A DNA stretch of 64,000 bases from Kyrpidia tusciae DSM 2912 (GTDB lineage: Bacteria > Bacillota > Bacilli > Kyrpidiales > Kyrpidiaceae). The notes under the pieces are model-generated. The model worked only from the letters and a program-made list of their open reading frames with translations, was not told the DNA's origin and made no database searches. The DNA is taken from the NCBI RefSeq assembly GCF_000092905.1, contig NC_014098.1:868001-932000 (forward strand), written 5' to 3'. The position numbers and the translations under genes are program-made. Positions 1-64,000 of the stretch are shown here, piece after piece. How positions within the stretch are numbered: the first letter of the stretch is position 1; each line of letters begins with the position of its first letter.

Positions 1-36
1 GTTTTAGTGTTTTTGATCGGCTGCAAAGAAATGTAG
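1..36 (+). CDS. C-terminal end of an upstream gene (possibly the ABC export permease)
   Basis: The first frame reads VLVFLIGCKEM and stops at TAG 34-36, ten bases before the ABC ATPase. It looks like the hydrophobic end of a membrane protein. In polysaccharide export operons the permease normally precedes the ATPase, so a permease is the natural guess. The visible part is too short to prove it. Confidence 0.35.
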   Translation, partial: VLVFLIGCKEM

Positions 37-46
37 CCGAGGAATT

Positions 47-796
47 ATGAGAGTGGAGGTTTCTCACTTGTCCGATGCAGTAGAAGTGCAAAACGTCTGG
101 AAAAAATTCCGCATCTATCATGATAAGGCGTATACGCTCAAAGAACGCTTGATCTTTTGGAACCGGCAAAAGGCCGACGAATTTTGGGCTCTTAAGGGTG
201 TGAATTTGACGATCCATTCCGGAACCACCGTCGGGTTGATCGGCCGGAACGGGTCAGGGAAAAGTACGTTATTAAAGATTATCAGCCGGATTCTCTATCC
301 AACCAGAGGAGAGGTCAAGATCCGTGGCCGCGTGTCAACACTCCTGGAACTGGGAGCCGGTTTTCATCCCGACTTCACAGGGAGAGAAAATATTTTCCTG
401 AACGCGTCGATTCTTGGGTTTACTCGAAAGGAAATTAAAGACAAGCTACAAGATATTATCGCCTTCTCGGAACTGGAGGATTTTATTGACAACCCGGTTC
501 GTAATTACTCATCGGGGATGTACATGCGCCTCGGATTTTCGGTGGCCGTCCATGTGGATCCGGACATTCTCCTTGTTGATGAAGTTTTGGCCGTAGGGGA
601 TTTGGCTTTTCAGGAGAAGTGCATAAACCGGATTAAAGAAATGAAGCGCCAGGGAAAAACGATCATCTTTGTCTCGCACTCCCCGGATCAGGTGGAGGAT
701 TTGTGTGATGTGGCCGTATGGCTGGACAAGGGCGAGATCAAGATGCAAGGGCGGGCGGACCAAGTGGTAGAGGCCTATGTCCGTTCGGTGTCTTGA
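47..796 (+). CDS. Polysaccharide/teichoic-acid export ABC transporter ATP-binding protein
   Basis: Nucleotide-binding subunit of a two-component exporter of the Wzt/TagH/RfbB type, which powers movement of lipid-linked glycans across the membrane. Visible are Walker A GRNGSGKST (about residues 66-74), the Q-loop region, a degenerate signature NYSSGMYMRLGFS and Walker B DILLVDEVLAVGD, all typical of the family. At 249 aa it has only the ATPase domain and lacks the C-terminal carbohydrate-binding domain of long Wzt proteins. ATG 47 has a weak GAGG upstream. TTG 68 in frame, preceded by GTGGAGGT at 54-61, is an equally good start. It lies just after a probable permease end and before sugar-modifying genes, consistent with export of the glycan made by this cluster. 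Confidence 0.9.
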   Translation: MRVEVSHLSDAVEVQNVWKKFRIYHDKAYTLKERLIFWNRQKADEFWALKGVNLTIHSGTTVGLIGRNGSGKSTLLKIISRILYPTRGEVKIRGRVSTLLELGAGFHPDFTGRENIFLNASILGFTRKEIKDKLQDIIAFSELEDFIDNPVRNYSSGMYMRLGFSVAVHVDPDILLVDEVLAVGDLAFQEKCINRIKEMKRQGKTIIFVSHSPDQVEDLCDVAVWLDKGEIKMQGRADQVVEAYVRSVS

Positions 797-949
797 ATGA
801 ATTCATTCATCGTTGTTTGGATATACATCCTCGGCGAAACCTGCGGATGTACAATCGAAGCTCAGGGGGTGAGAGGTCTCACGACCACTAACTGGGTGAC
901 TCCGACTCCCAACGGCGGTTTTGTCGCCCCTGGGTAGCTGGCGCTGGCT
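797..949 (+). other. Hairpin-rich leader, interrupted by an IS
   Basis: No gene. A perfect 14-bp palindrome GAATGAATTCATTC (795-808) overlaps the ABC gene stop. Bases 870-949 contain several short self-complementary segments, such as GTGAGA/TCTCAC. The sequence is cut by the IS after GGTAGCTGGCGCTGGCT and resumes at 2613. It lies inside an exopolysaccharide operon, where Bacillales can carry EAR antitermination RNAs. I cannot match that fold by eye. Confidence 0.3.
933..949. repeat. Target-site duplication, left copy (17 bp)
   Basis: GGTAGCTGGCGCTGGCT occurs here and again at 2613-2629, immediately outside the two ends of the IS. Duplications this long are a known trait of the IS1202 group. 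Confidence 0.8.
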
Positions 950-2612
950 GTCAAGCGTCTTTGAAAATGTCACCTTAAGTCGTCTATGAATCTGTTATGC
1001 AAAGGACAAGCTAGAAATGGTTCCATCTGGATCATTAAGGGGAAGGGCTTCCTGTCGGTCGCCCTTCCCGCTCACCCACAGGATGAGTGGGCGAGGGGCT
1101 GTCAAGGACCTTTCGCGGCATATCCTCGCGCCGCTGTCGCGTCGCTGCGGTATTCCACGGTGTCCTTGACAGCCGCGGGGGACGCAGCCGATGCGCGCCA
1201 TTTGTGCGATTGCGAACGACCCGGCCCGTGTGATAGGATGCGGGCGAGAACCGGTCGTCTCCTGTGTCAACGCCGGTTCTTGGAAATCAGGGACGCCCGT
1301 CTCCACGGGTGGTCGGCAGCGGGTCGATGCGGTGGTCGCGGGCCCGCTGTTTGTTTTTGAGCAGTGGGAGAAGCGGCAGGCGGCGAAGGACTGGTGGGGC
1401 GAAGGGGGAGGAGAGCCCCTTGATACCAAGCAACAACCTCGCCGTCTAGGGTCTGACGGACCTGGACACGGGTTTTTGGAGGTGGTGCCTTGAAGGAGCG
1501 AGGTACGGCCAGGGTGTAGAGCGTGCCTTGGTAAGACAGGGTTTGACCGGCTCCAACGGTGCGATGATCCCGGAAACACAGGACGTAGCGAAGGTCGAGG
1601 TGTTGGGGAACCGGGCGATAGGCCGGCTGGGCTTGGTCCGGCAAGACAGCAAACTGAGCATTGTGCCGAGCAATGAGTTCGGGCAGGACGGCGTTGGCCT
1701 CCTCCAGAGAACAGACGTTACGCAGGCGTAGCTCGATGACCAAGCGATTTTGAAGGGTCCGCCAGAGCCGTTCCACCCGACCTTTGGCCTGAGGCGTTCG
1801 GGCCTTGTAATGGGTGATGCCGAGTTCAGCCAGGGCCTGACCGAACTGGGAGAGGGGCTGCTGCTCACCGGCGAGTTGCTGTTCGATGGTCAAGGGTTCG
1901 CGGGGAGAGCGAAAGATGGTGTGCCGGTCCGAGTACAGGGCGACCGGGACGCCGTAGGCGAGAATCCCTTGACGCATGACCTCGAAATAACCGGCAAGGT
2001 CTTCGTAGTGACGAAAGGTCGCGGCAACGACCTGACCGGTGGCATCGTCGATGGCGGCCAGCAGATGCAGTTGAGGGCCGCGGTCTTCGAGCCAGTTGAA
2101 GGGGGTGGCGTCGATTTGCCAGAGCAGGCCGGCCTGAGGCTTGCGGGGTCTTGGGCGATGGGCCTTGGGGGCACGCCTGCGACAACGGGAAGGAAGACCT
2201 GCTTGGATCCGGATGCGGCGAACGGTGGAAGGGCTGACGGCGATCTGTTCATGTTCGCGCAAGAGGTCGGCGAAATGGCAGTCGTTAGCCCCCTGATACC
2301 GGGGGCCTTGGTAGAGGTTCAAGATGTGATCCTTGAGCTCCTGGGGCAAGGCATGAGCGGGCTTGCGGCCGCGGTTGCGGTGAATGAGTCCCTCCGTTCC
2401 ATGTTCAAGATAGCGTTTTTTCAGGCGAAGGACCTGACGGACTGACAGACCCAGAAGATGAGCGGCATCTGTCGTACAGATGTCTTTCTTGACGAGGCGC
2501 TCGAGCCCCAAGGCTCTTTTGAGTTCGTTGTTGGTCAATGTAATCGTCTCCTGTGCCATAATGACATTGTCACTGACGAGTTCCAAGATGACAATATCAC
2601 GGACGAACAGCA
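950..2612 (-). mobile_element. IS1202/ISNCY-like insertion sequence, about 1.66 kb
   Basis: One transposase gene on the minus strand lies between imperfect inverted ends. Reading inward, the left end gives CGTCTTTGAAAATGTCACCTT and the right end gives CGTCCGTGATATTGTCATCTT, and a second CGTC block follows in both. A 17-bp direct repeat (933-949 and 2613-2629) flanks the element. About 315 bp without a credible gene lie between the left end and the transposase stop. The reading frame is intact, so the copy may be active. It separates the ABC gene from the rest of the polysaccharide operon. Confidence 0.85.
1267..2586 (-). CDS. rve-type DDE transposase, IS1202/ISNCY group
   Basis: 439 aa. The N-terminal part (about residues 20-75) is a helix-turn-helix with the signature AAHLLGLSVRQVLRLKKRY, followed by an arginine-rich linker and an integrase-core domain. 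Likely acidic residues are the D of WQIDATPF, the D of YSDRHTIF and the E of GRVERLWRTLQ, spaced as in retroviral-integrase folds. The element's long target duplication fits the IS1202 group better than IS481, which shares the fold. Several possible starts lie near the N-terminus, for example MAQETITLTNNEL ten residues in. It is full length with no frameshift. Confidence 0.85.
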   Translation of the reverse strand: MELVSDNVIMAQETITLTNNELKRALGLERLVKKDICTTDAAHLLGLSVRQVLRLKKRYLEHGTEGLIHRNRGRKPAHALPQELKDHILNLYQGPRYQGANDCHFADLLREHEQIAVSPSTVRRIRIQAGLPSRCRRRAPKAHRPRPRKPQAGLLWQIDATPFNWLEDRGPQLHLLAAIDDATGQVVAATFRHYEDLAGYFEVMRQGILAYGVPVALYSDRHTIFRSPREPLTIEQQLAGEQQPLSQFGQALAELGITHYKARTPQAKGRVERLWRTLQNRLVIELRLRNVCSLEEANAVLPELIARHNAQFAVLPDQAQPAYRPVPQHLDLRYVLCFRDHRTVGAGQTLSYQGTLYTLAVPRSFKAPPPKTRVQVRQTLDGEVVAWYQGALLPLRPTSPSPPAASPTAQKQTAGPRPPHRPAADHPWRRASLISKNRR

Positions 2613-2629
2613 GGTAGCTGGCGCTGGCT
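2613..2629. repeat. Target-site duplication, right copy (17 bp)
   Basis: Exact match to 933-949. Removing 950-2629 rebuilds one continuous leader between the ABC gene and the epimerase gene. Confidence 0.8.
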
Positions 2630-2755
2630 TGTCCATATTTGTTTTTTGACGTAAAATATGTACGGTCGTTGTGTTGCTAATTGATGGTATGACGAAGGGT
2701 GAATGATGGCGGCCAGGGCCCGTCGTTGGATGTACCCTAGGGCTCGGAGGTGCCG

Positions 2756-3721
2756 ATGGTGCGGGTTATGGTGACCGGGGGTGCGGGTTTTATCGGTTCC
2801 CATGTGGTGGACCGGTTGTGTGAAGGCGGCTATGAGGTGGCTGTCGTGGATGATTTGAGCACGGGTCGGAAGGAACAGGTTCATCCCTCGGCAGTGTTGT
2901 ACATCCAATCTGTGGATTCAGAAAGCGTGGCTCACGTCTTTGAAGCTTTCCGTCCGGAGATCGTGATTCACCTGGCAGCCCAAAGCAATGTGCCGCGGTC
3001 GATTCAGGACCCTCTTTCGGACACCCGCATCAACGTGTTGGGCACGGTCAATGTGTTGAATCAATGTCGGGATTACGGCGTCCGCAAGGTTATCTATGCT
3101 TCGTCGGCCGCCGTGTACGGCCATCCCCAGTACCTGGCCATCGATGAGGAGCACCCTGTCCGACCCGTTTCCTTTTATGGCATCTCAAAATACACCCCGG
3201 AACTGTACGTGCGCACGTATGGGGAATTATACGGCTTGGATTATACCATCTTGCGATTCGCCAACGTCTACGGTCCGCGCCAGGATCCCACCGGAGAAGG
3301 CGGCGTTGTGTCGATTTTTGTGGACAAGTTGTTGCGGGGAGAACCGGTTATCATCAACGGGGACGGAGAACAGACCCGGGACTTTATTTATGTCGAAGAT
3401 GTGGCGGCGGCCAACGTCGCGGCCTTGACCCTTGGCTCGGGGGAAGTGTTGAACATCGGAACCGGATGTCCAACTTCGATCAATGAGCTCTGGAACACAT
3501 TAAGCAGCTTGACCGGCACGGCTGCCCGTGCCATCCATCGGGAAAACAGAGCCAGGGACATTCGCCACAGTTGTCTGGCCAACGCCAAGGCGCGGCGATT
3601 GTTGGAATGGGAACCGCGCTTTGCTTTGCGGGATGGGCTTGAGAGAACCTGGCTATACCATGAACGTCTCCGGGGGTCTGCGACAAGACAGTCGGAGGTA
3701 TACAAACTCCAAAGACCTTAG
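2756..3721 (+). CDS. NAD-dependent nucleotide-sugar epimerase/dehydratase (GalE-like)
   Basis: Extended short-chain dehydrogenase that probably epimerises C4 of a UDP-activated sugar in the cytoplasm. The NAD-binding motif TGGAGFIGSHV is at the N-terminus and DDLSTG at the end of strand 2. The catalytic residues are Ser of YASSAAVYG and the pair in YGISKYTPE (YxxxK). About 321 aa is normal for the family. ATG 2756 sits five bases after CGGAGG (2745-2750). The upstream GTG 2750 overlaps that site and is less likely. An intrinsic terminator follows at 3748. The exact substrate (UDP-Glc or UDP-GlcNAc) is not fixed by what I can see. Confidence 0.88.
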   Translation: MVRVMVTGGAGFIGSHVVDRLCEGGYEVAVVDDLSTGRKEQVHPSAVLYIQSVDSESVAHVFEAFRPEIVIHLAAQSNVPRSIQDPLSDTRINVLGTVNVLNQCRDYGVRKVIYASSAAVYGHPQYLAIDEEHPVRPVSFYGISKYTPELYVRTYGELYGLDYTILRFANVYGPRQDPTGEGGVVSIFVDKLLRGEPVIINGDGEQTRDFIYVEDVAAANVAALTLGSGEVLNIGTGCPTSINELWNTLSSLTGTAARAIHRENRARDIRHSCLANAKARRLLEWEPRFALRDGLERTWLYHERLRGSATRQSEVYKLQRP

Positions 3722-3747
3722 ATCAAGCCCTTTCTGATAACGTATAC

Positions 3748-3772
3748 GCCGGCATGAGGTCGGCTTTTCTTT
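3748..3772 (+). terminator. Intrinsic terminator after the epimerase
   Basis: GCCGGC (3748-3753) pairs with GTCGGC (3759-3764), one G-U pair, five-base loop, followed by TTTTCTTT. It lies 27 bases after the stop codon and 16 before the next gene, so it could attenuate the downstream genes. Confidence 0.6.
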
Positions 3773-3787
3773 GCATCTAGAACATTT

Positions 3788-5719
3788 ATGCTTAGTCAAA
3801 GGGGGGCGAGAGTCAGGGTGACCAGATGGGTTCGGCAATTCGCTTGGATGGCTTATGATGGGTTCGTGATTGCCTTCACCGTCCTTTTGGCGTACGGTTT
3901 ACGGTTTGATTTCGTATGGGATAATCCCTATTTGAAATATAGCCCGTTGGCGATCCTTTTATGCCTAGGCGTATTCTGGGGAACCTATTCGTTTGCCCAC
4001 CTGTATAAAAAAATGTGGCGGTATGCCAGCATTCATGAACTGCTCACATTGGCCGTCGCGACGACCTTAAGCTTGCCGGTCTTATACATTTTTTCGCATG
4101 TCGTACATACCATGGCGGGCAGCGTTGTGATTCCGCGGTCCATATTTCTGATTGCATACCCATTCGTTCTCATGGGCGTGGGGGGCGGTCGTCTGTTGCG
4201 GCGGATCATCCCGGACGTGGTTCGGGATGCTTCGTCAAATGAGGCCGAGCGAGTGCTGATCGTCGGAGCCGGCCAGGCGGGGGCCATGGTGGCAAAGGAA
4301 CTGAGGGCCCATCCGGATGGGAAGCGAATCCCCATTGCCTTCGCGGATGACGATCCCCAAAAATTAGGCATGGAAGTTTTGGGGCTTCGTGTTTTGGGCA
4401 ACCGGCACAGCATCCCGGATTTGGTCCGAGAGTACCGGATTGACGAAATCATCATCGCTATCCCTTCGGCGCCTCGGAGAGAGATTCAAGATATCATTTC
4501 CGTGTGCCGGCACTGTGAGGCGAAATTGCGAATCCTGCCGGATCTCAAGGACATCTTGTCGGGCAATTCCGTGATCCGAATGATTCGGGACGTTAATCTC
4601 GAAGACCTGTTACGGCGGGAGCCCGTGGATCTGGACCTTGAGAGCATCGCACGTTCGCTGGCCGGGAAGCGGGTGTTGGTGACGGGTGCCGGGGGATCCA
4701 TCGGGTCGGAACTGTGTCGACAGTTGTCCGGTTTTAAGCCCGAAAGGCTGATCCTTTTGGGTCACGGCGAGCACAGCATTTTCACGATTTACCGGGAACT
4801 CATCACTTCCTTTCCCGATGTCGCAGTCGAGCCTTGTATTGCCGACGTCCAGGATCGACAGCGGATCATCCAGGTGATGCAAAACTATCAACCCCATGTT
4901 GTTTTTCATGCGGCGGCGCATAAACATGTTCCACTGCTAGAGAGCAACCCATCGGAAGCCGTTAAAAATAACATCCTCGGGACCATCAATGTGGCAGACG
5001 CCGCTCATCTTTGCGGAGTGGAACGGTTTGTGATGATTTCTACAGACAAAGCGGTCAACCCAACGAATGTTCTCGGGGCGACGAAGCGGGCGGCAGAAAT
5101 GTACGTACAGGCGATGAATGATCAGAGTGACACCGTTTTTACTTCGGTTCGTTTCGGGAATGTTCTTGGGAGTCGTGGAAGTGTTGTGGAGATTTTCCAA
5201 GAACAAATTCAACGCGGCGGACCTGTGACAGTGACTCATCCGCAGATGACCCGGTACTTTATGACGCTCAACGAAGCGGCGCAACTGGTGATTCAGGCCG
5301 GAGTCGCGGCTCAAGGCGGGGAGGTTTTTCTTCTCGATATGGGTAAGCCGGTCCGAATTGTTGAATTGGCCGAGGATTTGATTCGTTTATCGGGCTATGA
5401 GCCCGGTACGGACATCCCGATCACCTTCATCGGGATTCGACCCGGGGAAAAATTGCACGAAGAAATGTTGACCGCTGAGGAAGGGGCTCACGTGACCAAA
5501 TACGATCGGATTTATGTTGGCGAATGTGGGACGGATGTTTCTTTGACCAAGATTTTGAACGACATTGAGGGGTTGAAACAGATCCTCGAGGACGGAGAAG
5601 ACCTGGAGACACAAAGCGTCAAGATCAAGCTGGCGCTCCAGCGCTTGGTCCCGAACTATCAGATTTACTTCGGAGAGCAAGAGGCACGGGCGGTTGAAAC
5701 CATTCCTCAAGTACGGTGA
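3788..5719 (+). CDS. Membrane-bound UDP-GlcNAc 4,6-dehydratase (CapD/PglF/WbpM type)
   Basis: 643 aa with an N-terminal membrane domain of about four helices (residues 10-115), a first Rossmann domain with VGAGQAGAMVAKEL (about 158), and a C-terminal catalytic SDR domain with VTGAGGSIGSELCRQL (about 297). The active-site stretch STDKAVNPTNVLGATKR has the usual replacement of the SDR tyrosine in this family, leaving the SxDK signature. Such enzymes make UDP-2-acetamido-2,6-dideoxy-4-keto-hexose, the precursor of bacillosamine or QuiNAc. ATG 3788 has little ribosome binding sequence. GTG 3818, preceded by AGGGGGGCG, is an alternative start. The aminotransferase and acetyltransferase downstream supply the following steps. 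Confidence 0.92.
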   Translation: MLSQRGARVRVTRWVRQFAWMAYDGFVIAFTVLLAYGLRFDFVWDNPYLKYSPLAILLCLGVFWGTYSFAHLYKKMWRYASIHELLTLAVATTLSLPVLYIFSHVVHTMAGSVVIPRSIFLIAYPFVLMGVGGGRLLRRIIPDVVRDASSNEAERVLIVGAGQAGAMVAKELRAHPDGKRIPIAFADDDPQKLGMEVLGLRVLGNRHSIPDLVREYRIDEIIIAIPSAPRREIQDIISVCRHCEAKLRILPDLKDILSGNSVIRMIRDVNLEDLLRREPVDLDLESIARSLAGKRVLVTGAGGSIGSELCRQLSGFKPERLILLGHGEHSIFTIYRELITSFPDVAVEPCIADVQDRQRIIQVMQNYQPHVVFHAAAHKHVPLLESNPSEAVKNNILGTINVADAAHLCGVERFVMISTDKAVNPTNVLGATKRAAEMYVQAMNDQSDTVFTSVRFGNVLGSRGSVVEIFQEQIQRGGPVTVTHPQMTRYFMTLNEAAQLVIQAGVAAQGGEVFLLDMGKPVRIVELAEDLIRLSGYEPGTDIPITFIGIRPGEKLHEEMLTAEEGAHVTKYDRIYVGECGTDVSLTKILNDIEGLKQILEDGEDLETQSVKIKLALQRLVPNYQIYFGEQEARAVETIPQVR

Positions 5720-5724
5720 GGGAT

Positions 5725-6867
5725 ATGCGGCTACTGGAAGTCACCACAGTTGCTCAAACGTTGCGGTCGTTCTTGCTTCCACACTGCACTCATCTGCAGT
5801 CGCTGGGATGGAAAGTGGACGCCCTGGCCGCGGGGGTCAGCCGTGATCCGCAATGTGTGGCAACGTTCGATCGAGTTTTTGATGCCGGTTGGTCGAGAAC
5901 GCCGAACCCCATCCTTCTTCGCGAATCTTCGCGCGTCCGGGATCTGGTGGAAACGGGACAATACGACATTGTTCACGTTCATACGCCGATTGCCGGGTTT
6001 CTTACGCGCTTCGCGTTACGTTCAATACGGGCACGGAGTCATGTGCGGGTTGTTTATACGGCTCATGGTTTTCATTTTCACAGCGGACGAAGCAAGTTCG
6101 GTAATCTCCCGTTCGAGGCACTTGAACGAGTCGCCGGTCGTTGGACCGATATGCTCATCACCATCAACCGCGATGATTTTGAAGCCGCTCGATTTTTAAA
6201 TTTGGTGCCTGAACAACGTCTCCGGTATGTTCCGGGTGTGGGCATCGATTTGCAAGCCTATAATCCGCAGGCAATATCTCCAGAGGAGATTTTAATGGTT
6301 CGAAATGAATTGCGGCTGACTCCGGCCGATTATCTTTTTACCGTCATCGCTGAATTTACCCCGAATAAGCGTCATCGAGACATCATACGGGCGCTGAGAT
6401 TGCTGGGCAACGCTCACGTTCATGTTGCGTTGGCCGGGGAAGGTCGGACGAGGGCGGATGTGGAGCAATTGGCACAAGATCTGAAAGTCAACAAGCAGGT
6501 CCATTTTCTCGGCTACCGAACGGATATCCCACGCCTGATGAGCGCCTCCAATGCTGTGCTTTTGGTTTCGACCAGAGAAGGCTTGCCGCGGACAGTGATG
6601 GAGGCCATGGCAATGGGGAGACCTGTAATAGGCAGTAATGTTCGTGGTACCCGAGATCTGTTGTCCGATGGAGCGGGCCTTTTGGTCCCGGTGGGCGACG
6701 TGGAGGCGATTGCCAATGCCATGAGGTGGATTCTCGACCATCCTTCGGATGCGGAGAAGATGGGGAACCGTGGGCGGCAGGAGGTCCGGAAGTATCGTCT
6801 CGATCTTGTACTCAGTGCTCAAGATCAGATCTATAGTGATGTATTGGGTATGCCTGCTCGCGGCTGA
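5725..6867 (+). CDS. Glycosyltransferase family 4
   Basis: About 380 aa with a GT-B fold. The N-terminal half contains the H-rich stretch VVYTAHGFHFHSG and the C-terminal half contains TPNKRHRDIIRAL, the nucleotide-sugar region HFLGYRTDIPRLM and VSTREGLPRTVMEAMAMG with the family EX7E-like motif. It transfers a sugar from a nucleotide donor to a lipid-linked acceptor at the inner membrane face. GTG 5716 overlaps the preceding stop codon; ATG 5725 with GGTGAGGG just upstream is the better start. Position next to the phosphoglycosyl transferase suggests it adds the second sugar (PglA-like role). Confidence 0.88.
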   Translation: MRLLEVTTVAQTLRSFLLPHCTHLQSLGWKVDALAAGVSRDPQCVATFDRVFDAGWSRTPNPILLRESSRVRDLVETGQYDIVHVHTPIAGFLTRFALRSIRARSHVRVVYTAHGFHFHSGRSKFGNLPFEALERVAGRWTDMLITINRDDFEAARFLNLVPEQRLRYVPGVGIDLQAYNPQAISPEEILMVRNELRLTPADYLFTVIAEFTPNKRHRDIIRALRLLGNAHVHVALAGEGRTRADVEQLAQDLKVNKQVHFLGYRTDIPRLMSASNAVLLVSTREGLPRTVMEAMAMGRPVIGSNVRGTRDLLSDGAGLLVPVGDVEAIANAMRWILDHPSDAEKMGNRGRQEVRKYRLDLVLSAQDQIYSDVLGMPARG

Positions 6868-6968
6868 GAAACATACGACTCCTCTATCGGGCTCTTCAAT
6901 CGCGAAACCTGTGGTCAGATTCTTGGTGGTCGTATGACTGTGGAGAGCATCGGGGTGGTGAATGGCAG

Positions 6969-7595
6969 TTGTTAAAACGACTGTTTGACATTGTGGTAAG
7001 CAGTTTCGCACTTGTTATTCTAAGTCCTCTTTTACTTGGGATTGCAGTCGCGATTCGAATCGATTCACCGGGTCCGGCATTGTTTCGACAGGTCCGCGCC
7101 GGGAAAGATGGGGTACCCTTTGTGATCTTCAAGTATCGGACGATGGTCACCGGAGCCGAGTCGCTAGGCGATGGAGTGTACACGGGTCAGTCAGACCCGC
7201 GGATCACACGGGTGGGAGCCCTGTTGCGAAGATACAGCTTAGATGAGTTGCCGCAACTCATCAACATTCTAAGGGGGGATATGAGCGTTGTGGGTCCCCG
7301 CCCGACACTGATGGAACAGGTTGAACGTTACACGGCGGACCAGCGGGAGCGTCTGCGGGTCCGACCGGGTATAACCGGCTGGGCCCAGATCAACGGGCGC
7401 AACGAAATCACATGGGATGAGAGGATCGAACTGGACCGGTGGTATGTTCACAACTGGAGCTTTTGGCTTGACCTGAAAATCCTCTTTCGGACGATTGGAG
7501 TGGTCGTGCGGGGGAATGGCGTGTACGCCGACAAGGAAAAATTCGTGCTGGGCGGGGAAAGTGTGGTGGAGAGGCGTGAACATCGGGGAAGTTGA
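6969..7595 (+). CDS. Polyprenyl-phosphate phosphoglycosyl transferase (PglC/WcaJ/EpsL family)
   Basis: 208 aa, the short monotopic form. An N-terminal membrane helix ([19 protein letters not shown]) is followed by the catalytic core with [46 protein letters not shown] and [14 protein letters not shown]. It moves a sugar-1-phosphate from UDP to undecaprenyl phosphate and so starts glycan assembly. The start is TTG 6969 ([10 protein letters not shown] fits the family), with only a weak ribosome site. The end overlaps the acetyltransferase by 20 bases, a sign of translational coupling. PglC is the nearest role given the neighbours. Confidence 0.9.
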
Positions 7596-8289
7596 AGGTG
7601 CGGAAGAAAAAGGGATCCGACCGCTCGTTATTGTGGGGGCAGGAGGCATGGGGCGTGAAACCGCATGGCTTGTGGAGCGAATCAACGCCAGGAAGCCTAC
7701 GTGGAACATTCTCGGGTTTGTGGATGATCGTCGGCCCGACGAATCGCTGCTCCTTGGGTATCCATACCTGGGCCCGGTCAGGTCTTCGCTGAACAAGATC
7801 ATCCACGAAGGAATTCGTCCGGCAGTTTCGGTGGCGATCGGTGACTCCAAGGCGAGGTTCGGCGTTGTCTCTGGTCTGTTTAACATGGGGATTCGGTCAT
7901 TTCCTGCGCTCATCGACCCCGATATCGATGTTCATCGTTCGGTAAACATCGGGGAAGGGAGCATTATCTGCCCCGGGGTGATCCTCACAGTAAACGTGGT
8001 CATTGGGAAATTTGTGATCGTCAATGTGGCATCGTCGATCAGCCATGAAAGTAAGCTGGGCGATTTTAGTTCCGTAATGACCGGGGTGCGCATCTCGGGG
8101 AACTGTCGGATTGGACATGGAGCATACATCGGATCGGGTGCCGTTGTTTTGCAGGGGCGTGCCGTGGGGGAGGCCGCAGTGGTGGGTGCCGGGGCAGTGG
8201 TCACGCGGGATGTTGAACCGCGTGTGGTCAGTGTCGGCATACCCGCCCGTATTCAGAGGTGGATCGAGGTGAAACCGGATGATCGCTAG
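7576..8289 (+). CDS. Sugar O/N-acetyltransferase of the PglD/NeuD family
   Basis: About 237 aa. The N-terminal Rossmann-like part has VIVGAGGMGRETAWLVERIN and binds the UDP-sugar. The C-terminal part is a left-handed beta-helix of hexapeptide repeats (INIGEGSIICPGVILTVNV through AAVVGAGAVVTRDV) that binds acetyl-CoA. In bacillosamine synthesis PglD acetylates the 4-amino group. The frame is open further upstream, but that part overlaps the previous gene. GTG 7576 after GGAGAGG is the most sensible start. The stop overlaps the next gene's ATG by 11 bases. Confidence 0.87.
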   Translation: MNIGEVEGAEEKGIRPLVIVGAGGMGRETAWLVERINARKPTWNILGFVDDRRPDESLLLGYPYLGPVRSSLNKIIHEGIRPAVSVAIGDSKARFGVVSGLFNMGIRSFPALIDPDIDVHRSVNIGEGSIICPGVILTVNVVIGKFVIVNVASSISHESKLGDFSSVMTGVRISGNCRIGHGAYIGSGAVVLQGRAVGEAAVVGAGAVVTRDVEPRVVSVGIPARIQRWIEVKPDDR

Positions 8290-9406
8290 GAAAACCGTCC
8301 CGTTGGCACGTCCGGACGTTGGAGAAGAAGAGATTGATGCTGTTGTGTCCGTGCTGCGAACACCCATTCTCAGCATTGGCCCGAAGATCGAGGAATTTGA
8401 GGAGCGTTGTGCGGCCGTTGCGGGCAGGCGCTACGGGGTTGCGGTAAACAGCGGCACCAGCGCGTTGCACCTCATTGTACGGGGGCTTGGCATCGGCCAA
8501 GGGGACGAGGTCATCACCACGCCGTTCAGTTTCGTGGCGAGCAGCAATGTCCTGCTTTACGAACGGGCGAAACCCGTGTTTGTCGATATCGATCCCCTCA
8601 CCTACAATATCGATATTGACTGGATTGAGGCGGCGATCACAAGCCGGACGAAAGCGATTCTGGTCGTGGATGTGTTCGGTCAGGCGGTGAACATGCTTCG
8701 GCTTGCAGAGATCGCGAAGCGGTATGATTTGCTCTTGATCGAGGACTCTTGTGAAGCGATCGGGGGAGCGTATGATGGCGTACCCTGCGGTCATCTTGGG
8801 GATGCCGGCGCTTTCGCATTTTACCCAAACAAACAGATCACGACGGGTGAAGGCGGGGTATTGGTGACCGATAGTGCAGACCTCTATCGTATGGCTCGAA
8901 GTCTGCGAAATCAAGGCCGTGGAGAGGCCAGTGAGTGGTTGGCGCACGATCGGTTGGGTTACAACTATCGCTTGAGTGAGATCAATGCCGTACTGGGAGT
9001 CGAGCAGATCAAGCGACTGGACGAGATTCTTGCCAAGCGGAGCGAAGTTGCTCGGAAGTACACGGAGCGGCTTCAGGATATTCCGCTGGTTACGCCTCCT
9101 CGTATCGATCCCCGCGTGCGCATGAGTTGGTTCGTGTATGTGGTCCGCGTCGATGAAACTGTGGATCGAGACAAGCTGATGGTCTTCCTCCGGGAACGGG
9201 GGGTCGGCTGCCGTCCGTATTTTTCACCCATTCATCTTCAGCCGTTTTACCGGCAGATGTTTGGCTATCGGGAGGGTGATTTCCCCATTACGGAGGACGT
9301 GGCCAAGAGCACCATAGCACTCCCGTTCTTTAATCGCATAACTGATGAAGAGATCGATTACGTGTGTGAAATGCTTCGCGAAGGCATTGTGGCCTGTCGG
9401 AAATAA
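8279..9406 (+). CDS. PLP-dependent sugar aminotransferase (DegT/DnrJ/EryC1/StrS; PglE-like)
   Basis: 375 aa, the usual length. The signature FAFYPNKQITTGEGG contains the PLP-binding lysine. NSGTSALHLIVRGLG and EDSCEAIGG are the other cofactor contacts, and NYRLSEINAVLG is near the C-terminal domain. It aminates the 4-keto group of the sugar made by the dehydratase, using glutamate. It starts inside the acetyltransferase gene. It is the last gene of the cluster, after which clear decay begins. Confidence 0.93.
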   Translation: MIARKTVPLARPDVGEEEIDAVVSVLRTPILSIGPKIEEFEERCAAVAGRRYGVAVNSGTSALHLIVRGLGIGQGDEVITTPFSFVASSNVLLYERAKPVFVDIDPLTYNIDIDWIEAAITSRTKAILVVDVFGQAVNMLRLAEIAKRYDLLLIEDSCEAIGGAYDGVPCGHLGDAGAFAFYPNKQITTGEGGVLVTDSADLYRMARSLRNQGRGEASEWLAHDRLGYNYRLSEINAVLGVEQIKRLDEILAKRSEVARKYTERLQDIPLVTPPRIDPRVRMSWFVYVVRVDETVDRDKLMVFLRERGVGCRPYFSPIHLQPFYRQMFGYREGDFPITEDVAKSTIALPFFNRITDEEIDYVCEMLREGIVACRK

Positions 9407-9448
9407 GTAAGTTAGAACGAATTAGATGGAAAGGGGCACAGGAGTAAC

Positions 9449-9565
9449 ATGAATGAGCCATCCGCCCCTCCTTTGGTCGAATGTGAGATGGTCAAGAATC
9501 ACACCACCAAGAGGGATGCGCAATGGCTCAATATCGGGAGCATGTGTCCAATCTGCGAGGGTTAA
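9449..9565 (+). CDS. Possible 38-aa protein with a CxxC motif
   Basis: ATG 9449 follows GGGGCACAGGAG and the frame ends at TAA 9563. The product starts MNEPSAPPLVECEMVKNHTT and ends with GSMCPICEG, a possible half zinc knuckle. I recognise no family. It lies in a decayed stretch just upstream of a VapC fragment, so it may be the head of a truncated gene. Confidence 0.3.
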   Translation: MNEPSAPPLVECEMVKNHTTKRDAQWLNIGSMCPICEG

Positions 9566-9575
9566 TCTGCGAACT

Positions 9576-9636
9576 ATGAAGCCCCTTCTTGATACGCACG
9601 TTTTCCTGTGGTGGATCACCGGTGATGGGCGGATGT
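9576..9636 (+). pseudogene. 5' fragment of a vapC-type PIN toxin gene
   Basis: MKPLLDTHVFLWWITGDGRM matches the first 20 residues of the intact VapC at 15646 with two changes, and then the similarity stops. It keeps the first PIN aspartate but nothing else. Confidence 0.75.
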
Positions 9637-9794
9637 GTGTTGCTACCGCTATTCCATAATGGCCGAATGCTGACGGGATTGTCGGTCCAGAAATTGACGC
9701 CAACCACAATCACCTGTGATCATTGTATCAGATTTTGAGCTCGTTGAAACAGGTGTAGACGAGGTTTTTTGTTCGGAGTGCAGAATCGGTCCCC

Positions 9795-10130
9795 TGCCCG
9801 TGTTGTGAGGGGGCGCTTGGCGTGATTGGCAGTCGGCGTCGTGGATGTGTCCGGTCCTCAGGAGAGAAGATCCAGCTCATCATTCGCAGGCTTCGTTGTG
9901 GGCGTTGCAGGCGGATCCATCACGAGCTGCCGGACATCCTGGTGCCTTACAAACGGCATGAGGCCCTCAGCATCGAGGCCGCGGTGAGTGAACCGCCTGC
10001 GGAGCGTGTCGGGGTCGAGGAGTCCACACTGCGCCGCTGGCGGCACCGGTTCGCCATTTGGGCGCCTTACGCAGTCGGCTGCCTGAACGCCTTGGCACAA
10101 TCGGTTCACGACGCTCTCCCTAACCCTGCC
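9795..10130 (+). pseudogene. Remnant of a DUF6431-like zinc-finger protein
   Basis: The frame reads CPCCEGALGVIGSRRRG, then RRLRCGRCRRIHHELPDI and LVPYKRHEALSIEAAV. This is the pattern of short CxxC...CxxC proteins that I associate with DUF6431, usually found with mobile elements. No start codon lies before the first CxxC in this frame (the open frame begins after a stop at 9756). The C-terminal part after about 10080 no longer resembles the family. I therefore call it broken. The family name is from memory and needs a search. Confidence 0.45.
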
Positions 10131-10137
10131 AGTTGGT

Positions 10138-10425
10138 TTAATCTAAAATCCCTTTTTCCTTCAGTATCGCTATGTAGTGGTCATATGTTAACGGACATTG
10201 AATGAGATTATTAAAATCTTTGCGACTTAAATGCAATTGCTGCGCCATCCGGTTGAGTATAGCATCTCCAACCTCTTTGATACCTAGACTTAACTTTGTG
10301 CGAATGCTTGTCTTCTTTCCTTGAAAGTAAAATATAAAGTATTCATGATCTGTATACTTCCGATGAAACCCTTTTTTTTCTAACGAACTTCTGATGTCTT
10401 TCGCCTTAAAAATCATATGTTTCAT
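10138..10425 (-). CDS. Small HicA-like protein, partner of the 358-aa gene
   Basis: 95 aa. Key features are KAKDIRSSLEKKGF at the N-terminus, the run YFIFYFQGKKTSIRTKLS, NRMAQQLHLSRKDFNNLI and CPLTYDHYIAILKEKG. The alternation of a helix, two strands and a helix resembles the small double-stranded-RNA-binding-like fold of HicA (YcfA), but the usual GSH histidine motif is replaced by TDHEYF. I recall similar uncharacterised proteins across bacteria and archaea. Its start lies 20 bases inside the end of the upstream gene, so the two are translated together. The AT-rich base composition, unlike the flanks, suggests acquisition. Confidence 0.6.
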   Translation of the reverse strand: MKHMIFKAKDIRSSLEKKGFHRKYTDHEYFIFYFQGKKTSIRTKLSLGIKEVGDAILNRMAQQLHLSRKDFNNLIQCPLTYDHYIAILKEKGILD

Positions 10426-11482
10426 CCTCTCTCGTTACGAGCGATCGCAAGGCATCTTTTAATTTTTTAGCGTCAGGGGTAAGCTCTTGATCGTCTGCTT
10501 CTGCATATTCATGCCATAAAAATTCAAAATATCGCTGAAAATCTTGAACAGCTTGTTCACGTGTAGGTCCGTAGCCTAGGATGTTGAACCTTTCATTTTC
10601 AATGAAAAAAAGGCCATCTTCGTATGATAAAACAGCATGCAAATGTTCCTTTAAGATGAACACACGATCCTTACCCAGAATCTGATCGAAGGACAATGGA
10701 TCAAGATCAATTATTTTTACATCATACACTCGATTGATGGATTGTAGCTGACCGCGGCCGTCTCTTTGCGCCGTTCCCCGTATTTCGATTAACTGATCGA
10801 TCGCTTGAAACAATGCGGCATCAAGATCTTGCTCGAAATAACATTTTATTCTTCTTCCCCCTGACAAACTGATGTGAAACCATCGTGTAGGTTCAACTTG
10901 AATCTCAACCACTCGCCCCACCAACGTAACTTGACTTTCTTCCACAGATTCCAGTAACAATTCATCAATATCACCAAAAAAATCAGGTGTAAGGGCAGCT
11001 TTTTTTTCATCATCAAAGCTTATATACACCGAATAACCAGCGCTTTTTTCAGGTATCATATTGCGAATAAACCTGAGTGTGCGATTACGCGTTAAGACAT
11101 CCGGAATGAGCGAACGGACTTCATGACCTTTTCCGTCGTTAAAATTGATCATAATCGCGGATAATGTTTCAAGACTTTTCTCACCGAGGTCTTTTTCATC
11201 GTTAAATAAACTTAACTGTTCCGTTTTTTCGTTTAACTCCAGATCTGCCACAAAACTCCCCTGGTTAGTCCCAGTAAGCTGAAGTGTACATGCATCTTTT
11301 ACGCGCTGCGGAATTCGACCACGCGATCCAATAACACCTTTTTCCAAATGAAATCGACCCAGTTGGTACACGGCATCTTGGAGGTTTTTTAAGGTCTGAA
11401 TGAGTACGTCAACAGTGATTTTCCCCCGTTGAACGGCCGGGCCATCAAATCTCAGTTGTATATGACGTTTTTGTTCCGTCAT
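10406..11482 (-). CDS. 358-aa protein of unknown function with a possible HicB-like C-terminus
   Basis: I do not recognise the protein as a whole. Residues 1-140 look beta-rich, with LRFDGPAVQRGKITVDVLI at the start. The middle (about 150-260) resembles an OB- or S1-like beta fold, with VTLVGRVVEIQVEPTRWFHI. The last 80 residues (from about 275) run DRVFILKEHLHAVLSYEDGL, then ILGYGPTREQAVQDFQRYFE, the layout of a HicB antitoxin domain. With the HicA-like gene overlapping its 3' end this could be an unusually long antitoxin. Alternatively it may be a sensor coupled to a small effector. The gene is AT-rich compared with everything around it. Confidence 0.65.
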   Translation of the reverse strand: MTEQKRHIQLRFDGPAVQRGKITVDVLIQTLKNLQDAVYQLGRFHLEKGVIGSRGRIPQRVKDACTLQLTGTNQGSFVADLELNEKTEQLSLFNDEKDLGEKSLETLSAIMINFNDGKGHEVRSLIPDVLTRNRTLRFIRNMIPEKSAGYSVYISFDDEKKAALTPDFFGDIDELLLESVEESQVTLVGRVVEIQVEPTRWFHISLSGGRRIKCYFEQDLDAALFQAIDQLIEIRGTAQRDGRGQLQSINRVYDVKIIDLDPLSFDQILGKDRVFILKEHLHAVLSYEDGLFFIENERFNILGYGPTREQAVQDFQRYFEFLWHEYAEADDQELTPDAKKLKDALRSLVTREDETYDF

Positions 11483-11574
11483 TTCTGTCCACCCACTTTA
11501 CCCTTAAGGGCCTTACGACTTTGTATATTATAACCGTTGATGTTACAAAACGTCAAAAAACCTGGAGCATCATT

Positions 11575-11610
11575 AGTGCTGACGCATGAATTGGTCCGTT
11601 AAAACGCCAT
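11575..11610. repeat. Solitary end related to the DUF4338-type IS
   Basis: AGTGCTGACGCATGAA (11575-11590) is identical to 16 bases of the terminal inverted repeat of the two 2,666-bp elements. GTTAAAACGCCAT follows at 11598 and also occurs at the end of their transposase gene. No other part is present, so this is a decayed remnant of a related element. Confidence 0.55.
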
Positions 11611-11706
11611 GCAAAGGTCGATACACCAGGAAGGAGCGGGTGGTTCTGCTATTTGCCCCTGAGCCGGTGACAGGCGGCACAGGTCACCCACACTGTTCCC
11701 GCTGGC

Positions 11707-11730
11707 TGAATCCACAGACGTGTGGATTCA
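11707..11730. repeat. Perfect 10-bp inverted repeat
   Basis: TGAATCCACA, spacer GACG, TGTGGATTCA. There is no T-tract, so a terminator is unlikely. It could be an operator or a small-element remnant. Confidence 0.5.
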
Positions 11731-11941
11731 ACCTCAAGAGCGAACGGGTGTGGGTGTCGTTGTTAAGAGGGCGGCTGACGGGAGGCGAAGGTGGGTGGCG
11801 ACGCAGCCGAAGCGTTGTTCGCGCGCTGAAGATTGAACGTGGGAAAGGGTTTTGGAGGCATACTAGGGGATGAAGATCATATCGCGCGCCGGAGCCCGGC
11901 CGGATGGAGGCTGACGGCACGGCGTCCCCGGAGGAGAGACG

Positions 11942-13150
11942 ATGCAGCCGTTCATTCCGGATCGCGCCTTTTTCGAACCCCGGGCGTTGGACTACCCGAT
12001 CGGCCGGGACATTTACCGCCGTCTTCAGGATCTCGGCGTCGAGATTCGTTACACGACGTCCCACAACCGGGTGACCGGCATACCCGGCGACGATGACCTG
12101 CAGCGGTATCGAAACGCAAAACGAACCCTGGTGGTCGGGGTTCGTCGGAGCCTGGAATTCGACACCTCCAGGCCGTCGGCGGAATACGCCATTCCCATCG
12201 CGACCGGGTGCATCGGCCACTGCCACTATTGTTACTTGCAGACCACTCTGGGCGCCAAGCCCTACGTGCGGGTGTATGTCAACATTCCGGAAATCCTTGA
12301 ACGGGCGCATCGCTATATCGACGAGCGCAGACCCCGGATCACTCGTTTTGAAGCGGCCTGCACCTCCGATCCCCTGAGTCTGGAGCACCTTACGGGAAAT
12401 CTGCGCCGGCTGATCGAATTCATGGGACAAGAGGAATACGGGCGACTGCGGTTTGTGACCAAGTACGACCTCGTGGACAGTCTGCTGGACGCCCGTCATA
12501 ACGGTCACACCCGGATCCGCTTTTCCGTGAACAGCGACTATGTGGTGCGGAATTTTGAAGCGAACACCGCTTCTCTCGAGGAGCGCCTGGCGGCGGCGCG
12601 CAGGGTGGCGGAGGCCGGCTATCCCCTCGGCTTCATTATCGCGCCCATCTATCTGTACGAGGGATGGCGGGAGGAGTATGAAGAGCTGGTGAGGCGGGTG
12701 AGCCGAGCCATGCCCTCGAACCGTCGCCAAGGTGTGACCTTTGAACTGATTCAACACCGTTTCACCCGCCCTGCAAAACGGGTCATTGAAAAACGATATC
12801 CCAAGACCAAGCTTGATCTGGACGAGTCAAGGCGCAAATATAAATGGGGCCGCTACGGAATCGGCAAATTGTTCGCGAGGACCTGGAGGGCAATCGGGAG
12901 TTGCCCAGGCCCGTGGCGAATTTTTGGTCCATCGCCCTTTGGGGCAAGCCGCTTCCCCCGCTCCAAAAGGGGGAGCGGGGGAAACCCACTCGAAAAATTC
13001 CGAGGGTGTAGGCTTGTGTTTTTGGATCAAATCGACCCCTTCAGACCGCCGAGTCCAGTTCTCGCGCCGCTTCTCCATCCCGCTCCCATACCCGCCCGTT
13101 GCGGGATGGAGGGACCGGTCCGTTTGACCAATCCGAAAGGTTATACCTAG
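11942..13150 (+). CDS. splB: Spore photoproduct lyase with an aberrant C-terminus
   Basis: Radical SAM enzyme that reverses the thymine dimer 5-thyminyl-5,6-dihydrothymine during spore germination. The cluster motif CxxxCxxC is present in TGCIGHCHYCYLQTT (about residue 90), and the hydrogen-donor cysteine is in FEAACTSDPL. The family sequence runs normally to RRKYKWGRYGIGK (about residue 310). After that the usual last 30 residues are missing. The frame instead reads about 90 unrelated residues into the 3' flank of the next gene and ends at 13150, overlapping that convergent gene by four bases. GGAGGAGAG lies before ATG 11942. The protein may be inactive or impaired. Confidence 0.85.
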   Translation: MQPFIPDRAFFEPRALDYPIGRDIYRRLQDLGVEIRYTTSHNRVTGIPGDDDLQRYRNAKRTLVVGVRRSLEFDTSRPSAEYAIPIATGCIGHCHYCYLQTTLGAKPYVRVYVNIPEILERAHRYIDERRPRITRFEAACTSDPLSLEHLTGNLRRLIEFMGQEEYGRLRFVTKYDLVDSLLDARHNGHTRIRFSVNSDYVVRNFEANTASLEERLAAARRVAEAGYPLGFIIAPIYLYEGWREEYEELVRRVSRAMPSNRRQGVTFELIQHRFTRPAKRVIEKRYPKTKLDLDESRRKYKWGRYGIGKLFARTWRAIGSCPGPWRIFGPSPFGASRFPRSKRGSGGNPLEKFRGCRLVFLDQIDPFRPPSPVLAPLLHPAPIPARCGMEGPVRLTNPKGYT

Positions 13151-15102
13151 CGAGTGGTGAAAAGCACCGGCTTTCCGGTGAAGGCGTCGATGTACTGGAT
13201 CGGGTGATTCGGATCGAACTCATACACCAACTGGCCTTGCGGGGCCGCCTGATTGCCGAATACCGGCCATGTGTACACCAGCCGGATGGGCTGCGCCTGG
13301 AGAAAAGCCGCTTTGGCCTGCTCCGGAGTGATGGTATCCCGATCATCGGGCAGCGCCGGGGATGCTGCGGGTGGCAGTATGAATCCCACGATCCGCCCCG
13401 TGGTTGCATCCACCTGCACATTGTAGATGCGATCCAGGACGGGCACGCCCTGAACCAATGGACGAAAGGTGTACGTGTACACCGGCAGCGGCTCCGGCAT
13501 GAAGTTGGGCTCCTTGGCCGGATCGAACCAGTCCGGAGGGCTCGGCAGCGGCTTGGAACTGTCTAGTTCCCAAAGGAGTTGAACGGCTTGGCTGCCCTTG
13601 GGCAAAATCTGCTGCAGGAACGAGAGGGCCTTCGCCTCTCCTTGTTCCATGGACAGAACCGCCGGTTTGCCTTGAAGCATTCGGGTATCCACGTTCAGGT
13701 CCAACCACTGGCCGGTGTCGGCGTCAAACACCGCGTTGATGTGGCTCGGCTGTGCCGCGGGGTAAACCGCCGAGCCCTGCGGAGCCGGGGGACCCGCTGG
13801 CGGGCGGAGCGTCCAAGTCAACACCCGGGGATGAAAACCGCTCAACGTGTCCGGAGGCGGTGTCTGCTCCTGCAAGGTCATTCCGGAAAGATCCATATGT
13901 AGGAAATCCGCCACCAAGCGTGCGGCCGCGTCTTTGTCCTTGGCCTGGAGGGCCTGCCCCTGACCGGTGATGGAAAGGGACTTATCCATTTCCAGATTCG
14001 GCGGGATCGAAAATCCTCCGGTAAACGGTTTACCCGAAAGGGCGTCGATGCTCCCCTGCTGCACGGGAAAATAGCCGAGGACCGGCCGGTCTCCCTTTTG
14101 GAGCTGCCCGGATGCATCCAAATGGAACGGCGTCGTGAGATACATTTTTTCCAATTGGAGATGGGCTGCGAGCCGTTTTTGCGCCTCGGCCGATGAGATG
14201 GCTCCGGAGGGTTCGGGGAGTTTGGAGCTGTCAAATGGATGCATGATCTGCATCCCGACGACATGACCGAATTGATCCACCCGGATGTCCACGGAATTCT
14301 GGGGGAAAGGAATGCCGTGCACTTTCTCGCTGAAGGTGACGACGGCAAATCGCCACTGTAAGGTTTTTGTTCCCGGTGTGGCGGTTTGGGTGATTCCGCC
14401 GCCGCCGATTCGCTCCAGCCCCTGATCGCGGAAGGGAGAAGCGATCTTTTGTAAGAAAGCGGTGGCGGCTTGAAGGGCCAGTTGGTTATCCGGCTGACGG
14501 TCGCCGGTCCACGCGGGGTTCATCCGTGAGAATTCCAGGATGGCGCCGGTTATGGCATCAACCCTCGCATGGAGCGTGTCCGGCGGCCCCGATGGCGTGC
14601 CTTTGGATTTGGAAGGATTTGTGGTAAAAAAAGTAAGTTCCCATGTCGGTTTTGATCCTACATCATCGAGGATGCCGGCCCGGGGATCCCCCGGGAGATA
14701 GTGCGCGGTCACATAGGGGAGTTCTGCCAGTCCGTCAAACAGGGCGCGAACTTTGGCCTCCGCCTCTTTCTCGCTGATGGCGTTCGGCGGCGGGGTGGGC
14801 GCCTGTGCCGGCGGCATGGTTGGAGGGACCGCTGAGGGGGCGGGCGGGTTCCCCGTTTGCCCGGCGGCGGTGGGCGCGACGGTGTCCGGCGTGGTGGCAG
14901 AGTCGGGCGCCGCGGCGGGGCCGGGCGTCATAGCCAGGCCGGGAGTCCCGGCGGGGACGGACGTCGAAGTAGAGCCGGACACTGCGGCGAGGCCGGGCGG
15001 CTCACCCGGGGCGGCGTGCACGGGGCCGCTCGGGACGGGATGCCCGGTGGAGAGAACGGCCAGGGTTGCTGCCGAGACGGCGACCTTATAAAACCGTTTC
15101 AC
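13147..15102 (-). CDS. Secreted YcdB/YcdC-repeat (PepSY-like) protein
   Basis: 651 aa. A signal peptide (about residues 1-31, ending near PSGPVHAAP) is followed by a low-complexity Pro/Ala/Gly/Thr linker to residue 105. Four or more PepSY-like alpha/beta units follow, with recurring phrases ARVDAITGAILEFSR, NSVDIRVDQFGHVVGMQ, NAVFDADTGQWLDLNV and NVQVDATTGRIVGF. The last unit ends YIDAFTGKPVLFTTR. Such proteins occur in Bacillales spore formers and are thought to act outside the cell; the precise role is unknown. A partial copy lies at 28858-29325 and a paralogue at 62561. The tandem AGGAATGAT motif lies just upstream (15121-15137). Confidence 0.8.
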   Translation of the reverse strand: MKRFYKVAVSAATLAVLSTGHPVPSGPVHAAPGEPPGLAAVSGSTSTSVPAGTPGLAMTPGPAAAPDSATTPDTVAPTAAGQTGNPPAPSAVPPTMPPAQAPTPPPNAISEKEAEAKVRALFDGLAELPYVTAHYLPGDPRAGILDDVGSKPTWELTFFTTNPSKSKGTPSGPPDTLHARVDAITGAILEFSRMNPAWTGDRQPDNQLALQAATAFLQKIASPFRDQGLERIGGGGITQTATPGTKTLQWRFAVVTFSEKVHGIPFPQNSVDIRVDQFGHVVGMQIMHPFDSSKLPEPSGAISSAEAQKRLAAHLQLEKMYLTTPFHLDASGQLQKGDRPVLGYFPVQQGSIDALSGKPFTGGFSIPPNLEMDKSLSITGQGQALQAKDKDAAARLVADFLHMDLSGMTLQEQTPPPDTLSGFHPRVLTWTLRPPAGPPAPQGSAVYPAAQPSHINAVFDADTGQWLDLNVDTRMLQGKPAVLSMEQGEAKALSFLQQILPKGSQAVQLLWELDSSKPLPSPPDWFDPAKEPNFMPEPLPVYTYTFRPLVQGVPVLDRIYNVQVDATTGRIVGFILPPAASPALPDDRDTITPEQAKAAFLQAQPIRLVYTWPVFGNQAAPQGQLVYEFDPNHPIQYIDAFTGKPVLFTTR

Positions 15103-15194
15103 CAGATTTCTCCTCCCAAATTAGGAATGATAGGAATGGTTCAAAACATATCCGGTTACATTGTACGGTTGGATATAGTTTCCGGTCAACGTGG

Positions 15195-15340
15195 GGTGCA
15201 GGAAGCCTCAGCGTGGCGGGCGGAGGTGGATGCGTTGATTCAGCGCGTTCGGAGCAAGATTGCGGGGTACCGTGATGTGTTGAGGACGATTCATGAGCAT
15301 CATGAACACATGCGGTTAACCTCAAATTTGACAGGCTGGC
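15195..15340 (+). pseudogene. Fragment of a Fic-family gene
   Basis: The frame reads RSKIAGYRDVLRTIHEHHEH then MRLTSNL, nearly identical to a segment of the decayed Fic gene at 23692-24482. It stops there, without the HPFxDGNGR active site. Confidence 0.7.
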
Positions 15341-15363
15341 ACTCTCCAGCAGACAGATGTGAA

Positions 15364-15392
15364 TTGACTTAGTCCAAGACTTAGTTCATAAT
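15364..15392 (+). promoter_or_regulatory. Sigma-A-type promoter of the Phd/VapC module
   Basis: TTGACT (15364-15369), 17-bp spacer, CATAAT (15387-15392), about 20 bases before the antitoxin start. Confidence 0.6.
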
Positions 15393-15412
15393 ATCGTCAG
15401 GAGGTGGTTTCG

Positions 15413-15649
15413 GTGACCAAAGTGGTCAACGTCCACGAGGCAAAGACGCATTTTTCAAAACTATTGGCGCGTGTAGAAGTCGGGGAAGAGATCGTCATCG
15501 CGAAAGCGGGTAAACCCCTCGCCCGGCTCGTGCCTTATCGCGAACGGCCGACAAAGCGCGTACCGGGCACAGCCAAAAGTCTAATTGTTGTCGGGGAAGA
15601 TTTTGACGATCCGCTGCCGGAGTCGATTCAGAGGTTGTTCGAACGATGA
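15413..15649 (+). CDS. Antitoxin of the Phd/YefM family
   Basis: About 78 aa. The N-terminal DNA-binding part has VVNVHEAKTHFSKLLARVE and EEIVIAKAGKPLARLVPY, the normal Phd/YefM pattern. The C-terminus (GEDFDDPLPESIQRLFER) is the toxin-binding arm. It should neutralise the VapC encoded next and repress the promoter. AGGAGG at 15399-15404 overlaps GTG 15404, so GTG 15413 (MTKVVNVHEAK) is the likely start. The stop overlaps the vapC start by four bases. Confidence 0.88.
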   Translation: MTKVVNVHEAKTHFSKLLARVEVGEEIVIAKAGKPLARLVPYRERPTKRVPGTAKSLIVVGEDFDDPLPESIQRLFER

Positions 15650-16032
15650 AGACCCTTCTTGATACGCACGTCTTCCTGTGGTGGATCACCGATGATGGGC
15701 GGATGTCCAAACGTGCAAGAGCGATTATCCAAGATACAAGGAATGAACTGTATTTAAGTGCGGCGAGTGCCTGGGAGATCGCGATCAAAGCCGCCCTCGG
15801 CCGAATACGCGTATACGAAGATTTGGACCGGTTCATGACCCAGCAGATGAACGAAAACGGTATTGTGGATTTGCCCGTCGAGATTCTCCATGCGCTCGGG
15901 GTCTATGGGCTTCCGGATTTGCACCGCGACCCGTTTGACCGCCTTTTGGTCGCCCAAGCCATACAAGAAGGCATGCCCGTCATCACCGCGGATGAGTGGA
16001 TCAAGTGTTATGATGTTGAGACGATCTGGTGA
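15646..16032 (+). CDS. vapC: VapC-type PIN-domain ribonuclease toxin
   Basis: 128 aa. PIN-domain acidic residues are seen in MKTLLDTHVFLWW (first Asp), SAASAWEIAIKAALG (Glu) and DLHRDPFDRLLVAQA (Asp pair), and a final acidic site lies in ITADEWIKCY. Such toxins cut RNA when the antitoxin is lost. It is complete and coupled to the antitoxin by an ATGA overlap. A truncated copy of the same gene lies at 9576. Confidence 0.9.
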   Translation: MKTLLDTHVFLWWITDDGRMSKRARAIIQDTRNELYLSAASAWEIAIKAALGRIRVYEDLDRFMTQQMNENGIVDLPVEILHALGVYGLPDLHRDPFDRLLVAQAIQEGMPVITADEWIKCYDVETIW

Positions 16033-16426
16033 GTGGAGCACTGCAAGATACGACAGAGCAGCCAGTTTGCCATTGGGGGACCCGATGTCTGATTTGTCTG
16101 GCTGGATCCGAAATCCGCGATTATGCAACCGGTGTGACGTCGGGACCCTTTCCTCCCATTACGTGTACCAGAAGGTAAACTCAAATCGTTGGATGACGCC
16201 GTCCACAACGATATCTTGATCAGGGTCGGCAAAACAAAGAGCGGGCATTTATCAGACTTGAGGGGATTGGTGGACGGCTGGCGACAGAACTCCTGGGACA
16301 CCCTCCCACCTCTTGCCGAATCGCCTGCCGAAACGACTGTGTGAACGAGTGCTAGAGCCTTCTATGCCTTGCGACGTAAAGATGACAGGGAATGTCCCGG
16401 GTTGGGTTCTTTGGGGCACACTATCA
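16033..16426. other. Decayed intergenic region
   Basis: No intact gene. Bases 16173-16222 (TAAACTCAAATCGTTGGATG and onward) repeat part of the HEPN gene at 26875-26925, a relic of a third HEPN/MNT module. I see nothing else definable. Confidence 0.55.
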
Positions 16427-17434
16427 CTAAACCTTCACCAGAGCAGCCCCAATGAAGCGGCGGAATTTGTGCAAGGAATCCAGAATTCGGTCCGGGTCAA
16501 TACCGCGCACGATGATGACCAAGCGAGAGACTGTATCTTCGTCAGGCCATTCGGACAAATGGATCGGGGGGTGCACGATGTGCTGAACGCCGTTGAGGAC
16601 GATGGGGCCTGCGGAACCGACGTCCAGTAAACCTTTGATCCTTAAGATATGCTCGCCGTGGGCGTGCAACAACATGCTCAACCAGACACTGAAGGCACTC
16701 CAGTTCACCGAGCCAGCAAAGCGCAGCGAGAGGGAGGCCGTTGCGCTGTTGGAGTCACGGCGGTCAGAGACACTGGACGGGAGATCGTTTTGCAAACCTA
16801 AGTTTTCGCGGCCGTTTGCCGAGAGAAGATCTTTCAAGAATTCTGCTTCCTGCTCGATATGGCCGTTTTTAGCCGTAAAGATCGTTGCCGAGGGATTCAT
16901 AGCTCTAATTTGGCGACCTAACATGACCACGCCCTGTTGATCTGCGATATCCGTCTTTGTGATGATCACCCAATCCGCGCTCGTTATTTGTTTTACCCAT
17001 TCGGGGTGCGGGCCCAAGGGGGAGTGTGTCGTCGCGTCGACCGTCGTGATCACGCCGCCGATGCGAAACCGATTTTGTAACATTGGATCGGTGTAGATCG
17101 TGAACATAATGGGAGCGGGGTCCGCCAGACCGCTTGTTTCGATGATCACCCGATCGATGTGTTCACCGGAGTCAATGCGGTTGGCAACCTGTTGCAACAC
17201 CGCGACCAAATCACTTCGCAATTGACAACAGACACATCCGCCCTTGAGCACTTGGGTTTCTTCTTTTACTTGTTGAATGAGGTATTGATCCAGTCCCACG
17301 GATCCGTATTCATTGATAACGATTTCTGTGCGGGCAGGGTCGATGAACTCCATAACATGGGCGAGAATCGTCGTCTTGCCGCTGCCCAGAAACCCAGTCA
17401 AAATGATCACGGGTATTCTTGTATCCGTTGCCAT
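16427..17434 (-). CDS. CobW/P47K-family metal-chaperone GTPase
   Basis: 335 aa. Walker A GFLGSGKTT is followed by NEYGSVGLDQ, the metal-binding motif GGCVCCQLRSDL (CxCC), switch II ETSGLADPAP and the base-specificity motif TKTD. The C-terminal COG0523 domain has HGEHILRIKGLLDVG and a histidine-rich stretch NGVQHIVHPPIHLSEWP. This family delivers zinc or another metal to target enzymes. ATG 17434 gives the expected start (MATDTRIPVIILTGFLGSGK). The longer frame would run into the previous gene. Last gene of the operon with the metal-dependent hydrolase, so it probably serves that enzyme. Confidence 0.88.
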   Translation of the reverse strand: MATDTRIPVIILTGFLGSGKTTILAHVMEFIDPARTEIVINEYGSVGLDQYLIQQVKEETQVLKGGCVCCQLRSDLVAVLQQVANRIDSGEHIDRVIIETSGLADPAPIMFTIYTDPMLQNRFRIGGVITTVDATTHSPLGPHPEWVKQITSADWVIITKTDIADQQGVVMLGRQIRAMNPSATIFTAKNGHIEQEAEFLKDLLSANGRENLGLQNDLPSSVSDRRDSNSATASLSLRFAGSVNWSAFSVWLSMLLHAHGEHILRIKGLLDVGSAGPIVLNGVQHIVHPPIHLSEWPDEDTVSRLVIIVRGIDPDRILDSLHKFRRFIGAALVKV

Positions 17435-17447
17435 GACACTCTGCCTT

Positions 17448-17849
17448 TCAATCAGATTGGGATATGAACCGAAGAAGCGTCTCATCAAGAGGATCCGGCA
17501 GCCGGCGTGAGAGTCGTTCCGTTTCTTGCCACACCTCACTTAGATTTTGTGCCATAACCATCTGCCCTTTTTTATCGCTGACCACGAAACGAACTCCGTT
17601 CCAGTCGGAGACGGTGAGCCCGTAAAACGCAAGTATCTGGTTCAGCATGGCCACCATCTCCAACCTTCTTCTGCGGTGCAGGCGACTGTCTTCGCTGCCG
17701 GCGTAGGCCATATCGCTATCGTTCTCTTTTTGTACCCCTTCCGTCCAATGAACGCTTGTCACCAGATCGGCGCATAGAACGCACAACGCGGGTGCCCCCT
17801 TCGGTAGCAAGTTCGAGCAATCTGAACAGCCCGGCTGGACCAAGGACAT
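17448..17849 (-). CDS. Small zinc-ribbon-like protein
   Basis: About 133 aa, no family recognised. The N-terminal region holds two CxxC pairs, QPGCSDCSNL and ALCVLCADL, spaced about 17 residues, a probable zinc site. The rest is helical and Arg-rich around HRRRRLEMVAMLNQ. ATG 17849 is chosen because it lies just after the stop of the upstream hydrolase; the open frame extends further but would overlap that gene. It ends 13 bases before the CobW start. It may be a metal-binding accessory or small regulator. Confidence 0.55.
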   Translation of the reverse strand: MSLVQPGCSDCSNLLPKGAPALCVLCADLVTSVHWTEGVQKENDSDMAYAGSEDSRLHRRRRLEMVAMLNQILAFYGLTVSDWNGVRFVVSDKKGQMVMAQNLSEVWQETERLSRRLPDPLDETLLRFISQSD

Positions 17850-17865
17850 CCAGCCGGACTCGATC

Positions 17866-18750
17866 TCACTTTTTGGCCTGAGTCCGCCCGATGAAATCAT
17901 CCGCGATCTCGTCAAAGGTGACCCAGCGGACCCCATCGTGGGAATTGATGTGTTCGATCAGGCGTTCGTGCATGAGCAGAACTTGCGGGCGTCCACTCAC
18001 GTCGGGGTGCACGGTCATGGCGAACACCGCATAGTCATACTCCCGGTATACCCAGTCAAATTGGTCCCGCCACATTTGCTCGATGTCCCGGGGGTTGATA
18101 AACCCGAAGCTGTTCGGCGATTTTTTAATGAACATCATCGGGGGCAAGTCATCCAGGTACCAATTGGCGGGAATCTCGACCAATTTGGTTTCTTCGCCCC
18201 TGACGAGTGGCTTCATCCACTCGGAAGCCGGTTTAGAATAATCGATTTTTGTCCAGTGATCGCCTACCCTTACGTAGTACGGATGAAAATCGTTGTGCAT
18301 CAAGCTGTGATCATACTTGAATCCGTGTTTGAGCAAAAGTTCGTTGGTCACGTTGGAGAACTCCCACCAAGGTGCCACGTACCCAGTGGGTCGTTTTCCG
18401 GCGAGGCCTTCGATCAATTCGATCGATTTCAGCAACACATCTTCTTCCTGCTTAGGTGTCATGGCGATCGGGTTTTCGTGGGAATACCCGTGCGCCCCGA
18501 TTTCGTGCCCCGCCTCCACGACCATGCGCATTTGATCCGGAAACGTTTCAATGGAATGACCGGGAATGAACCAAGTCGTCTTAATCTTATACTTATCGAA
18601 CAATTTTAAAAGTCTCGGCGCACCGACCTCCCCGGCGAACAACCCCCGTGAAATGTCATCCGGCGAATCTTCCCCGCCATAGGATCCAAGCCAACCGGCC
18701 ACCGCGTCGACGTCGACTCCATAAGCGACCAGGATTTCTTTCTTCGCCAT
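17866..18750 (-). CDS. Polysaccharide-deacetylase-fold hydrolase (imidase / PgdA / PuuE-like)
   Basis: 294 aa, single NodB-type domain. [20 protein letters not shown] and [17 protein letters not shown] are typical of the subgroup that includes H. pylori HP0310 and the cyclic imide hydrolase of Pseudomonas putida. Likely metal ligands are an Asp near residue 13-15 and the His pair of HGYSHE (HxxxH); [10 protein letters not shown] holds the C-terminal catalytic His. There is no signal peptide, so it is cytoplasmic, which favours an imidase or allantoinase-type role over cell-wall deacetylation. It lies 24 bases after the asparaginase gene and before a CobW metal chaperone. Confidence 0.8.
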
Positions 18751-18774
18751 CCGCGAATCCCTCCGCCTTCGTAT

Positions 18775-19740
18775 TTATTGACTGTAGGCTTGAACAATCC
18801 TGTACATCTCTTCACGGCTCAGGCCACTGGCCAACATGAGCCCTAATAATATCCGCGCCTTTTCGCCGGCGAGGTCCCCCGCAAACCAGGCTCCCTTCCT
18901 CTCCAGGTCGCGGCCGCCCCCGTCTCCATAGATCGGAGCCACGGCGCCGGCGTTGCAACGGGAGGTCACGATGACCGGTACACCATCGCCAACGAGTCGA
19001 CCAACAGCTTGCGCCACAGTCGGATGAGCATTTCCCCTCCCGTATGCTTGCAGCACCACCCCTTCGTACCCGCTGGCTATGCGCAAAACTTCCTCCCCGT
19101 CGGTGCCAAGCCCCAGTCGGATCAGGGCGACTCGGTGCGGTGGTAAAAGGGGCAAAAGCGGCCGATCCCTTTCCTCCCGAACGAGGAACACTTGGCCCCG
19201 ATCGATCCTACCTACAGGCCCCCAGCCCGGTGCGCCAAATGCCTGAAGCGCATTGGTATCGATCTTTTTAACCTCTCGACCGGAATAGATAAACCCCGCG
19301 AAAACGATCACCGGTCCAAGGCCCGCGGCTTCAGGAGATCTGGCGACCAAAATGGCGTCCGACAGGTTCTTCGGTCCATCCGAAGACGGATGGCTAGCAT
19401 CAAATTGAGCGCCGGTTAACACAACAGGCTTTTGTTTTGGTGTGACAAGAGACAGGTAGAAGGCTGTTTCTTCCATGGTATCGGTCCCATGGGTAATCAC
19501 GACTCCATCGACTGCATCTTTTGCGAGGGCGCTCTGCACTGCTTTCCCGATCACATACAGTGTGTCAAAGGTGAAGGCATAGCTTCCCAACGTCACACTT
19601 TCCTGCACTTCGACATCGGATGCGCGGATCTTCTTGAGTAATTCTTGGCCTGGCAGAACTGCCTTCACATCTCCGTCGTCTTGAGGGAGTGCGGCAATCG
19701 TTCCACCTGTCGTAATCACTGCAACGTGTCCCAACCCCAT
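18775..19740 (-). CDS. Asparaginase-family amidohydrolase
   Basis: 321 aa. The two active-site threonines are in ITTGGTIAALP and VITHGTDTMEETAF. Other conserved parts are GAQFDASHPSSDGPKNLSDA and TSRCNAGAVAPIYG. It splits a side-chain or related amide to acid plus ammonia. No signal peptide is seen, so it works in the cytoplasm. ATG 19740 after GGCGGGGGGTG is preferred over the start ten codons upstream, which would lie on the sigma-54 promoter. In context it could act on the half-amide released by the neighbouring imidase-like hydrolase, but L-asparagine is the default substrate. Confidence 0.87.
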   Translation of the reverse strand: MGLGHVAVITTGGTIAALPQDDGDVKAVLPGQELLKKIRASDVEVQESVTLGSYAFTFDTLYVIGKAVQSALAKDAVDGVVITHGTDTMEETAFYLSLVTPKQKPVVLTGAQFDASHPSSDGPKNLSDAILVARSPEAAGLGPVIVFAGFIYSGREVKKIDTNALQAFGAPGWGPVGRIDRGQVFLVREERDRPLLPLLPPHRVALIRLGLGTDGEEVLRIASGYEGVVLQAYGRGNAHPTVAQAVGRLVGDGVPVIVTSRCNAGAVAPIYGDGGGRDLERKGAWFAGDLAGEKARILLGLMLASGLSREEMYRIVQAYSQ

Positions 19741-19764
19741 TTTCACCCCCCCGCCACTATCCTT

Positions 19765-19781
19765 TCGCAAAATCTATGCCA
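19765..19781 (-). promoter_or_regulatory. Sigma-54 promoter of the asparaginase operon
   Basis: On the minus strand TGGCAT-AGATT-TTGCGA matches the -24/-12 consensus TGGCAC-N5-TTGCA with exact spacing. The predicted transcript starts near 19754, about 14 bases before the asparaginase ATG. Confidence 0.75.
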
Positions 19782-19847
19782 AGCAACTGCGCGGGGAGCT
19801 GTCTATGGTTCGGGGGTTAATAGGTCATCTTGGGACCAATTGCAATG

Positions 19848-21587
19848 CTATTTGCCAAATTGCAATCCATACTTCTGAAACTTCCGCGTGATGGTTGATT
19901 GGTTCACCATGAGTTTTTGGGCAATCTCTCCAAGAGTTGACGTATCTCGTGCTGCCAGTTGAAGAAGCTGGGTTTCCATAATCTGCTGGGCTTGTTTTAA
20001 CGGGAGTACCTCTCGCACCACGATGGGTTCATTCCTGTCAGGAGAATCGGCAGGACGCGGGACACCTTTACTGATGTGAGCGGGCAAGTCGTCTGCATCA
20101 ATGATGTCATCCTCAACCGTCACAACAAGCCTCTCAATGAGGTTTCTCAATTCGCGAACATTGCCAGGCCAATCGTATTGTTCTAGGAGAGACATGGCCT
20201 TTTTAGAGAGGCTGACATTGTTCCGGTGGATTTTCTGGGCAAAATGGGACAAGAATTTGTTGACCAAGGGAACAATGTCTTCGCGTCGCTCGCGAAGGGG
20301 CGGGATGTAGACAGGGATCACATTCAACCTGTAGTATAGATCGCTTCGAAAGGTTCCTTTTGCCACCATGGTCTGGAGATCTTTATTGGTGGCGGCGATG
20401 ATTCGGACGTCCACGGGGATTGGATTGTAGCCGCCGATTCGTGTGATCTCTCTTTCCTGCAAGACTCGTAACAGCTTCGCTTGAACACTTAAAGGCATAT
20501 CCCCGATTTCATCCAAGAACAACGTGCCTTTATTGGCAAGCTCGAACAAACCCGCCTTGCCATTTTTTTGCGCACCCGTAAAAGCTCCTTTCTCGTATCC
20601 AAAGAGCTCACTTTCCAAAAGGGATTCGGGAATGGCCGCACAGTTGATCTTAATCAGGGGATAATCCGCTCGTGGGCTCAGCCGATGGACGTGATTGGCG
20701 AGAATTTCTTTACCCACGCCCGATTCCCCGGTGATTAAAATCGTGGAATCCACCACGGCAACCCGGCCGAGGAGAGACATAATGTCTTCCATCTTTTTGC
20801 TGCGATAAATAAGTGCTCGGTCCGTATCGGACTGCGATTCTTGAAGTTGGACGAATTGCATGCGATAGCCTTCAATGATCTCTTTTAGATTCCGAATCTG
20901 CTCCTCGAGCTCGTGAAGCTCCGTAATGTCTTTGGATGCGTTGACAACTCTCACGATATTTCCGGCACTATCACGAATCGGAGTACTTACCACCATGAGC
21001 CTGCGCCCTGTACGGGTTTGCTGCACGATCTGGACCTTTTTTCCCCGCTCCAAGGCAATTCGCGTCGCTGACGGATAGTAAACCCCTTCTTTCTCCAGCT
21101 CATAGACGGTTCTTCCGATCAGTTCTTCAGGCCGTTTCCCCCACAAGACTTCACAGGCGGAACTCACTCGAAGGGTAACACCTTTTCCATCCGATACATA
21201 GATAACATCGTAAGAATTTTCGAATATCGTTTGCAGGTCTTGGATTGTTGCTTCATATTCCTTCATCTGCTGCTTGATAGCACCGGCGATTGAGGCTTCT
21301 TCAAACACCAACACAATGAGATCATGATATTCCTTTGAATCCAGCGGGGCGGCGGAAAGCAAGTAGTCGGTTCCCAAAACCCTGATTGGATGGCCAAGAA
21401 TCAGTTTCCGTTGTTTGCAGATCTCGTCCAATCGAATGGATTTCGAGTAATCTGGCAGGTATTCATATAGCCGCGAACCGGAAGCGTTCGCCATCATCAA
21501 TTCTCCACGGACGTTGACCACTATGACGGCGCTGGGGAGGGATAAGAATGTGTCCTGGATCAATTGCGAATCAACGAGGTTTTTCAA
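19848..21587 (-). CDS. Sigma-54-dependent transcriptional activator with two PAS domains
   Basis: About 580 aa. Two PAS-like sensor domains (near residues 20-110 and 125-230) precede a short coiled linker, the AAA+ domain and a C-terminal helix-turn-helix. The AAA+ domain has Walker A ITGESGVGKEILANHVH, the sigma-54 contact loop GAFTGA, FLDEIGDMP and the R-finger region. The C-terminus is TLGEIAQKLMVNQSTITRKF. It drives open-complex formation by sigma-54 polymerase in response to a ligand. The frame opens at TTG 21629, but TTG 21587, preceded by GGGAGG, is more credible and leaves a 14-nt activator site upstream. The two sigma-54 promoters on either side are its likely targets. Confidence 0.9.
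   Translation of the reverse strand: MKNLVDSQLIQDTFLSLPSAVIVVNVRGELMMANASGSRLYEYLPDYSKSIRLDEICKQRKLILGHPIRVLGTDYLLSAAPLDSKEYHDLIVLVFEEASIAGAIKQQMKEYEATIQDLQTIFENSYDVIYVSDGKGVTLRVSSACEVLWGKRPEELIGRTVYELEKEGVYYPSATRIALERGKKVQIVQQTRTGRRLMVVSTPIRDSAGNIVRVVNASKDITELHELEEQIRNLKEIIEGYRMQFVQLQESQSDTDRALIYRSKKMEDIMSLLGRVAVVDSTILITGESGVGKEILANHVHRLSPRADYPLIKINCAAIPESLLESELFGYEKGAFTGAQKNGKAGLFELANKGTLFLDEIGDMPLSVQAKLLRVLQEREITRIGGYNPIPVDVRIIAATNKDLQTMVAKGTFRSDLYYRLNVIPVYIPPLRERREDIVPLVNKFLSHFAQKIHRNNVSLSKKAMSLLEQYDWPGNVRELRNLIERLVVTVEDDIIDADDLPAHISKGVPRPADSPDRNEPIVVREVLPLKQAQQIMETQLLQLAARDTSTLGEIAQKLMVNQSTITRKFQKYGLQFGK
19851..19864 (-). promoter_or_regulatory. Candidate upstream activator site, asparaginase side
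   Basis: TGCAATTTGGCAAA on the minus strand, 70 bp upstream of the -24 element, overlapping the last codons of the activator gene. It differs by one base from the site at 21610-21623. Confidence 0.5.
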
Positions 21588-21609
21588 CTTGATGTAACGC
21601 CTCCCTTCA

Positions 21610-21623
21610 TGCAAATTGGCAAA
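21610..21623 (+). promoter_or_regulatory. Candidate upstream activator site, transporter side
   Basis: TGCAAATTGGCAAA lies about 94 bp upstream of the sigma-54 promoter of the transporter, the usual distance for an enhancer. It is also in the leader of the activator gene, so it could allow autoregulation. Confidence 0.5.
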
Positions 21624-21645
21624 GTGCAATGCAGTTCTTGTCTAT

Positions 21646-21651
21646 ATTATA
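21646..21651 (-). promoter_or_regulatory. -10 box of the activator gene
   Basis: A perfect TATAAT on the minus strand about 60 bases before TTG 21587. The -35 region 17 bases upstream (GAGACA) is poor, as for a weak constitutive promoter. Confidence 0.4.
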
Positions 21652-21716
21652 GTCGAATTCCAACGCAATGTCTCTTACACAACGACGAAACCTTCCTTCT
21701 TCAGCCGAGCCACGTT

Positions 21717-21733
21717 TGGCATAATCGTTGCTT
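21717..21733 (+). promoter_or_regulatory. Sigma-54 promoter of the MFS transporter gene
   Basis: TGGCAT-AATCG-TTGCTT, with the same -24 hexamer and spacing as the asparaginase promoter. The transcript would start near 21743, leaving a 90-base leader. Confidence 0.75.
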
Positions 21734-21747
21734 GCTATTCAGTTTAC

Positions 21748-21790
21748 AGGAGGTGATCCTGGGTTTGTCATGACAAAGAAGTCGAAATAA
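21748..21790 (+). other. Very strong ribosome site followed by a six-codon ORF
   Basis: AGGAGGTGATCCT (21748-21760) is fully complementary to the 16S rRNA 3' end. Nine bases later ATG 21770 opens MTKKSK and stops at TAA 21788. It lies at the start of the predicted sigma-54 transcript, so it may be a leader peptide or the stump of a lost gene. Confidence 0.4.
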
Positions 21791-21832
21791 CAGGTAATAC
21801 AGATACCGCCAATTTAGAGGAGGGTTTCAGTA

Positions 21833-23170
21833 GTGAGTATAAAGCCGTCGGATCTAAATCTCGATCAAAACAGTTTGACGAGTCGGGACGTGACCTACGC
21901 CTCTATTGTTGCTCTTGTGGCTTGGACATTGTCCGTGTTCGACTTTATTTTGTTCGGCACGTTGCTGCCAGAAATGGCGAAAACCTTTGGGTGGTCAACG
22001 GCGCAAATGGCGAATATTGCGACGTGGGTTGCGGTGGGAACGTTCGTGATTTCGTTAACGGTGGGCCCCCTCACTGACTACCTCGGGCGAAAGAAAGCTC
22101 TTATCGTCACGACGTCCGGTGTGGCCGTCAGTTCGGGTTTGACCGCGTTGTCCATCTTTATCCCCAGCTCCATCTATGTTGTGCTTGTCCGGGCGCTCTC
22201 CGGGTTCGGTTATTCCGAGCAGGCTGTCAATACCACTTACCTATCGGAATTATACGATGATAAAAAGCGCGGCTTGCTCTACTCTTTTATCCAAGGCGGC
22301 TGGCCGATCGGTGTGATGCTTGCATCCATTGTGACCGCATTACTCGAGCCATTGATTCAATGGCAAGGGATGTTTGCCGTGGGCATCATTCCGGCAATCA
22401 TTATTGTTCTTCTAGGAATCAAGCTAAAAGAATCGCCAAGATTTCTCCACCTGAAGCACGTTCGCACTCTTATGCGCCAAGGCAAACAAGAGGAAGCCGA
22501 AGCTTACGGAAGGGCCCATGGTATCAATACAGAGCGTTCCACGGGTTTCACGTACGCCCAGCTTTTTTCCAGACAGGACGGTTCTATGCGGACCACTTTA
22601 TTTCTCGGGCTCGCCTTTATGTTGAACTGGTTTGCCATTGAAGTGTTTAATGTACTGGCCACCACAGTGCTAACAGAGGGGAAACACATCAACTTCGGGA
22701 ACTCGTTGTGGCTCCTCGTTTTGGCAAACGCCGTGGGGTACGCAGGCTATGTTTTCCACGGATGGTTGGGCGACCGGATTGGGCGGCGGGAAACCATTGC
22801 CATCGGCTGGATTCTCGGAGGGCTCGCCTTTGCGGCCATGTTGTATGTGGCGAATGGATATTGGAGTGTACTCATCTTTCAAAGCATTGGAAGCTTCTTC
22901 TTGAACGGCCCGTACTCGGCCCTGTTTGTCTTTATGAGTGAGTCGTACGCCACCCGGATGCGCGGGACCGGCACCGCGTTTATTAATGCCATGGGTCCGA
23001 TCGGCGGCATTCTGGGGGCCCTCGTGTTCTCAATTTTGGTATCGACGAATATGGGAGTGTTGGCGGCTGCGCTGATTGGAGGAGCGCTACCACTCACTCT
23101 GTCCGGCCTTGTCATTCTTGCGACCCGGCGCATCGAACCCGGCAAGTCTCTGGAGGAATTGGCTGCTTGA
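21833..23170 (+). CDS. MFS transporter, proton-coupled organic-acid type
   Basis: 445 aa with 12 predicted membrane helices. The MFS motif A between helices 2 and 3 reads GPLTDYLGRKKALI, and its second-half copy is GWLGDRIGRRETIA. Helix 1 holds the acidic residue in WTLSVFDFILFGTLLPEM, as in aromatic- or dicarboxylic-acid symporters. It starts at GTG 21833 after GAGGAGGG. It has its own sigma-54 promoter and lies divergent to the activator gene, so it most likely imports the compound broken down by the cluster. Confidence 0.88.
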   Translation: MSIKPSDLNLDQNSLTSRDVTYASIVALVAWTLSVFDFILFGTLLPEMAKTFGWSTAQMANIATWVAVGTFVISLTVGPLTDYLGRKKALIVTTSGVAVSSGLTALSIFIPSSIYVVLVRALSGFGYSEQAVNTTYLSELYDDKKRGLLYSFIQGGWPIGVMLASIVTALLEPLIQWQGMFAVGIIPAIIIVLLGIKLKESPRFLHLKHVRTLMRQGKQEEAEAYGRAHGINTERSTGFTYAQLFSRQDGSMRTTLFLGLAFMLNWFAIEVFNVLATTVLTEGKHINFGNSLWLLVLANAVGYAGYVFHGWLGDRIGRRETIAIGWILGGLAFAAMLYVANGYWSVLIFQSIGSFFLNGPYSALFVFMSESYATRMRGTGTAFINAMGPIGGILGALVFSILVSTNMGVLAAALIGGALPLTLSGLVILATRRIEPGKSLEELAA

Positions 23171-23489
23171 CGAGCGGGGTGGCCTCAACGAGAACTGGGC
23201 CTGTGGAGATGGTGGACACCGGTGTGTGGTTGTCCACCAAATCCGCAGGTCTTTACTTGTTCTGGTCACCCCGGCGGCAACCGTGGTGCGTGGCACCATG
23301 GCGGCGGCAAGGGCGGTTTTCTCCGAAACAGGGTCTACATGTGCGGCGTGATCCCATGTACTGGTCACCCCGCAGCATCTCATGAATTGCGTTGGGTTCG
23401 GATTTCCCTCCACATGCGGTCGCGAGGGCATGTTGCATAGATCAAGCGTTTGCTTGAGCTCAACCTTGGGTGTTTCACGGCCTTGTTCC
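23171..23489. other. Non-coding stretch after the transporter
   Basis: No start with a ribosome site and no familiar protein in any frame. The frames that remain open are GC-driven. No terminator with a T-tract is visible. Confidence 0.4.
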
Positions 23490-23657
23490 TCAACTCCCTC
23501 CGCATCCGCCGCCGCAGCTGCTCCCGCAGGAACTGCCGCCGTGTCCCGAGCTTCCGCAAGAACCGCCGCCACGAGAACGCCGATTCGTTTTGCCACGAAA
23601 TTCCCCCCTGTGAGAATCGACTTCCCAGTCTCCAACGCCAGTGTACCGCCACGGCAT
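23490..23657 (-). CDS. 55-aa Gly/Cys-rich protein
   Basis: ATG 23657 to TGA 23490. The N-terminal half is MPWRYTGVGDWEVDSHRGEF and the tail is SCGSSGHGGSSCGSSCGGG then CGGS, with four cysteines in 19 residues. Such tails bind metals or become cross-linked. No family comes to mind. The ribosome site is weak (ACGGGAATT). The competing longer frame through the same bases gives an Ala-rich chain with no recognisable features. A short piece of its coding region recurs near 41028. Confidence 0.45.
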   Translation of the reverse strand: MPWRYTGVGDWEVDSHRGEFRGKTNRRSRGGGSCGSSGHGGSSCGSSCGGGCGGS

Positions 23658-23691
23658 AATTCCCGTAAACCCCAGAGGTCTTTACGTTGGC

Positions 23692-24482
23692 TTAACACTC
23701 GATCGTGACTTCGGGATTTTTCACCCACCTGGCGTTGCGGCCCTTCTCGACGCAGTGGATGTGGCCGCTTTTGCTCATCTTGTTCAGTACGCGGGTAATG
23801 GTGGGCCGGCTGATCCCCGGGCAAAGTTCCTCCACGTCCGATATCGTAAAATCCGCGACGAACCCGAGAACCACCTGTTCAATGCGCGCCTGTTTCCACC
23901 CCCGTTTTTGATGCTCCTGCCCGAGTTCTACCCGCTGTTCAAATCGCCGGTACGCCTCGAGGATGACGGTCAGAAAATATTTCAACCAAGGTGTCGGATC
24001 GTGCCCGGCTTCGTGCCAGCCCTGGGAGGACCTGTACAACGTGTCGTCGTATTGCTCCTTTGTGCCCTCAACAAAAGAGTCAAAAGCCTAGCCATGCGCC
24101 CGTTCCCGTCCGAGAAAGGATGGATCGAGAGAAAATCCAGCACAAAGTAGCCGATCAGAATGAGATCGATCCCCTGGCCCCGGTCCCGCGCCTGAAGAAA
24201 AGCCCGGCACAGTTGTTCTACCGCTTCGGGGGTTCGCCAGGCCGGCACGGGTACAAACCGCGTCCTTCTCTCTCCGGTCGGGAGCATTTCTTCAACGGTG
24301 TTGTCTGCGCGTTTCCATTGTCCTCCTCTCCCCGTAAACTTCATGAGGTCCCGGTGCAGTTGCAGGATGAGATTCGGCGACAAATTCATGTGTTCGTAAT
24401 GTTCATGGATCGTTTTCAGCACGTCCCGGTACCCGGCGATCTCCGCTTCCGAACGATTCCGAGGTTCCGAGATTTGTCTCAT
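23692..24482 (-). pseudogene. Decayed Fic/DOC-family gene
   Basis: Two frames together make a Fic protein. The first (24482 down to about 24060) has EIAGYRDVLKTIHEHYEH, TVEEMLPTGERRTRFVPVP and the active-site motif HPFSDGNGRMARL. The second (24039-23692) has SSQGWHEAGHDPTPWLKYFL and a C-terminal winged helix ending near 23700. The join lacks about 20 residues and changes frame, and the N-terminal inhibitory helix region is also missing. Intact enzymes AMPylate target proteins. Fragments of the same gene occur at 15195 and 36590. Confidence 0.8.
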
Positions 24483-24707
24483 GATGGAATCGAACCGCCG
24501 AGAAGACACGGTAATCCCGGGGAAGAAAAGGCCGCCGCGGCGTCCCGGCGGGAGGCTCTGATCGCCCTGGAGGCCGGCGTCCGGGGCGTCCGGACGACTC
24601 CTGGTCACACCGTCAAGGTGGAGCTCCGGGACTGGGAGGGGAAGGTGTTGCGGACGTGCTACCTGCCGCATTGGGAGGGGAAGTGAAAGGGACGCCGGGA
24701 TAAAATC
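24483..24707. other. Unclear relic upstream of the Panacea module
   Basis: A + strand frame ends at 24686 with RREALIALEAGVRGVRTTPG and DWEGKVLRTCYLPHWEGK. It looks protein-like but has no clear start and no family I know. It may be the 3' end of a lost gene. Confidence 0.3.
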
Positions 24708-24723
24708 ACAATCAATTGATTGT
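24708..24723. promoter_or_regulatory. 16-bp palindromic operator
   Basis: ACAATCAATTGATTGT is a perfect palindrome overlapping the -35 box of the TA promoter, a natural site for antitoxin autorepression. Confidence 0.6.
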
Positions 24724-24748
24724 ATTTTTGTGTGTTTTGGGGTACAAT
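24720..24748 (+). promoter_or_regulatory. Promoter of the Panacea-type module
   Basis: TTGTAT (24720-24725), 17-bp spacer, TACAAT (24743-24748), 28 bases before the first ATG. Confidence 0.6.
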
Positions 24749-24776
24749 GGCGTTGTGAGGGAGAGGGGTTAGGGTT

Positions 24777-25148
24777 ATGCCGCGTATCGCAGAACCAAGA
24801 GAAATCATCGATTTTCTGACAGCGGTCAAGCACGTGGCGGCCCGCCCCGGCGGATTCGATCTTATTCCGCGAAAGGAAACTCTGAATGTACTTGCCGAGC
24901 ACGGTTGGGGACGCTCCTTTCCCCGGACGGTTGTCCGTTCCCTCACAATCCGGAATTACAGCCACACGGACGCCGACCGGGACCGTCCGGGTGAAATCTG
25001 GGTGTTCGGAACCAGAATACAAAGCGTTTCCTTCTACATCAAGCTGAAATTGGACCGGGTCGATGGCCGACACATGGTTAGATGCCTGTCCTTTCATCCC
25101 GAAAGGGAGGGCATGGAGCCGTTGCGGTTCCCGTATCAGGTGCCGTAA
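24777..25148 (+). CDS. Putative toxin paired with a Panacea antitoxin
   Basis: 123 aa. It begins MPRIAEPREIIDFLTAVKHV, contains RKETLNVLAEHGWGRSFPRT and IWVFGTRIQSVSFYIKLKLD, and ends SFHPEREGMEPLRFPYQVP. The fold looks like an MqsR/RelE-type small alpha/beta nuclease, but I do not recognise the exact family. ATG 24777 follows GGGTTAGGG. It is 24 bases upstream of a gene with an MqsA-like zinc and HTH head, so toxin-first order as in mqsRA is likely. Confidence 0.6.
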   Translation: MPRIAEPREIIDFLTAVKHVAARPGGFDLIPRKETLNVLAEHGWGRSFPRTVVRSLTIRNYSHTDADRDRPGEIWVFGTRIQSVSFYIKLKLDRVDGRHMVRCLSFHPEREGMEPLRFPYQVP

Positions 25149-25172
25149 TTACGAACGGAGGAGGTATGGGTC

Positions 25173-26159
25173 ATGGAACACTACTGCCAGCATTGTGACC
25201 GCTTTCGACCGTCGCACACGGAAGAACGGGAAGAAACGTTCAAGGTGCGGGGGGAGGAGATCACGATCCGGGGTCCTTTGCGTGTCTGTGATGAATGCGG
25301 CCACGTGATGGGGGACGAGGAACTCGACGGGGCCTTGCTGGTCAAAGCCTACAATGAGTACCGGCGCCGCCATGGGCTGCTGATGCCCGAAGAGATCCGC
25401 GCGATCCGCGAGAAATACAACCTGTCCCAAGGGGCTGCCGCAAAGCTCCTGGGGTGGAGCCCGGCGACGTTCACCCGTTATGAGGGAGGGGCGATGCAAG
25501 AGGCGGCCCATGACGAATTGCTGCGCCGAATGCGGGATGACCCGGAATGGGTTCGTGGCCTTTACCGGCGGAACAGCCGTCGGCTTTCCGCCTTGCAGCG
25601 CCGCCGGGTGGAGGAAGCGCTGCAAGAAATTCATGAGCCTACCGAAGCCGACGAAATGGAAGAGATCATCGGGCGGCTGAACAAGGAAGGAGAGTTCAAC
25701 CCCGGCAAGCTCTTTACCGTCGTCCGACTGATCGCCGAGAATGCCGGCAAGCTGTCGAAATCCGTGTTTCTGAAATACCTGTTTTACATTGATTTCCTGA
25801 ATTTGAAATGGCACGGGGAACCGCTCATGGGCCTCGCTTACGTGAAAAACCATTATGGGCCTGTTCCGCGTTACCATGGGCTCCTGCTGGAATATTTGGA
25901 GGCGAGCGGTGCGATCCGTCGGGAAGAGATCGAGCGGGGCGGAGAGATTGTCGGCGAGTACGTGGAGGGCTTGCCTGTGGAGCGGGCCGAGCCGTTGGAA
26001 GAACATGAGCGCGATGTGGTGGATTATGTGATTGAGACGCTGAAAGGGATGAATGCGGAGCGCATCTCCGAGTTTTCCCATGAGGAGCCGGCGTGGATCG
26101 AGGCGCGGTTGAAAGAGGTTATTCCGTATGCGAAGGCCGAGACGCTGAGGATTGGGTGA
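25173..26159 (+). CDS. Antitoxin: MqsA-like zinc/HTH head plus Panacea (SocA/DUF4065) domain
   Basis: 328 aa. The zinc-binding head has CQHCDRF and CDECGHVMG (two CxxC). It is followed by an HTH_3-like domain IREKYNLSQGAAAKLLGWSP and FTRYEGGAMQ (to about residue 130). From about 175 the Panacea domain reads VFLKYLFYIDFLNLKWHG, then YVKNHYGPVPRYHGLLLEYL. The Panacea domain serves in many otherwise unrelated TA pairs to neutralise small toxins, and the HTH head should bind the palindrome at 24708. A terminator follows directly. Confidence 0.85.
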   Translation: MEHYCQHCDRFRPSHTEEREETFKVRGEEITIRGPLRVCDECGHVMGDEELDGALLVKAYNEYRRRHGLLMPEEIRAIREKYNLSQGAAAKLLGWSPATFTRYEGGAMQEAAHDELLRRMRDDPEWVRGLYRRNSRRLSALQRRRVEEALQEIHEPTEADEMEEIIGRLNKEGEFNPGKLFTVVRLIAENAGKLSKSVFLKYLFYIDFLNLKWHGEPLMGLAYVKNHYGPVPRYHGLLLEYLEASGAIRREEIERGGEIVGEYVEGLPVERAEPLEEHERDVVDYVIETLKGMNAERISEFSHEEPAWIEARLKEVIPYAKAETLRIG

Positions 26160-26161
26160 AG

Positions 26162-26188
26162 CGGGAGGGGGACCTCCCGTTGATTTTT
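26162..26188 (+). terminator. Terminator after the Panacea module
   Basis: CGGGAGG (26162-26168), loop GGGA, CCTCCCG (26173-26179), then TTGATTTTT. Confidence 0.75.
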
Positions 26189-26315
26189 CTCCCGCTCCTC
26201 GTAAATAAGGCAAACAGGATATTCTTCTCGTCCTGCATGTTTCCCAGCCACCATGCGTACACTATGTACAGAACGCACACAAGCATGGTAGAATGGGGGC
26301 TGGAGGGGAATGCTG

Positions 26316-26729
26316 ATGAACGTTGTCCTGAACGCGACGGATGTCCGGAAGGACTGGGGGCATTTCATCGACACCGTGGTCCGGGTCCGGCCGCAGTTTG
26401 TGAGGCGCAACCGCGACAGGTTCGCGGCCGTTTCCATCGAGCATTTGCGGTTTTTGCTGTCCGGGTATCGGTTCAAGGTGGAGTATCAGCAGGAGGACGA
26501 CGGGACGTTCACGGGCACCCTGGACGTTTTTGACATCGCGGCCAATGCGCCGACCGAGGAGGAACTGAAGCGGGAATTGGCGAAGGAAGCCGTCGAGTAC
26601 GCCAACGAATACATGGAGGAGTTCCAGTTGTATTTCAATGCTCCGAACCGGAAACACCATGCGCCGTATGTCCTGAACGTTCTTATCCAGGACGATCTGG
26701 AGAGTGTGGTGGGGCTGTTGGATGCCTAG
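26316..26729 (+). CDS. Antitoxin-like protein (Phd-like head, HicB-like tail)
   Basis: 137 aa. The head MNVVLNATDVRKDWGHFIDT resembles Phd/YefM antitoxins. The tail with YRFKVEYQQEDDGTFTGTLD and NAPTEEELKRELAKEAVEYA has the HicB beta-alpha layout. ATG 26316 is seven bases after GGAGGGG; ATG 26310 is too close to it. A probable -10 TAGAAT lies at 26289. The partner toxin begins at 26722, overlapping the stop, but is cut after ten codons, so this antitoxin is now an orphan. Confidence 0.65.
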   Translation: MNVVLNATDVRKDWGHFIDTVVRVRPQFVRRNRDRFAAVSIEHLRFLLSGYRFKVEYQQEDDGTFTGTLDVFDIAANAPTEEELKRELAKEAVEYANEYMEEFQLYFNAPNRKHHAPYVLNVLIQDDLESVVGLLDA

Positions 26730-26751
26730 CTGGAAAGACCTTCGGCGGTTC
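26722..26751 (+). pseudogene. Stump of the partner toxin gene
   Basis: ATG 26722 reads MPSWKDLRRF, the usual opening of HicA-like toxins of this antitoxin type. It then runs into the antisense of the truncated HEPN gene. The junction at about 26750 marks a recombination or deletion point. Confidence 0.6.
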
Positions 26752-27009
26752 GATCCATCCGTCCCCGTCGTCGAGCAGCCCGACGGAAAAAGCTTCCCCG
26801 ATCGCGCTCTGTGGGCTGTTGACCTCAAAACCTTCCCGGGCCAGGTGCGCTTGCATTAGCTTCCAGCTGAGCTCAAACGTAAACTCAAATCGTTGGATGA
26901 CGCCGTCCACGACGATATCTTGGTCCGGGTCGATCGTGAGGCTTTCGCCCAGCCGACGAAGAGCTTTTTGGTAATCACGGTACTTTTCGGAGACCCGATT
27001 GGTTGACAT
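26752..27009 (-). pseudogene. HEPN-domain protein (HI0074/HepT-like), C-terminally truncated
   Basis: Residues 1-85 are normal for nucleotidyltransferase-substrate-binding HEPN proteins, with YQKALRRLGESL and FEFTFELSWKLMQAHLAREG. The C-terminal helix, which carries the RNase-type RxxxxH motif, is missing: after LLDDGDGW the frame passes into the antisense of another TA module. It overlaps the nucleotidyltransferase gene by 35 bases. Confidence 0.75.
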
Positions 27010-27310
27010 AAATCTGCACCCCCTCCCGGTCGATGGCCTTTTTCAGAGATGGATTCGAGAGCCGCTGATAGTGAACCACGTCAAAACGAAGAGCGGTTCG
27101 GAGTTGTTCCAAAGCGTCCTGGAGCAGGTTCACATCCCGAGCGGTCAGATTGTCTCCGTACAGGCAGATGTCGATATCCGAGGATCTGCGGTAATCGCCC
27201 CGGGCTCGGGAACCGTAGACGGAGGCGTGTTCGACGCGTTCATTGCCGCTGAGGACGGCGACGATATCCTGCAACAAACGGTTGTCGATGCCGAAGCGGT
27301 CCATGAACAT
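26975..27310 (-). CDS. MNT-family nucleotidyltransferase (antitoxin of a HEPN/MNT pair)
   Basis: 111 aa. The motif YGSRARGDYRRSSDIDI is the GSx..DxD active site, and a further acidic residue lies in LRFDVVHYQRL. Such MntA-type enzymes AMPylate and silence the HEPN toxin. ATG 27310 follows GAAAGGACGG, and the longer open frame upstream has no ribosome site. The HEPN partner is truncated, so the pair is unlikely to work. A 5' copy of this gene with its upstream region lies at 33940-34137 and 36215-36330, split by an IS110 element. Confidence 0.85.
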   Translation of the reverse strand: MFMDRFGIDNRLLQDIVAVLSGNERVEHASVYGSRARGDYRRSSDIDICLYGDNLTARDVNLLQDALEQLRTALRFDVVHYQRLSNPSLKKAIDREGVQIYVNQSGLRKVP

Positions 27311-27459
27311 CCGCACCGTCCTTTCCGAGAGTGGCCGTCGACCGGGAGCCGGTCCGAGGCGATCCGGCGGTTGTCTTCCTTTTACCCGATGTTGGCGGGG
27401 ATTGTCAACCTGGGGATGTTGGACATCACATTCACGTGGGAACATCTGGAGTGGGCCGT

Positions 27460-27681
27460 TCATGCCTGCTCAAGAGAAGAACCGGGACGATGGTCTTCTT
27501 CGAGAACGACATGGTATTCCCGGTTTCCGATAACGGAAAAGTCCCAATGGCGCTGTGTACCTTCCCCTCTGTCACCTGTCGCGGACGTGTTGAGCATGAC
27601 GCGGCCTTCATTGGCGTAGCGCTTTCCGCGATCATATACTCTCTTGTCGGAAAAAAGCCAGTAAACTTTGGCCAAGTTCAC
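27460..27681 (-). pseudogene. N-terminal relic of a SWIM/SNF2-type gene
   Basis: VYDRGKRYANEGRVMLNTSA and FSVIGNREYHVVLEEDH line up with residues 20-70 of the intact helicase at 57435-61004 (FNRGKRYAEQGRVQLTSPP). Similarity ends before the SWIM cysteines. Confidence 0.65.
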
Positions 27682-27830
27682 TGGGAACTGTTCCCTATCG
27701 CGATCTTACCCGGCTCCATGATTTCATCCCGCGTACCAGTCTACACCATGTATCGTAGAGTTCGATGGTTTCCACCCGTTGCATGTTTTAAAGGAGCCGC
27801 AGGTGGTTGAACTTACGGATCCGTCGTCGA

Positions 27831-27859
27831 TTGACACGTGTTTTTGGCCGTGTTAATAT
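27831..27859 (+). promoter_or_regulatory. Promoter of hicAB
   Basis: TTGACA, 17-bp spacer, TAATAT. A near-consensus sigma-A promoter 33 bases before the hicA start. Confidence 0.8.
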
Positions 27860-27891
27860 AGGGGGCGAGGGGTGTACGGAGGAATCGGCGT

Positions 27892-28110
27892 ATGAACGGG
27901 AAGCCGGTCGTAGACCGCAACAGGCGCTATTCATCTACGGAAATCATCGAAATCCTCAAGGCGCATGGGTGGACACTAAAGCGCATAAAAGGCGATCATT
28001 ACCACTTTTTTCATCCGGATCTTGGTGGCCCGTTGCCGGTTCCCCACCCCAAAAAAGACGTTCCGTTGGGCACCCAGCGAAACATTTTCAAGCGAGCGGG
28101 ACTTTTGTAA
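27892..28110 (+). CDS. hicA: HicA-family toxin (mRNA interferase)
   Basis: 72 aa. The family core is visible: EIIEILKAHGWTLKRIKGDH with the catalytic histidine, YHFFHPDLGGPLPVPHPKKD and TQRNIFKRAGLL. It is a dsRBD-like RNase that cuts mRNA. ACGGAGGAATC precedes ATG 27892. It is complete and lies 27 bases before hicB. A scrap of its 3' end recurs near 40985. Confidence 0.9.
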   Translation: MNGKPVVDRNRRYSSTEIIEILKAHGWTLKRIKGDHYHFFHPDLGGPLPVPHPKKDVPLGTQRNIFKRAGLL

Positions 28111-28137
28111 GAGACACATGAACGGAGCGGGTGTGGG

Positions 28138-28623
28138 ATGGCGATGAAGAGTAAAAAAACGACCGATGAAAAGTTCGGAAGTGACCTTCCTGACAGCTAT
28201 TTCTACCCGGCCATTTTCACCTTTGGAGAGGACGGCGTATCCGTGGAGTTTCCCGACCTTGACGGATGCTTTACAGGCGGTTCCGATGTTCAGGAAGCAC
28301 ATCGGTTGGCGGAAGACGTGTTGGCCGGATATCTCTCTATTCTCGAAGAAGAAGGCCGGCCGATTCCCAAACCGAGCGTTGGAAAGAGATTCGATCTGCA
28401 AGAGAATCAAGAGGCAGTCCTGGTTCGAGCCTGGATGCCGCCTTACCGTGAAAACTATCGAACCAGGGCCGTTAAAAAAACTGTGACCTTACCGAGTTGG
28501 TTAAAGAAAGCGGCGGAAGAGCGTCACATTAACTTTTCCCGCGTCCTCCAAGAAGCTTTGATGAAGCAGCTTGGTATCACGGTAAAGTCGGGATCGTCGG
28601 ACTCTGAGGACTGGATCGAATAA
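28138..28623 (+). CDS. hicB: HicB-family antitoxin
   Basis: 161 aa, rather long for HicB. The HicB fold is in SYFYPAIFTFGEDGVSVEFP, DLDGCFTGGSDVQEAHRLAE and DVLAGYLSILEEEGRPIPKP. A C-terminal ribbon-helix-helix-like DNA-binding part follows, with KKTVTLPSWLKKAAEERHIN and FSRVLQEALMKQLG. It should bind HicA and repress the promoter at 27831. GCGGGTGTGGG precedes the start. Terminator at 28679. Confidence 0.9.
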   Translation: MAMKSKKTTDEKFGSDLPDSYFYPAIFTFGEDGVSVEFPDLDGCFTGGSDVQEAHRLAEDVLAGYLSILEEEGRPIPKPSVGKRFDLQENQEAVLVRAWMPPYRENYRTRAVKKTVTLPSWLKKAAEERHINFSRVLQEALMKQLGITVKSGSSDSEDWIE

Positions 28624-28678
28624 ACATCGGCGACAATCGCTCGAGTTCACCGGAACCAAGCTGAAACGGGTTAAAATC

Positions 28679-28718
28679 AAAGGCCCCCGATCCAATGAGG
28701 ACAGCGGGGGCCTTTGCT
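28679..28718 (+). terminator. Terminator after hicAB
   Basis: AAAGGCCCCCG (28679-28689) pairs perfectly with CGGGGGCCTTT (28705-28715). The A-rich and T-rich stem ends make it usable in both directions. Confidence 0.8.
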
Positions 28719-28857
28719 CGCAAAGCTCGCCGACCCTGCCAGGCTCCTTTTCAGACCGCCGAGTCCGGTTCTCGCGACGATTCTCCATCCCGCTCCCACA
28801 CCCGCCCGTTGCCGGATGGAGGGACCGGTACGTTTGACCCATCCGAAAGGTTATACC

Positions 28858-29325
28858 TAGCGACCGGTGAAAAGCACCGGCTTTCCGGTGAAGGCGTCGA
28901 TGTACTGGATCGGGTGATTCGGATCGAACTCATACACCAACTGGCCTTGCGGGGCCGCCTGATTGCCGAATGCCGGCGATGTGTACGCCAGCCGGGTTGA
29001 TGTGGCTCGGCTGTGCCGCGGGGGAAACGGCTGAGCCCTGCGGAGCCGGGGGACCCGCTGGCGGGCGGGTTCCCCGTTTGCCCGGCGGCGGTGGGCGCGA
29101 CGGTGTCCGGCGTGGTGGCAGAGTCGGGCGCCGCGGCGGGGCCGGCGTCATAGCCAGGCCGGGAGTCCCGGCGGGGACGGACGTCGAAGTAGAGCCGGAC
29201 ACTGCGGCGAGGCCGGGCGGCTCACCCGGGGCGGCGTGCACGGGGCCGCTCGGGACGGGATGCCCGGTGGAGAGAACGGCCAGGGTCGCTGCCGAGACGG
29301 CGGTCTTATAAAACCGTTTCACCAA
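28858..29325 (-). pseudogene. Internally deleted copy of the YcdB/YcdC-repeat gene
   Basis: Its start (MVKRFYKTAVSAATLAVLST, signal peptide and Pro/Ala linker) and its end (bases 28858-28985, matching the last codons at 13147-13274) copy the gene at 13147-15102. Nearly all the PepSY-like repeats between are missing. At least two deletion joins and a frame change are visible. About 110 bases of 3' flank (28746-28857) are also duplicated (13041-13146). Confidence 0.85.
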
Positions 29326-29340
29326 ATTCTTCCTCCAGAT

Positions 29341-29375
29341 AGGAATGATAGGAATGATAGGAATGATAGGAATGG
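29341..29375. repeat. 9-bp tandem repeat, about four units
   Basis: AGGAATGAT three times plus AGGAATGG, just upstream of the deleted YcdB/YcdC copy. The parent locus has two units (15121-15137), so the array has grown. Confidence 0.8.
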
Positions 29376-29643
29376 TTTGTAAAAATATTCAATGTCATTG
29401 TACAATTGGATATGGTTTCCTGTCAAGGTGCCGCGAGCCAAAGCAGTGCTGACGCATGAACCGGTGTAGAAAAAATTCGGAGGCAGCTGAGGCGGCCCCG
29501 GACTCTGAATCCCTTCTGCCTGTAGGGTGTCCCTGTAAAGGAGAATCGCCCTGAATGACGGGAAAATCCATTTCTGTTGATCATTGGATCCCCAGAGGTT
29601 ACAGCTCCCCTCCCCCACAGAACGATGTTGCAAGATATTCCTG

Positions 29644-31059
29644 TTAAAACGCCATCGTCAGCCGCGGAGGACCTTGGCAACGCGCCAGCAGCCAGTCCCG
29701 ATCCATCCACCCCTGCGTCCAGCTTTCGTACAGAAACTTCAACGTCCCGCTAAAGCCCAGTTCCCGCACTTTCTTCATCAGCCCTTCGGTATGCAAGGCC
29801 ATGACGTTCACCAGATGGCCGAGGTGCATCAGCACGTGCCAGTTTCGCATCGCCGTCCAGTCGGTGGAGTACAGGTGCTCATACTCGTATCCCCGGTGCT
29901 TCTCCGTCAGGATCTGTTCCTCAATGTCCCATCGGTGGCGTGCCGCACGATTGCAGCGGTTCACCACATTTTGTGCCGTCAGCGGCTGCCCGGACACCCA
30001 CGCCCAATGCGCCTCCTGCTGCTTCCCCCCCTCTTCCCAAAACTCTGTACATCCCACGACATGCACCTTAAGCCGACGGCGCGCCCCGGAAGCCTCCCTG
30101 AAATCATAGTCGATCTGATTGATCCACCAAAAGATTTGCTCGCGATTGCCCCACCGGTGTCTCCGCTCGTTGGGTTCGATCTTTCTCAAGCCTTTGACCT
30201 CTTCCCACACACTGGGCAAACAGCTTTGGGGCAGGACAAACATAAAGTCCAGATGCAGATCCCGACACAGCGCCATCATCGGCCCGTTGGGGTACAGCCC
30301 ATCGGCCACCACCAAGATCCGCAATTTGGGAAACATCTTGCGCAGGCGGGTCAGCAGCCGTTTGCAGGCCTTCAGTTCACTGTCTTGCTTCTCGAACTCC
30401 TGCTGCTCAGCCGCATTCTCGCAAAACTCCGTGAGAAACGGGAGGACCACCCCTTGAGGGCTGACAAGGCTAGCCTCCAGGGCATAGGCCATGGACGAGA
30501 CCTCGTTCTCCCCGTGCCGACGATGCAAAGCCTCCGAGGCCCAGGGCTGCCCCCGACTCGCCTTTTGGGTCCCGTCTATGGCGATCACGTATTGCTTCTC
30601 GACCAACAGCGCCTTCAGTCGTCCCGACCGCAGAAGGCGCTTCACCGTCGCCGTCATCACCTCCTCGAGCTCCCCCGGATTGATCCGTTCCAAGATCCGC
30701 TGCACCGTGTCCATATGCGGGATGGTTTCCACCTCCGGAAAGATCTCCCGAAAGTGTTCCCAAAACGTTGGACGCGTCAGTTCCCGATTGGCTCTTCTGC
30801 GGGAGGCATACTGAAAGATAAACATGAACAGCCCAAACGTCAGAAGCACAGTCAGTTTGTGCCGAATGCTCCCTGGACGTCGGGGGTCGGCAATCCGCGA
30901 AAACTTCTCCATCAAGCCCGGCAACAACGCTCGCCAAACCGGCAACTGGGCTTCCACGGCCGTTTGCCGGTCCGCTCGCTCCTCCTCGCTGTTTCGATAC
31001 GAGCTTTTCCGATTCGGAAGGGTCCAGGGGTGAATCGACTCGGGATTCCGAAGCGTCAT
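29644..31059 (-). CDS. IS4-like DDE transposase, copy A
   Basis: 471 aa from ATG 31059, which overlaps the DUF4338 stop (ATGA). The open frame continues upstream but there it shadows the other gene. Likely acidic residues are D in YVIAIDGTQKAS, D in ILVVADGLYPNGP and E in RWDIEEQILTEKHRGYEY, a YREK-like block typical of the IS4 superfamily. The N-terminal third has RRPGSIRHKLTVLLTFGLFM. A 9-bp target duplication is common in parts of IS4. I do not recall a named family with this gene pair. Confidence 0.8.
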   Translation of the reverse strand: MTLRNPESIHPWTLPNRKSSYRNSEEERADRQTAVEAQLPVWRALLPGLMEKFSRIADPRRPGSIRHKLTVLLTFGLFMFIFQYASRRRANRELTRPTFWEHFREIFPEVETIPHMDTVQRILERINPGELEEVMTATVKRLLRSGRLKALLVEKQYVIAIDGTQKASRGQPWASEALHRRHGENEVSSMAYALEASLVSPQGVVLPFLTEFCENAAEQQEFEKQDSELKACKRLLTRLRKMFPKLRILVVADGLYPNGPMMALCRDLHLDFMFVLPQSCLPSVWEEVKGLRKIEPNERRHRWGNREQIFWWINQIDYDFREASGARRRLKVHVVGCTEFWEEGGKQQEAHWAWVSGQPLTAQNVVNRCNRAARHRWDIEEQILTEKHRGYEYEHLYSTDWTAMRNWHVLMHLGHLVNVMALHTEGLMKKVRELGFSGTLKFLYESWTQGWMDRDWLLARCQGPPRLTMAF

Positions 31060-32081
31060 CTCGATTCCCCCCACTCGTCTTCCACAAGCTGTGGAAAGGG
31101 TTCGACCAACCGCTTCCGCCAGTCCCGCACCAGCGGATAGACCCAGATCGATTTCACGGACGTTCCATACTCGAAGAATCGATCCTGTCTTCCTCGTCCC
31201 GCCGTCTTCCCGATCTCGATCCAGTTGGCCGCTCGGTAGCAAGTCCCTGGATATTGGGGTTCGATAAACGTCTCCAAAAGAACCGGTTCAAACCCATAGC
31301 GCGCCTTCCAATCCGCTCGAATCCGCCGGGCCGCCAACGCAAGCGCATGACTGGCCAGATGGGGAATCTGTACACCCGGCAGAATCAGAAACCGATTGTT
31401 GTTCACGATTCGTGGGCGATACCGCCTGCGCTGCTCCGCCGTCCATCCGATCCACTGATCCCGTGCAGCCAGGGCCTTCGCCGCAGCCCCAAACAACATC
31501 GCCCCCACAATGACCGGTCCGTTTGGCCCCTGTGCCCGGATCCAGTACTGGATGCGGGCCCCGATCCCACGAAGGTACCCCAACGGGTGATACGTCGCCA
31601 TGGTCGCGTTCCAGTCTGCCCGTTCTTCCGGACGGACCGGCTCCACGATGACCGGAAGGACATCCCGCAGGCACGCCTGAAGCTGGGTTTGTACCACCCC
31701 CCCTCTTCGTTCCCGGCACCCTCGGGGACCCTGGGCTCGCAAGGGCGGAAGAGTAATCACTCCTTTTTGCTCGAGTTTTAGAAGCAGCTTGTGGCAGGCT
31801 TCGACTTTCAGCCGGCCATTCGGGGACTTCCACGGCAGATTCTCACACAAGGTCGCCGCGATTTCCTCTCGACTCAAGCGGGAAAACCGCTGGACCGTGT
31901 TTCGAATCAATTCCAGGTCCGCCTCGCGAAACTCTCGGTCGCCAATCCAAAAGGGTACGTCCATCTGAGACTCACCTCTCGACATCATCTCCAAGGTTAT
32001 CATCTCAGATGGGCTCAGAACTGTCCAGTCGTATTTGCAATCAAATTTTCTTGAGACGCGCTCTGAAGTCAAGCGTCCCAA
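31056..32081 (-). CDS. DUF4338 (DruA-like) protein of the IS, copy A
   Basis: 341 aa. The N-terminal part (about 45-110) has a winged-helix look, LSREEIAATLCENLPWKSPN. The central DUF4338 core runs YHPLGYLRGIGARIQYWI then GAMLFGAAAKALAARDQWIG. Then VNNNRFLILPGVQIPHLASH and FIEPQYPGTCYRAANWIEIG complete the family pattern. The family includes DruA of the Druantia phage defence, but here it is the first gene of an IS with no other Druantia genes, so a transposition role is more likely. A promoter-proximal 5' extension before GESQMDVPFWIGDREF may not be translated. Confidence 0.85.
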   Translation of the reverse strand: MGRLTSERVSRKFDCKYDWTVLSPSEMITLEMMSRGESQMDVPFWIGDREFREADLELIRNTVQRFSRLSREEIAATLCENLPWKSPNGRLKVEACHKLLLKLEQKGVITLPPLRAQGPRGCRERRGGVVQTQLQACLRDVLPVIVEPVRPEERADWNATMATYHPLGYLRGIGARIQYWIRAQGPNGPVIVGAMLFGAAAKALAARDQWIGWTAEQRRRYRPRIVNNNRFLILPGVQIPHLASHALALAARRIRADWKARYGFEPVLLETFIEPQYPGTCYRAANWIEIGKTAGRGRQDRFFEYGTSVKSIWVYPLVRDWRKRLVEPFPQLVEDEWGESR

Positions 32082-32109
32082 GGGCTTCCCGGTTCATGCG
32101 TCAGCACTG

Positions 32110-32587
32110 GAGCCAAAGCCATTCAGTGCAAATCGGAATCGCATCCTGAAACGCAGTGACGGCCATCCTCGGCTCTCCCCGCCGTTTCTGGATTTGTAAG
32201 CTGCAAGGAGATTGTGCCACGCAACCCAAATATTCAGCACGGTGTTGCTCCGGTCTTCCGCGATGGGAGGCGGAGTTTCGCGGCTATGGGATCCGCTTCC
32301 CCTTCTTGTCGCTTGGAGTGCATCTGTCCTGCGACAGACAAAATTTTATTGCAATGCATGGGGTTATAGTGTTAAATTTCGGTTGACCGTAAATGGAGGG
32401 AAATTCGGGTGTCTACGGGATGCTCGCCTTTACTTCGCTCTAAGAGGGCGGGGTGTCCAGACGGGGCGTGTATTGTCGGGGCTTCCGGGAATCCGATGCA
32501 CCGAGAGCTCGCTCGGGTGCATGGCGCGTTCGCCGGGATGGATGGGCCGGCTTTGTCTGTCTGATGTTCGATGAGGGGGTGGCGAGG
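32110..32587. other. Gap between IS copy A and the amidohydrolase
   Basis: Starts with the right target duplication. I see no credible gene or strong promoter. GATGAGGGGGTGG near 32570 is the ribosome site for the next gene. Confidence 0.4.
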
Positions 32588-33784
32588 ATGGCGGTTTTGG
32601 TCGCGGAGTTGGAGGAGCTGGCGGCGGCGGTTAAAGACGATGTGGTGGGGTGGCGGCGGTATCTGCACGCCCATCCGGAATTGTCGTTCCAGGAAGAGAA
32701 CACGGCGCAGTTTGTCTATGATACGCTGCGGTCGTTCGGCGGATTCGAGTTGAGCCGGCCGACGAAAACCAGTGTCGTGGCGCGGCTGATCGGGGCTGCG
32801 CCCGGGCCGGTGGTGGCGGTGCGGGCGGACATGGACGCCCTGCCGATCCAGGAGGAGAACGATCTGCCCTTTGCCTCGACCAATCCCGGGGTGATGCACG
32901 CCTGCGGGCACGACGGACATACGGCGATGCTCCTCGGGGCGGCCCGAATCCTCTCCGCCCTTCGGCCTCGATTGCGGGGCGAGGTGCGGTTCCTGTTTCA
33001 ACACGCCGAGGAGCTGTTTCCCGGCGGCGCCCAGGAGCTGGTGGTCCTCGGGATCGTGGACGGGGTGCGGGCGGTGATCGGGGCCCACCTGTGGATTCCG
33101 TTGGAAGTTGGCAAAATCGGGGTCAAGGCCGGGGAGTTGATGGCTTCGCCGGATCGGTTTCGCATCGTGATCCGGGGGCGGGGCGGGCACGCGGCCCAGC
33201 CGCACATGACGGTGGACAGCATCGCCGTCGGTGCCCAGGTGGTCACGAACCTCCAGCACATCGTGTCGCGCTACGTCGATCCTTTGGATCGACTGGTGGT
33301 GTCGGTGACGCGGTTTATGGCCGGCACAGCGGACAACGTGATTCCTGAATCGGCGGAACTGTGGGGTACGGTGCGGTGCTTTAACCCGGAGTTGCGCCGG
33401 CAGGCGCCCGGGTGGATCGAGCGGGTGGTCAAAGGCGTCACCGAAGCCCACGGGGCGAGCTATGACATGGAATATACCCACGGATACCGGCCGGTGATCA
33501 ACGATCCGGCGGTCACGGCGCTGCTGCGCGAGGGGCTGGAGGAAGTCTTCGGGGCCGAGGCGGTGGTCGACGCCGTTCCCACCATGGGGGGAGAAGATTT
33601 TTCAGCGTATCAATCCCGGGCGGCGGGGAGTTTCTTCTTCATCGGCGCCGGCAATCCGGACAAAGGGATCACCTTCCCCCACCACCACCCGCGGTTTACC
33701 GTGGACGAAGACGCCCTGCCCCTCGGGGTCAAGGCGCTGGTGGCCGGGGTGATGAAACTTCTGGCCGAGGGAAAATCTCTGTGA
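32588..33784 (+). CDS. M20D-family amidohydrolase (N-acyl-amino-acid / hippurate hydrolase type)
   Basis: 398 aa. HAHPELSFQE, AVRADMDALPIQEEND, HACGHDGHTAMLLGAA and LFQHAEELFPGGAQELV are the di-metal site and catalytic Glu of the HipO/AbgB/IAA-amino-acid hydrolase group. TMGGEDFSAYQ and PHHHPRFTVDEDAL give the C-terminal ligands. It removes acyl groups from N-acyl amino acids in the cytoplasm. ATG 32588 (MAVLVAELEELAAAVKDD) is ten bases after GAGGGGG; ATG 32564 is an alternative. It is isolated between mobile elements. Confidence 0.9.
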   Translation: MAVLVAELEELAAAVKDDVVGWRRYLHAHPELSFQEENTAQFVYDTLRSFGGFELSRPTKTSVVARLIGAAPGPVVAVRADMDALPIQEENDLPFASTNPGVMHACGHDGHTAMLLGAARILSALRPRLRGEVRFLFQHAEELFPGGAQELVVLGIVDGVRAVIGAHLWIPLEVGKIGVKAGELMASPDRFRIVIRGRGGHAAQPHMTVDSIAVGAQVVTNLQHIVSRYVDPLDRLVVSVTRFMAGTADNVIPESAELWGTVRCFNPELRRQAPGWIERVVKGVTEAHGASYDMEYTHGYRPVINDPAVTALLREGLEEVFGAEAVVDAVPTMGGEDFSAYQSRAAGSFFFIGAGNPDKGITFPHHHPRFTVDEDALPLGVKALVAGVMKLLAEGKSL

Positions 33785-33939
33785 CCATTCGCATCGGCTT
33801 GCGGTGGGAGCCCGCGGGATGCGGGTGAAGGTATGGGAGTCATGGGCGGAAGACACGGCTATGGTGTGCTCGGTCACCGAGGCCAGCGCAAGCAAACGGG
33901 AGGTCGGCATTGAGGCGCGGCCGCGACCCGTACGGTGGT

Positions 33940-34137
33940 CATGAGCAGGTTCACATCCCTGGCGGTCAGTTTGTCTCCGTACAGGCAAATGTCGATATCC
34001 GAGGATCTGCGGTAATCGCCTCGGGCTCGGGAACCGTAGACGGAGGCGCGTTCGACGCGTTCATTGCCGCTGAGGACGGCGACGATATCCTGCAACAAAC
34101 GGTTGTCGATGCCGAAGCGGTCCATGAACATCCGCAC
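33940..34137 (-). pseudogene. 5' fragment of an MNT nucleotidyltransferase gene
   Basis: MFMDRFGIDNRLLQDIVAVL through DICLYGDKLTARDVNLL is nearly identical to the gene at 26975-27310, then breaks off at about 33940. Its upstream region continues at 36215, beyond the IS110 insertion. Confidence 0.85.
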
Positions 34138-34470
34138 CCTCCTCGTATGATAGTAGTAGAAGGTCTTCTTCGTTGAATTTCCAGTAGGTCCGGAACTGCT
34201 GGAGCAGCGCTGGAGAACTTCCAGAGCCGGCTCTTTTATCCATCCCTATGAGACAGCTGCTCATAGGGGTGGAGGTGGTGGGCTTCCCCATCCACATCTG
34301 TTGGTGTAGGTCGGTTGTCGGCGTGTCTTGGTCTGGCCATGTTTGTGGATCATCTGGATGGGGAAGTTCCCATCGCCGTTGGTTATTGAATCCATCGCGT
34401 TTGGTCTTGGAGTTGCACAACCGTCACTCCGTTTCTTTGTCATGCCTTTGTTCCTTGATAATTCCATATC

Positions 34471-34720
34471 TCTCCACCTCCAGTCGGGGGAAGCCCCAAC
34501 GTGTTTGGTCGGTGGAGATTTCGACAGCCCGGCCTGCCTGTGGGACAATGGGATCAGCAAGTCTTTCTCGGGAGATTTCTTCCCCTCCTTGCGGACCGTT
34601 TGGTACTGCTGTGGAAAGCCTGCTACCCAGGATCCACCACCCATGCTCTAACCACTGGTTGCACCTCCATCCCGGATGGGGTGTAGTGGCCCGCAATTGA
34701 CATCCGGATGGATGAGTGCT
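34471..34720 (+). ncRNA. Candidate bridge RNA region of the IS110 element
   Basis: Structured sequence upstream of the transposase. TCTCCACC (34471-34478) pairs with GGTGGAGA (34511-34518) around an inner GGGG/CCCC hairpin. CCCTCCTT (34583-34590) equals the target left side plus core. GGAAAG (34613-34618) is complementary to core plus right target CTTTCC. ACCACTGG (34651-34658) equals the element's right end (36204-36211). I did not find the fourth expected guide. The extent given is approximate. Confidence 0.45.
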
Positions 34721-34803
34721 GATGACGAGGCTGAGGTCGGTGGTTCCCACGGGCACCCAGGTCCGGGACTGGCTTGACTCTTCCCCGAACGGAGGTGAAT
34801 CCG

Positions 34804-36039
34804 TTGCCGAAACTGCATGTTGGGATCGACGTGAGCTTGAAGGCCCACCATATTCAATTTATGGATGAGGCCGGTCAGAACTTGGCCTCGTTTCAGATCT
34901 CCAATGACCCACAGGGAGCCGACACTCTCATTCACAAGGTCTTGGAGATCACAGAGACCAAGCACATGGATAGCGTCGTTGTCGGCATGGAGGCGACAGC
35001 CAACCTCGGCTGGCATCTGGCCCATTACCTCAAACAACAACTCGAGGACCATGCACCACACCTCGACGCTCAGATTCACGTCTTAAACGCGCGGAGAGTG
35101 GCTCGTTTCAAGAAGGCGTATGACCACCTTCCCAAAAACGACCGCATCGATGCCTGGGTGATTGCGGACCACCTGCGGTTTGGCCGTCTCCCACAAGCCA
35201 TGACAGACACGATCCGATACGAAGCGCTTCAACGTCTCACCCGGACTCGGTTTCATGTGATGCAGACCATGTCTCGGGACAAGACCTTCTTCCTGAACCA
35301 GCTGTTTCTTAAGTTCAGTGGTCTGCGTCAAGACAACCCGTTCTCCGATACTTTCGGTGCCACGTCGCTCGCCGTCATTCAGGAGCTGGAGCCTGAACAA
35401 ATCGCTGCGATGCCCCTTGAGGATCTTGTGGCGCTCTTGGTCGACAAAAGCAGAAACAAGTTTGACGACCCAAAGCAGATCGCACAGGAACTCCAAAAGG
35501 TTGCACGCAGGTCCTTTCGACTGGACAAGGTGATGCAGGATCCCGTCAATCTGTCGCTGTCCGTTACCCTCAGCGTGATCCAGCACATGGACGCTGAGGT
35601 GAAGAAACTCGACCGAGCGATTGCCAGGCTGATGAAAGCGATCCCAAATACCCTCGAGTCGGTCAAGGGCATCGGCCCTGTATACGCAGCCGGAATCATA
35701 GCCGAAGTCGGCGACATTCGACGTTTCAAGAACCACAACGCCTTAGCCAAGTACGCCGGACTGGTCTGGAATCAGTACCAATCCGGGGAGTACGAAGCCG
35801 ATGAAACATCCCGAATGCGTACTGGGAACAAGTACCTGCGCTATTATCTGATTCAAGCTGCGGACCAGGTTCGCCGCCATGATTCCGAGTACGCCGAGTT
35901 TTACCGCAAGAAGCACGACGAAGCGCTGAAGCACCAACATAAAAGAGCCCTCGTCCTGACTGCAAGAAAACTGGTACGCTTGGTGTTCACACTACTGAGC
36001 ACCAATCAGCTGTACACACCCCCGGAGAGGAGGAGATAA
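34804..36039 (+). CDS. IS110-family transposase (DEDD recombinase)
   Basis: 411 aa. The RuvC-like domain has HVGIDVSLKAHHIQF (Asp), VVGMEATANLGWHL (Glu) and KNDRIDAWVIADHLR (two Asp). The C-terminal Tnp domain has SVKGIGPVYAAGIIAEVGDI, the helix-hairpin-helix, and KYAGLVWNQYQSGEYEADET with the candidate serine nucleophile. TTG 34804 is six bases after GGAGGTG; the open frame begins at TTG 34774. The protein is full length, so the element could be active if its bridge RNA is intact. Confidence 0.9.
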   Translation: MPKLHVGIDVSLKAHHIQFMDEAGQNLASFQISNDPQGADTLIHKVLEITETKHMDSVVVGMEATANLGWHLAHYLKQQLEDHAPHLDAQIHVLNARRVARFKKAYDHLPKNDRIDAWVIADHLRFGRLPQAMTDTIRYEALQRLTRTRFHVMQTMSRDKTFFLNQLFLKFSGLRQDNPFSDTFGATSLAVIQELEPEQIAAMPLEDLVALLVDKSRNKFDDPKQIAQELQKVARRSFRLDKVMQDPVNLSLSVTLSVIQHMDAEVKKLDRAIARLMKAIPNTLESVKGIGPVYAAGIIAEVGDIRRFKNHNALAKYAGLVWNQYQSGEYEADETSRMRTGNKYLRYYLIQAADQVRRHDSEYAEFYRKKHDEALKHQHKRALVLTARKLVRLVFTLLSTNQLYTPPERRR

Positions 36040-36214
36040 CCACTACCTCCAGACGGACGGATTTTCCAGTTTTGCACCCATGAACATCGCTCGAAAATTC
36101 GGCGAACATCATGGGTTTGTTTAAGGTCGCCCTTTAACCTTCGCATTTGTAACTATTTCCCACATCCATTCCCAATTTTCTTCGACCACCCCCTTGACAT
36201 TTCACCACTGGGCT

Positions 36215-36330
36215 TTCCGAGAGTGGCCGTGGACCGGAGGCCGGTCCGGGGCGACCCGGCGGTTGTCTTCCTTTTACCTGATGTTGGTGAGGATTGTCAA
36301 CCGGGGGAACGTTGGTGGACATCATTTGTG
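36215..36330 (-). repeat. Duplicated upstream region of the MNT gene
   Basis: TTCCGAGAGTGGCCGT and the next 100 bases repeat 27323-27440 with scattered changes. It is the other half of the site split by the IS110 element. Confidence 0.75.
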
Positions 36331-36456
36331 GGATTCGCCATAATAAACATACACGCAAAGGGGAATCGGATCATCCCACGGGAGCCCGTGGGTCTCGAAT
36401 GAGGGCGGCTGCACGGCTGGAAAATCGGCGAAGCTTGGGAAAGGGGGCGCGAAGGA

Positions 36457-36512
36457 ATGGCAATTCCTAAGAAACTCCCGAAATTTCTTTGGCCGTTGTT
36501 TCATAACTACGT
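36457..36512 (+). pseudogene. N-terminal stump of a DUF6922-like protein
   Basis: ATG 36457 after GCGAAGGA reads KKLPKFLWPLFHNYVF, the opening pattern of small antitoxin-like proteins (LPKFLWxLFWDYDF). Similarity ends within 20 residues. The family name is from memory. Confidence 0.4.
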
Positions 36513-36589
36513 ATTCCTCGACGTCTTTGCCGCGCAAGTAGGCCTCCAAACACCGCCCGCTCCGGAAAAGCGAAATTCGGCAACAACCT

Positions 36590-36725
36590 TTCTTCAACTG
36601 TCCTCCTGCCAAGAACGAGCACCGCGTCCTTCTTTCTCCGATCGGGAGCATTTCTTCAATGGTGTTGTCTGCGCGTTTCCATTGTCATCCGTCTGTCTCG
36701 ATCGTTTTGATGAGTTCTCGGGATG
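36590..36725 (-). pseudogene. Third Fic-family fragment
   Basis: The minus strand reads QWKRADNTIEEMLPIGERRT, nearly the same as the Fic pseudogene at 23692-24482. An in-frame stop precedes it. Confidence 0.65.
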
Positions 36726-36770
36726 AATAACTTTTCACCGGCTCCACCACCCCGCATACCATCGAGACCA

Positions 36771-36815
36771 TTATAATACGTGTGTCCATACGTGTACAGA
36801 GATCCAGATGGGGTT
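36771..36815 (-). pseudogene. 3' end of a gene split by IS copy B
   Basis: Continues the minus-strand frame from 39482 across the insertion: NPIWISVHVWTHVL and a stop at 36771. Includes the left target duplication 36807-36815. Confidence 0.45.
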
Positions 36816-37015
36816 CAGTGCTGACGCATGAACCGGTGTAGAAAAAATTCGGAGGCAGCTGAGGCGGCCCCGGACTCTGAATCCCTTCTGCCTGTAGGGT
36901 GTCCCTGTAAAGGAGAATCGCCCTGAATGACGGGAAAATCTATTTCTGTTGATTATTGGATCCCCAGAGGTTACAGCTCCCCTCCCCCACAGAACGATGT
37001 TGCAAGATATTCCTG

Positions 37016-38431
37016 TTAAAACGCCATCGTCAGCCGCGGAGGACCTTGGCAACGCGCCAGCAGCCAGTCCCGATCCATCCACCCCTGCGTCCAGCTTTCG
37101 TACAGAAACTTCAACGTCCCGCTAAAGCCCAGTTCCCGCACTTTCTTCATCAGCCCTTCGGTATGCAAGGCCATGACGTTCACCAGATGGCCGAGGTGCA
37201 TCAGCACGTGCCAGTTTCGCATCGCCGTCCAGTCGGTGGAGTACAGGTGCTCATACTCGTATCCCCGGTGCTTCTCCGTCAGGATCTGTTCCTCAATGTC
37301 CCATCGGTGGCGTGCCGCACGATTGCAGCGGTTCACCACATTTTGTGCCGTCAGCGGCTGCCCGGACACCCACGCCCAATGCGCCTCCTGCTGCTTCCCC
37401 CCCTCTTCCCAAAACTCTGTACATCCCACGACATGCACCTTAAGCCGACGGCGCGCCCCGGAAGCCTCCCTGAAATCATAGTCGATCTGATTGATCCACC
37501 AAAAGATTTGCTCGCGATTGCCCCACCGGTGTCTCCGCTCGTTGGGTTCGATCTTTCTCAAGCCTTTGACCTCTTCCCACACACTGGGCAAACAGCTTTG
37601 GGGCAGGACAAACATAAAGTCCAGATGCAGATCCCGACACAGCGCCATCATCGGCCCGTTGGGGTACAGCCCATCGGCCACCACCAAGATCCGCAATTTG
37701 GGAAACATCTTGCGCAGGCGGGTCAGCAGCCGTTTGCAGGCCTTCAGTTCACTGTCTTGCTTCTCGAACTCCTGCTGCTCAGCCGCATTCTCGCAAAACT
37801 CCGTGAGAAACGGGAGGACCACCCCTTGAGGGCTGACAAGGCTAGCCTCCAGGGCATAGGCCATGGACGAGACCTCGTTCTCCCCGTGCCGACGATGCAA
37901 AGCCTCCGAGGCCCAGGGCTGCCCCCGACTCGCCTTTTGGGTCCCGTCTATGGCGATCACGTATTGCTTCTCGACCAACAGCGCCTTCAGTCGTCCCGAC
38001 CGCAGAAGGCGCTTCACCGTCGCCGTCATCACCTCCTCGAGCTCCCCCGGATTGATCCGTTCCAAGATCCGCTGCACCGTGTCCATATGCGGGATGGTTT
38101 CCACCTCCGGAAAGATCTCCCGAAAGTGTTCCCAAAACGTTGGACGCGTCAGTTCCCGATTGGCTCTTCTGCGGGAGGCATACTGAAAGATAAACATGAA
38201 CAGCCCAAACGTCAGAAGCACAGTCAGTTTGTGCCGAATGCTCCCTGGACGTCGGGGGTCGGCAATCCGCGAAAACTTCTCCATCAAGCCCGGCAACAAC
38301 GCTCGCCAAACCGGCAACTGGGCTTCCACGGCCGTTTGCCGGTCCGCTCGCTCCTCCTCGCTGTTTCGATACGAGCTTTTCCGATTCGGAAGGGTCCAGG
38401 GGTGAATCGACTCGGGATTCCGAAGCGTCAT
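37016..38431 (-). CDS. IS4-like DDE transposase, copy B
   Basis: The protein is identical to copy A at 29644-31059, 471 aa from ATG 38431. Same ATGA overlap with the DUF4338 gene. Intact. Confidence 0.8.
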   Translation of the reverse strand: MTLRNPESIHPWTLPNRKSSYRNSEEERADRQTAVEAQLPVWRALLPGLMEKFSRIADPRRPGSIRHKLTVLLTFGLFMFIFQYASRRRANRELTRPTFWEHFREIFPEVETIPHMDTVQRILERINPGELEEVMTATVKRLLRSGRLKALLVEKQYVIAIDGTQKASRGQPWASEALHRRHGENEVSSMAYALEASLVSPQGVVLPFLTEFCENAAEQQEFEKQDSELKACKRLLTRLRKMFPKLRILVVADGLYPNGPMMALCRDLHLDFMFVLPQSCLPSVWEEVKGLRKIEPNERRHRWGNREQIFWWINQIDYDFREASGARRRLKVHVVGCTEFWEEGGKQQEAHWAWVSGQPLTAQNVVNRCNRAARHRWDIEEQILTEKHRGYEYEHLYSTDWTAMRNWHVLMHLGHLVNVMALHTEGLMKKVRELGFSGTLKFLYESWTQGWMDRDWLLARCQGPPRLTMAF

Positions 38432-39453
38432 CTCGATTCCCCCCACTCGTCTTCCACAAGCTGTGGAAAGGGTTCGACCAACCGCTTCCGCCAGTCCCGC
38501 ACCAGCGGATAGACCCAGATCGATTTCACGGACGTTCCATACTCGAAGAATCGATCCTGTCTTCCTCGTCCCGCCGTCTTCCCGATCTCGATCCAGTTGG
38601 CCGCTCGGTAGCAAGTCCCTGGATATTGGGGTTCGATAAACGTCTCCAAAAGAACCGGTTCAAACCCATAGCGCGCCTTCCAATCCGCTCGAATCCGCCG
38701 GGCCGCCAACGCAAGCGCATGACTGGCCAGATGGGGAATCTGTACACCCGGCAGAATCAGAAACCGATTGTTGTTCACGATTCGTGGGCGATACCGCCTG
38801 CGCTGCTCCGCCGTCCATCCGATCCACTGATCCCGTGCAGCCAGGGCCTTCGCCGCAGCCCCAAACAACATCGCCCCCACAATGACCGGTCCGTTTGGCC
38901 CCTGTGCCCGGATCCAGTACTGGATGCGGGCCCCGATCCCACGAAGGTACCCCAACGGGTGATACGCCGCCATGGTCGCGTTCCAGTCTGCCCGTTCTTC
39001 CGGACGGACCGGCTCCACGATGACCGGAAGGACATCCCGCAGGCACGCCTGAAGCTGGGTTTGTACCACCCCCCCTCTTCGTTCCCGGCACCCTCGGGGA
39101 CCCTGGGCTCGCAAGGGCGGAAGAGTAATCACTCCTTTTTGCTCGAGTTTTAGAAGCAGCTTGTGGCAGGCTTCGACTTTCAGCCGGCCATTCGGGGACT
39201 TCCACGGCAGATTCTCACACAAGGTCGCCGCGATTTCCTCTCGACTCAAGCGGGAAAACCGCTGGACCGTGTTTCGAATCAATTCCAGGTCCGCCTCGCG
39301 AAACTCTCGGTCGCCAATCCAAAAGGGTACGTCCATCTGAGACTCACCTCTCGACATCATCTCCAAGGTTATCATCTCAGATGGGCTCAGAACTGTCCAG
39401 TCGTATTTGCAATCAAATTTTCTTGAGACGCGCTCTGAAGTCAAGCGTCCCAA
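38428..39453 (-). CDS. DUF4338 (DruA-like) protein of the IS, copy B
   Basis: Same as copy A except one substitution (ATMAAYHPLGYL here, Thr in place of the second Ala there). 341 aa and intact. Two intact, near-identical copies imply that the gene is kept because the element needs it. Confidence 0.85.
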   Translation of the reverse strand: MGRLTSERVSRKFDCKYDWTVLSPSEMITLEMMSRGESQMDVPFWIGDREFREADLELIRNTVQRFSRLSREEIAATLCENLPWKSPNGRLKVEACHKLLLKLEQKGVITLPPLRAQGPRGCRERRGGVVQTQLQACLRDVLPVIVEPVRPEERADWNATMAAYHPLGYLRGIGARIQYWIRAQGPNGPVIVGAMLFGAAAKALAARDQWIGWTAEQRRRYRPRIVNNNRFLILPGVQIPHLASHALALAARRIRADWKARYGFEPVLLETFIEPQYPGTCYRAANWIEIGKTAGRGRQDRFFEYGTSVKSIWVYPLVRDWRKRLVEPFPQLVEDEWGESR

Positions 39454-39481
39454 GGGCTTCCCGGTTCATGCGTCAGCACTG

Positions 39482-39724
39482 GATGGGGTTCTTCTGCATC
39501 CTTACCTTATTATGGGGGTTAAATTTTAAGGACGGCCGCCCGGACATCAGGGTGGCCTGAACCAGTTTCGCATATCGACGATCAAACCGATTTGTTATCC
39601 ATATCTCGCTCTTGGCCGTAATCTGGTCCAGTGGTTTCATCAGTTTATCGACTGTACGGAACGGTCCGCTTATCCCGCCGAGTAACCCGTCGGGGATGGC
39701 GAGGAGGTCAAAGTAAATGGCAGT
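39482..39724 (-). pseudogene. 5' part of an unknown gene split by IS copy B
   Basis: The minus-strand frame after the stop at 39725 reads FDLLAIPDGLLGGISGPFRT, VDKLMKPLDQITAKSEIWIT and NRFDRRYAKLVQATLMSGRP. It leads into the insertion and continues at 36815. It has no start codon upstream of KLMK, so it was probably a fragment before the insertion. I know no family. Confidence 0.4.
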
Positions 39725-39826
39725 CTATCCAGTCGCGGCTTCCTTCACCCGTTAAGACCCTAAGATGCAACACGTTGTCTGAGAGCATGAAGTGACATAT
39801 GCTTCTATGTAGGTAGGTGTAGAAGC

Positions 39827-40246
39827 ATGGAGAAGCTGCTGACTCCTGAGCAGGTGGCTGAGCACTTGGTGGTGGCTGAACGTACAGTCTACGAATGGCT
39901 CCGGACCGGGCGCCTGCGAGGGATCAAACTCGGGCGCCTGTGGCGTGTGCGTGAGAAGGACTTGGAGGCTTTCCTCCAGGGCGAGGAAGGGAAACCTTTG
40001 TGTTCCGAGGATCCGGCGGCTGTACGCCGTGGGCTGGAGGGCGTGAAGGGTAGCCTCGTGGTGCCTTGGGAGAAGCTGCGCAAGGAACGTGAGGAAACGG
40101 AAGAGGACGGCGCATGGCTGGAATCGGACCTGGGTGGGGAAGTTCCACCTTATGACTGGGGACCGGAAGGCCCGCCGAAGGGAAAGCCGGTGCGGTACGT
40201 GCCGGGCATAGGTCCTGTGGTAGAGGGCGGGAAGCATGACCGGTGA
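39827..40246 (+). CDS. Excisionase-type HTH protein, probable antitoxin
   Basis: 139 aa. The MerR/excisionase-like helix-turn-helix is at the N-terminus: LLTPEQVAEHLVVAERTVYE, WLRTGRLRGIKLGRLWRV. The rest is acidic and Gly/Pro-rich (EEDGAWLESDLGGEVPP) and likely disordered, as in antitoxin arms. GTAGGTGTAGAAGC precedes ATG 39827, and a palindrome-like CATATGCTTCTATG...AGAAGCATGG brackets the start. It overlaps the PemK-like toxin by 11 bases. No integrase or phage genes lie nearby, so a true excisionase is unlikely. Confidence 0.75.
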   Translation: MEKLLTPEQVAEHLVVAERTVYEWLRTGRLRGIKLGRLWRVREKDLEAFLQGEEGKPLCSEDPAAVRRGLEGVKGSLVVPWEKLRKEREETEEDGAWLESDLGGEVPPYDWGPEGPPKGKPVRYVPGIGPVVEGGKHDR

Positions 40247-40601
40247 CCGCCTCGAGCCAGGAGACATGCTCCTGGTTCACCTGCCTGGGCACGTCCCGCC
40301 GGGACACGAGCAGGAGGGGGTTCGCCTGGCTGTCGTGCTTGGCGTGCCGCCGGAGCCCGTCCGCTTTGGCGTGGTCCTCGTCGCACCGGCGACGACGCGC
40401 GCCGGGCAGTGGGCCAGGAGGAATCCCCTGCTTTACCCGCGGTTGCCGGCCGGCGCCGGCGGACTTCGTCGGCCATCGACCATCCTCTTGGACCAGGTGC
40501 GAGCACTCGACCTACAGCGGACGGTGGAGTACCTGGGTACGCTGGCCCCGACGGAACTGGAGATGATCCGCAGGGGACTGCGCGCGTTGCTGAATCTGTG
40601 A
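40236..40601 (+). CDS. PemK/MazF-family endoribonuclease toxin
   Basis: 121 aa. The SH3-like barrel is seen in LEPGDMLLVHLPGH, EGVRLAVVLGVPPEPVRFGV, VLVAPATTR, and PSTILLDQVRALDLQRTVEY, followed by the C-terminal helix ELEMIRRGLRALLNL. The RP(A/V)VV core of MazF is modified to RLAVVLG. It should cut mRNA. It starts 11 bases inside the antitoxin gene. Confidence 0.82.
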   Translation: MTGDRLEPGDMLLVHLPGHVPPGHEQEGVRLAVVLGVPPEPVRFGVVLVAPATTRAGQWARRNPLLYPRLPAGAGGLRRPSTILLDQVRALDLQRTVEYLGTLAPTELEMIRRGLRALLNL

Positions 40602-40721
40602 GGCGTGAATGGGTTCTTTCTCAACCTCGGCCCCCCCGTGATCCCATCCACGGCACCCGCTTTCTCGGACGACCCGCTCCGACTCTGAACAAGTACCTTG
40701 GCCGGGCACCTGCCGAACCAG

Positions 40722-40751
40722 GTTGGTTTACGCCTCGTTGGTTTACGCCTC
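40722..40751. repeat. 15-bp tandem duplication
   Basis: GTTGGTTTACGCCTC occurs twice in direct succession. Confidence 0.7.
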
Positions 40752-40984
40752 CAGCTCACTGGTTGGTTTTCGGTCGACTTCAGGCCGGTCGCAGGAGCGG
40801 CTCCGCACCCGGCCAAGCCGTTGCCGCCTTGGCCACCTGATGCCGTCCCTTTTCCACAATCCGCGATCAATACCACTGTATAAGTCCTGCTGCATCACCA
40901 ACCCGCACTCGCACCCGTGTACTCTCCGATTGAGCGCTTTCTTCTTCCGCCGGCCGTAGTGACACCGCTCGGATAAGGCCGGCG

Positions 40985-41022
40985 CGATATTTTCAAGCCA
41001 GCGGGACTTTTGTAAGAGACCT
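40985..41022 (+). pseudogene. 3' scrap of a hicA gene
   Basis: ATATTTTCAAGCCAGCGGGA and the following CTTTTGTAAGAGAC repeat the end of hicA and its 3' flank (28081-28115) with two changes. Confidence 0.6.
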
Positions 41023-41101
41023 ATGGCGAGAATCGACTTCCCGGTTTGACTGGATATTCGCTTTATACCACCTATACGGAAAATTTATACGACTTTTTCG
41101 C

Positions 41102-41130
41102 TTGACGCCGTCCGACGAGTCTGATAACAT
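41102..41130 (+). promoter_or_regulatory. Promoter of the aconitase X operon
   Basis: TTGACG (41102-41107), 17-bp spacer, TAACAT (41125-41130). Confidence 0.6.
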
Positions 41131-41203
41131 GTGAATGTGGTTATTCAAGAGATAGGAAATCATGAATGACTACATTTACACGAGCCGTGGAGGAGGGGTG
41201 CGG

Positions 41204-42409
41204 ATGTATTTGACGGCCGAGGAACAGGCCATGCTGGACGGCGAGTTCGGCGAGGGGGCGGCCCTGGCCATGCGGGTTTTGGTGGGGATTGGCGAGGCTT
41301 TTGACGCCCCGCGAATGGTGCCCATCCGCCGAGCCCATGTGGCGCTCAGCAACCAGGAGGCGGACCTGTGGTTTGTCGAGCGCATGGTCGGGCTGGGGGC
41401 GCGATGCCGGGTGGCGCCAACGGTAAATCCGGGCTTTGACCTGGAATATTTCAACCGGGCCGCCGCCCTGGAAGCAGGGGATGTGGAGCAGATGGAGCGG
41501 ACGTACCGGGCGTATCGGGCCATCGGGGCGGTGTTGAATTTTAGCTGCACCCCCTACCTGTTGGACAACATCCCGCGTCAGGGAGAGGTGGTCGCCTTTT
41601 CCGAGTCCAGCGCCACTCCTTATGTGAATGCCGTCTACGGGGCCCGGAGCAACCGGGAGTCGGCCCAGAGCGCGCTGTGCGCCGCGGTGGCCGGCCGGGT
41701 ACCGGAGTACGGGCTACTTCTGGCCGAAAACCGCCGGGGGCAGATCGTGGTGGACGTCAAGGCCGAGTTGTCGAGTGATTTTGACTACCAACTGTTGGGA
41801 TACGCTGTGCCGAAAAAGATCGGCCACCGGATCCCGGTATTCGTGGGTATCCCCGATACGGCCTCCCCGGAGGCACTCATGAACCTGTGTGCCGAGCTGA
41901 ACACCGCCGGGGCCGTGCCCATGTTTCACATTGTCGGCCTCACCCCCGAGGCACCGACTTTGGAAGCGGCCCTGGGCGGTCGGGAGCCCGTGGACACCGT
42001 GACCGTCACAGACCGGGACTTGCTGGAGGTTCGGGAACAGATCTCCCAAGCTCCGGGTCAGGTGGATTTCGTTCTTCTCGGCTGTCCCCACCTCAGCCTG
42101 CGCCAGCTGCAGACCATCGCCGAGCTGGTGCGGGGGAAGAAGCTGCGGGTGGAGCTGTGGATCAACACCTCGGCGTATACCCGGGAGGTGGCGGCCCGGA
42201 TGGGCCTGGTGGACGTCATCGAGAGGGCGGGGGGGCACGTGCTTCAGGACACCTGCGTGGACCAGCCGATCTGGAAGCACCTGGAGGGGAAAACCGGAGC
42301 CACGGAATCGCCCAAATGCGCGTATTACACGAAGCGCAGGCAGATGAACTTTGTGATCCGGAGCCTGGAGGCCTGTGTTCAGGCGGCGGTCGAGGGGGTG
42401 ATCGCATGA
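41204..42409 (+). CDS. Aconitase X catalytic (large) subunit
   Basis: 401 aa, DUF521/AcnX. Family features are MYLTAEEQAMLDGEFGEG, the stretch PRMVPIRRAHVALSNQEADL, CTPYLLDNIPRQGEVVAFSE with a cluster cysteine, SSATPYVNAVYGARSNRES and, near the end, VLQDTCVDQPIW. AcnX enzymes are Fe-S dehydratases; known ones act on cis-3-hydroxy-L-proline, or on mevalonate phosphate in archaea. ATG 41204 after GGAGGAGGGG is preferred over ATG 41162. It is coupled by ATGA to the small subunit. The real substrate here is open. Confidence 0.87.
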   Translation: MYLTAEEQAMLDGEFGEGAALAMRVLVGIGEAFDAPRMVPIRRAHVALSNQEADLWFVERMVGLGARCRVAPTVNPGFDLEYFNRAAALEAGDVEQMERTYRAYRAIGAVLNFSCTPYLLDNIPRQGEVVAFSESSATPYVNAVYGARSNRESAQSALCAAVAGRVPEYGLLLAENRRGQIVVDVKAELSSDFDYQLLGYAVPKKIGHRIPVFVGIPDTASPEALMNLCAELNTAGAVPMFHIVGLTPEAPTLEAALGGREPVDTVTVTDRDLLEVREQISQAPGQVDFVLLGCPHLSLRQLQTIAELVRGKKLRVELWINTSAYTREVAARMGLVDVIERAGGHVLQDTCVDQPIWKHLEGKTGATESPKCAYYTKRRQMNFVIRSLEACVQAAVEGVIA

Positions 42410-42834
42410 CGGCACCCCAAGCTGCGGAGACCTTTGCGTGTCACAAAATCTCCGGGGGCGCGGCGTCCGGCGAAGTTCTGTTCTCCCAGGATGATATCTG
42501 TTTTTATCTGTGCGACCCGGAGACGGGCCAGGTCATCGAGGATGGCCACTGTCTTCACGGCGTCAGCGTCTCGGGGAAGATTTTGGTTTTCCCCAGCGGG
42601 AAAGGGAGCTCCGTCGTCCAGACCGACGGGCTTTACCAGTTGGCCATGCGGGGGAATGCCCCGAAAGCGGTGGTGGTCCAGCACCCGGACACCGTCCTCG
42701 TGGCGACCTGCATCATTCTCGACGTGCCCATGGTCGATCGGGTGGAGGCCGCTTTTTATGAACAGGTCAAGACCGGCGATACCGTTCAGGTGGACGCGTC
42801 GAGCGGAGTGATCCAACTCATCGGGAGAGCGTAG
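42406..42834 (+). CDS. Aconitase X swivel-domain (small) subunit
   Basis: 142 aa, DUF126. CHKISGGAASGEVLFSQDDI, SGKILVFPSGKGSSVVQTDG and LYQLAMRGNAPKAVVVQHPD are the phospholipid-like swivel domain of AcnX. The catalytic serine of the small subunit is in PSGKGSS. It starts within the stop codon of the large subunit and needs that partner. The end is one base before the regulator's ATG. Confidence 0.87.
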   Translation: MTAPQAAETFACHKISGGAASGEVLFSQDDICFYLCDPETGQVIEDGHCLHGVSVSGKILVFPSGKGSSVVQTDGLYQLAMRGNAPKAVVVQHPDTVLVATCIILDVPMVDRVEAAFYEQVKTGDTVQVDASSGVIQLIGRA

Positions 42835-42835
42835 G

Positions 42836-43702
42836 ATGAAAGAATTGCAGAATCTTAAAAGCTTGGAGGATTTCCTGCAACGCCTCGGTGCCGCAGCGGG
42901 CGAATCCGAGACCAATCGGAATTTGGCGGACTATTTTGCGACCCATTATCTTGAAATTCCTTTTATGACCGCCGGGGAGGTGGCGGCGGAAGCCAAGGTC
43001 AGTCAGGCCAGTGTCTCCCGTTTCTGTATGTCCCTGGGGTTTCACGGATACAGCGATTTGCTCCGGAAGTTGCAGAAATTGGTCCGGGAGGACATTACGG
43101 CGCCCAAGCGCCTGCGATACGCCACCCGGGGGAACCGGGACGACTACGAAGAGATCCTTGCCAATGAACAGCTCAATATCGCCGGACTGAGGGAAGTCGC
43201 GGAGCAGGAGGCCTTCCGGAGGCTGGCGGACAAATTGGCCACGGCGCCGCGGGTGGTGCTTTTATCCGCCCGGATGTCGGCGACGCTCCTCCCCTATATG
43301 ACCTATGTGCTCAATAAAATGCGGGATGGAGTCGAGGAGGTTCTTCCCCACACGCCGGCCTGGAACAGTTTGCCCTTGAGGGATCCGGCGGGCACGCAGA
43401 TCGTGACCATCGCCTTTCCGCGATATCCGAACATTCTCCTTTCCCATGTGGAGCGCTTGCACGATGCCGGGTTTTCCATCGCGGCCGTCACCGATCGCGT
43501 CGTCTCCCCCGTTACCCAATTTGCCGATCCGGTGATCACGGTGCCGGTGACCACCTCGTCGATTTTTGATGTCTACGGGGCGCCCATCGTGCTGCTCAAC
43601 TTGCTTCTTCTGGAGACGGCGAAGCGGATCCCCGGGATTGAAGAGCGGCTGAACCGGGTGGAAACGTTGGAGCAGGGAGAACACATTTATTGGAATTTTT
43701 GA
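42836..43702 (+). CDS. RpiR/MurR-family transcriptional regulator
   Basis: 288 aa. HTH_6 domain (to about residue 80) with MTAGEVAAEAKVSQASVSRF and CMSLGFHGYSDLLRKLQK. A SIS domain follows (about 125-255), with RVVLLSARMSATLLPYMTYV and FAVTD-like DRVVSPVTQFADPVITVPVT. SIS domains sense phosphosugars or other small ligands. The position between AcnX and the amidohydrolases makes it the probable regulator of the island. Confidence 0.87.
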   Translation: MKELQNLKSLEDFLQRLGAAAGESETNRNLADYFATHYLEIPFMTAGEVAAEAKVSQASVSRFCMSLGFHGYSDLLRKLQKLVREDITAPKRLRYATRGNRDDYEEILANEQLNIAGLREVAEQEAFRRLADKLATAPRVVLLSARMSATLLPYMTYVLNKMRDGVEEVLPHTPAWNSLPLRDPAGTQIVTIAFPRYPNILLSHVERLHDAGFSIAAVTDRVVSPVTQFADPVITVPVTTSSIFDVYGAPIVLLNLLLLETAKRIPGIEERLNRVETLEQGEHIYWNF

Positions 43703-43732
43703 TTGGAGACTTATGGGAAATGAGGGCTGGGT

Positions 43733-45022
43733 GTGGGAACATCGGCGGCGGGTTTTGACGTACAGGGTGTCAATTCCGAGCGGATTGCCCAGAGGTTGGA
43801 GGAGTTGGCCCGGTTCGGCCGGTCCGAGGCCAGTGGCGGCGGGTGGTTTCGGGGCTTTGGCACCGAGGCGGAGCTTCGGGCCAGGGAGTGGCTGAGGGAT
43901 CTCTGGCACAAGGTACTGGGTCTCGAGGTGCGGATGGACACCGCGGCGAATCTGTGGGGGACGATGCCGGGGCGGGAGGCCCTGCCCGCCCTGGTGCTCG
44001 GTTCGCACCACGACACCGTGCCAAATGGCGGACAGTTTGACGGCGCCCTGGGTTTGGTCCTGGCCACGGAGGTGGTTCAGCGGCTGGTGGAGGAGGGATA
44101 TCGGCTGCGCCATCCGGTCCAGGTGGTTTCGTTTACCGCCGAGGAGCCCAACCCCTTTCAAGTGTCCACCCTGGGGAGCCGGGCGGCGGCGGGGGTTCTC
44201 CGGGTGGAGGATGTGCGGAAGGCGGTTCACATCCGTACGGGGGTGAGCCTTCGGGATGCCCTCCAAGCGGCCGGGGGCGATCTCGACCGGCTGGATCGGG
44301 CGCGCCTGGATCCGGCCGGGGTGTCGGCCTACCTAGAGTGCCACATTGAGCAGGGCAAGCGGCTGTGGAGCCGGGGAATGCCCTTGGGGGTGGTCACGGC
44401 CATCACGGGGATTTATCGGGAAGAGGTGGTGGTGGAGGGGGAGGCGAACCATGCGGGGACGACGCTGATGGCGGATCGGCGGGATGCCCTTTGTGCCGCG
44501 GCGGAGCTCGTTCTCGGTTTCGAGGAAGCGGTGGTCCGGGGAGGAGGCGAGGAAATCGTCGGCACCATCGGGCAGTTGGAGGTGAGACCGAACGCTCCGA
44601 ATATCGTCCCGGGGTGCGTCTCCTTGATCCTGGAGGTGCGCAGCCCCGATCGGGAGGGGACGGCGAAGGTGCTGAGGGCTTTTGACGAGTGTGTCCGGCG
44701 GGTGGAGGCAGGGCGGAGGGTTCAGGTTCGGCGGGTGCGTCTTTTGGATCAGGAGGCGTCCTGGATGGACCCGGCGGTAATCGGGGCCTTGGAACGGGCG
44801 GCGGCCGAGCTCGGGGAGCCGTACATGCTGCTTTCCAGTATGGCCGGGCACGATGCCACCCATATGGCCAGAATCACCCGGGCGGGGATGTTGTTCGTGC
44901 CGAGTGTGGGGGGAAAAAGCCACTGTCCCGAGGAGGAGAGCCGAATGGAAGACATCGCAAAAGCGGGGGACGCCCTGCTCAGGGCTCTCCTGATCCTGGA
45001 TGAGGAGTTGGACGCCCGGTGA
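43733..45022 (+). CDS. M20-family amidohydrolase (N-carbamoyl-L-amino-acid hydrolase / allantoate amidohydrolase type)
   Basis: 429 aa. LVLGSHHDTVPNGGQFDGAL gives two metal ligands, VSFTAEEPNPF the catalytic Glu pair (family usually EEGSRF), LECHIEQGKRLW and EANHAGTTLMADRRD the substrate region, and AGHDATHMARITRAGMLFVP the C-terminal ligand. The family removes carbamoyl, formyl or ureido groups from N-substituted amino acids. GTG 43733 after GAGGGCTGG. It overlaps the deiminase gene by four bases, so the two probably act in sequence. Confidence 0.87.
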   Translation: MGTSAAGFDVQGVNSERIAQRLEELARFGRSEASGGGWFRGFGTEAELRAREWLRDLWHKVLGLEVRMDTAANLWGTMPGREALPALVLGSHHDTVPNGGQFDGALGLVLATEVVQRLVEEGYRLRHPVQVVSFTAEEPNPFQVSTLGSRAAAGVLRVEDVRKAVHIRTGVSLRDALQAAGGDLDRLDRARLDPAGVSAYLECHIEQGKRLWSRGMPLGVVTAITGIYREEVVVEGEANHAGTTLMADRRDALCAAAELVLGFEEAVVRGGGEEIVGTIGQLEVRPNAPNIVPGCVSLILEVRSPDREGTAKVLRAFDECVRRVEAGRRVQVRRVRLLDQEASWMDPAVIGALERAAAELGEPYMLLSSMAGHDATHMARITRAGMLFVPSVGGKSHCPEEESRMEDIAKAGDALLRALLILDEELDAR

Positions 45023-46368
45023 GACGTCTGTATTGTCCGATGATGGTGTACACCAGGGGGAGATTCTGGACTGAAGCGGCGGTTCTCGTGGAAAATGGGG
45101 TGATTCAGGAGGTGGCGCCGAGGATTGAACTGGAGCCCTGGGTGGACGCCCGGGAGAGGGTGGATTGGTCGGATCTTCTCCTCGTGCCCGGGACGGTGAA
45201 CGCTCACAATCATTCGTTCCAAAGTTTGCTCCGGGGGATTGCAGTGGATGTTCCCTTCTTGCAGTGGCGGGACGAGGCCCTTTATCGCTTCTCGCCTCAT
45301 TTGGACCCCGAGGCGATCTATTACGGTGCCCTGCTGGCTTTTGGAGAGATGATGCGCTACGGGGTCACCACGGTGTGTGATTTTTTCTACGTCCACCAGG
45401 ATGGGCTGGAGTGCGACGAAGCGGTCATCCGGGCGGCTGGGGATCTCGGGATTCGGCTGGTGCTGGCCCGGACCCTTTACGACTGGCCGGGCGCTCCGGC
45501 GGGTTACCGGGAGCCGGTGGACCGGGCGGTGGCCCGAACGCGTCATTTGGCGGCAAAATATCAGGGCAATCCCTTGGTGCGGGTCATCCCGGCCCCTCAC
45601 AGTCTGCACGGGGCCTCTCCGGAGATGGTGGTGGCCGGCCACCGGCTGGCCGAGGAGTTGGAGTGCCGATTTCACATCCACGTCAGCGAAGAGCCTTTTG
45701 AGGTGGAGCAGGTCCAGGCAGAGCACGGTCTGAGGCCGGTGGAGTTGCTCGATCGACTGGGGGTATTGGACGACAAACTGGTGGCCATTCACGCGGTGTG
45801 GCTCGATGACGGGGAGATCGCCAGGATGGGGGAGAAGGGGGCGCACCTGGTGTACTGTCCCTCCAGCAACATGTTTCTGGCGGACGGGGTGACGAAGATC
45901 CCCCAACTCGTGAAGGCCGGCGTTTCGGTGGCCCTGGGGACGGACGGGGCGTGCAGCAACAACCGTACCAGCGTTTTCGAAGAGATGCGAATGACGGCAT
46001 TATTACAGAAGGTGTCCACCCTTGACGCCGCGGCGGTGTCGGCCAAGCAGGCTTTTTCCATGGGGACGGAGGTGGGGGGCGAGGTTCTTGAACTGCCTGT
46101 GGGAAGGATTGAGCCGGGCTATGCCGCTGATTTTGTCGGAATCGACCCCGGGGACTGGTCGATGCAGCCTTTCCATGCGGGCACCGACGTGGTGGCCCAA
46201 ATCGTGTACGCGATGCAGCCCCAAGCGATTCGCCGGGTGGTCATCGCCGGGGAGGAGCGCGTCCGGGACGGCTCGATCGCCGGACTTTCCAGGGAAGATG
46301 TTGTCATGAATGTTTCCGCGGTGATGGATAGATTACACCGTTTGGCCAGCAAGAAGACAAATACGTAA
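45019..46368 (+). CDS. HutF-like deiminase of the amidohydrolase superfamily
   Basis: 449 aa. The metal motif NAHNHSFQSLLRG is close to the NxHSHAFQ of formiminoglutamate deiminase. FLQWRDEALYRF and GVTTVCDFFYVHQDG fit as well. HIHVSEEPFEVEQ, AIHAVWLDD and ALGTDGACSNNRT give the remaining His and Asp ligands, the last being more SsnA/TRZ-like. With hutU and hutI downstream, conversion of formiminoglutamate to formylglutamate is the likely reaction, but a guanine-deaminase-like activity remains possible. Confidence 0.75.
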   Translation: MRRLYCPMMVYTRGRFWTEAAVLVENGVIQEVAPRIELEPWVDARERVDWSDLLLVPGTVNAHNHSFQSLLRGIAVDVPFLQWRDEALYRFSPHLDPEAIYYGALLAFGEMMRYGVTTVCDFFYVHQDGLECDEAVIRAAGDLGIRLVLARTLYDWPGAPAGYREPVDRAVARTRHLAAKYQGNPLVRVIPAPHSLHGASPEMVVAGHRLAEELECRFHIHVSEEPFEVEQVQAEHGLRPVELLDRLGVLDDKLVAIHAVWLDDGEIARMGEKGAHLVYCPSSNMFLADGVTKIPQLVKAGVSVALGTDGACSNNRTSVFEEMRMTALLQKVSTLDAAAVSAKQAFSMGTEVGGEVLELPVGRIEPGYAADFVGIDPGDWSMQPFHAGTDVVAQIVYAMQPQAIRRVVIAGEERVRDGSIAGLSREDVVMNVSAVMDRLHRLASKKTNT

Positions 46369-46374
46369 TGAATA

Positions 46375-46403
46375 TTGACGTACAGTAGACATACAAGTAG
46401 CAT
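46375..46403 (+). promoter_or_regulatory. Internal promoter before the ABC importer
   Basis: TTGACG (46375-46380), 17-bp spacer, TAGCAT (46398-46403), 25 bases before the binding-protein gene. Confidence 0.5.
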
Positions 46404-46427
46404 GGATGATGAGGAGGAGGAAAGCTG

Positions 46428-47453
46428 ATGCAAAAAAATCGACTCATCCGCGGCGCGGGCATCGTCGGGGCCCTGGCCTTGGCAACCGGGATCCTGGGCT
46501 GTGGGCAAAGCACATCGAGCCCGGCGAACGGGTCGGGGGAAGCGGGCGGTCAGGCTGTGGGGACTGTTTCCATCGCGCTGTCCACGTGGACGGGCTTTGC
46601 GCCATTGTACGTGGCAGAAGAAAAAGGTTTTTTTGACAAAGAGGGCGTTCATGTCAACCTCGTGAAAATGGAAAGTGTGGCCGACCGGCGAAGCGCGTTG
46701 GCGGCCAACCGAATTCAGGGATTCACGACGACGATTGACAGCCACGTGGTGACGGCGGCCAGTGGCGTACCCGTGGTGCAAGTGCTGGCGGTGGATGACT
46801 CCTACGGCGGGGACGGTGTGGTGGCCAAAAAGGAGATTCAATCTCTGGCCGACCTCAAAGGAAAGACTGTGGCGGTACAAACGGACGGGGGCGCCAGTTA
46901 CTTTTGGTTTCTCTATCTGTTGAAGCAAAATCATATCGATAAGAATGAGATCAAGTTTGAGAGCATGACGGCGGGGGACGCCGGGGCAGCCTTTGTGGCC
47001 AAAAAGGTGGATGCGGCGGTGACCTGGGAACCCTGGTTGTCCAGGGCTGAAAAGACGGACTTTGGCCACGTGCTCATCAAGAGCGACAAGACTCCCGGGG
47101 TGATCACCGACACCTTGGGATTCCGCAAGGATTTTGTCGATGCCCATCCGGATGCGGTGAAAAAAGTCGTTCGGGCGTGGTTTGACGCACTGGATTACAT
47201 CCATAAGAACCCCGACGACGCTTACGCGATCATGGCCAAAAATCTCGGCCAGAGCCTTGACGATTTTAAAAGCAGTGTGCACGAGGTGCGCTGGTACGAC
47301 CAGGCGTTGAATAAACAGTATTTTGGGAACCCCGTCACCGATGGGCAGCTTTACAAGTTGACGGAAATGGCGGCGGATTTTTGGGTGGAACAGGGGATCA
47401 TCAAGCAAAAGCCAAACATTGCTGAACTCGTCGACGGAAAGTTCGTCGAATGA
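46428..47453 (+). CDS. ABC importer substrate-binding lipoprotein (NMT1/THI5/SsuA family)
   Basis: 341 aa. A lipoprotein signal ends with ATGILGC (Cys about residue 25). The binding fold starts with VSIALSTWTGFAPLYVAEEK and has KGKTVAVQTDGGASYFWFLY and DAAVTWEPWLSRAEKTDF, the usual NMT1-type signature. Relatives bind thiamine precursors, sulfonates, hydantoins or other heterocycles. GAGGAGGAGG precedes ATG 46428. An imidazole-type ligand such as urocanate would suit the neighbours. Confidence 0.88.
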   Translation: MQKNRLIRGAGIVGALALATGILGCGQSTSSPANGSGEAGGQAVGTVSIALSTWTGFAPLYVAEEKGFFDKEGVHVNLVKMESVADRRSALAANRIQGFTTTIDSHVVTAASGVPVVQVLAVDDSYGGDGVVAKKEIQSLADLKGKTVAVQTDGGASYFWFLYLLKQNHIDKNEIKFESMTAGDAGAAFVAKKVDAAVTWEPWLSRAEKTDFGHVLIKSDKTPGVITDTLGFRKDFVDAHPDAVKKVVRAWFDALDYIHKNPDDAYAIMAKNLGQSLDDFKSSVHEVRWYDQALNKQYFGNPVTDGQLYKLTEMAADFWVEQGIIKQKPNIAELVDGKFVE

Positions 47454-47485
47454 TCGGTGACACAGAGATGCGGTGAGGAGCGGGG

Positions 47486-48400
47486 ATGATGGAGCCGTTA
47501 AATTCAGTCAAACGAACCGCCGAGACAACGGGATTCGACGATTCCCCTCAAGATCGCGAGTTGACAGACCGGGGGTCGATGGACCGGGGGTTCATCCCCA
47601 GAGGCAACGGGCGCCGGAAACCTTCGATCTTCAAACCCTTTCAGCCGATCTCTCCAACGTGGTATTTGGCCCTGGCCCTGTGCGGCTTTATCGGCTTCCT
47701 GGGGATTTGGTCGCTGGTGACCTACACCGGCAGCGTCGATAAACTGTTTCTTCCCACGCCGACGGATATTTTGCAAAATGGGATCCGGATGTTCGCGGAG
47801 TTTAACTTTTTAAACGATATTTTCGCGACGGTGTGGAGGGTTTTGCTCGGATTCGCCCTGGCTGCGGTGGTTGCGGTGCCGCTCGGGATTCTCATGGGCG
47901 TGTATCGTCCGATTGAGGCGATCCTGGAGCCCCTGGTATCGTTTGCTCGGTATATGCCGGCCTCGGCTTTCATCCCCCTTCTGATTCTGTGGGTGGGGAT
48001 CGGGGACGCCGAAAAGGTGTCGGTGATTTTCCTCGGGAGCCTTTTCTCATTGATTCTCATGGTGGCCGTCCATGTCCACCACGTTCGGCGGGAGCTGACC
48101 GAAGCGGCTTATACCCTGGGGGCAAAGGACGGGTTTGTCGTGCGCCACGTGGTGATTCCCGCCGCTTTTCCGGAAATCTATGATACCCTGCGGCTGGTGT
48201 TGGGGTGGGCCTGGACCTATGTGATCGTCGCGGAACTGGTGGCGGCCAAAAGCGGTATCGGCTATGTGATTCTTCAGTCCCAGCGCATGCTGCAGACTGC
48301 GGATATTATTTTTGGCATTGTCGTGATCGGGTTTATCGGTCTGCTGTCAGATCTCCTCATGAAAGGGCTCGGCTCCGCACTGTTTCGATGGCGGGAATAG
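47486..48400 (+). CDS. ABC importer permease (SsuC/TauC type)
   Basis: 304 aa with six predicted helices after a long charged N-terminus of about 50 residues. The EAA loop is present as EAAYTLGAKDGFVVRHVVIP, which contacts the ATPase. GGGATGATG sits right at the start codon; GAGGAGCGGG is the ribosome site. The TAG is 11 bases before the ATPase GTG. Confidence 0.9.
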   Translation: MMEPLNSVKRTAETTGFDDSPQDRELTDRGSMDRGFIPRGNGRRKPSIFKPFQPISPTWYLALALCGFIGFLGIWSLVTYTGSVDKLFLPTPTDILQNGIRMFAEFNFLNDIFATVWRVLLGFALAAVVAVPLGILMGVYRPIEAILEPLVSFARYMPASAFIPLLILWVGIGDAEKVSVIFLGSLFSLILMVAVHVHHVRRELTEAAYTLGAKDGFVVRHVVIPAAFPEIYDTLRLVLGWAWTYVIVAELVAAKSGIGYVILQSQRMLQTADIIFGIVVIGFIGLLSDLLMKGLGSALFRWRE

Positions 48401-48411
48401 GGGGGAAAATC

Positions 48412-49242
48412 GTGGAACCGTACATCCAAATCTCCCGGGTATCGAAGTATTTTGTAAAGAGGCGCCAAGCTCTTTGGGCCATCAAGGATATTTCATTAGA
48501 TATTGCGTCCGGGGAGTTGATCACCATCCTGGGGCCGTCGGGCTGCGGAAAATCCACTCTGTTGCGGATCGTAGCCGGGCTGGAAACCGCGGATGAGGGG
48601 GTCGTGCACGTGGCCGGGGAGCGGGTGGATGGCCCGGGGGCCGACCGGGGCATGGTTCACCAGTCGTACACGCTGTTTCCCTGGCTGACCGTCCGCCAGA
48701 ACATTGAGTTCGGGCTCAAGGTTCGGGGGGTCCCCGCCGAATCCCGGCGAGAGATTTCTTCGCAGTATTTGCAGAGAGTCGGTCTGGAAGGATTTGCCGA
48801 TCATTACCCAAAGGAACTTTCCGGCGGGATGAAGCAGCGGGTGGCCATTGCCCGGGCCTTTGCGAACGATCCCCGGGTACTGTTGCTGGATGAGCCCTTT
48901 GGGGCTTTGGATGCGCAGACGAAAACAGTCATGCAAGAGCATTTGTTAGAAATTTGGGAGAGGAGCGGGAAAACGGTCGTGTTTGTCACCCACGACATTG
49001 AGGAGGCGGTGTTCATGGCGGACCGGGTGGTGGTCATGACCCGTCGGCCGGGGACGATTCGGGAAATCGTCAAGGTGGACATCCCCCGTCCCCGGGACTA
49101 TCACGTGCGTTTCTCCCGGCCTCTTATCGAGTTAAAAGAGTATCTCACTCAGGCCATTCGCGAAGAGAGTGGATGGACGGCACAAGTTGGCGTATCGGGA
49201 GGGGGTAGCCGTGGCACAGCCTCTCGTGTGGATGCTCGATGA
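48412..49242 (+). CDS. ABC importer ATP-binding protein (SsuB/TauB type)
   Basis: 276 aa. Walker A ILGPSGCGKSTLLR, Q-loop MVHQSYTLFPWLTV, signature ELSGGMKQRVAIARAFA and Walker B VLLLDEPFGALDAQT are all intact. GTG 48412 after AGGGGGGA is preferred; ATG 48388 inside the permease gene is an alternative. The 3' end overlaps the dehydrogenase gene by 32 bases. Confidence 0.92.
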   Translation: MEPYIQISRVSKYFVKRRQALWAIKDISLDIASGELITILGPSGCGKSTLLRIVAGLETADEGVVHVAGERVDGPGADRGMVHQSYTLFPWLTVRQNIEFGLKVRGVPAESRREISSQYLQRVGLEGFADHYPKELSGGMKQRVAIARAFANDPRVLLLDEPFGALDAQTKTVMQEHLLEIWERSGKTVVFVTHDIEEAVFMADRVVVMTRRPGTIREIVKVDIPRPRDYHVRFSRPLIELKEYLTQAIREESGWTAQVGVSGGGSRGTASRVDAR

Positions 49243-50197
49243 CGAATGGGATGACCACTCCCAGGAGGAGAGGTATTTTTCCCAGATCGGATGGCGGTTT
49301 CTCGTCTCGACCAGCCGCACGCTGAAGGAGGATTATCGGCTGGAAGGACGGCAGGCCGACGCTTTAATCCAACAAGTCGGGTTTCGACTCCCGACCTCGC
49401 TGTTTGAGGGGATGCCGAATCTAAAAATTGTGTGCGTCCCGGGGGTGGGGTATGATCACGTCCACGTCGAGTCGGCCACCAGGCGGGGTATCTGGGTGTC
49501 GAACATACCGGATTATTGCACCGATGAAGTGGCGGATCACACCGTGGCGGCGCTGATGTATTTTCATCGGGATTTACGGGGGATGGATGAGGACGTTCGC
49601 AAGGGGATCTGGGACCCGCTCCGGTATGTGAAAAACCGGAGAACGGCGGAAACGATGGTTGGCCTGGTGGGATTCGGCCGCATCGGCCGGAGGGTGGCGG
49701 CGAAGCTGGCTGCCCTGGGATTTCGGGTGGCGGCCTTTGATCGCACGGTGGGGGACGGGATGTTCCGGGAGATGGGGGTTACCCGGCTGCCCATTGAAAT
49801 GTTGATGGAAAAATGCGACTACGTCAGTTTGCATCTGCCTGCGACGCCAGAGACGGAGGGCATGCTGGATGCTGAGCTATTGGGCAAAATGCCCTCCCAC
49901 GGGGTGTTGATTAATACGTCCCGGGGGTCGGTGGTGGATGAGGCGGCCTTGGTGGCGCTCTTGGTGAGGGGAAAGATTCGCGGGGCGGCCTTGGACGTGT
50001 TTCAGGTGGAGCCCCTTCCGGCCGATCACGTCCTGCGAAGGCTGCCCAACGTTTTGCTCTCGCCCCACGCCGCGTATGTGACCAGGGAGTCCATTGACGA
50101 GTTGAAACAGAAAGTGTGCCGGGAAGTGACATTGGCCGTGGAGGGGCACAAGCCTGTGTACGCGTTGAATCGACCGCAGGGGTCTCACCGAGCCTAG
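49211..50197 (+). CDS. D-2-hydroxyacid dehydrogenase family protein
   Basis: 328 aa. The NAD-binding motif [20 protein letters not shown], followed by [16 protein letters not shown] and [17 protein letters not shown] with the catalytic Arg region. [13 protein letters not shown] has the Glu, and [17 protein letters not shown] the catalytic His. Substrate could be a 2-keto acid or 2-hydroxyacid. GTG 49211 lies after GGGAGGGGG, within the ATPase gene end. In an imidazole pathway imidazole-lactate would be one candidate, but nothing in the sequence fixes it. Confidence 0.85.
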
Positions 50198-50237
50198 ATT
50201 GCACCGGAACGTAAACCATTTGTTGGGAGGAGTCGAC

Positions 50238-51899
50238 ATGTCGGAAGGGCCCATTCGCGCACCCCGGGGAAATCAACTGCACTGCAAGGGGTGGATTCAA
50301 GAAGCCGCCATGAGGATGTTGATGAACAATCTCGATCCCGAGGTGGCGGAGAAACCGGAGGAATTGATCGTGTACGGCGGGACGGGCAAGGCGGCCCGAA
50401 ACTGGGAGGCCTATCGGGCGATCGTGCGGTCCCTGCAGGAGTTGGAGAATGATGAAACGCTTTTGGTGCAATCCGGCAAGCCCGTGGGGATTTTCAAGAC
50501 CCACCCCGAGGCTCCCCGGGTGTTGATTTCGAACGCCATGCTGGTTCCGGCCTGGGCGAATTGGGACGTTTTCAGAGACTTGGAACGAAAGGGTCTCACC
50601 ATGTTCGGACAAATGACGGCGGGCTCCTGGATTTATATCGGGTCCCAAGGAATTCTGCAGGGGACATACGAGACCTTTGCCCAAGCGGCGAGGCGGCACG
50701 CCTCGGGGTCGCTGAAGGGCAAATGGGTGTTGACCGCCGGGCTCGGCGGCATGGGCGGGGCTCAGCCTTTGGCCGTGACGATGAACGGCGGGGCGGCGCT
50801 GATCGTGGAGGTGGACCCCGCCCGCATCGACCGGCGGATTCAAAGCGGGTATTGCGATCTGCGGGCCGATTCCCTGGACGAGGCGCTGGGCTTGGTGCGG
50901 GGGGCTGTGGAGGAGGGACGTCCGCTGTCCGTCGGACTTTTGGGGAATGCGGCGGAGGTGTATCCGGAGATCGTCCGACGGGGAGTTGTTCCAGATTTTG
51001 TAACAGATCAAACGTCCGCCCACGACCCTTTAAACGGTTACATCCCCGCCGGCCTATCTCTGCCGGAAGCCGGGGCGTTGCGGAAGGCGGACCCCGGGGA
51101 GTACGTCCGGCGGGCGAAGGAGAGTATCGCCCGGCACGTGCAGGCCATGCTGGACCTTCAGGCCCGGGGTTCGGTGGTATTCGACTATGGGAATAACATT
51201 CGCCAGGTGGCCTTTGAGGCGGGGGTGCGGGAGGCGTTTTCGTTCCCGGGCTTTGTGCCGGCCTACATCCGGCCGATGTTCTGCGAGGGGAAGGGGCCCT
51301 TCCGGTGGGCGGCGCTGTCCGGGGATCCGGCGGATATTCGGCGCACGGACGAGCTGGTGTTGGAGCTGTTTCCGGAGAACCGGTCTCTGGCACGGTGGAT
51401 TGAAATGGCCCGGGAAAAGGTGCAGTTCCAGGGGCTTCCGGCGAGGATTTGTTGGCTGGGATACGGCGAGCGGGCGAAGTTCGGCCTGGCGCTGAACGAG
51501 TTGGTCCGCCGGGGGGAGATCTCCGCACCCATCGTCATTGGACGGGATCATTTGGATTGCGGGTCGGTGGCGTCCCCGAACCGGGAAACGGAAGGGATGA
51601 AAGATGGGAGCGACGCCGTGGCCGATTGGCCGATTTTGAATGCGCTTGTCAACACGTCGGCCGGGGCGGGCTGGGTGTCGGTCCACCACGGAGGCGGTGT
51701 GGGGATCGGGTATTCGATTCACGCCGGGATGGTCGTGGTGGCAGACGGTTCTGAGGAGGCGGAGGGTCGATTGCGCCGGGTGTTGACCACCGATCCCGGG
51801 ATGGGGATTATTCGCCACGTGGATGCGGGCTATGACGAGGCGTGGGAGACGGCCCAGAGGCACGGGGTGCGCATCCCGATGGCGGAATTCGCGGAATGA
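50238..51899 (+). CDS. hutU: Urocanate hydratase
   Basis: 553 aa, normal length. It turns urocanate to imidazolonepropionate with tightly bound NAD acting as electrophile. Seen are [17 protein letters not shown], the NAD site [38 protein letters not shown], the active-site stretch [20 protein letters not shown] with the conserved Cys, and [22 protein letters not shown] 50238 after GGGAGGAG. It is followed at 78 bases by hutI. No hutH (histidine ammonia-lyase) is visible in the window. Confidence 0.96.
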
Positions 51900-51977
51900 G
51901 GGCGGGGAACAGGCGGACGCGGGGCTCGGGGCTGCGTGGCTTTGCGTGGCCGAGAATGGAACCTGGAGGTGGTGGGG

Positions 51978-53261
51978 ATGGAGGAGGCGCTGGATCTTCT
52001 GGTGACGGGGATCGGGAGGTTGGTGACGGCCGAGGGCACGTTTCCCAAGGGCGGCAAAGGGATGGGGATGCTGAAGAGCATTCCCAAAGCCGCCATCGCC
52101 GCGAGGGCGAGGCGCGTGGTGGCCGCCGGCCCCGAGGAGGAGGTTTTGGCCGCCGCGGGTGACCGGCCGGTGGGGAGGTGGTTGGATGCGGCCGGGCGAT
52201 TGGTGACGCCAGGGTTGATCGATGCCCACACTCACCTGGTGCATGCGGGGTCCCGGGAGCACGAGCTGTCGCTGAAGTTGCAAGGGGTGTCTTATCTGGA
52301 GATCCTGGCTGCCGGCGGGGGGATCCAGCGCACGGTGTCGGACACGCGGAGGGCCGCCGAGGACGATCTGTACGAGAAGGCACGGCGGACACTGGATGTG
52401 ATGATGACGATGGGGACGACCACGGTGGAGGCGAAAAGCGGGTACGGGTTGGAGTGGGAGACGGAACGGAAGCAGCTCCGGGTGGCTCGGGAGTTGAATC
52501 GGCACCACCCGATGGACGTCGTCTCCACGTTTTTGGGCGCTCACGCGGTGCCGGGGGAGTATCGGGATCGGCCGGACGATTATGTGGCCCAGGTGGCCGA
52601 GGAAATGGTGCCGGCGGTGGCGAGGGAGCATCTGGCGGAGTTCTGTGATGTGTTCTGCGAGGAGGGGGTGTTTTCGGTCCGGCAGTCCCGGGTGATTCTT
52701 GAAGCGGGGCGGCGCTGGGGCCTGCGTCCGAAGGTGCACGCCGATGAGATGGCGGACACGGGGGGTGCGGAGCTGGCGGCGGAGGTGGGGGCGATCTCGG
52801 CGGATCATCTGCTCCACGCCTCGGAGGACGGGTTGCGGGCCCTGGCAGAGGGAGGCGTGGTGGCGGTGCTGTTGCCGGGGACGGCGTTTTTCCTTGGGGA
52901 GACGCCCGCTCCGGCGCGGAAAATGATCGATGAGTTCGCGCTGCCCGTGGCATTGGCGACGGATTACAATCCCGGCAGCAGCCCGACGGAGTCGCTGCAG
53001 TTGATCATGGCCATGGCGGCGGCGACGATGCGCATGACGCCCGAGGAGATTGTGACGGCGGTGACTCTCAACGCGGCCTGCGCCCTTGGCCGGGGCGGGG
53101 AGACGGGGACATTGGAGCCCGGAAAATGGGCGGATTTTGTATTGTGGGAGGCGGAGAATCCGGCGTATCTCGTCTATCGTTTTGGGGTGAATCACACCCA
53201 CGCCGTGGTGAAAAAGGGGCATGTGGTGGCTGTGAACAAAAAAGTCGTTGGATCGTGCTAG
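51978..53261 (+). CDS. hutI: Imidazolonepropionase
   Basis: 427 aa. It opens the imidazolone ring to N-formimino-L-glutamate. Metal ligands are in LIDAHTHLVHAGSRE, FLGAHAVPGEYRD and KVHADEMADTGGAELAAE, and the last Asp is in LATDYNPGSSPTESL. EAKSGYGLEWETE is a family hallmark. ATG 51978 has GGAGGTGG upstream; the frame opens 14 codons earlier without a site. Last gene of the island. Confidence 0.95.
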   Translation: MEEALDLLVTGIGRLVTAEGTFPKGGKGMGMLKSIPKAAIAARARRVVAAGPEEEVLAAAGDRPVGRWLDAAGRLVTPGLIDAHTHLVHAGSREHELSLKLQGVSYLEILAAGGGIQRTVSDTRRAAEDDLYEKARRTLDVMMTMGTTTVEAKSGYGLEWETERKQLRVARELNRHHPMDVVSTFLGAHAVPGEYRDRPDDYVAQVAEEMVPAVAREHLAEFCDVFCEEGVFSVRQSRVILEAGRRWGLRPKVHADEMADTGGAELAAEVGAISADHLLHASEDGLRALAEGGVVAVLLPGTAFFLGETPAPARKMIDEFALPVALATDYNPGSSPTESLQLIMAMAAATMRMTPEEIVTAVTLNAACALGRGGETGTLEPGKWADFVLWEAENPAYLVYRFGVNHTHAVVKKGHVVAVNKKVVGSC

Positions 53262-53335
53262 GTATCTTGGCCCAAGTTACGCAAAGTAATTGGCGGATTA
53301 TTGTCTGAGGGAGGAAGGCCATGAACGAACTATAG

Positions 53336-53813
53336 TGGTCCCAGGAAACTGAACAAGCGACAGGGGGCTGTTTAAGCTACACTATGGGCATGCGAAAACA
53401 TTACTCGGCTTCATTCAAAGCGCAGGTCGTTCTGGAACTTCTCAGGGAAGAGAAGACGGTTGCACAATTGGCCTCGGAGTACGCCAGCCCCAGGGAGGCG
53501 AGGGAGTCAATCAGAACATTCATTCACCATTACAATCATGAGCGGCCACACCAATCGTTGGGGTACCACACACCTGCCGAGATTTATCTGAAAGGGATGA
53601 GGCCAGAAGACCCTATACGTCCTCAAGTCTCTACCGAACATACATATTGTGGAAAGGAGAGTGCTTAAAGACTAGGCGAAGCCGCTTCGCTCCTCCCCTC
53701 TGGCCTTTGGCCATTCACCCCTCCCGCTCCTCCAACAACGAGGGACTGGGTCGGTGGAGAGGCGAGGATATAGCTTAGCAACGCCGGAAATTTTGTCTTG
53801 ACAACTGGGACCA
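53336..53813 (+). mobile_element. Internally deleted IS3-family element
   Basis: Ends TGGTCCCAG (53336-53344) and CTGGGACCA (53805-53813) are inverted. Inside, ATG 53384 reads HYSASFKAQVVLELLREEKT, the head of OrfA. It then jumps after EYASP to FIHHYNHERPHQSLGYHTPA, the tail of the integrase. About 1 kb is missing, yet the frame is kept. Confidence 0.75.
53384..53668 (+). pseudogene. Fused remnant of IS3 orfA and orfB
   Basis: 94-codon frame that joins the helix-turn-helix start of OrfA with the last 55 residues of the DDE integrase, including one catalytic-block remnant. It lacks the DDE residues before the join. It could still make a short DNA-binding protein. Confidence 0.75.
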
Positions 53814-53815
53814 CC

Positions 53816-54034
53816 GTAGCTTTTGCCCCTGCATGGCTTGCCCATTCCCTCCCGCAAACTGGCTGCAGTCCCTGGATACGCCTTCTCAAGCTGCGCGGCC
53901 AATCGCGGTTGGGTCACCAGCGACTCTTTCTCGGTCTCCTGACGCCAAGTCCCCCGCAGTTGCCTCTTGACCCAATCTCTCGGTTTCTCCGGCAGGCGCT
54001 CCAGAATATTGCGCTCCTTGTGCGTCAGTTTCAT
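53816..54034 (-). pseudogene. IS256-type transposase fragment
   Basis: NILERLPEKPRDWVKRQLRG and LEKAYPGTAASLREGMGK follow the C-terminal third of IS256/MULE transposases (the part before the last acidic block). It is cut by the IS3 remnant on one side and has no body upstream. Confidence 0.55.
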
Positions 54035-54188
54035 GTGTCTTTTTCACAAGGTAGCGCCGGCGACTTGTCGCCAGTGGCTCATGAAGACCACCTGCCACCA
54101 CCGAGTCCCCAACTCGTACCACCACCACACCGCCCCATCCCACAGCTCTCTCTCCACATTCAAGCCTCCCCCTTTCGTTGAACAACAG

Positions 54189-54395
54189 TTAATGCGGCAC
54201 CAGGAACACCACCAATAATCCTGGAACCAAACCTACAATTAAAGCTACCGGGGTTAGTATTAGGGAAATTAAAAAATACTTCTTGCCGCCTTTCTTACAA
54301 GCTTTGAAATAGATCCCTGCGACTAAAGCGGCAATTCTATCACGCAGAATAGCCCGTTTTGCTTCATAAGGCGATAGACTTTTGTACCGTTCCAA
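54189..54395 (-). CDS. Small membrane protein, 68 aa
   Basis: A basic N-terminal half MERYKSLSPYEAKRAILRDR and a hydrophobic C-terminal half (LISLILTPVALIVGLVPGLL). No family is recognised. There is no obvious ribosome site. It lies downstream of the Uma2 gene in the same direction, 21 bases apart. Confidence 0.45.
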   Translation of the reverse strand: MERYKSLSPYEAKRAILRDRIAALVAGIYFKACKKGGKKYFLISLILTPVALIVGLVPGLLVVFLVPH

Positions 54396-54416
54396 GAAAC
54401 GGGCCGCCCTGGTCGT

Positions 54417-54932
54417 TTAGAATATGTCCCGCAGGTTGATGTCCAGCCCTTCAAAGATGCTCACCGTGACCGTTTCGTCCTTGTTGTGTACTGTCGGGAA
54501 CACGTTGGTATCAGTCAGTCGATAGACTTCTACAATCTGGTGGTGTGGGTCGACAATCCAATATTCACGTACTCCTGCAGCCTTGTAGGCCCGGAGCTTG
54601 ACCGTCTTGTCCTTGTATGCTGTAGCAGGTGACAGAACTTCCACGACCATATCCGGAACGCCCACACATCCATGCGGACGCAGTTTCGATGGATCACACA
54701 CGACTGTGATGTCTGGTTGCACATAATTTCCCGATTTGTTACCATCCAGGTAAACATCAAAGGGTGCAGTAAAACATTCACACGTTTTTCCTTTTAGATA
54801 TCCGCTTATGTCACGAAACAGTCTGCCCACAATCCTTTGGTGTTCTGTGGAAGGCGACGGGGTCATGTCGTAAATCACACCGTCGATACGTTCCCATCGT
54901 TCCAACTGTTTGGGGTCAAGCTGGACTTCCAT
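54417..54932 (-). CDS. Uma2-family (DUF820) restriction-endonuclease-fold protein
   Basis: 171 aa. The PD-(D/E)xK core is in VQPDITVVCDPSK, VPDMVVEVLSPATAYKDKTV (ExxxxK) and YKAAGVREYWIVDPHHQIVE. N-terminal WERIDGVIYDMTPSPSTEHQ is typical. The family is widespread, often near mobile DNA; its role is not firmly known. ATG 54932 (MEVQLDPKQLERWERIDG) follows GGTGGGATC; a start four codons earlier is also open. Confidence 0.85.
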   Translation of the reverse strand: MEVQLDPKQLERWERIDGVIYDMTPSPSTEHQRIVGRLFRDISGYLKGKTCECFTAPFDVYLDGNKSGNYVQPDITVVCDPSKLRPHGCVGVPDMVVEVLSPATAYKDKTVKLRAYKAAGVREYWIVDPHHQIVEVYRLTDTNVFPTVHNKDETVTVSIFEGLDINLRDIF

Positions 54933-55136
54933 CCGCGATCCCACCTTCTAACATCACTCGGAGTCTCCGAGTTCAAACTCCACTCCTGCTTCTCTTATCA
55001 GCCGATACAGGTGTCATCGACGCCCACGATAAATTCAGTCCGTTTCTCGACGCTAAACGCCGTTCTATCGTCCGGCAAGGAGTCAATCATCCGGTGAAGC
55101 TGTTATCCAGGCGTTTTCTCTCCTCGTTGATATCCA

Positions 55137-56249
55137 TTATATATAAAAAAGTGTGTCTCTGTCAGCCGGCTTGCCGATTGCCCGTTCCACCTCTTGAATG
55201 AGTTGCCGGACGATGTCTCTCGCGCTCGCGTCCCGGCTCTGTGCGGAACCCTGGCCGGCCCACAGAGAAATGAATTCGGGATCGGCTTGTCGTGCGGCCC
55301 AGTTGCGAATGGGGCGGGTGAGGGCATTCTGAATGGGATACGGGGGTATCGGGCCATCATATTGTTCCATCCACGAGATAAAGGTGTTTCTGAGGCCTCG
55401 GGCGGGTTTTCCGGAAAAACTGTCCGTGATGACAGTCTCGGTGTCGCGGCTGTGGAGCAGGGCTTTCTTGTAGGCCGGGTGTGCGCCGCTCTCCCGACTG
55501 GCGAGAAAGGCGGTGCCCATTTGAACGGCGGAGGCCCCGAGGGTGAGGCAAGCGGCGATCCCTCTGCCGTCCATGATCCCTCCGGAGGCGATGACCGGAA
55601 TGCGGACTCTGTCCACAATTTGGGGAACCAGGGTGATGGTGCCGATAAGGGAGGAGGGGTGGGCTCCGAGAAAGGTCCCGCGGTGGCCGCCCGCTTCGCA
55701 ACCCTGGGCCACGACGGCATCCACACCCGCCTCCTGGAGGTATACGGCTTCCACCACGCTGGTGGCCGTGCCGATCACTCGGATTCCGCGGGATTTCAAC
55801 TCTTTGATTTGCTCTTGGGTCGGGCAGCCGAAAGTGAAGCTAAAGACAGGAATTTGCTCATCTAAAATCACTTCCAACTGTTGGGCAAACGTATCCCCGG
55901 GGGCATTTTCCATGGGAATGCTGTCAATCTCCCTCCCCACCTCCTCGGGTAACGCCTCGAGGGATTTTAAATGATGGATCATGGCCTTGACGACTTCCCT
56001 CTCCACTTGGATGTTCTGGTCTGGAATAAACAAGTTTACTCCAAATGTCTGATCGGTGAGCTGACGGATCCGGCGAATGGCGGCCCGGATGGAGTCGGGC
56101 GACATATATCCGGCTCCGAGAAAACCGAGTCCGCCTTCATTGGACACCGCGGCGACGAGTTCCGGCGTCGTGGGCCCGCCTGCCATGGGGGCCTGGATAA
56201 TGGGATATCGAACGCTTAACATGCGTGTGACGGCAGTGTCATTCCACAT
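55137..56249 (-). CDS. Nitronate monooxygenase (NPD family)
   Basis: 370 aa FMN enzyme with a TIM-barrel. It has PIIQAPMAGGPTTPELVAAV at the start, the active-site QGCEAGGHRGTFLGA with catalytic His, IPVIASGGIMDGRGIAACL for phosphate binding, and GASAVQMGTAFLASRESGAH. It oxidises nitronates such as propionate-3-nitronate and so detoxifies nitro compounds. It stands alone between a Uma2 gene and a lipoprotein gene. Confidence 0.93.
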   Translation of the reverse strand: MWNDTAVTRMLSVRYPIIQAPMAGGPTTPELVAAVSNEGGLGFLGAGYMSPDSIRAAIRRIRQLTDQTFGVNLFIPDQNIQVEREVVKAMIHHLKSLEALPEEVGREIDSIPMENAPGDTFAQQLEVILDEQIPVFSFTFGCPTQEQIKELKSRGIRVIGTATSVVEAVYLQEAGVDAVVAQGCEAGGHRGTFLGAHPSSLIGTITLVPQIVDRVRIPVIASGGIMDGRGIAACLTLGASAVQMGTAFLASRESGAHPAYKKALLHSRDTETVITDSFSGKPARGLRNTFISWMEQYDGPIPPYPIQNALTRPIRNWAARQADPEFISLWAGQGSAQSRDASARDIVRQLIQEVERAIGKPADRDTLFYI

Positions 56250-56417
56250 GGGCTTCGCTCCTTTGAATGAGGATCTATCTCACATTGTAACGCATATCGG
56301 GTGTAAAGCCCTCCTGTATAACATCTCCCCTCGCCCACCCGGGATGAAGTATGTTATGGTGGTCTTGGAAGGCTGTTATCCACATGGCGGCCTACTCACA
56401 TTCGCGAGGTGAGGGCC

Positions 56418-57299
56418 ATGGCGAGCGGCGGTGTGTGGAGACGGGGGATGACGGCGGTGGCGGGCGTGGTGTCGGCGGCGCTGGTGCTTTCAGCCTGCGG
56501 GGCGGCGGCACCATCCGCGCCGGGTCAGCGGGGCGGGGCGTCGGTGCCGGAAGGGACCGGGGACACGGCGTCCGCCTCGGATGGGCAGAAGGGGGCAACC
56601 GCGACGAATCCCAACGATTCGAACGGTTCGCAGGTGAAAGAGCTGGCGGTCCGGCACGTGGCGGAGGGGGACTATCCCGCGGCGGAGATGGGCGATTGGG
56701 TGCGGGCCAATCGTGAGCGGCCCTTCTGGGGATTTTTTACCTTTGGCGGGACCAGGTACCTGATGGTCAGCCGGGGCCCAAGCCCGAATCCGGGCCATAA
56801 AGTCGAGGTGCAAGAAATCAAACAGTTGCCAAGCGGGCACCTTCAGGTTAGGGCCGTCTTTCGTGATCCCGAGCCGGGCAACATGTACGCCCAGGTGATC
56901 AGTTATCCGGTGGATGTGGTGGAGACGCCGGCCTCGGCCACTGCGTATGAACTGATTTTTGAAGGGCCCAGGGCGCCGAAATCCCCGGGGTTTGTGGAGC
57001 CGAACATCATGGTGACGGCGCCCAAGCCCGAGCACACACTGACGGGAACATCGCTCCACCTCCAGGGCAAAGCCCGGGCCTTCGAGGGCCAGATTCACGT
57101 GTATTTGGAAGATGGTCACAATGTCCTCCTGGATCAAGTGTTGTCCGGGGCGGGCGCGCCGGAATGGATGACCATCGACAAAAATTTCGCCTATAAGGCC
57201 CCGACGAATCCGGCGGGGATGTTGATGGTTTACACGGTGAGCCCCCGGGACGGGTCGAAACAGGATGTGGTGATGGTGCCCGTGCGGTTCCAGCCGTGA
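56418..57299 (+). CDS. Lipoprotein with C-terminal Gmad2 domain
   Basis: 293 aa. The signal ends at the lipobox VLSACG. A low-complexity Gly/Ala/Ser linker runs to residue 75. The Gmad2 immunoglobulin-like domain begins about residue 195, FVEPNIMVTAPKPEHTLTGT, and ends MVYTVSPRDGSKQDVVMVPV. In spore formers this domain accompanies germination or GerM-type proteins. GAGGTGAGGG is the ribosome site for ATG 56418. It is convergent with the helicase gene. Confidence 0.82.
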   Translation: MASGGVWRRGMTAVAGVVSAALVLSACGAAAPSAPGQRGGASVPEGTGDTASASDGQKGATATNPNDSNGSQVKELAVRHVAEGDYPAAEMGDWVRANRERPFWGFFTFGGTRYLMVSRGPSPNPGHKVEVQEIKQLPSGHLQVRAVFRDPEPGNMYAQVISYPVDVVETPASATAYELIFEGPRAPKSPGFVEPNIMVTAPKPEHTLTGTSLHLQGKARAFEGQIHVYLEDGHNVLLDQVLSGAGAPEWMTIDKNFAYKAPTNPAGMLMVYTVSPRDGSKQDVVMVPVRFQP

Positions 57300-57434
57300 T
57301 GGATCCGGCCCGGGGTGTCATCCGGATCCGGGTTGTGTTTTTGCTGAGGGGCCGGCGCAGTTCATCGGGGATATCGAACTCAACGATCACCGGTGTTGCG
57401 CCCCGACGGCCTCGCACAAGGGATCGGGCAAGGT

Positions 57435-60400
57435 TCAGCGCACCGCTTCGGCGTCGGCTTCGGTCAGGGACAACAGCGCCCGGACGTCCTCTTCCGTCAG
57501 GCGGAATGCGGACGGGTCTTTTTCACTCTCGATCACCCGGTCGAACAACGCCTGTTTTTTCATCTGCAGGGCGTACATCCGCTCCTCAATTGTTCCTTTG
57601 GCGATCACCCGGAGCACGAGGACGGGATTTTTCTGCCCGATCCGATGCGCCCGGCCGATGGCCTGGGCGTCCACCGCCGGATTCCACCACAGGTCATACA
57701 GGATCACCGTGTCCGCTCCGGTGAGATTCAGCCCCGTCCCCCCGGCCCGCAGGGAAATGAGGAACACGCCCCGCTCACCGGCGTTGAATGCGTCGGCCAT
57801 GGCCAAACGATCTTTGGGTGGGGTGCGGCCGTCGAGATAAAAGGCCTCGATTCCTTCCTGGGCCAAGCGCCCGCGAATGCGCTCCAGCATCTGGGTGAAC
57901 TGGGAGAAGACCAGGGCCCGCCGCCCCGCCACCCGGTAGTCCCGCAGCAGTTCCAGAAGGGCTTCCAGTTTGGCGGAGCTTCCGTCGTACTCCGGCACCA
58001 CCAGGGCCGGATCGGCGCAGACCTGGCGCAGCCGAGTGATTAGGGCGAGGATGGCGATGCGATTTTCCGTCAATCCGCCTTTCTGCATGAGCTGCTGGGC
58101 CCGGAGTTGGGCGTCGTTCAAGAAGGCCAGGTAGGCCGCCTTCTGTTTGTCGTCGAGCTCCACCCAGTGGATCATCTCCGTGCGCTCCGGGAGATCTCTG
58201 AGGACATCTTTTTTTGTCCGCCGCAGAATAAAGGGGCGGACCCGGCGCCGGGCCTGTTCCGGCGAGAGATCTTTGAACCGCTGAAGGGGCGGGAAAAGTC
58301 CGGGCATCAAGGTGTGAATGATCGACCAGAGATCGTCCAGGGCATTTTCGATGGGCGTCCCGGTCAGGGCGAACCGCTTCGGGGCCTGGATCTGTTGGAC
58401 CGCCCGGAAAATCTGGGTGGTGTGGTTTTTGACGGTCTGGGCCTCGTCCAAAATCAAATGTTCAAAAGGAATTTCCGCATATTGGGCGATGTCTTGTCGG
58501 AGCAACGGGTACGAGGTGACGGCGATGTCCCCTGCCTGCAGATTTTGCAGTTTCTGGTTCCGGCTCTCGGGTGGCCCGTCCACCACAGTGACCCGCAGGG
58601 AGGGGGCGAAACGGCGAAATTCGGCCTCCCAGTTATACATCAGCGAAGCCGGCACCACGAGGAGGGAGGGTCGATCGGTGGGCGCCGTCTCCCGCTCGGA
58701 GAGCAAAAAGGCAATGGTTTGCACCGTTTTTCCCAGGCCCATTTCATCGGCGAGAATACCCCCCAGGGAATAGTGGGCGAGCGTCTTCATCCAGCGAAAA
58801 CCGGTGAGTTGATAGGGGCGCAAAGCGGTGCGAAGGCCCGCCGGCGGGGCGATTTCCAAGGCTTCCGGGTCACTGAGGGACTCCACCAAAGTTCGAACGG
58901 CCGTGCTGTACCGGGTCACCCCCCGGGTGTCGTCGGCGTCAACGAGGAGCGCCGTCTTGTACAGAGGCACGCGAAATCCTTGGGTATCCCGGCCTTTCCG
59001 GGATGAGGATCGCGCGTCTCCCAACACCGTTTGGAGCACCGATCGGGCCCTGCGGAAGGATTCATCTTCCAGGGAGAGAAAAGCACCGGATTCGAGGCGC
59101 ACGTAGCGCATGCCCCGCAGCAGAGCTTGCCGAATCTGTTCGACCTCCGCCGGGTCGACCCCGTGGACGTCGAAACGCACGGTCAGCCAGCCCCCGGCCG
59201 GGTCGAGATCGAAGCGAATCTCCGGTTGTGGCTGCACGTCGGTGACGTAGGCGGAGGCGCCATCGGACAGGTAGAGACTGACGTGGTCCAAGGCCGTCAA
59301 GGCGGGAACCGTTTCGTGAAAAAACCGATAAAGCGTTTCGTCCTCTTTTGGGACGGACAGTTTCGCCTGTCCCCCGGGACCCGATTTGACGGTTACAGGG
59401 CCTTCGTTCAGGATCGAAATGACCTGCATTTCCCGATCCATGTCTCTGATGTAAATCTTATCCATAGACGGCGAGACGGCACGGTCGGCGTCCTCATGTG
59501 GAGATTCCGGCGCAGATCCGGCCACCGGGCGAAACACCGCATCCTCGTAATGAAAAGAGACGTCCAGGGAAAGGGCGTCGGGCCCCTCGTCCACAAGCAC
59601 CTCGGTGCGCAGGGGGAATTTTGCAATCTGTTTCGATAAAGACGGTTGGACACGAATTTTGCCGATTGTCTCCAAAGCCGGAACGGTCAGGGACAGGGCG
59701 GTGCCCACCAGATCCCTGGGGATGGAGAGCTGGGGCTGGGGGCGCTCGTAAGAGCGAAGAAACCCGCCGGGCCTCGTTTCAGAGCGCAGCGCCTGTATGA
59801 AGCTGGAGACCAGATTGTCCTCCTGTTCGGACAGGCGATACAACGTTCCGTCTACCACCAGCCACCGGTAAGCTGCCAAGTACTCAGCCCGGGCCAAGGG
59901 GGCGAGATCCAACCGAACGCCCCCTTCCGTCGTTTTGTCGCCCGGGAGCAGGCGGAATTCCAGTCCCGCACTCGGCAGGGGATCCTCGGCTACGACAATT
60001 GGCGCCGGGGCGGCGTTGCCGTGGGCCATGAAGATCTGTCGGCCGCGAAGTTCGTCGAGCAGAGCGTTTGCCGCCGCCGGGGGCAGCGCCATACGGCGGT
60101 CGCCGAGTTTGCGATCGTAAGAATAATAGCCATTCACCGAGCGATAAAAACTTTCTCCGGCCATCACTTGGCTGAGCACCCGCATTGCCGCCAAATCCTC
60201 AGAGGCGATATCGTGCAACTCCGGCTGATACGAGAACCTCGGCGTCAGGGGGTGGGGGGCGCCGATCTGAACATCCCGAATAAAATCCCGGATATTCTTG
60301 ACCACAAAAGTGCGGTCCACCCCGGCTTTCAGCTCAAGGCTCACGTGGCCCTCGTGAACGAGAATATAATCGATAGAAAGGCGGGAGGTTACCCGGCGTC

Positions 60401-61004
60401 CCGGGGCGGGGACAGGACCAGCCGATGTCCCGCTCGGTTGGTGTTCCGATTCCAGCAAGTCCCCCAACTTTCGGATGAGGCCGGTGACGGCTGTCCGGGC
60501 CTTCTGGAATTCTTCGTCCCGAGCCCGGTTGGCGCGGGTGGCACGTGGTTTGCTGGCGCTCGTCGTAGGGTCATTCCCGGGCTCTGAGCCCACGGCCATG
60601 CGGGCCTCGTCCCCGGGGGCTGGATTGTCTTCAAAGACTGCGGAGGAGCGGCGACCTGTACGGGGTTGGCCAGCTGGATCGGCATCCGGCTCCAGAAAGC
60701 CATGCTCAAGTAGATACAACAGTGCTGCGGCGATATGTTTACACACACCCATGCGTGCAAACGCCGGGCAGGAACACCACAGGAGTTCCAGGCTGCCCTG
60801 ATGGTCTTCGAGAATGACCCGGTACTCCTTGCTTCCCAAGACGGAACATTCCCACCGCAGTCGGCCGTTGGTCGAGCGATCCCCTTCCGGCGGACTGGTG
60901 AGTTGCACGCGCCCTTGCTCCGCGTAACGTTTTCCGCGATTAAAAGTGGCTCGGTCGCCGATCAATGCCAAAATTTCTCTCGATGTGGTCGGAAACGGTT
61001 GCAT
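57435..61004 (-). CDS. SWIM-domain SNF2-family helicase
   Basis: 1,189 aa. SWIM zinc finger C77-x-C79...C88-x-H90 in WCSCPAFARMGVCKH. A long middle part (150-690) corresponds to the bacterial SNF2 N-terminal domain. The ATPase core has DEMGLGKTVQTIAFL (about 745), LILDEAQTVKNH (about 850), TGTPIENALDDLWSI and, in the second half, FSQFTQMLERIRGRL, then GGTGLNLTGADTVI and QAIGRAHRIGQ. It belongs to the RapA/HepA-like ATPases that remodel protein-nucleic acid complexes. It is complete. A relic of a second such gene lies at 27460. Confidence 0.93.
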   Translation of the reverse strand: MQPFPTTSREILALIGDRATFNRGKRYAEQGRVQLTSPPEGDRSTNGRLRWECSVLGSKEYRVILEDHQGSLELLWCSCPAFARMGVCKHIAAALLYLLEHGFLEPDADPAGQPRTGRRSSAVFEDNPAPGDEARMAVGSEPGNDPTTSASKPRATRANRARDEEFQKARTAVTGLIRKLGDLLESEHQPSGTSAGPVPAPGRRVTSRLSIDYILVHEGHVSLELKAGVDRTFVVKNIRDFIRDVQIGAPHPLTPRFSYQPELHDIASEDLAAMRVLSQVMAGESFYRSVNGYYSYDRKLGDRRMALPPAAANALLDELRGRQIFMAHGNAAPAPIVVAEDPLPSAGLEFRLLPGDKTTEGGVRLDLAPLARAEYLAAYRWLVVDGTLYRLSEQEDNLVSSFIQALRSETRPGGFLRSYERPQPQLSIPRDLVGTALSLTVPALETIGKIRVQPSLSKQIAKFPLRTEVLVDEGPDALSLDVSFHYEDAVFRPVAGSAPESPHEDADRAVSPSMDKIYIRDMDREMQVISILNEGPVTVKSGPGGQAKLSVPKEDETLYRFFHETVPALTALDHVSLYLSDGASAYVTDVQPQPEIRFDLDPAGGWLTVRFDVHGVDPAEVEQIRQALLRGMRYVRLESGAFLSLEDESFRRARSVLQTVLGDARSSSRKGRDTQGFRVPLYKTALLVDADDTRGVTRYSTAVRTLVESLSDPEALEIAPPAGLRTALRPYQLTGFRWMKTLAHYSLGGILADEMGLGKTVQTIAFLLSERETAPTDRPSLLVVPASLMYNWEAEFRRFAPSLRVTVVDGPPESRNQKLQNLQAGDIAVTSYPLLRQDIAQYAEIPFEHLILDEAQTVKNHTTQIFRAVQQIQAPKRFALTGTPIENALDDLWSIIHTLMPGLFPPLQRFKDLSPEQARRRVRPFILRRTKKDVLRDLPERTEMIHWVELDDKQKAAYLAFLNDAQLRAQQLMQKGGLTENRIAILALITRLRQVCADPALVVPEYDGSSAKLEALLELLRDYRVAGRRALVFSQFTQMLERIRGRLAQEGIEAFYLDGRTPPKDRLAMADAFNAGERGVFLISLRAGGTGLNLTGADTVILYDLWWNPAVDAQAIGRAHRIGQKNPVLVLRVIAKGTIEERMYALQMKKQALFDRVIESEKDPSAFRLTEEDVRALLSLTEADAEAVR

Positions 61005-61086
61005 GTGTATCCCCTCGGCCGGTCAAATATTCTCATCTTCTCATTGTACACCACCTGGCGAAGGGTTTGGGAGTCGCGGACAAGAA

Positions 61087-62436
61087 TTACGACCGCCCGG
61101 CCACCGTTGAGGCCTGTTGGACCGGATCCCACACGGAATTGAAGGGCGGGGCGTAGGACAGGTCCAGTTCCTGCAGCTGGTCGATGGTTAAGCCTGCGTA
61201 CAAGGCGGTGGCGATCACGTCGATCCGCTTGTCCACCCCGTGTTTCCCCACGATTTGCGCCCCAAGCAGTTTCCGATTCTCCTTGTGATAGAGCAGTTTC
61301 AGGTGTAGCTGCTCCCCGTTCGGGTAGTAACCGGCGTGGTCCCGGGAGCGGATGGATACGACCTCGTAGGGAACGCTGAGCTGCTTGACCTCGCGCTCCG
61401 ACAGCCCGGTTCTGCCCATCGCCACATTCAACACCTTCATGATCGCCGACCCCACCACTCCGGCAAAATGCGCATCCCCGCCGCCCATATTGGTCCCGGC
61501 GATGCGCCCTTGCTTGTTGGCCGTCGTTCCCAAGGGAATGTAATCTTCGGCCTCTTTCACCCGGTGATGGTGAACGGCGCAATCACCTGCGGCGTAAATA
61601 TTCGGCCGATTGGTCCGCAGCCTGTCGTCGACGCGGATCGCCCCTTTGACTCCTAACTCAATTCCTGCGTTCTTGGCGAGCTCACTGTTGGGGAGGATTC
61701 CGATGGCCACGAGCACAAGGTCAGCCGGGTGAAAGCCCGTCTTTGTTTCCACCCCCGTGACGCGGCCTTTCTCTCCTCGCAGAGCCACCACCTCTTCGTT
61801 CAGAGCCACGCGAATGCCATTTTGCTCCAATTCCTGTTGGGCCAGGTGTGCCATCTCCGGGTCAAAGGTGCCCGCAACTTGGGGCGCCAAGTCCAACACC
61901 GCGACTTCTTTCTTTAAATGATGAAACGCCTCGGCCATCTCCAGGCCAATGTATCCTCCGCCCACGATGACGACCTTGGAAACATGTTCCTTTCGCACCC
62001 AACCCTGAATTCGGAGGGCGTCGTCCATATCTTTGAGGGGGAAAACCCCTTCCAGGTCCCGTCCTTCCCACTGGGGAAAAATGGCGTGTCCCCCGGTGGC
62101 GATGAGGAGGGTGTCGTAAGAGAAGCGCTTCTCGCTTCCCTCGGCCAGATCTTTCACGATCACCGCGTTTTCTTCGGGCAGAATCTTCGTGACCTCGTGG
62201 CGGATGAAAACCTCGATGCGGTACTTGTCCCGAAACTCCTCGGGGGTGCGGGCGATTAAATTCCTGGCCTCCGGCACCACGCCCCCGATGAGATACGGAA
62301 GGCCGCACTGGGCGTAGGAGAGGGTCGATCCCTTTTCAAAGGCGAGGATTTCCGCGTCCGGTTGCAGGCGGCGGATTTGCGACGCGGCGCTCATCCCCGC
62401 TGCGTCCCCGCCGATGATGACAAAGCGTTTTCTCAT
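61087..62436 (-). CDS. CoA-disulfide-reductase-like pyridine nucleotide-disulfide oxidoreductase
   Basis: 449 aa. FAD motif VIIGGDAAGMSAASQIRR, the single redox cysteine in LSYAQCGLPYLIGG (about Cys43, as in CoADR/NADH oxidase), NAD motif VIVGGGYIGLEMAEAFHHL, and the second FAD site NIYAAGDCAVHHHRV. It should reduce CoA disulfide, persulfides or oxygen with NAD(P)H. No rhodanese domain is attached. Start ATG 62436. Confidence 0.9.
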   Translation of the reverse strand: MRKRFVIIGGDAAGMSAASQIRRLQPDAEILAFEKGSTLSYAQCGLPYLIGGVVPEARNLIARTPEEFRDKYRIEVFIRHEVTKILPEENAVIVKDLAEGSEKRFSYDTLLIATGGHAIFPQWEGRDLEGVFPLKDMDDALRIQGWVRKEHVSKVVIVGGGYIGLEMAEAFHHLKKEVAVLDLAPQVAGTFDPEMAHLAQQELEQNGIRVALNEEVVALRGEKGRVTGVETKTGFHPADLVLVAIGILPNSELAKNAGIELGVKGAIRVDDRLRTNRPNIYAAGDCAVHHHRVKEAEDYIPLGTTANKQGRIAGTNMGGGDAHFAGVVGSAIMKVLNVAMGRTGLSEREVKQLSVPYEVVSIRSRDHAGYYPNGEQLHLKLLYHKENRKLLGAQIVGKHGVDKRIDVIATALYAGLTIDQLQELDLSYAPPFNSVWDPVQQASTVAGRS

Positions 62437-62560
62437 TGTTTTCAGCCCCTTTCGCTCCTCTTTATACTACCCGAGGTACGGCGGGACACACAACGGGGGA
62501 TGAGGGATGGGCCGCCCACTCGTTTTCGGAAGGCTGTTCTTTTAAGCCAACGGCGCGCCG

Positions 62561-64000
62561 TTACGGTCGGTCAAGAAATTTCACGTTACCGGTCAAGGCG
62601 TCGATATATTGGATGAGGTGAGCGGGATCGAACTCGTAGATGAGTTGTGCCTGGGGAGCGACTTGATTGCCCAACTCCGGCCAGCGATAGATCAAGTGAA
62701 TCGGTTGATTTTGCATGAAAATCTCTTTGGCCTTGTCTGCGGCAAGGGTATTGACATTGTCGGGCAGGGCAAGGCTCGGTGCCGGCGGGATGGAGAATCC
62801 CACCACGTGCCCGGTGGTGGCATCGACGCTCACCAGGTAGCTGTGATCGGCGATGGGCACCCCCTGATGAAGGGGGAAGAAGGCGTAGAGATAGACCGGA
62901 ATTGGCTGGAAAAGATTGTTCGGATCTTTAGCGGGATCATACCAGTCCGGCAGCCGTCGCGGGTTGGACAAGTCGGTTACCCGGGCCAGTTGAAGGCTCT
63001 GTGTGCCGCCCGGCAAGACCTGCTGGAGAAAAGCGACGGCCTTCGCTTCTCCCTCCCGGGTCGTGACGGTCGCCGGCTTACCCCGCAGGGCTTCAAAATT
63101 CATGTTCACGGTGACCAAATGGCCAGCGGCATCGAGGACCGCCGTGATCTCTTTCTGCGGCACTGATTCCGTATGCGCACTGGGCGTCGGGGTGCCAGGG
63201 TTTGATCCCGGCGAACTGTCAGAAGACTGGGGAGGCAGCTGGGTCCAGGTGTAGATCTTGTATCCGTCCCCGAAGGCCGATTCCCCGGGCAGCGTTCGGG
63301 AGCGGAAGGTCATCCCGGACAGATCGATCTGCATGAGTTTAGCCAAAAGGCGCTCGGCACTTTGTCGGTCTGTGGCCACTAGGGTATCACCCCGCCCGTT
63401 TGCCTCGTAGGTGCGGTTAATCGTAGTGCTCACCAAGGAGGGGTATACCCATTGCACCGGCTTTCCGGTGAAGGCGTCCACGGCAGCCACATTGCCGGCA
63501 AAATAACCGAGAATCGGTTGGTAGGTCGGCACGGCTTGCCCCTGGGCGTTGAACTGGAATGGCGATTCCAGATACTGTTTCTCCAGTTGAAGTTGATCGG
63601 ACAAAGCGCGGCGGGCCTGGTCCGCGGAGATCACCCCGGTGGGTTTTGGCAACTTGGAGCTGTCGAAAGGCCGTTCGATGCGCATCTGGACTACGTGACC
63701 GAATGGGTCGACGGAGATGTGAATCGAATTTTGTGGGAACAGGATCCCGTTTACTTTCTCGCCAAAACGCACATCGGCGTAGCGCCAGTCAAGGCGAGTT
63801 TGTCCGGCAAGGGAGCCGGCCGGGTTTGGTGAAGAATCGCTTTGGGGTCCGGGGGCGGCGTCCTCCGGCCTCACCGTCGGCCCTGTGGTTGGACCCGGGT
63901 CTGCGCTCGGGGGCGGCACGGGACCGGTGATCTGGGTCTCACTGAAGGAGTTCACGTCAACGAAAGCCCAATCTGGAAAGGGAGGGGGAATCGTTTGTAA
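62561..64000 (-). CDS. YcdB/YcdC-repeat protein (5' end beyond the window)
   Basis: The frame stays open to the window edge and reads FPDWAFVDVNSFSETQ ahead of the first internal GTG, so the true start lies outside. The visible 480 residues hold PepSY-like units with NSIHISVDPFGHVVQMRIER, VVAAVDAFTGKPVQWVYPSL-like text and AVLDAAGHLVTVNMNFEALR. It ends YIDALTGNVKFLDRP, parallel to YIDAFTGKPVLFTTR of the gene at 13147. A Pro/Ser/Thr linker (63820-63930) separates two parts. A paralogue, not a duplicate, judging by many differences. Confidence 0.82.
   Translation of the reverse strand, partial: LQTIPPPFPDWAFVDVNSFSETQITGPVPPPSADPGPTTGPTVRPEDAAPGPQSDSSPNPAGSLAGQTRLDWRYADVRFGEKVNGILFPQNSIHISVDPFGHVVQMRIERPFDSSKLPKPTGVISADQARRALSDQLQLEKQYLESPFQFNAQGQAVPTYQPILGYFAGNVAAVDAFTGKPVQWVYPSLVSTTINRTYEANGRGDTLVATDRQSAERLLAKLMQIDLSGMTFRSRTLPGESAFGDGYKIYTWTQLPPQSSDSSPGSNPGTPTPSAHTESVPQKEITAVLDAAGHLVTVNMNFEALRGKPATVTTREGEAKAVAFLQQVLPGGTQSLQLARVTDLSNPRRLPDWYDPAKDPNNLFQPIPVYLYAFFPLHQGVPIADHSYLVSVDATTGHVVGFSIPPAPSLALPDNVNTLAADKAKEIFMQNQPIHLIYRWPELGNQVAPQAQLIYEFDPAHLIQYIDALTGNVKFLDRP

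Follow-up and report, generated by a model that had tools for sequence, protein, structure and literature searches.

How are these genes of the heat-loving Kyrpidia tusciae switched on, and what are they for, given that the families in the operon by themselves suggest no more than an asparaginase, a polysaccharide deacetylase and CobW? The K. tusciae genome is a single contig of 3,384,766 bp, and we analyzed the 64 kb between bases 868001 and 932000 (hereafter, the window; positions below refer to it). Our favored answer, which we hold to be probable, is a local sigma-54 regulon for the use of a cyclic imide or a similar ring, with one activator and two promoters. The genes concerned are listed below (L numbers denote related loci in other genomes, G numbers the genomes).

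16427..17434, minus strand: GTPase of the CobW family, proposed to act as metal chaperone of the imidase; likely start ATG 17434
17448..17936, minus strand: small conserved ORF (ORF162) between imidase and cobW; true start uncertain
17866..18750, minus strand: candidate cyclic imide hydrolase of the HpPgdA/HxnM type (polysaccharide-deacetylase family), here called the imidase candidate
18775..19740, minus strand: asparaginase-family enzyme, proposed half-amidase
19848..21587, minus strand: sigma-54 activator with an N-terminal part, PAS, AAA+ with GAFTGA and a putative C-terminal HTH; ORF open to 21629
21833..23170, plus strand: MFS transporter, proposed imide importer; homologues in L206, L208, L209 and L225

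For the asparaginase, ATG 19740 is a better start than the mechanically listed ORF start at 19770. The activator probably begins at TTG 21587, the listed start at 21629 being mechanical. Because the MFS and asparaginase genes lie on opposite sides of the activator, the window needs two promoters and two activator sites. The predicted promoters are as follows.

19766..19781, minus strand: sigma-54 -24/-12 promoter TGGCATAGATTTTGCG of the asparaginase-imidase-cobW operon, expected +1 at about 19755
21717..21732, plus strand: sigma-54 -24/-12 promoter TGGCATAATCGTTGCT of the MFS gene, expected +1 at about 21743

An earlier, sequence-only reading had claimed two sigma-54 promoters with exact spacing around an activator carrying GAFTGA. 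Both elements are present, with cores TGGCATAGATTTTGC at 19781-19767 (minus strand) and TGGCATAATCGTTGC at 21717-21731 (plus strand) and the GG-N10-GC spacing before both target genes, and the activator between them has its GAFTGA at residue 348 of a 593-aa ORF, in an AAA+ domain that also carries a Walker A motif. The pattern TGGCAYN5TTGC occurs three times in the window (0.31 expected); the third match (60539-60554, plus strand) runs antisense within an SNF2-family helicase gene and is probably due to chance. The asparaginase-side -12 ends in G rather than A or T, one mismatch to YTGGCAYRN4TTGCW. Pattern searches, on which all our whole-genome motif counts are based, found 11 exact matches to this consensus in the genome; 7 have an activator gene within 1.5 kb, where 0.19 would be expected, and leaving out the window's own site gives 6 of 10. 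Since exact matches cluster by activator genes, the -24/-12 consensus appears to work in K. tusciae. The sigma-54 gene on which the reading depended was looked for and found as one rpoN, and the genome encodes 17 strong sigma-54-activator domains. The MFS leader (21747-21790) opens with CAGGAGGTGATCCTG, which matches the Shine-Dalgarno sequence in full and lies in a small hairpin; the mini-ORF ATGACAAAGAAGTCGAAATAA (MTKKSK) comes next.

Two candidate activator sites lie upstream of these promoters.

19839..19866, minus strand: site upstream of the asparaginase gene, made up of the palindrome ATTGC-AATTTG-GCAAA (19851-19866) and, 20 bp further along, another left half-site, ATTGC
21608..21634, plus strand: site between activator and MFS gene, CATGCAAATTGGCAAAGTGCAATGCAG; best palindrome frame ATTGG-CAAAGT-GCAAT at 21615-21630

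They contain the shared 14-nt element that the sequence-only reading had placed 70 bp from the asparaginase-side promoter and 94 bp from the MFS-side promoter. The distances are right, and the exact copies (TGCAAATTGGCAAA at 21610-21623, plus strand; TGCAATTTGGCAAA at 19864-19851, minus strand) are the only two in the 3,384,766-bp genome, both at the activator gene; the next best are two single-mismatch sites. The element itself is real and its length was underestimated: it extends to 24 bases (TGCAAWTTGGCAAANNGCAWTGCA), 20 of which are identical between the window copies, and this pattern likewise has only two exact matches in the genome. On the asparaginase side, the copy runs into the final codons of the activator gene, so part of its conservation could be coding-derived. 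In L210 the corresponding site, located where the activator gene stops, has the sequence TATGC-AATATG-GCATA, with TATGC-AAAAAT-GCATA 20 bp further along. Both arms have thus changed symmetrically (ATTGC..GCAAA vs TATGC..GCATA), as would be expected of a palindrome, with coding conservation probably also contributing. The MFS-side element precedes the activator's likely ribosome site and is therefore probably non-coding; it is identical to that of L206, from another genus, at 24 of 27 bases (shuffles reached at most 19).

In the relatives the site takes the form WWTGC-N6-GCAWW, often in pairs 20-21 bp apart. Palindromes of the type TATGC-N6-GCATA lie between activator gene and promoter, paired at this distance in L188, L207, L210 and L225. 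With slightly relaxed arms, the motif occurs 17 times in the activator flanks of ten relatives (9.2 kb) vs 4 times in the other 152 kb, a 70-fold higher density that describes specificity and has an overstated P value as an independent test, the motif having been defined on the same ten regions. The window palindromes, with arms TTGC/GCAA, are weaker than those of the relatives: their arms have 0 and 1 mismatches, and the second copies are reduced to half-sites. A search of 80 relatives with the 24-mer at 3 mismatches, too strict for a diverged site, gave scattered matches and none recognized at orthologous loci. We conclude that the binding site is, as far as comparison of these regions tells, a larger and often tandem palindrome.

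The putative C-terminal HTH of the window activator, of Fis/TyrR type, matches HTH_50 at E 0.0045, below the Pfam cut-off, which the activators of L188, L207, L208, L211 and L226 pass. A search for loci with the activator as query found only distant activators. The activator's own promoter is predicted as follows.

21646..21674, minus strand: candidate sigma-70-type promoter of the activator, GAGACA-N17-TATAAT, 10/12 match

Sigma-70-type sites in the region are no commoner than in shuffles, and this one was assigned by position and best match. The MFS-side site (21608-21634) falls between its -10 box and the ribosome site of the activator, which suggests that the activator may repress its own gene when bound.

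What the operon does is indicated by the imidase candidate, which aligns over its full length with HpPgdA (3qbu, residues 3-294, E 1e-176). HxnM, an enzyme of fungal nicotinate breakdown, is a reported cyclic imide hydrolase; it is 64% identical to a P. putida cyclic imide hydrolase homologue and has 3qbu as its closest structural homologue (PMC9304392). Because the window protein matches this same structure, we infer that the operon opens a cyclic imide or similar ring and then cleaves the half-amide through the asparaginase-family enzyme, which would make it a pathway of cyclic-imide catabolism instead of asparagine use. The CobW GTPase adjoins a metal-dependent hydrolase, which suggests a role as metal chaperone. 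The small ORF (17448-17936) has no Pfam or NCBIfam match and is conserved at 31–39% between imidase and cobW in most relatives.

We searched 400 genomes of the class for the imidase-like gene and found it in 9, in 10 copies; in the eight genomes besides that of K. tusciae, the "deacetylase" is 82–88% identical. Every one of the 10 copies has an activator relative beside it, at most a few kb away. The constant parts of the operon are the imidase, CobW and, mostly, the small ORF (in L210 the contig stops past the imidase). As amide-cleaving enzyme there is an asparaginase in the window, L206, L210 and L225, a nitrilase in L188, L208, L211 and L226, and an amidase in L207, L209 and also L188. The permease is of the MFS type in the window, L206, L208, L209 and L225 and of the NCS1 type in L188, L207, L211 and L226, with a distant NCS1 in L210; for that of L188 the closest solved structure is the hydantoin permease Mhp1. 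The MFS-asparaginase-imidase-cobW genes form one series that diverges from the activator in L206 and follows it in L225. In a tree of the activators, the imide-linked ones, except that of L209, group with L187 and L189 (support 0.93), two loci with an activator of the clade and no imidase, which we left out of the set of imide loci. The activator relative at L187:7508-10771 (G073), the closest-scoring one, diverges from an adjoining rpoN gene in a genome with two rpoN, and lies upstream of a branched-chain amino acid type ABC transporter and an amidase; it has a -24/-12 site of its own. In other classes of the phylum, L227, L228 and L229 hold an asparaginase or nitrilase, the imidase, the small ORF and cobW; the activator was not matched at these three loci. 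G578 has two copies of the imide operon genes.

A GAFTGA-type loop and a -24/-12 element occur together in seven loci (the window, L188, L206, L207, L210, L225 and L226; the loop reads GTFTGA in L206 and GTFTGG in L225). L208 and L211 have neither, and their activators carry a deletion at the loop. This joint presence and absence supports the sigma-54 reading of the promoters; together with rpoN and the linkage of activator and operon, it lends support to the compact regulon of two sigma-54 promoters claimed from the sequence alone. L209, a second imidase copy in G115, was excluded from the covariation count; its activator belongs to another clade and no -24/-12 stands before its MFS gene.

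Other readings of the locus account for some of these observations. The 14-mers could be a chance match, with the genes transcribed from sigma-70 promoters; the degenerate palindrome alone is indeed not rare (of its 3 matches in the 64 kb, two lie outside the activator flanks). We consider this very improbable, as the only two exact 14-mers of the genome both lie at the activator gene, the conservation with L206 exceeds that of shuffles, and the promoter scan of the region found no sigma-70-like site before either the asparaginase or the MFS gene. It is also improbable, if less so, that just one of the two, the MFS gene or the asparaginase operon, is under the activator's control and that the other -24/-12 is fortuitous. 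The asparaginase-side site, partly in coding sequence and with a -12 one base off consensus, would be the one to doubt. Yet the -24/-12 there has a counterpart downstream of the orthologous activator in L188, L207, L210, L225 and L226, in the first four along with a site after the activator stop codon, L206 has site and promoter at the equivalent position of its divergent region, and the window copies agree at 20 of 24 bases.

More weight, though still a minor share, goes to a sigma-54 regulon that is real and serves asparagine or another amide, the deacetylase-family enzyme acting on a cell-wall sugar or other substrate. The operon begins with the asparaginase gene, Pfam and NCBIfam name only a generic asparaginase and polysaccharide deacetylase, and 3qbu was called a peptidoglycan deacetylase by its depositors. 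Against this, relatives keep the deacetylase-family gene and CobW but have a nitrilase or amidase in place of the asparaginase, the alternative permease is of the hydantoin type, and relatives of 3qbu are cyclic imide hydrolases (PMC9304392).

Under the imide-regulon reading, the PAS/AAA+/HTH activator would be made from its own sigma-70-type promoter and respond, through its N-terminal or PAS part, to an inducer that is most likely the imide or a product. Once induced, it would bind the WWTGC-N6-GCAWW-type sites at 19839-19866 and 21608-21634 and loop to RNA polymerase with sigma-54 at both -24/-12 promoters, which would open by ATP hydrolysis; binding at the second site would also repress the activator gene. 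One promoter would drive the MFS transporter and the other asparaginase-imidase-ORF162-cobW. After ring opening by the imidase candidate, the asparaginase-family enzyme would cleave the half-amide to ammonia and a dicarboxylate, with CobW possibly supplying the imidase metal. The operon thereby gains a regulator, a binding site, two promoters and corrected gene starts, and a pointer to cyclic-imide use.

Of greatest interest are two related loci that appear to have departed from sigma-54.

L208:5045-5460 and L211:11070-11490: loci of the GAFTGA-less activators, palindrome beside TTGTGA-N17/18-TATAA

No GG-N10-GC was found between activator and operon in L208 or L211. In both, TTGTGA-N17/18-TATAA(A/C) starts 35–36 bases after the start of the retained palindrome. 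These boxes score 9/12, equal to one other candidate per region, so their sigma-70 reading rests on the shared position; they were scored by script, as the promoter scan demands a T at the end of the second hexamer and did not list them. Two domain models detected no recognizable sigma-54 gene in G224 (L211), and G115 (L208) retains one. The L208 and L211 activators are sisters (support 0.995), so GAFTGA was probably lost in one event and the covariation rests on few independent changes. We lean toward the view that one orthologous activator group controls the same imide operon by two mechanisms, through sigma-54 in most genomes and, after one GAFTGA loss, as a sigma-70 activator in the L208/L211 lineage, acting at TTGTGA-N17/18-TATAA from the same kind of palindrome. 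If true, this would be a natural switch from sigma-54 to sigma-70 inside an otherwise unchanged regulon, and the loci with joint loss of GAFTGA and -24/-12 form a small natural experiment on activator conversion with targets unchanged.

Activator relatives that have lost sigma-54 interaction are known in TyrR and DhaR (PMC3162934). The L208 and L211 activators resemble them in lacking GAFTGA and in having an HTH that matches HTH_50; unlike these cases, the window activator keeps GAFTGA, and in L208 and L211 neither the operon nor the type of site has changed. In Firmicutes, sigma-54 regulons that have a dedicated activator are known from 39 reconstructed groups in Clostridiales (PMC6615313). 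Those activators have a Fis-type or similar HTH; as here, they adjoin their targets, and inverted-repeat activator sites, often several, lie upstream of TTGGCATN5TTGCT promoters. However, none of the 39 groups controls an imidase operon, fifteen of their motifs are TGT-N10-12-ACA rather than WWTGC-N6-GCAWW, and the usual site-promoter spacing is 100–250 bp, against 70 bp here (PMC6615313). The best curated family match over PAS-AAA-HTH is PrdR, the clostridial proline reductase activator (NF041552), for which the window activator scores 427.5 bits vs a cut-off of 795; the target genes also differ. As in HxnM and its P. putida relative (PMC9304392), an HpPgdA-type protein is proposed to open a cyclic imide; unlike the HxnM case, no nicotinate genes were seen at the locus and the amide-cleaving partner is an asparaginase-family enzyme. 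Literature searches found no imidase operon under sigma-54 control. The type of system is already known, and the sigma-54 regulon of an imide operon is a new member.

At 52% G+C, the locus (16427-23170) lies below the window as a whole (57%); the Kyrpidia tusciae T2 chromosome has 59.1% (PMC3236038). Because of its lower G+C, the locus may have been acquired by transfer. The imidase was not matched, at E 1e-60, in the same-genus Kyrpidia genome of the set. A PIN-domain protein gene (15646-16032) and a SocA/MqsA antitoxin-like gene (25173-26159) flank the locus, one on each side. Further downstream, a 2,012-bp repeat (29583-31594) containing an ORF with a transposase-associated domain has an identical copy 7,372 bp downstream; a DruA-domain ORF adjoins the repeat, and an IS110-type transposase lies between the two copies.

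What the first reader, a model, noticed from the sequence alone, without database searches (positions are those of the whole stretch)
34471..34720. Candidate bridge RNA with guides that match the observed target
In the non-coding left part, CCCTCCTT matches the target left side and core, and 22 bases later GGAAAG is complementary to the core plus right side. Further on, ACCACTGG matches the donor left side at the element's right end. This is the order expected for target loop then donor loop in IS110 bridge RNAs. The right donor guide was not found.
Basis: partly seen in the sequence, partly recalled or inferred. Interest (0 to 1): 0.7.

Follow-up and report, generated by a model that had tools for sequence, protein, structure and literature searches.

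The report
Bridge RNA aimed at ribosome-binding sites
A jumping gene of the IS110 family carries a guide RNA whose target guide looks like the ribosome's own "start-here" reader (the anti-Shine-Dalgarno tail of 16S rRNA), so in a whole clade of Bacillota the element lands just in front of genes, next to their start codons.

Summary
The window holds an intact IS110 element (34142-36214). The element has five intact copies and one interrupted copy. The left non-coding end encodes a bridge RNA with a fold supported by compensatory changes (50 pairs, 21 changed on both sides). Guides covary with their DNA across relatives: left target guide in 29 element groups and 53 sites, left donor guide for 14 distinct ends; none of 20,000 permutations matched either. 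Two empty sites in a sister species (96% identity) confirm the insertion point. Excision would rebuild a TTGACA-17-TATGAT promoter.

The unexpected part is the target. The guide resembles the 16S anti-Shine-Dalgarno tail, and insertions sit at Shine-Dalgarno sequences: 49 of 67 junctions have a start codon 11-14 nt away (random 7%), also in relatives with about 42% transposase identity. One copy sits in a CRISPR spacer carrying such a sequence and one inside an integrase gene, so sequence, not gene context, decides. IS900 is a known precedent for the target class. No RNA or recombination was measured.

The parts
34142..34143 (+). left copy of the CT core dinucleotide
   Evidence: shared by the junctions of the copies; empty sites hold one CT
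34133..34141 (+). left target (host DNA) CGCACCCTC; on the other strand, with the core, the Shine-Dalgarno sequence AGGAGGGTGCGGATG of a nucleotidyltransferase gene
33874..34137 (-). host gene downstream of the targeted Shine-Dalgarno sequence (Polbeta/NTP_transf_2 nucleotidyltransferase)
34144..36212 (+). IS110-family insertion sequence, body between the two cores
   Evidence: six copies in the genome with common ends
34146..34151 (+). TATGAT, -10 half of the promoter rebuilt in the circular form
34529..34779 (+). bridge RNA, conserved structured region (ends approximate)
34579..34589 (+). left target guide with core (CTTCCCCTC+CT), anti-Shine-Dalgarno-like
   Evidence: covaries with the target, 0 of 20,000 permutations
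34591..34609 (+). hairpin between the two target guides
   Evidence: 7 pairs, 3 with compensatory changes, 100% of cells paired
34612..34618 (+). right target guide TGGAAAG (ends with core complement AG)
   Evidence: first base after the core covaries, 27 of 20,000 permutations
34650..34658 (+). left donor guide AACCACTGG
   Evidence: covaries with the right end
34722..34729 (+). right donor guide ATGACGAG, pairs with CTCGT.AT of the left end with one extra RNA base
   Evidence: conserved and opposite the left donor guide in the fold
34791..34798 (+). GGAGGTGA, Shine-Dalgarno sequence of the transposase, conserved in the family
34804..36039 (+). DEDD transposase/recombinase, likely TTG start (candidate residues D9, E63, D113, D116, S327)
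   Evidence: PF01548 1.4e-26, PF02371 5.6e-23; residue positions; PDB hits IS621, ISCro4
36194..36199 (+). TTGACA, -35 half of the promoter rebuilt in the circular form
36204..36212 (+). left donor (right end of the element), ACCACTGGG
36213..36214 (+). right copy of the CT core

Best explanation
34529-34779 encodes the bridge RNA of an IS110 element. When the element excises as a circle, the joined ends form a sigma-70-type promoter that drives an RNA through the left end (inferred). The RNA's target loop pairs with a Shine-Dalgarno sequence in the host DNA and its donor loop with the element's own end junction; the DEDD recombinase then joins the two at the CT core. The left target guide resembles the anti-Shine-Dalgarno tail of 16S rRNA, so the element inserts just upstream of start codons. 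The neighbouring gene keeps its Shine-Dalgarno sequence and start codon. Shown here: element ends, core, empty sites, fold with compensatory changes, guide-target and guide-donor covariation, Shine-Dalgarno sites. Inferred: transcription, RNA binding, recombination, and that the guide evolved for this target.
For: Six copies with common ends and CT core. Two empty orthologous sites, 502 of 502 nt at 96%, in a sister species. Fold: 50 pairs, 21 with both-side changes, 86 compensatory cells against 29.8 shuffled, collapses when slid. Left target guide versus target: 0 of 20,000 permutations in 29 groups, and 16 of 20,000 in the 12 distant groups alone. Left donor guide versus right end: 14 distinct ends, 0 of 20,000. 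A donor prediction held: L022's odd guide AACCGCTTGT recurs at its right end AACCGCTTGTCT. TTGACA and a TATAAT-like hexamer meet across the joined ends: 32 of 34 distinct junctions have at least 10 of 12 matches (12 such positions in 127,920 of the window). Start codon with open frame at +11 to +14 in 49 of 67 junctions against 7.3% of random positions and 13 of 67 AGGRGG motifs elsewhere in the same flanks. A copy inside a CRISPR spacer carrying AAAGGAGGACAGTGACATG and a copy inside a phage-integrase gene argue that sequence alone is read.
Against: No RNA or recombination was measured. The single-sequence fold is not more stable than shuffles (z -1.1). The right target guide is weak: only the first base after the core covaries clearly, and at four bases significance is lost. 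The RNA starts about 385 nt from the promoter-bearing left end, whereas in IS621 it follows directly, so a long precursor, processing or a separate promoter is needed. The left target guide of some members was not located by the automatic search. 18 of 67 junctions lack a start codon with an open frame at that distance.
Confidence: 0.93

Rival explanations
1. The guide matches are real, but the excess of Shine-Dalgarno sites reflects survival: insertions inside genes are lost, those just upstream of genes persist.
For: Insertions at these sites leave the coding sequence and the Shine-Dalgarno sequence intact.
Against: Survival alone cannot place nearly every junction within a base or two of AGGRGG in the same orientation, nor make target variants follow guide variants between species. 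AGGRGG motifs elsewhere in the same flanks precede a start codon far less often (13 of 67). The copies in a CRISPR spacer and in an integrase gene fit the guide without being before a gene.
Confidence: 0.08
2. The recombinase protein, not the RNA, recognises Shine-Dalgarno DNA, and the guide-like sequences are incidental.
For: All members of the clade share both the recombinase and the target class.
Against: Target differences between members follow guide differences (Kyrpidia CCCTC-CT versus B. dakarensis TCCCC-CT; L069 guide CATCGCTC-CT with target GATCGCTC-CT). The related IS621 and ISEc11 are RNA-guided (PMC11208160, PMC11187229).
Confidence: 0.03
3. The block is a leader or regulator RNA of the transposase gene and not a bridge RNA.
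For: It lies directly upstream of the transposase and ends near its Shine-Dalgarno sequence; no Rfam family matches.
Against: A leader has no reason to covary with host DNA at the insertion site or with the element's far end.
Confidence: 0.02

Closest known systems
IS621 and its bridge RNA (Durrant et al. 2024, PMC11208160)
   Same: DEDD recombinase with PF01548 and PF02371, CT core, left-end RNA with target loop before donor loop, guides in the same order, 9-base left target guide, gapped right donor guide, promoter rebuilt across the joined ends.
   Different: IS621 targets REP elements (ATCAGGCCTAC); this clade targets Shine-Dalgarno sequences. Here the RNA lies about 385 nt inside the left end, the whole RNA is closed by an outer stem, and sequence similarity to the solved recombinases is low (best E 1.2e-05).
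IS900 of Mycobacterium avium subsp. paratuberculosis
   Same: IS110 family; target motif CATGNNNNNNTCTCCTT (PMC8141618), which is a start codon and Shine-Dalgarno sequence read on the opposite strand.
   Different: Reported as a motif with no RNA guide attached in the papers read. It includes CATG, which our guides do not match. If its core is CT, the Shine-Dalgarno sequence would be split differently (inference, not tested).
ISEc11, ISEc21 and seekRNA (PMC11187229)
   Same: IS110/IS1111 elements with a target-selecting non-coding RNA that can be reprogrammed.
   Different: Other targets (for example REP and attC sites); IS1111 members carry the RNA downstream of the transposase.

Membership tests
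IS110 family (IS110 group) | DEDD catalytic domain plus Transposase_20 domain with conserved serine | tested here: met
   PF01548 1.4e-26 and PF02371 5.6e-23; candidate residues D9, E63, D113, D116, S327 read from the sequence
IS110 family (IS110 group) | scarless insertion at a dinucleotide core, no other target duplication | tested here: met
   two empty sites hold one CT and no other change at the junction; CRISPR repeat spacing would be 68 after removal, within the array's 65-70
IS110 family (IS110 group) | RNA-coding non-coding region upstream of the transposase (left end) | tested here: met
   conserved structured block 34529-34779, transposase from 34804
IS110 bridge RNA | left and right target guides matching the target, covarying | tested here: met
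   left: 0 of 20,000; right: first base only, 27 of 20,000
IS110 bridge RNA | left and right donor guides matching the element ends | tested here: met
   left: 14 distinct ends, 0 of 20,000; right: ATGACGAG to CTCGT.AT conserved, little variation to test
IS110 bridge RNA | conserved secondary structure with two internal loops | tested here: met
   50 pairs, 21 with both-side changes, 0 of 500 shuffles
IS110 bridge RNA | promoter rebuilt across the joined ends of the circle | tested here: met
   TTGACA-17-TATGAT here; 32 of 34 distinct junctions at 10 or more of 12; by sequence only
IS110 bridge RNA | RNA is transcribed, bound by the recombinase and directs recombination | not testable with these tools
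   needs RNA-seq, pull-down and a recombination assay
Rfam families | match to a described RNA family | tested here: not met
   no match up to E 1 in 30000-42000
IS900-type translation-start targeting | insertion at Shine-Dalgarno plus start codon | tested here: met
   49 of 67 junctions, start codon at +11 to +14 with open frame
IS900-type translation-start targeting | start codon (CATG) is part of the recognised motif | tested here: inconclusive
   the guides match the Shine-Dalgarno part only; a copy inside an integrase gene lacks a start codon at that distance, the CRISPR-spacer copy has one

The most novel reading that the evidence does not exclude
The guide is an anti-Shine-Dalgarno mimic with a second job: as free RNA it could pair with messenger RNAs, first of all with the conserved GGAGGTGA of its own transposase messenger, and so limit transposase synthesis, tying target choice and copy control to one RNA segment.
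Probability: 0.12. Interest if true: 0.75.

Novelty: new variant of a known kind. Interest (0 to 1): 0.62.

Why it matters
Bridge RNAs are known as programmable guides, but what natural ones are tuned to find is mostly known for REP elements and similar repeats. Here a whole clade across Bacillota (37 of 399 sampled species have a member at E <= 1e-90) uses a guide that reads one of the most common regulatory sequences of a genome. It offers a testable mechanism for the old observation that IS900 inserts at translation starts. It gives many natural guide-target pairs for measuring mismatch tolerance. The CRISPR-spacer copy is a natural experiment showing that sequence alone is enough.

Tried and rejected
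Rfam search of the region: nothing. Single-sequence fold: not better than shuffles, so the fold claim rests on the alignment only. An alternative closing stem (alignment columns 19-31 with 240-256) was counted: 90% of cells paired but few compensatory changes, so it was not adopted. A first right-target-guide test was out of register by one base and was redone. A conserved GGGACAAT box before the guide was considered as a promoter -10, but no -35 is conserved in relatives. The other IS110 elements of the same genome (27-29% identity) do not insert at Shine-Dalgarno sites, so the target is not a property of the host. No covariance model was built: the alignment is longer than the tool's time limit would likely allow.

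Full report
Setting. The window lies in a 3,384,766-base, single-contig genome. The size suggests Kyrpidia tusciae DSM 2912 (from memory; the record name was not shown). ORF 34774-36039, more likely starting at TTG 34804 after GGAGGTGA, is an IS110 recombinase: PF01548 1.4e-26 and PF02371 5.6e-23; the only PDB relatives by sequence are ISCro4, IS621 and one further IS110 protein. The genome has five intact copies and one interrupted by another IS110 element.

Ends and core. Aligning the copies gives a left end starting CT|CGTATGATAG and a right end ending ACCACTGGG|CT. Joining the flanks with a single CT gives sites that exist uninterrupted in a sister species: two 502-base queries matched end to end at 96%, with the junction intact. 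Element plus one core is 2,071 bases.

Guides. In window coordinates the left target guide with core is 34579-34589, the right target guide 34612-34618, the left donor guide 34650-34658 and the right donor guide 34722-34729. The last, ATGACGAG, pairs with CTCGT.AT of the left end with one extra RNA base, similar to the gapped right donor pairing described for IS621 (PMC11208160).

Covariation. Relatives were taken from named genomes and from class- and phylum-wide searches. In 17 close element groups with 29 sites the left target guide matches its own target at 5.71 of 9 positions against 4.62 with guides permuted (0 of 20,000). With 12 distant groups added, 53 sites in all, it is 5.67 against 4.70 (0 of 20,000); the distant groups alone give 16 of 20,000. 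The distant guides were located from their hairpin context and then cut by hand to end at the core, so that step is not fully blind. Examples: Kyrpidia TTCCCCTC-CT with CACCCTC-CT; Bacillus dakarensis TTCTCCCC-CT with TCCCC-CT at six sites and CCCCC-CT at a seventh; L069 ACATCGCTC-CT with CGATCGCTC-CT. The right target guide is weaker: the first base after the core covaries (27 of 20,000), longer stretches do not clearly. The left donor guide and right end vary together (CACTGG, CGCTGG, CGCTAG, CGCTTG, CGCAGG, CGTTGG, CGTAGG, CGTATG, CGCGGG, CGAAGG identical in both; a few ends differ in the last base; 5.71 of 6 against 3.86, 0 of 20,000). L022 served as a prediction: its odd guide AACCGCTTGT led to the right end AACCGCTTGTCT, which the first search had missed.

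Fold. RNAalifold on 15 members gives 50 pairs, 21 with both-side changes. Counting on the alignment: 96.5% of cells paired, 86 compensatory cells against 29.8 shuffled, covariation score 0.388 against 0.200, 0 of 500 shuffles, and collapse when slid. The two target guides flank a hairpin (34591-34609); the two donor guides face each other across one internal loop. The window's own sequence alone is not more stable than shuffles.

Promoter. TTGACA near the right end and TATGAT at the left end come to lie 17 bases apart only when the ends are joined. 32 of 34 distinct junctions score at least 10 of 12, against 12 such positions in 127,920 of the window. This is the arrangement reported for IS621. 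Here the structured RNA starts about 385 bases downstream, a difference that is not explained.

Target. The guides read as CCTCCT-like, that is, like the 3' tail of 16S rRNA (established knowledge). Of 67 distinct left junctions from members 35-100% identical in the transposase, 49 have ATG, GTG or TTG 11-14 bases from the core with an open frame of at least 30 codons, against 7.3% of random positions in the same flanks and 13 of 67 AGGRGG motifs elsewhere there; with ATG only it is 38 of 67 against 2.7%. In these the gene reads away from the left end and keeps its Shine-Dalgarno sequence and start codon. Window copy: a nucleotidyltransferase gene. Other copies: a Nitro_FeMo-Co protein, an enoyl-CoA hydratase, a carbonic anhydrase. 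Two copies are natural controls: one lies in a spacer of a long CRISPR array, the spacer carrying AAAGGAGGACAGTGACATG; one lies inside a phage-integrase gene at GGGAAAGGGAGG. Other IS110 elements of the same genome do not use such sites. Junctions of one element are separate insertions but share a guide, so p-values for the target class describe the clade, not 67 independent guides.

Literature. IS900 inserts at CATGNNNNNNTCTCCTT (PMC8141618), which is the same target class. The bridge RNA and seekRNA papers do not mention Shine-Dalgarno or ribosome-binding-site targets in the passages searched, and library searches found no paper joining the two. The library is open-access only, so absence is weak evidence of novelty.

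Verdict. A bona fide IS110 bridge RNA by every sequence test available; new in the target it is tuned to, with IS900 as precedent for the target and IS621 for the mechanism.

Noticed in passing
window 31056-32081 (-) and 38428-39453 (-): Two near-identical 341-aa ORFs with a DruA domain (PF14236), the second beside a DDE_Tnp_1-associated transposase at 37016-38614 (-); looks like a repeated mobile element.
   Followed up: partly
own genome 2348273-2348332 (+) and 537909-537998 (-), loci L088, L087: Isolated left-end remnants without transposase. The first still precedes AGGAGGAAAAACATG of an intact 275-codon ORF, so a gene can live on with the element's end as its leader.
   Followed up: partly
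L016 300-5000: Long CRISPR array (39 or more repeats GTTTCCATTCCTCATAGGCACGCTACGAAC) split by an IS110 copy inside one spacer.
   Followed up: yes
L076 1085-1326 (+): Rfam HEARO RNA (RF02033) ends at the right end of an IS110 copy.
   Followed up: no
window about 34282-34370: Hairpin GGCTTCCCCATC / GATGGGGAAG between left end and bridge RNA, conserved in several relatives and absent in shorter members; role unknown.
   Followed up: no
L019 / L013 (own genome 1400071-1402904): One copy of the element is interrupted by a second, distantly related IS110 element.
   Followed up: partly
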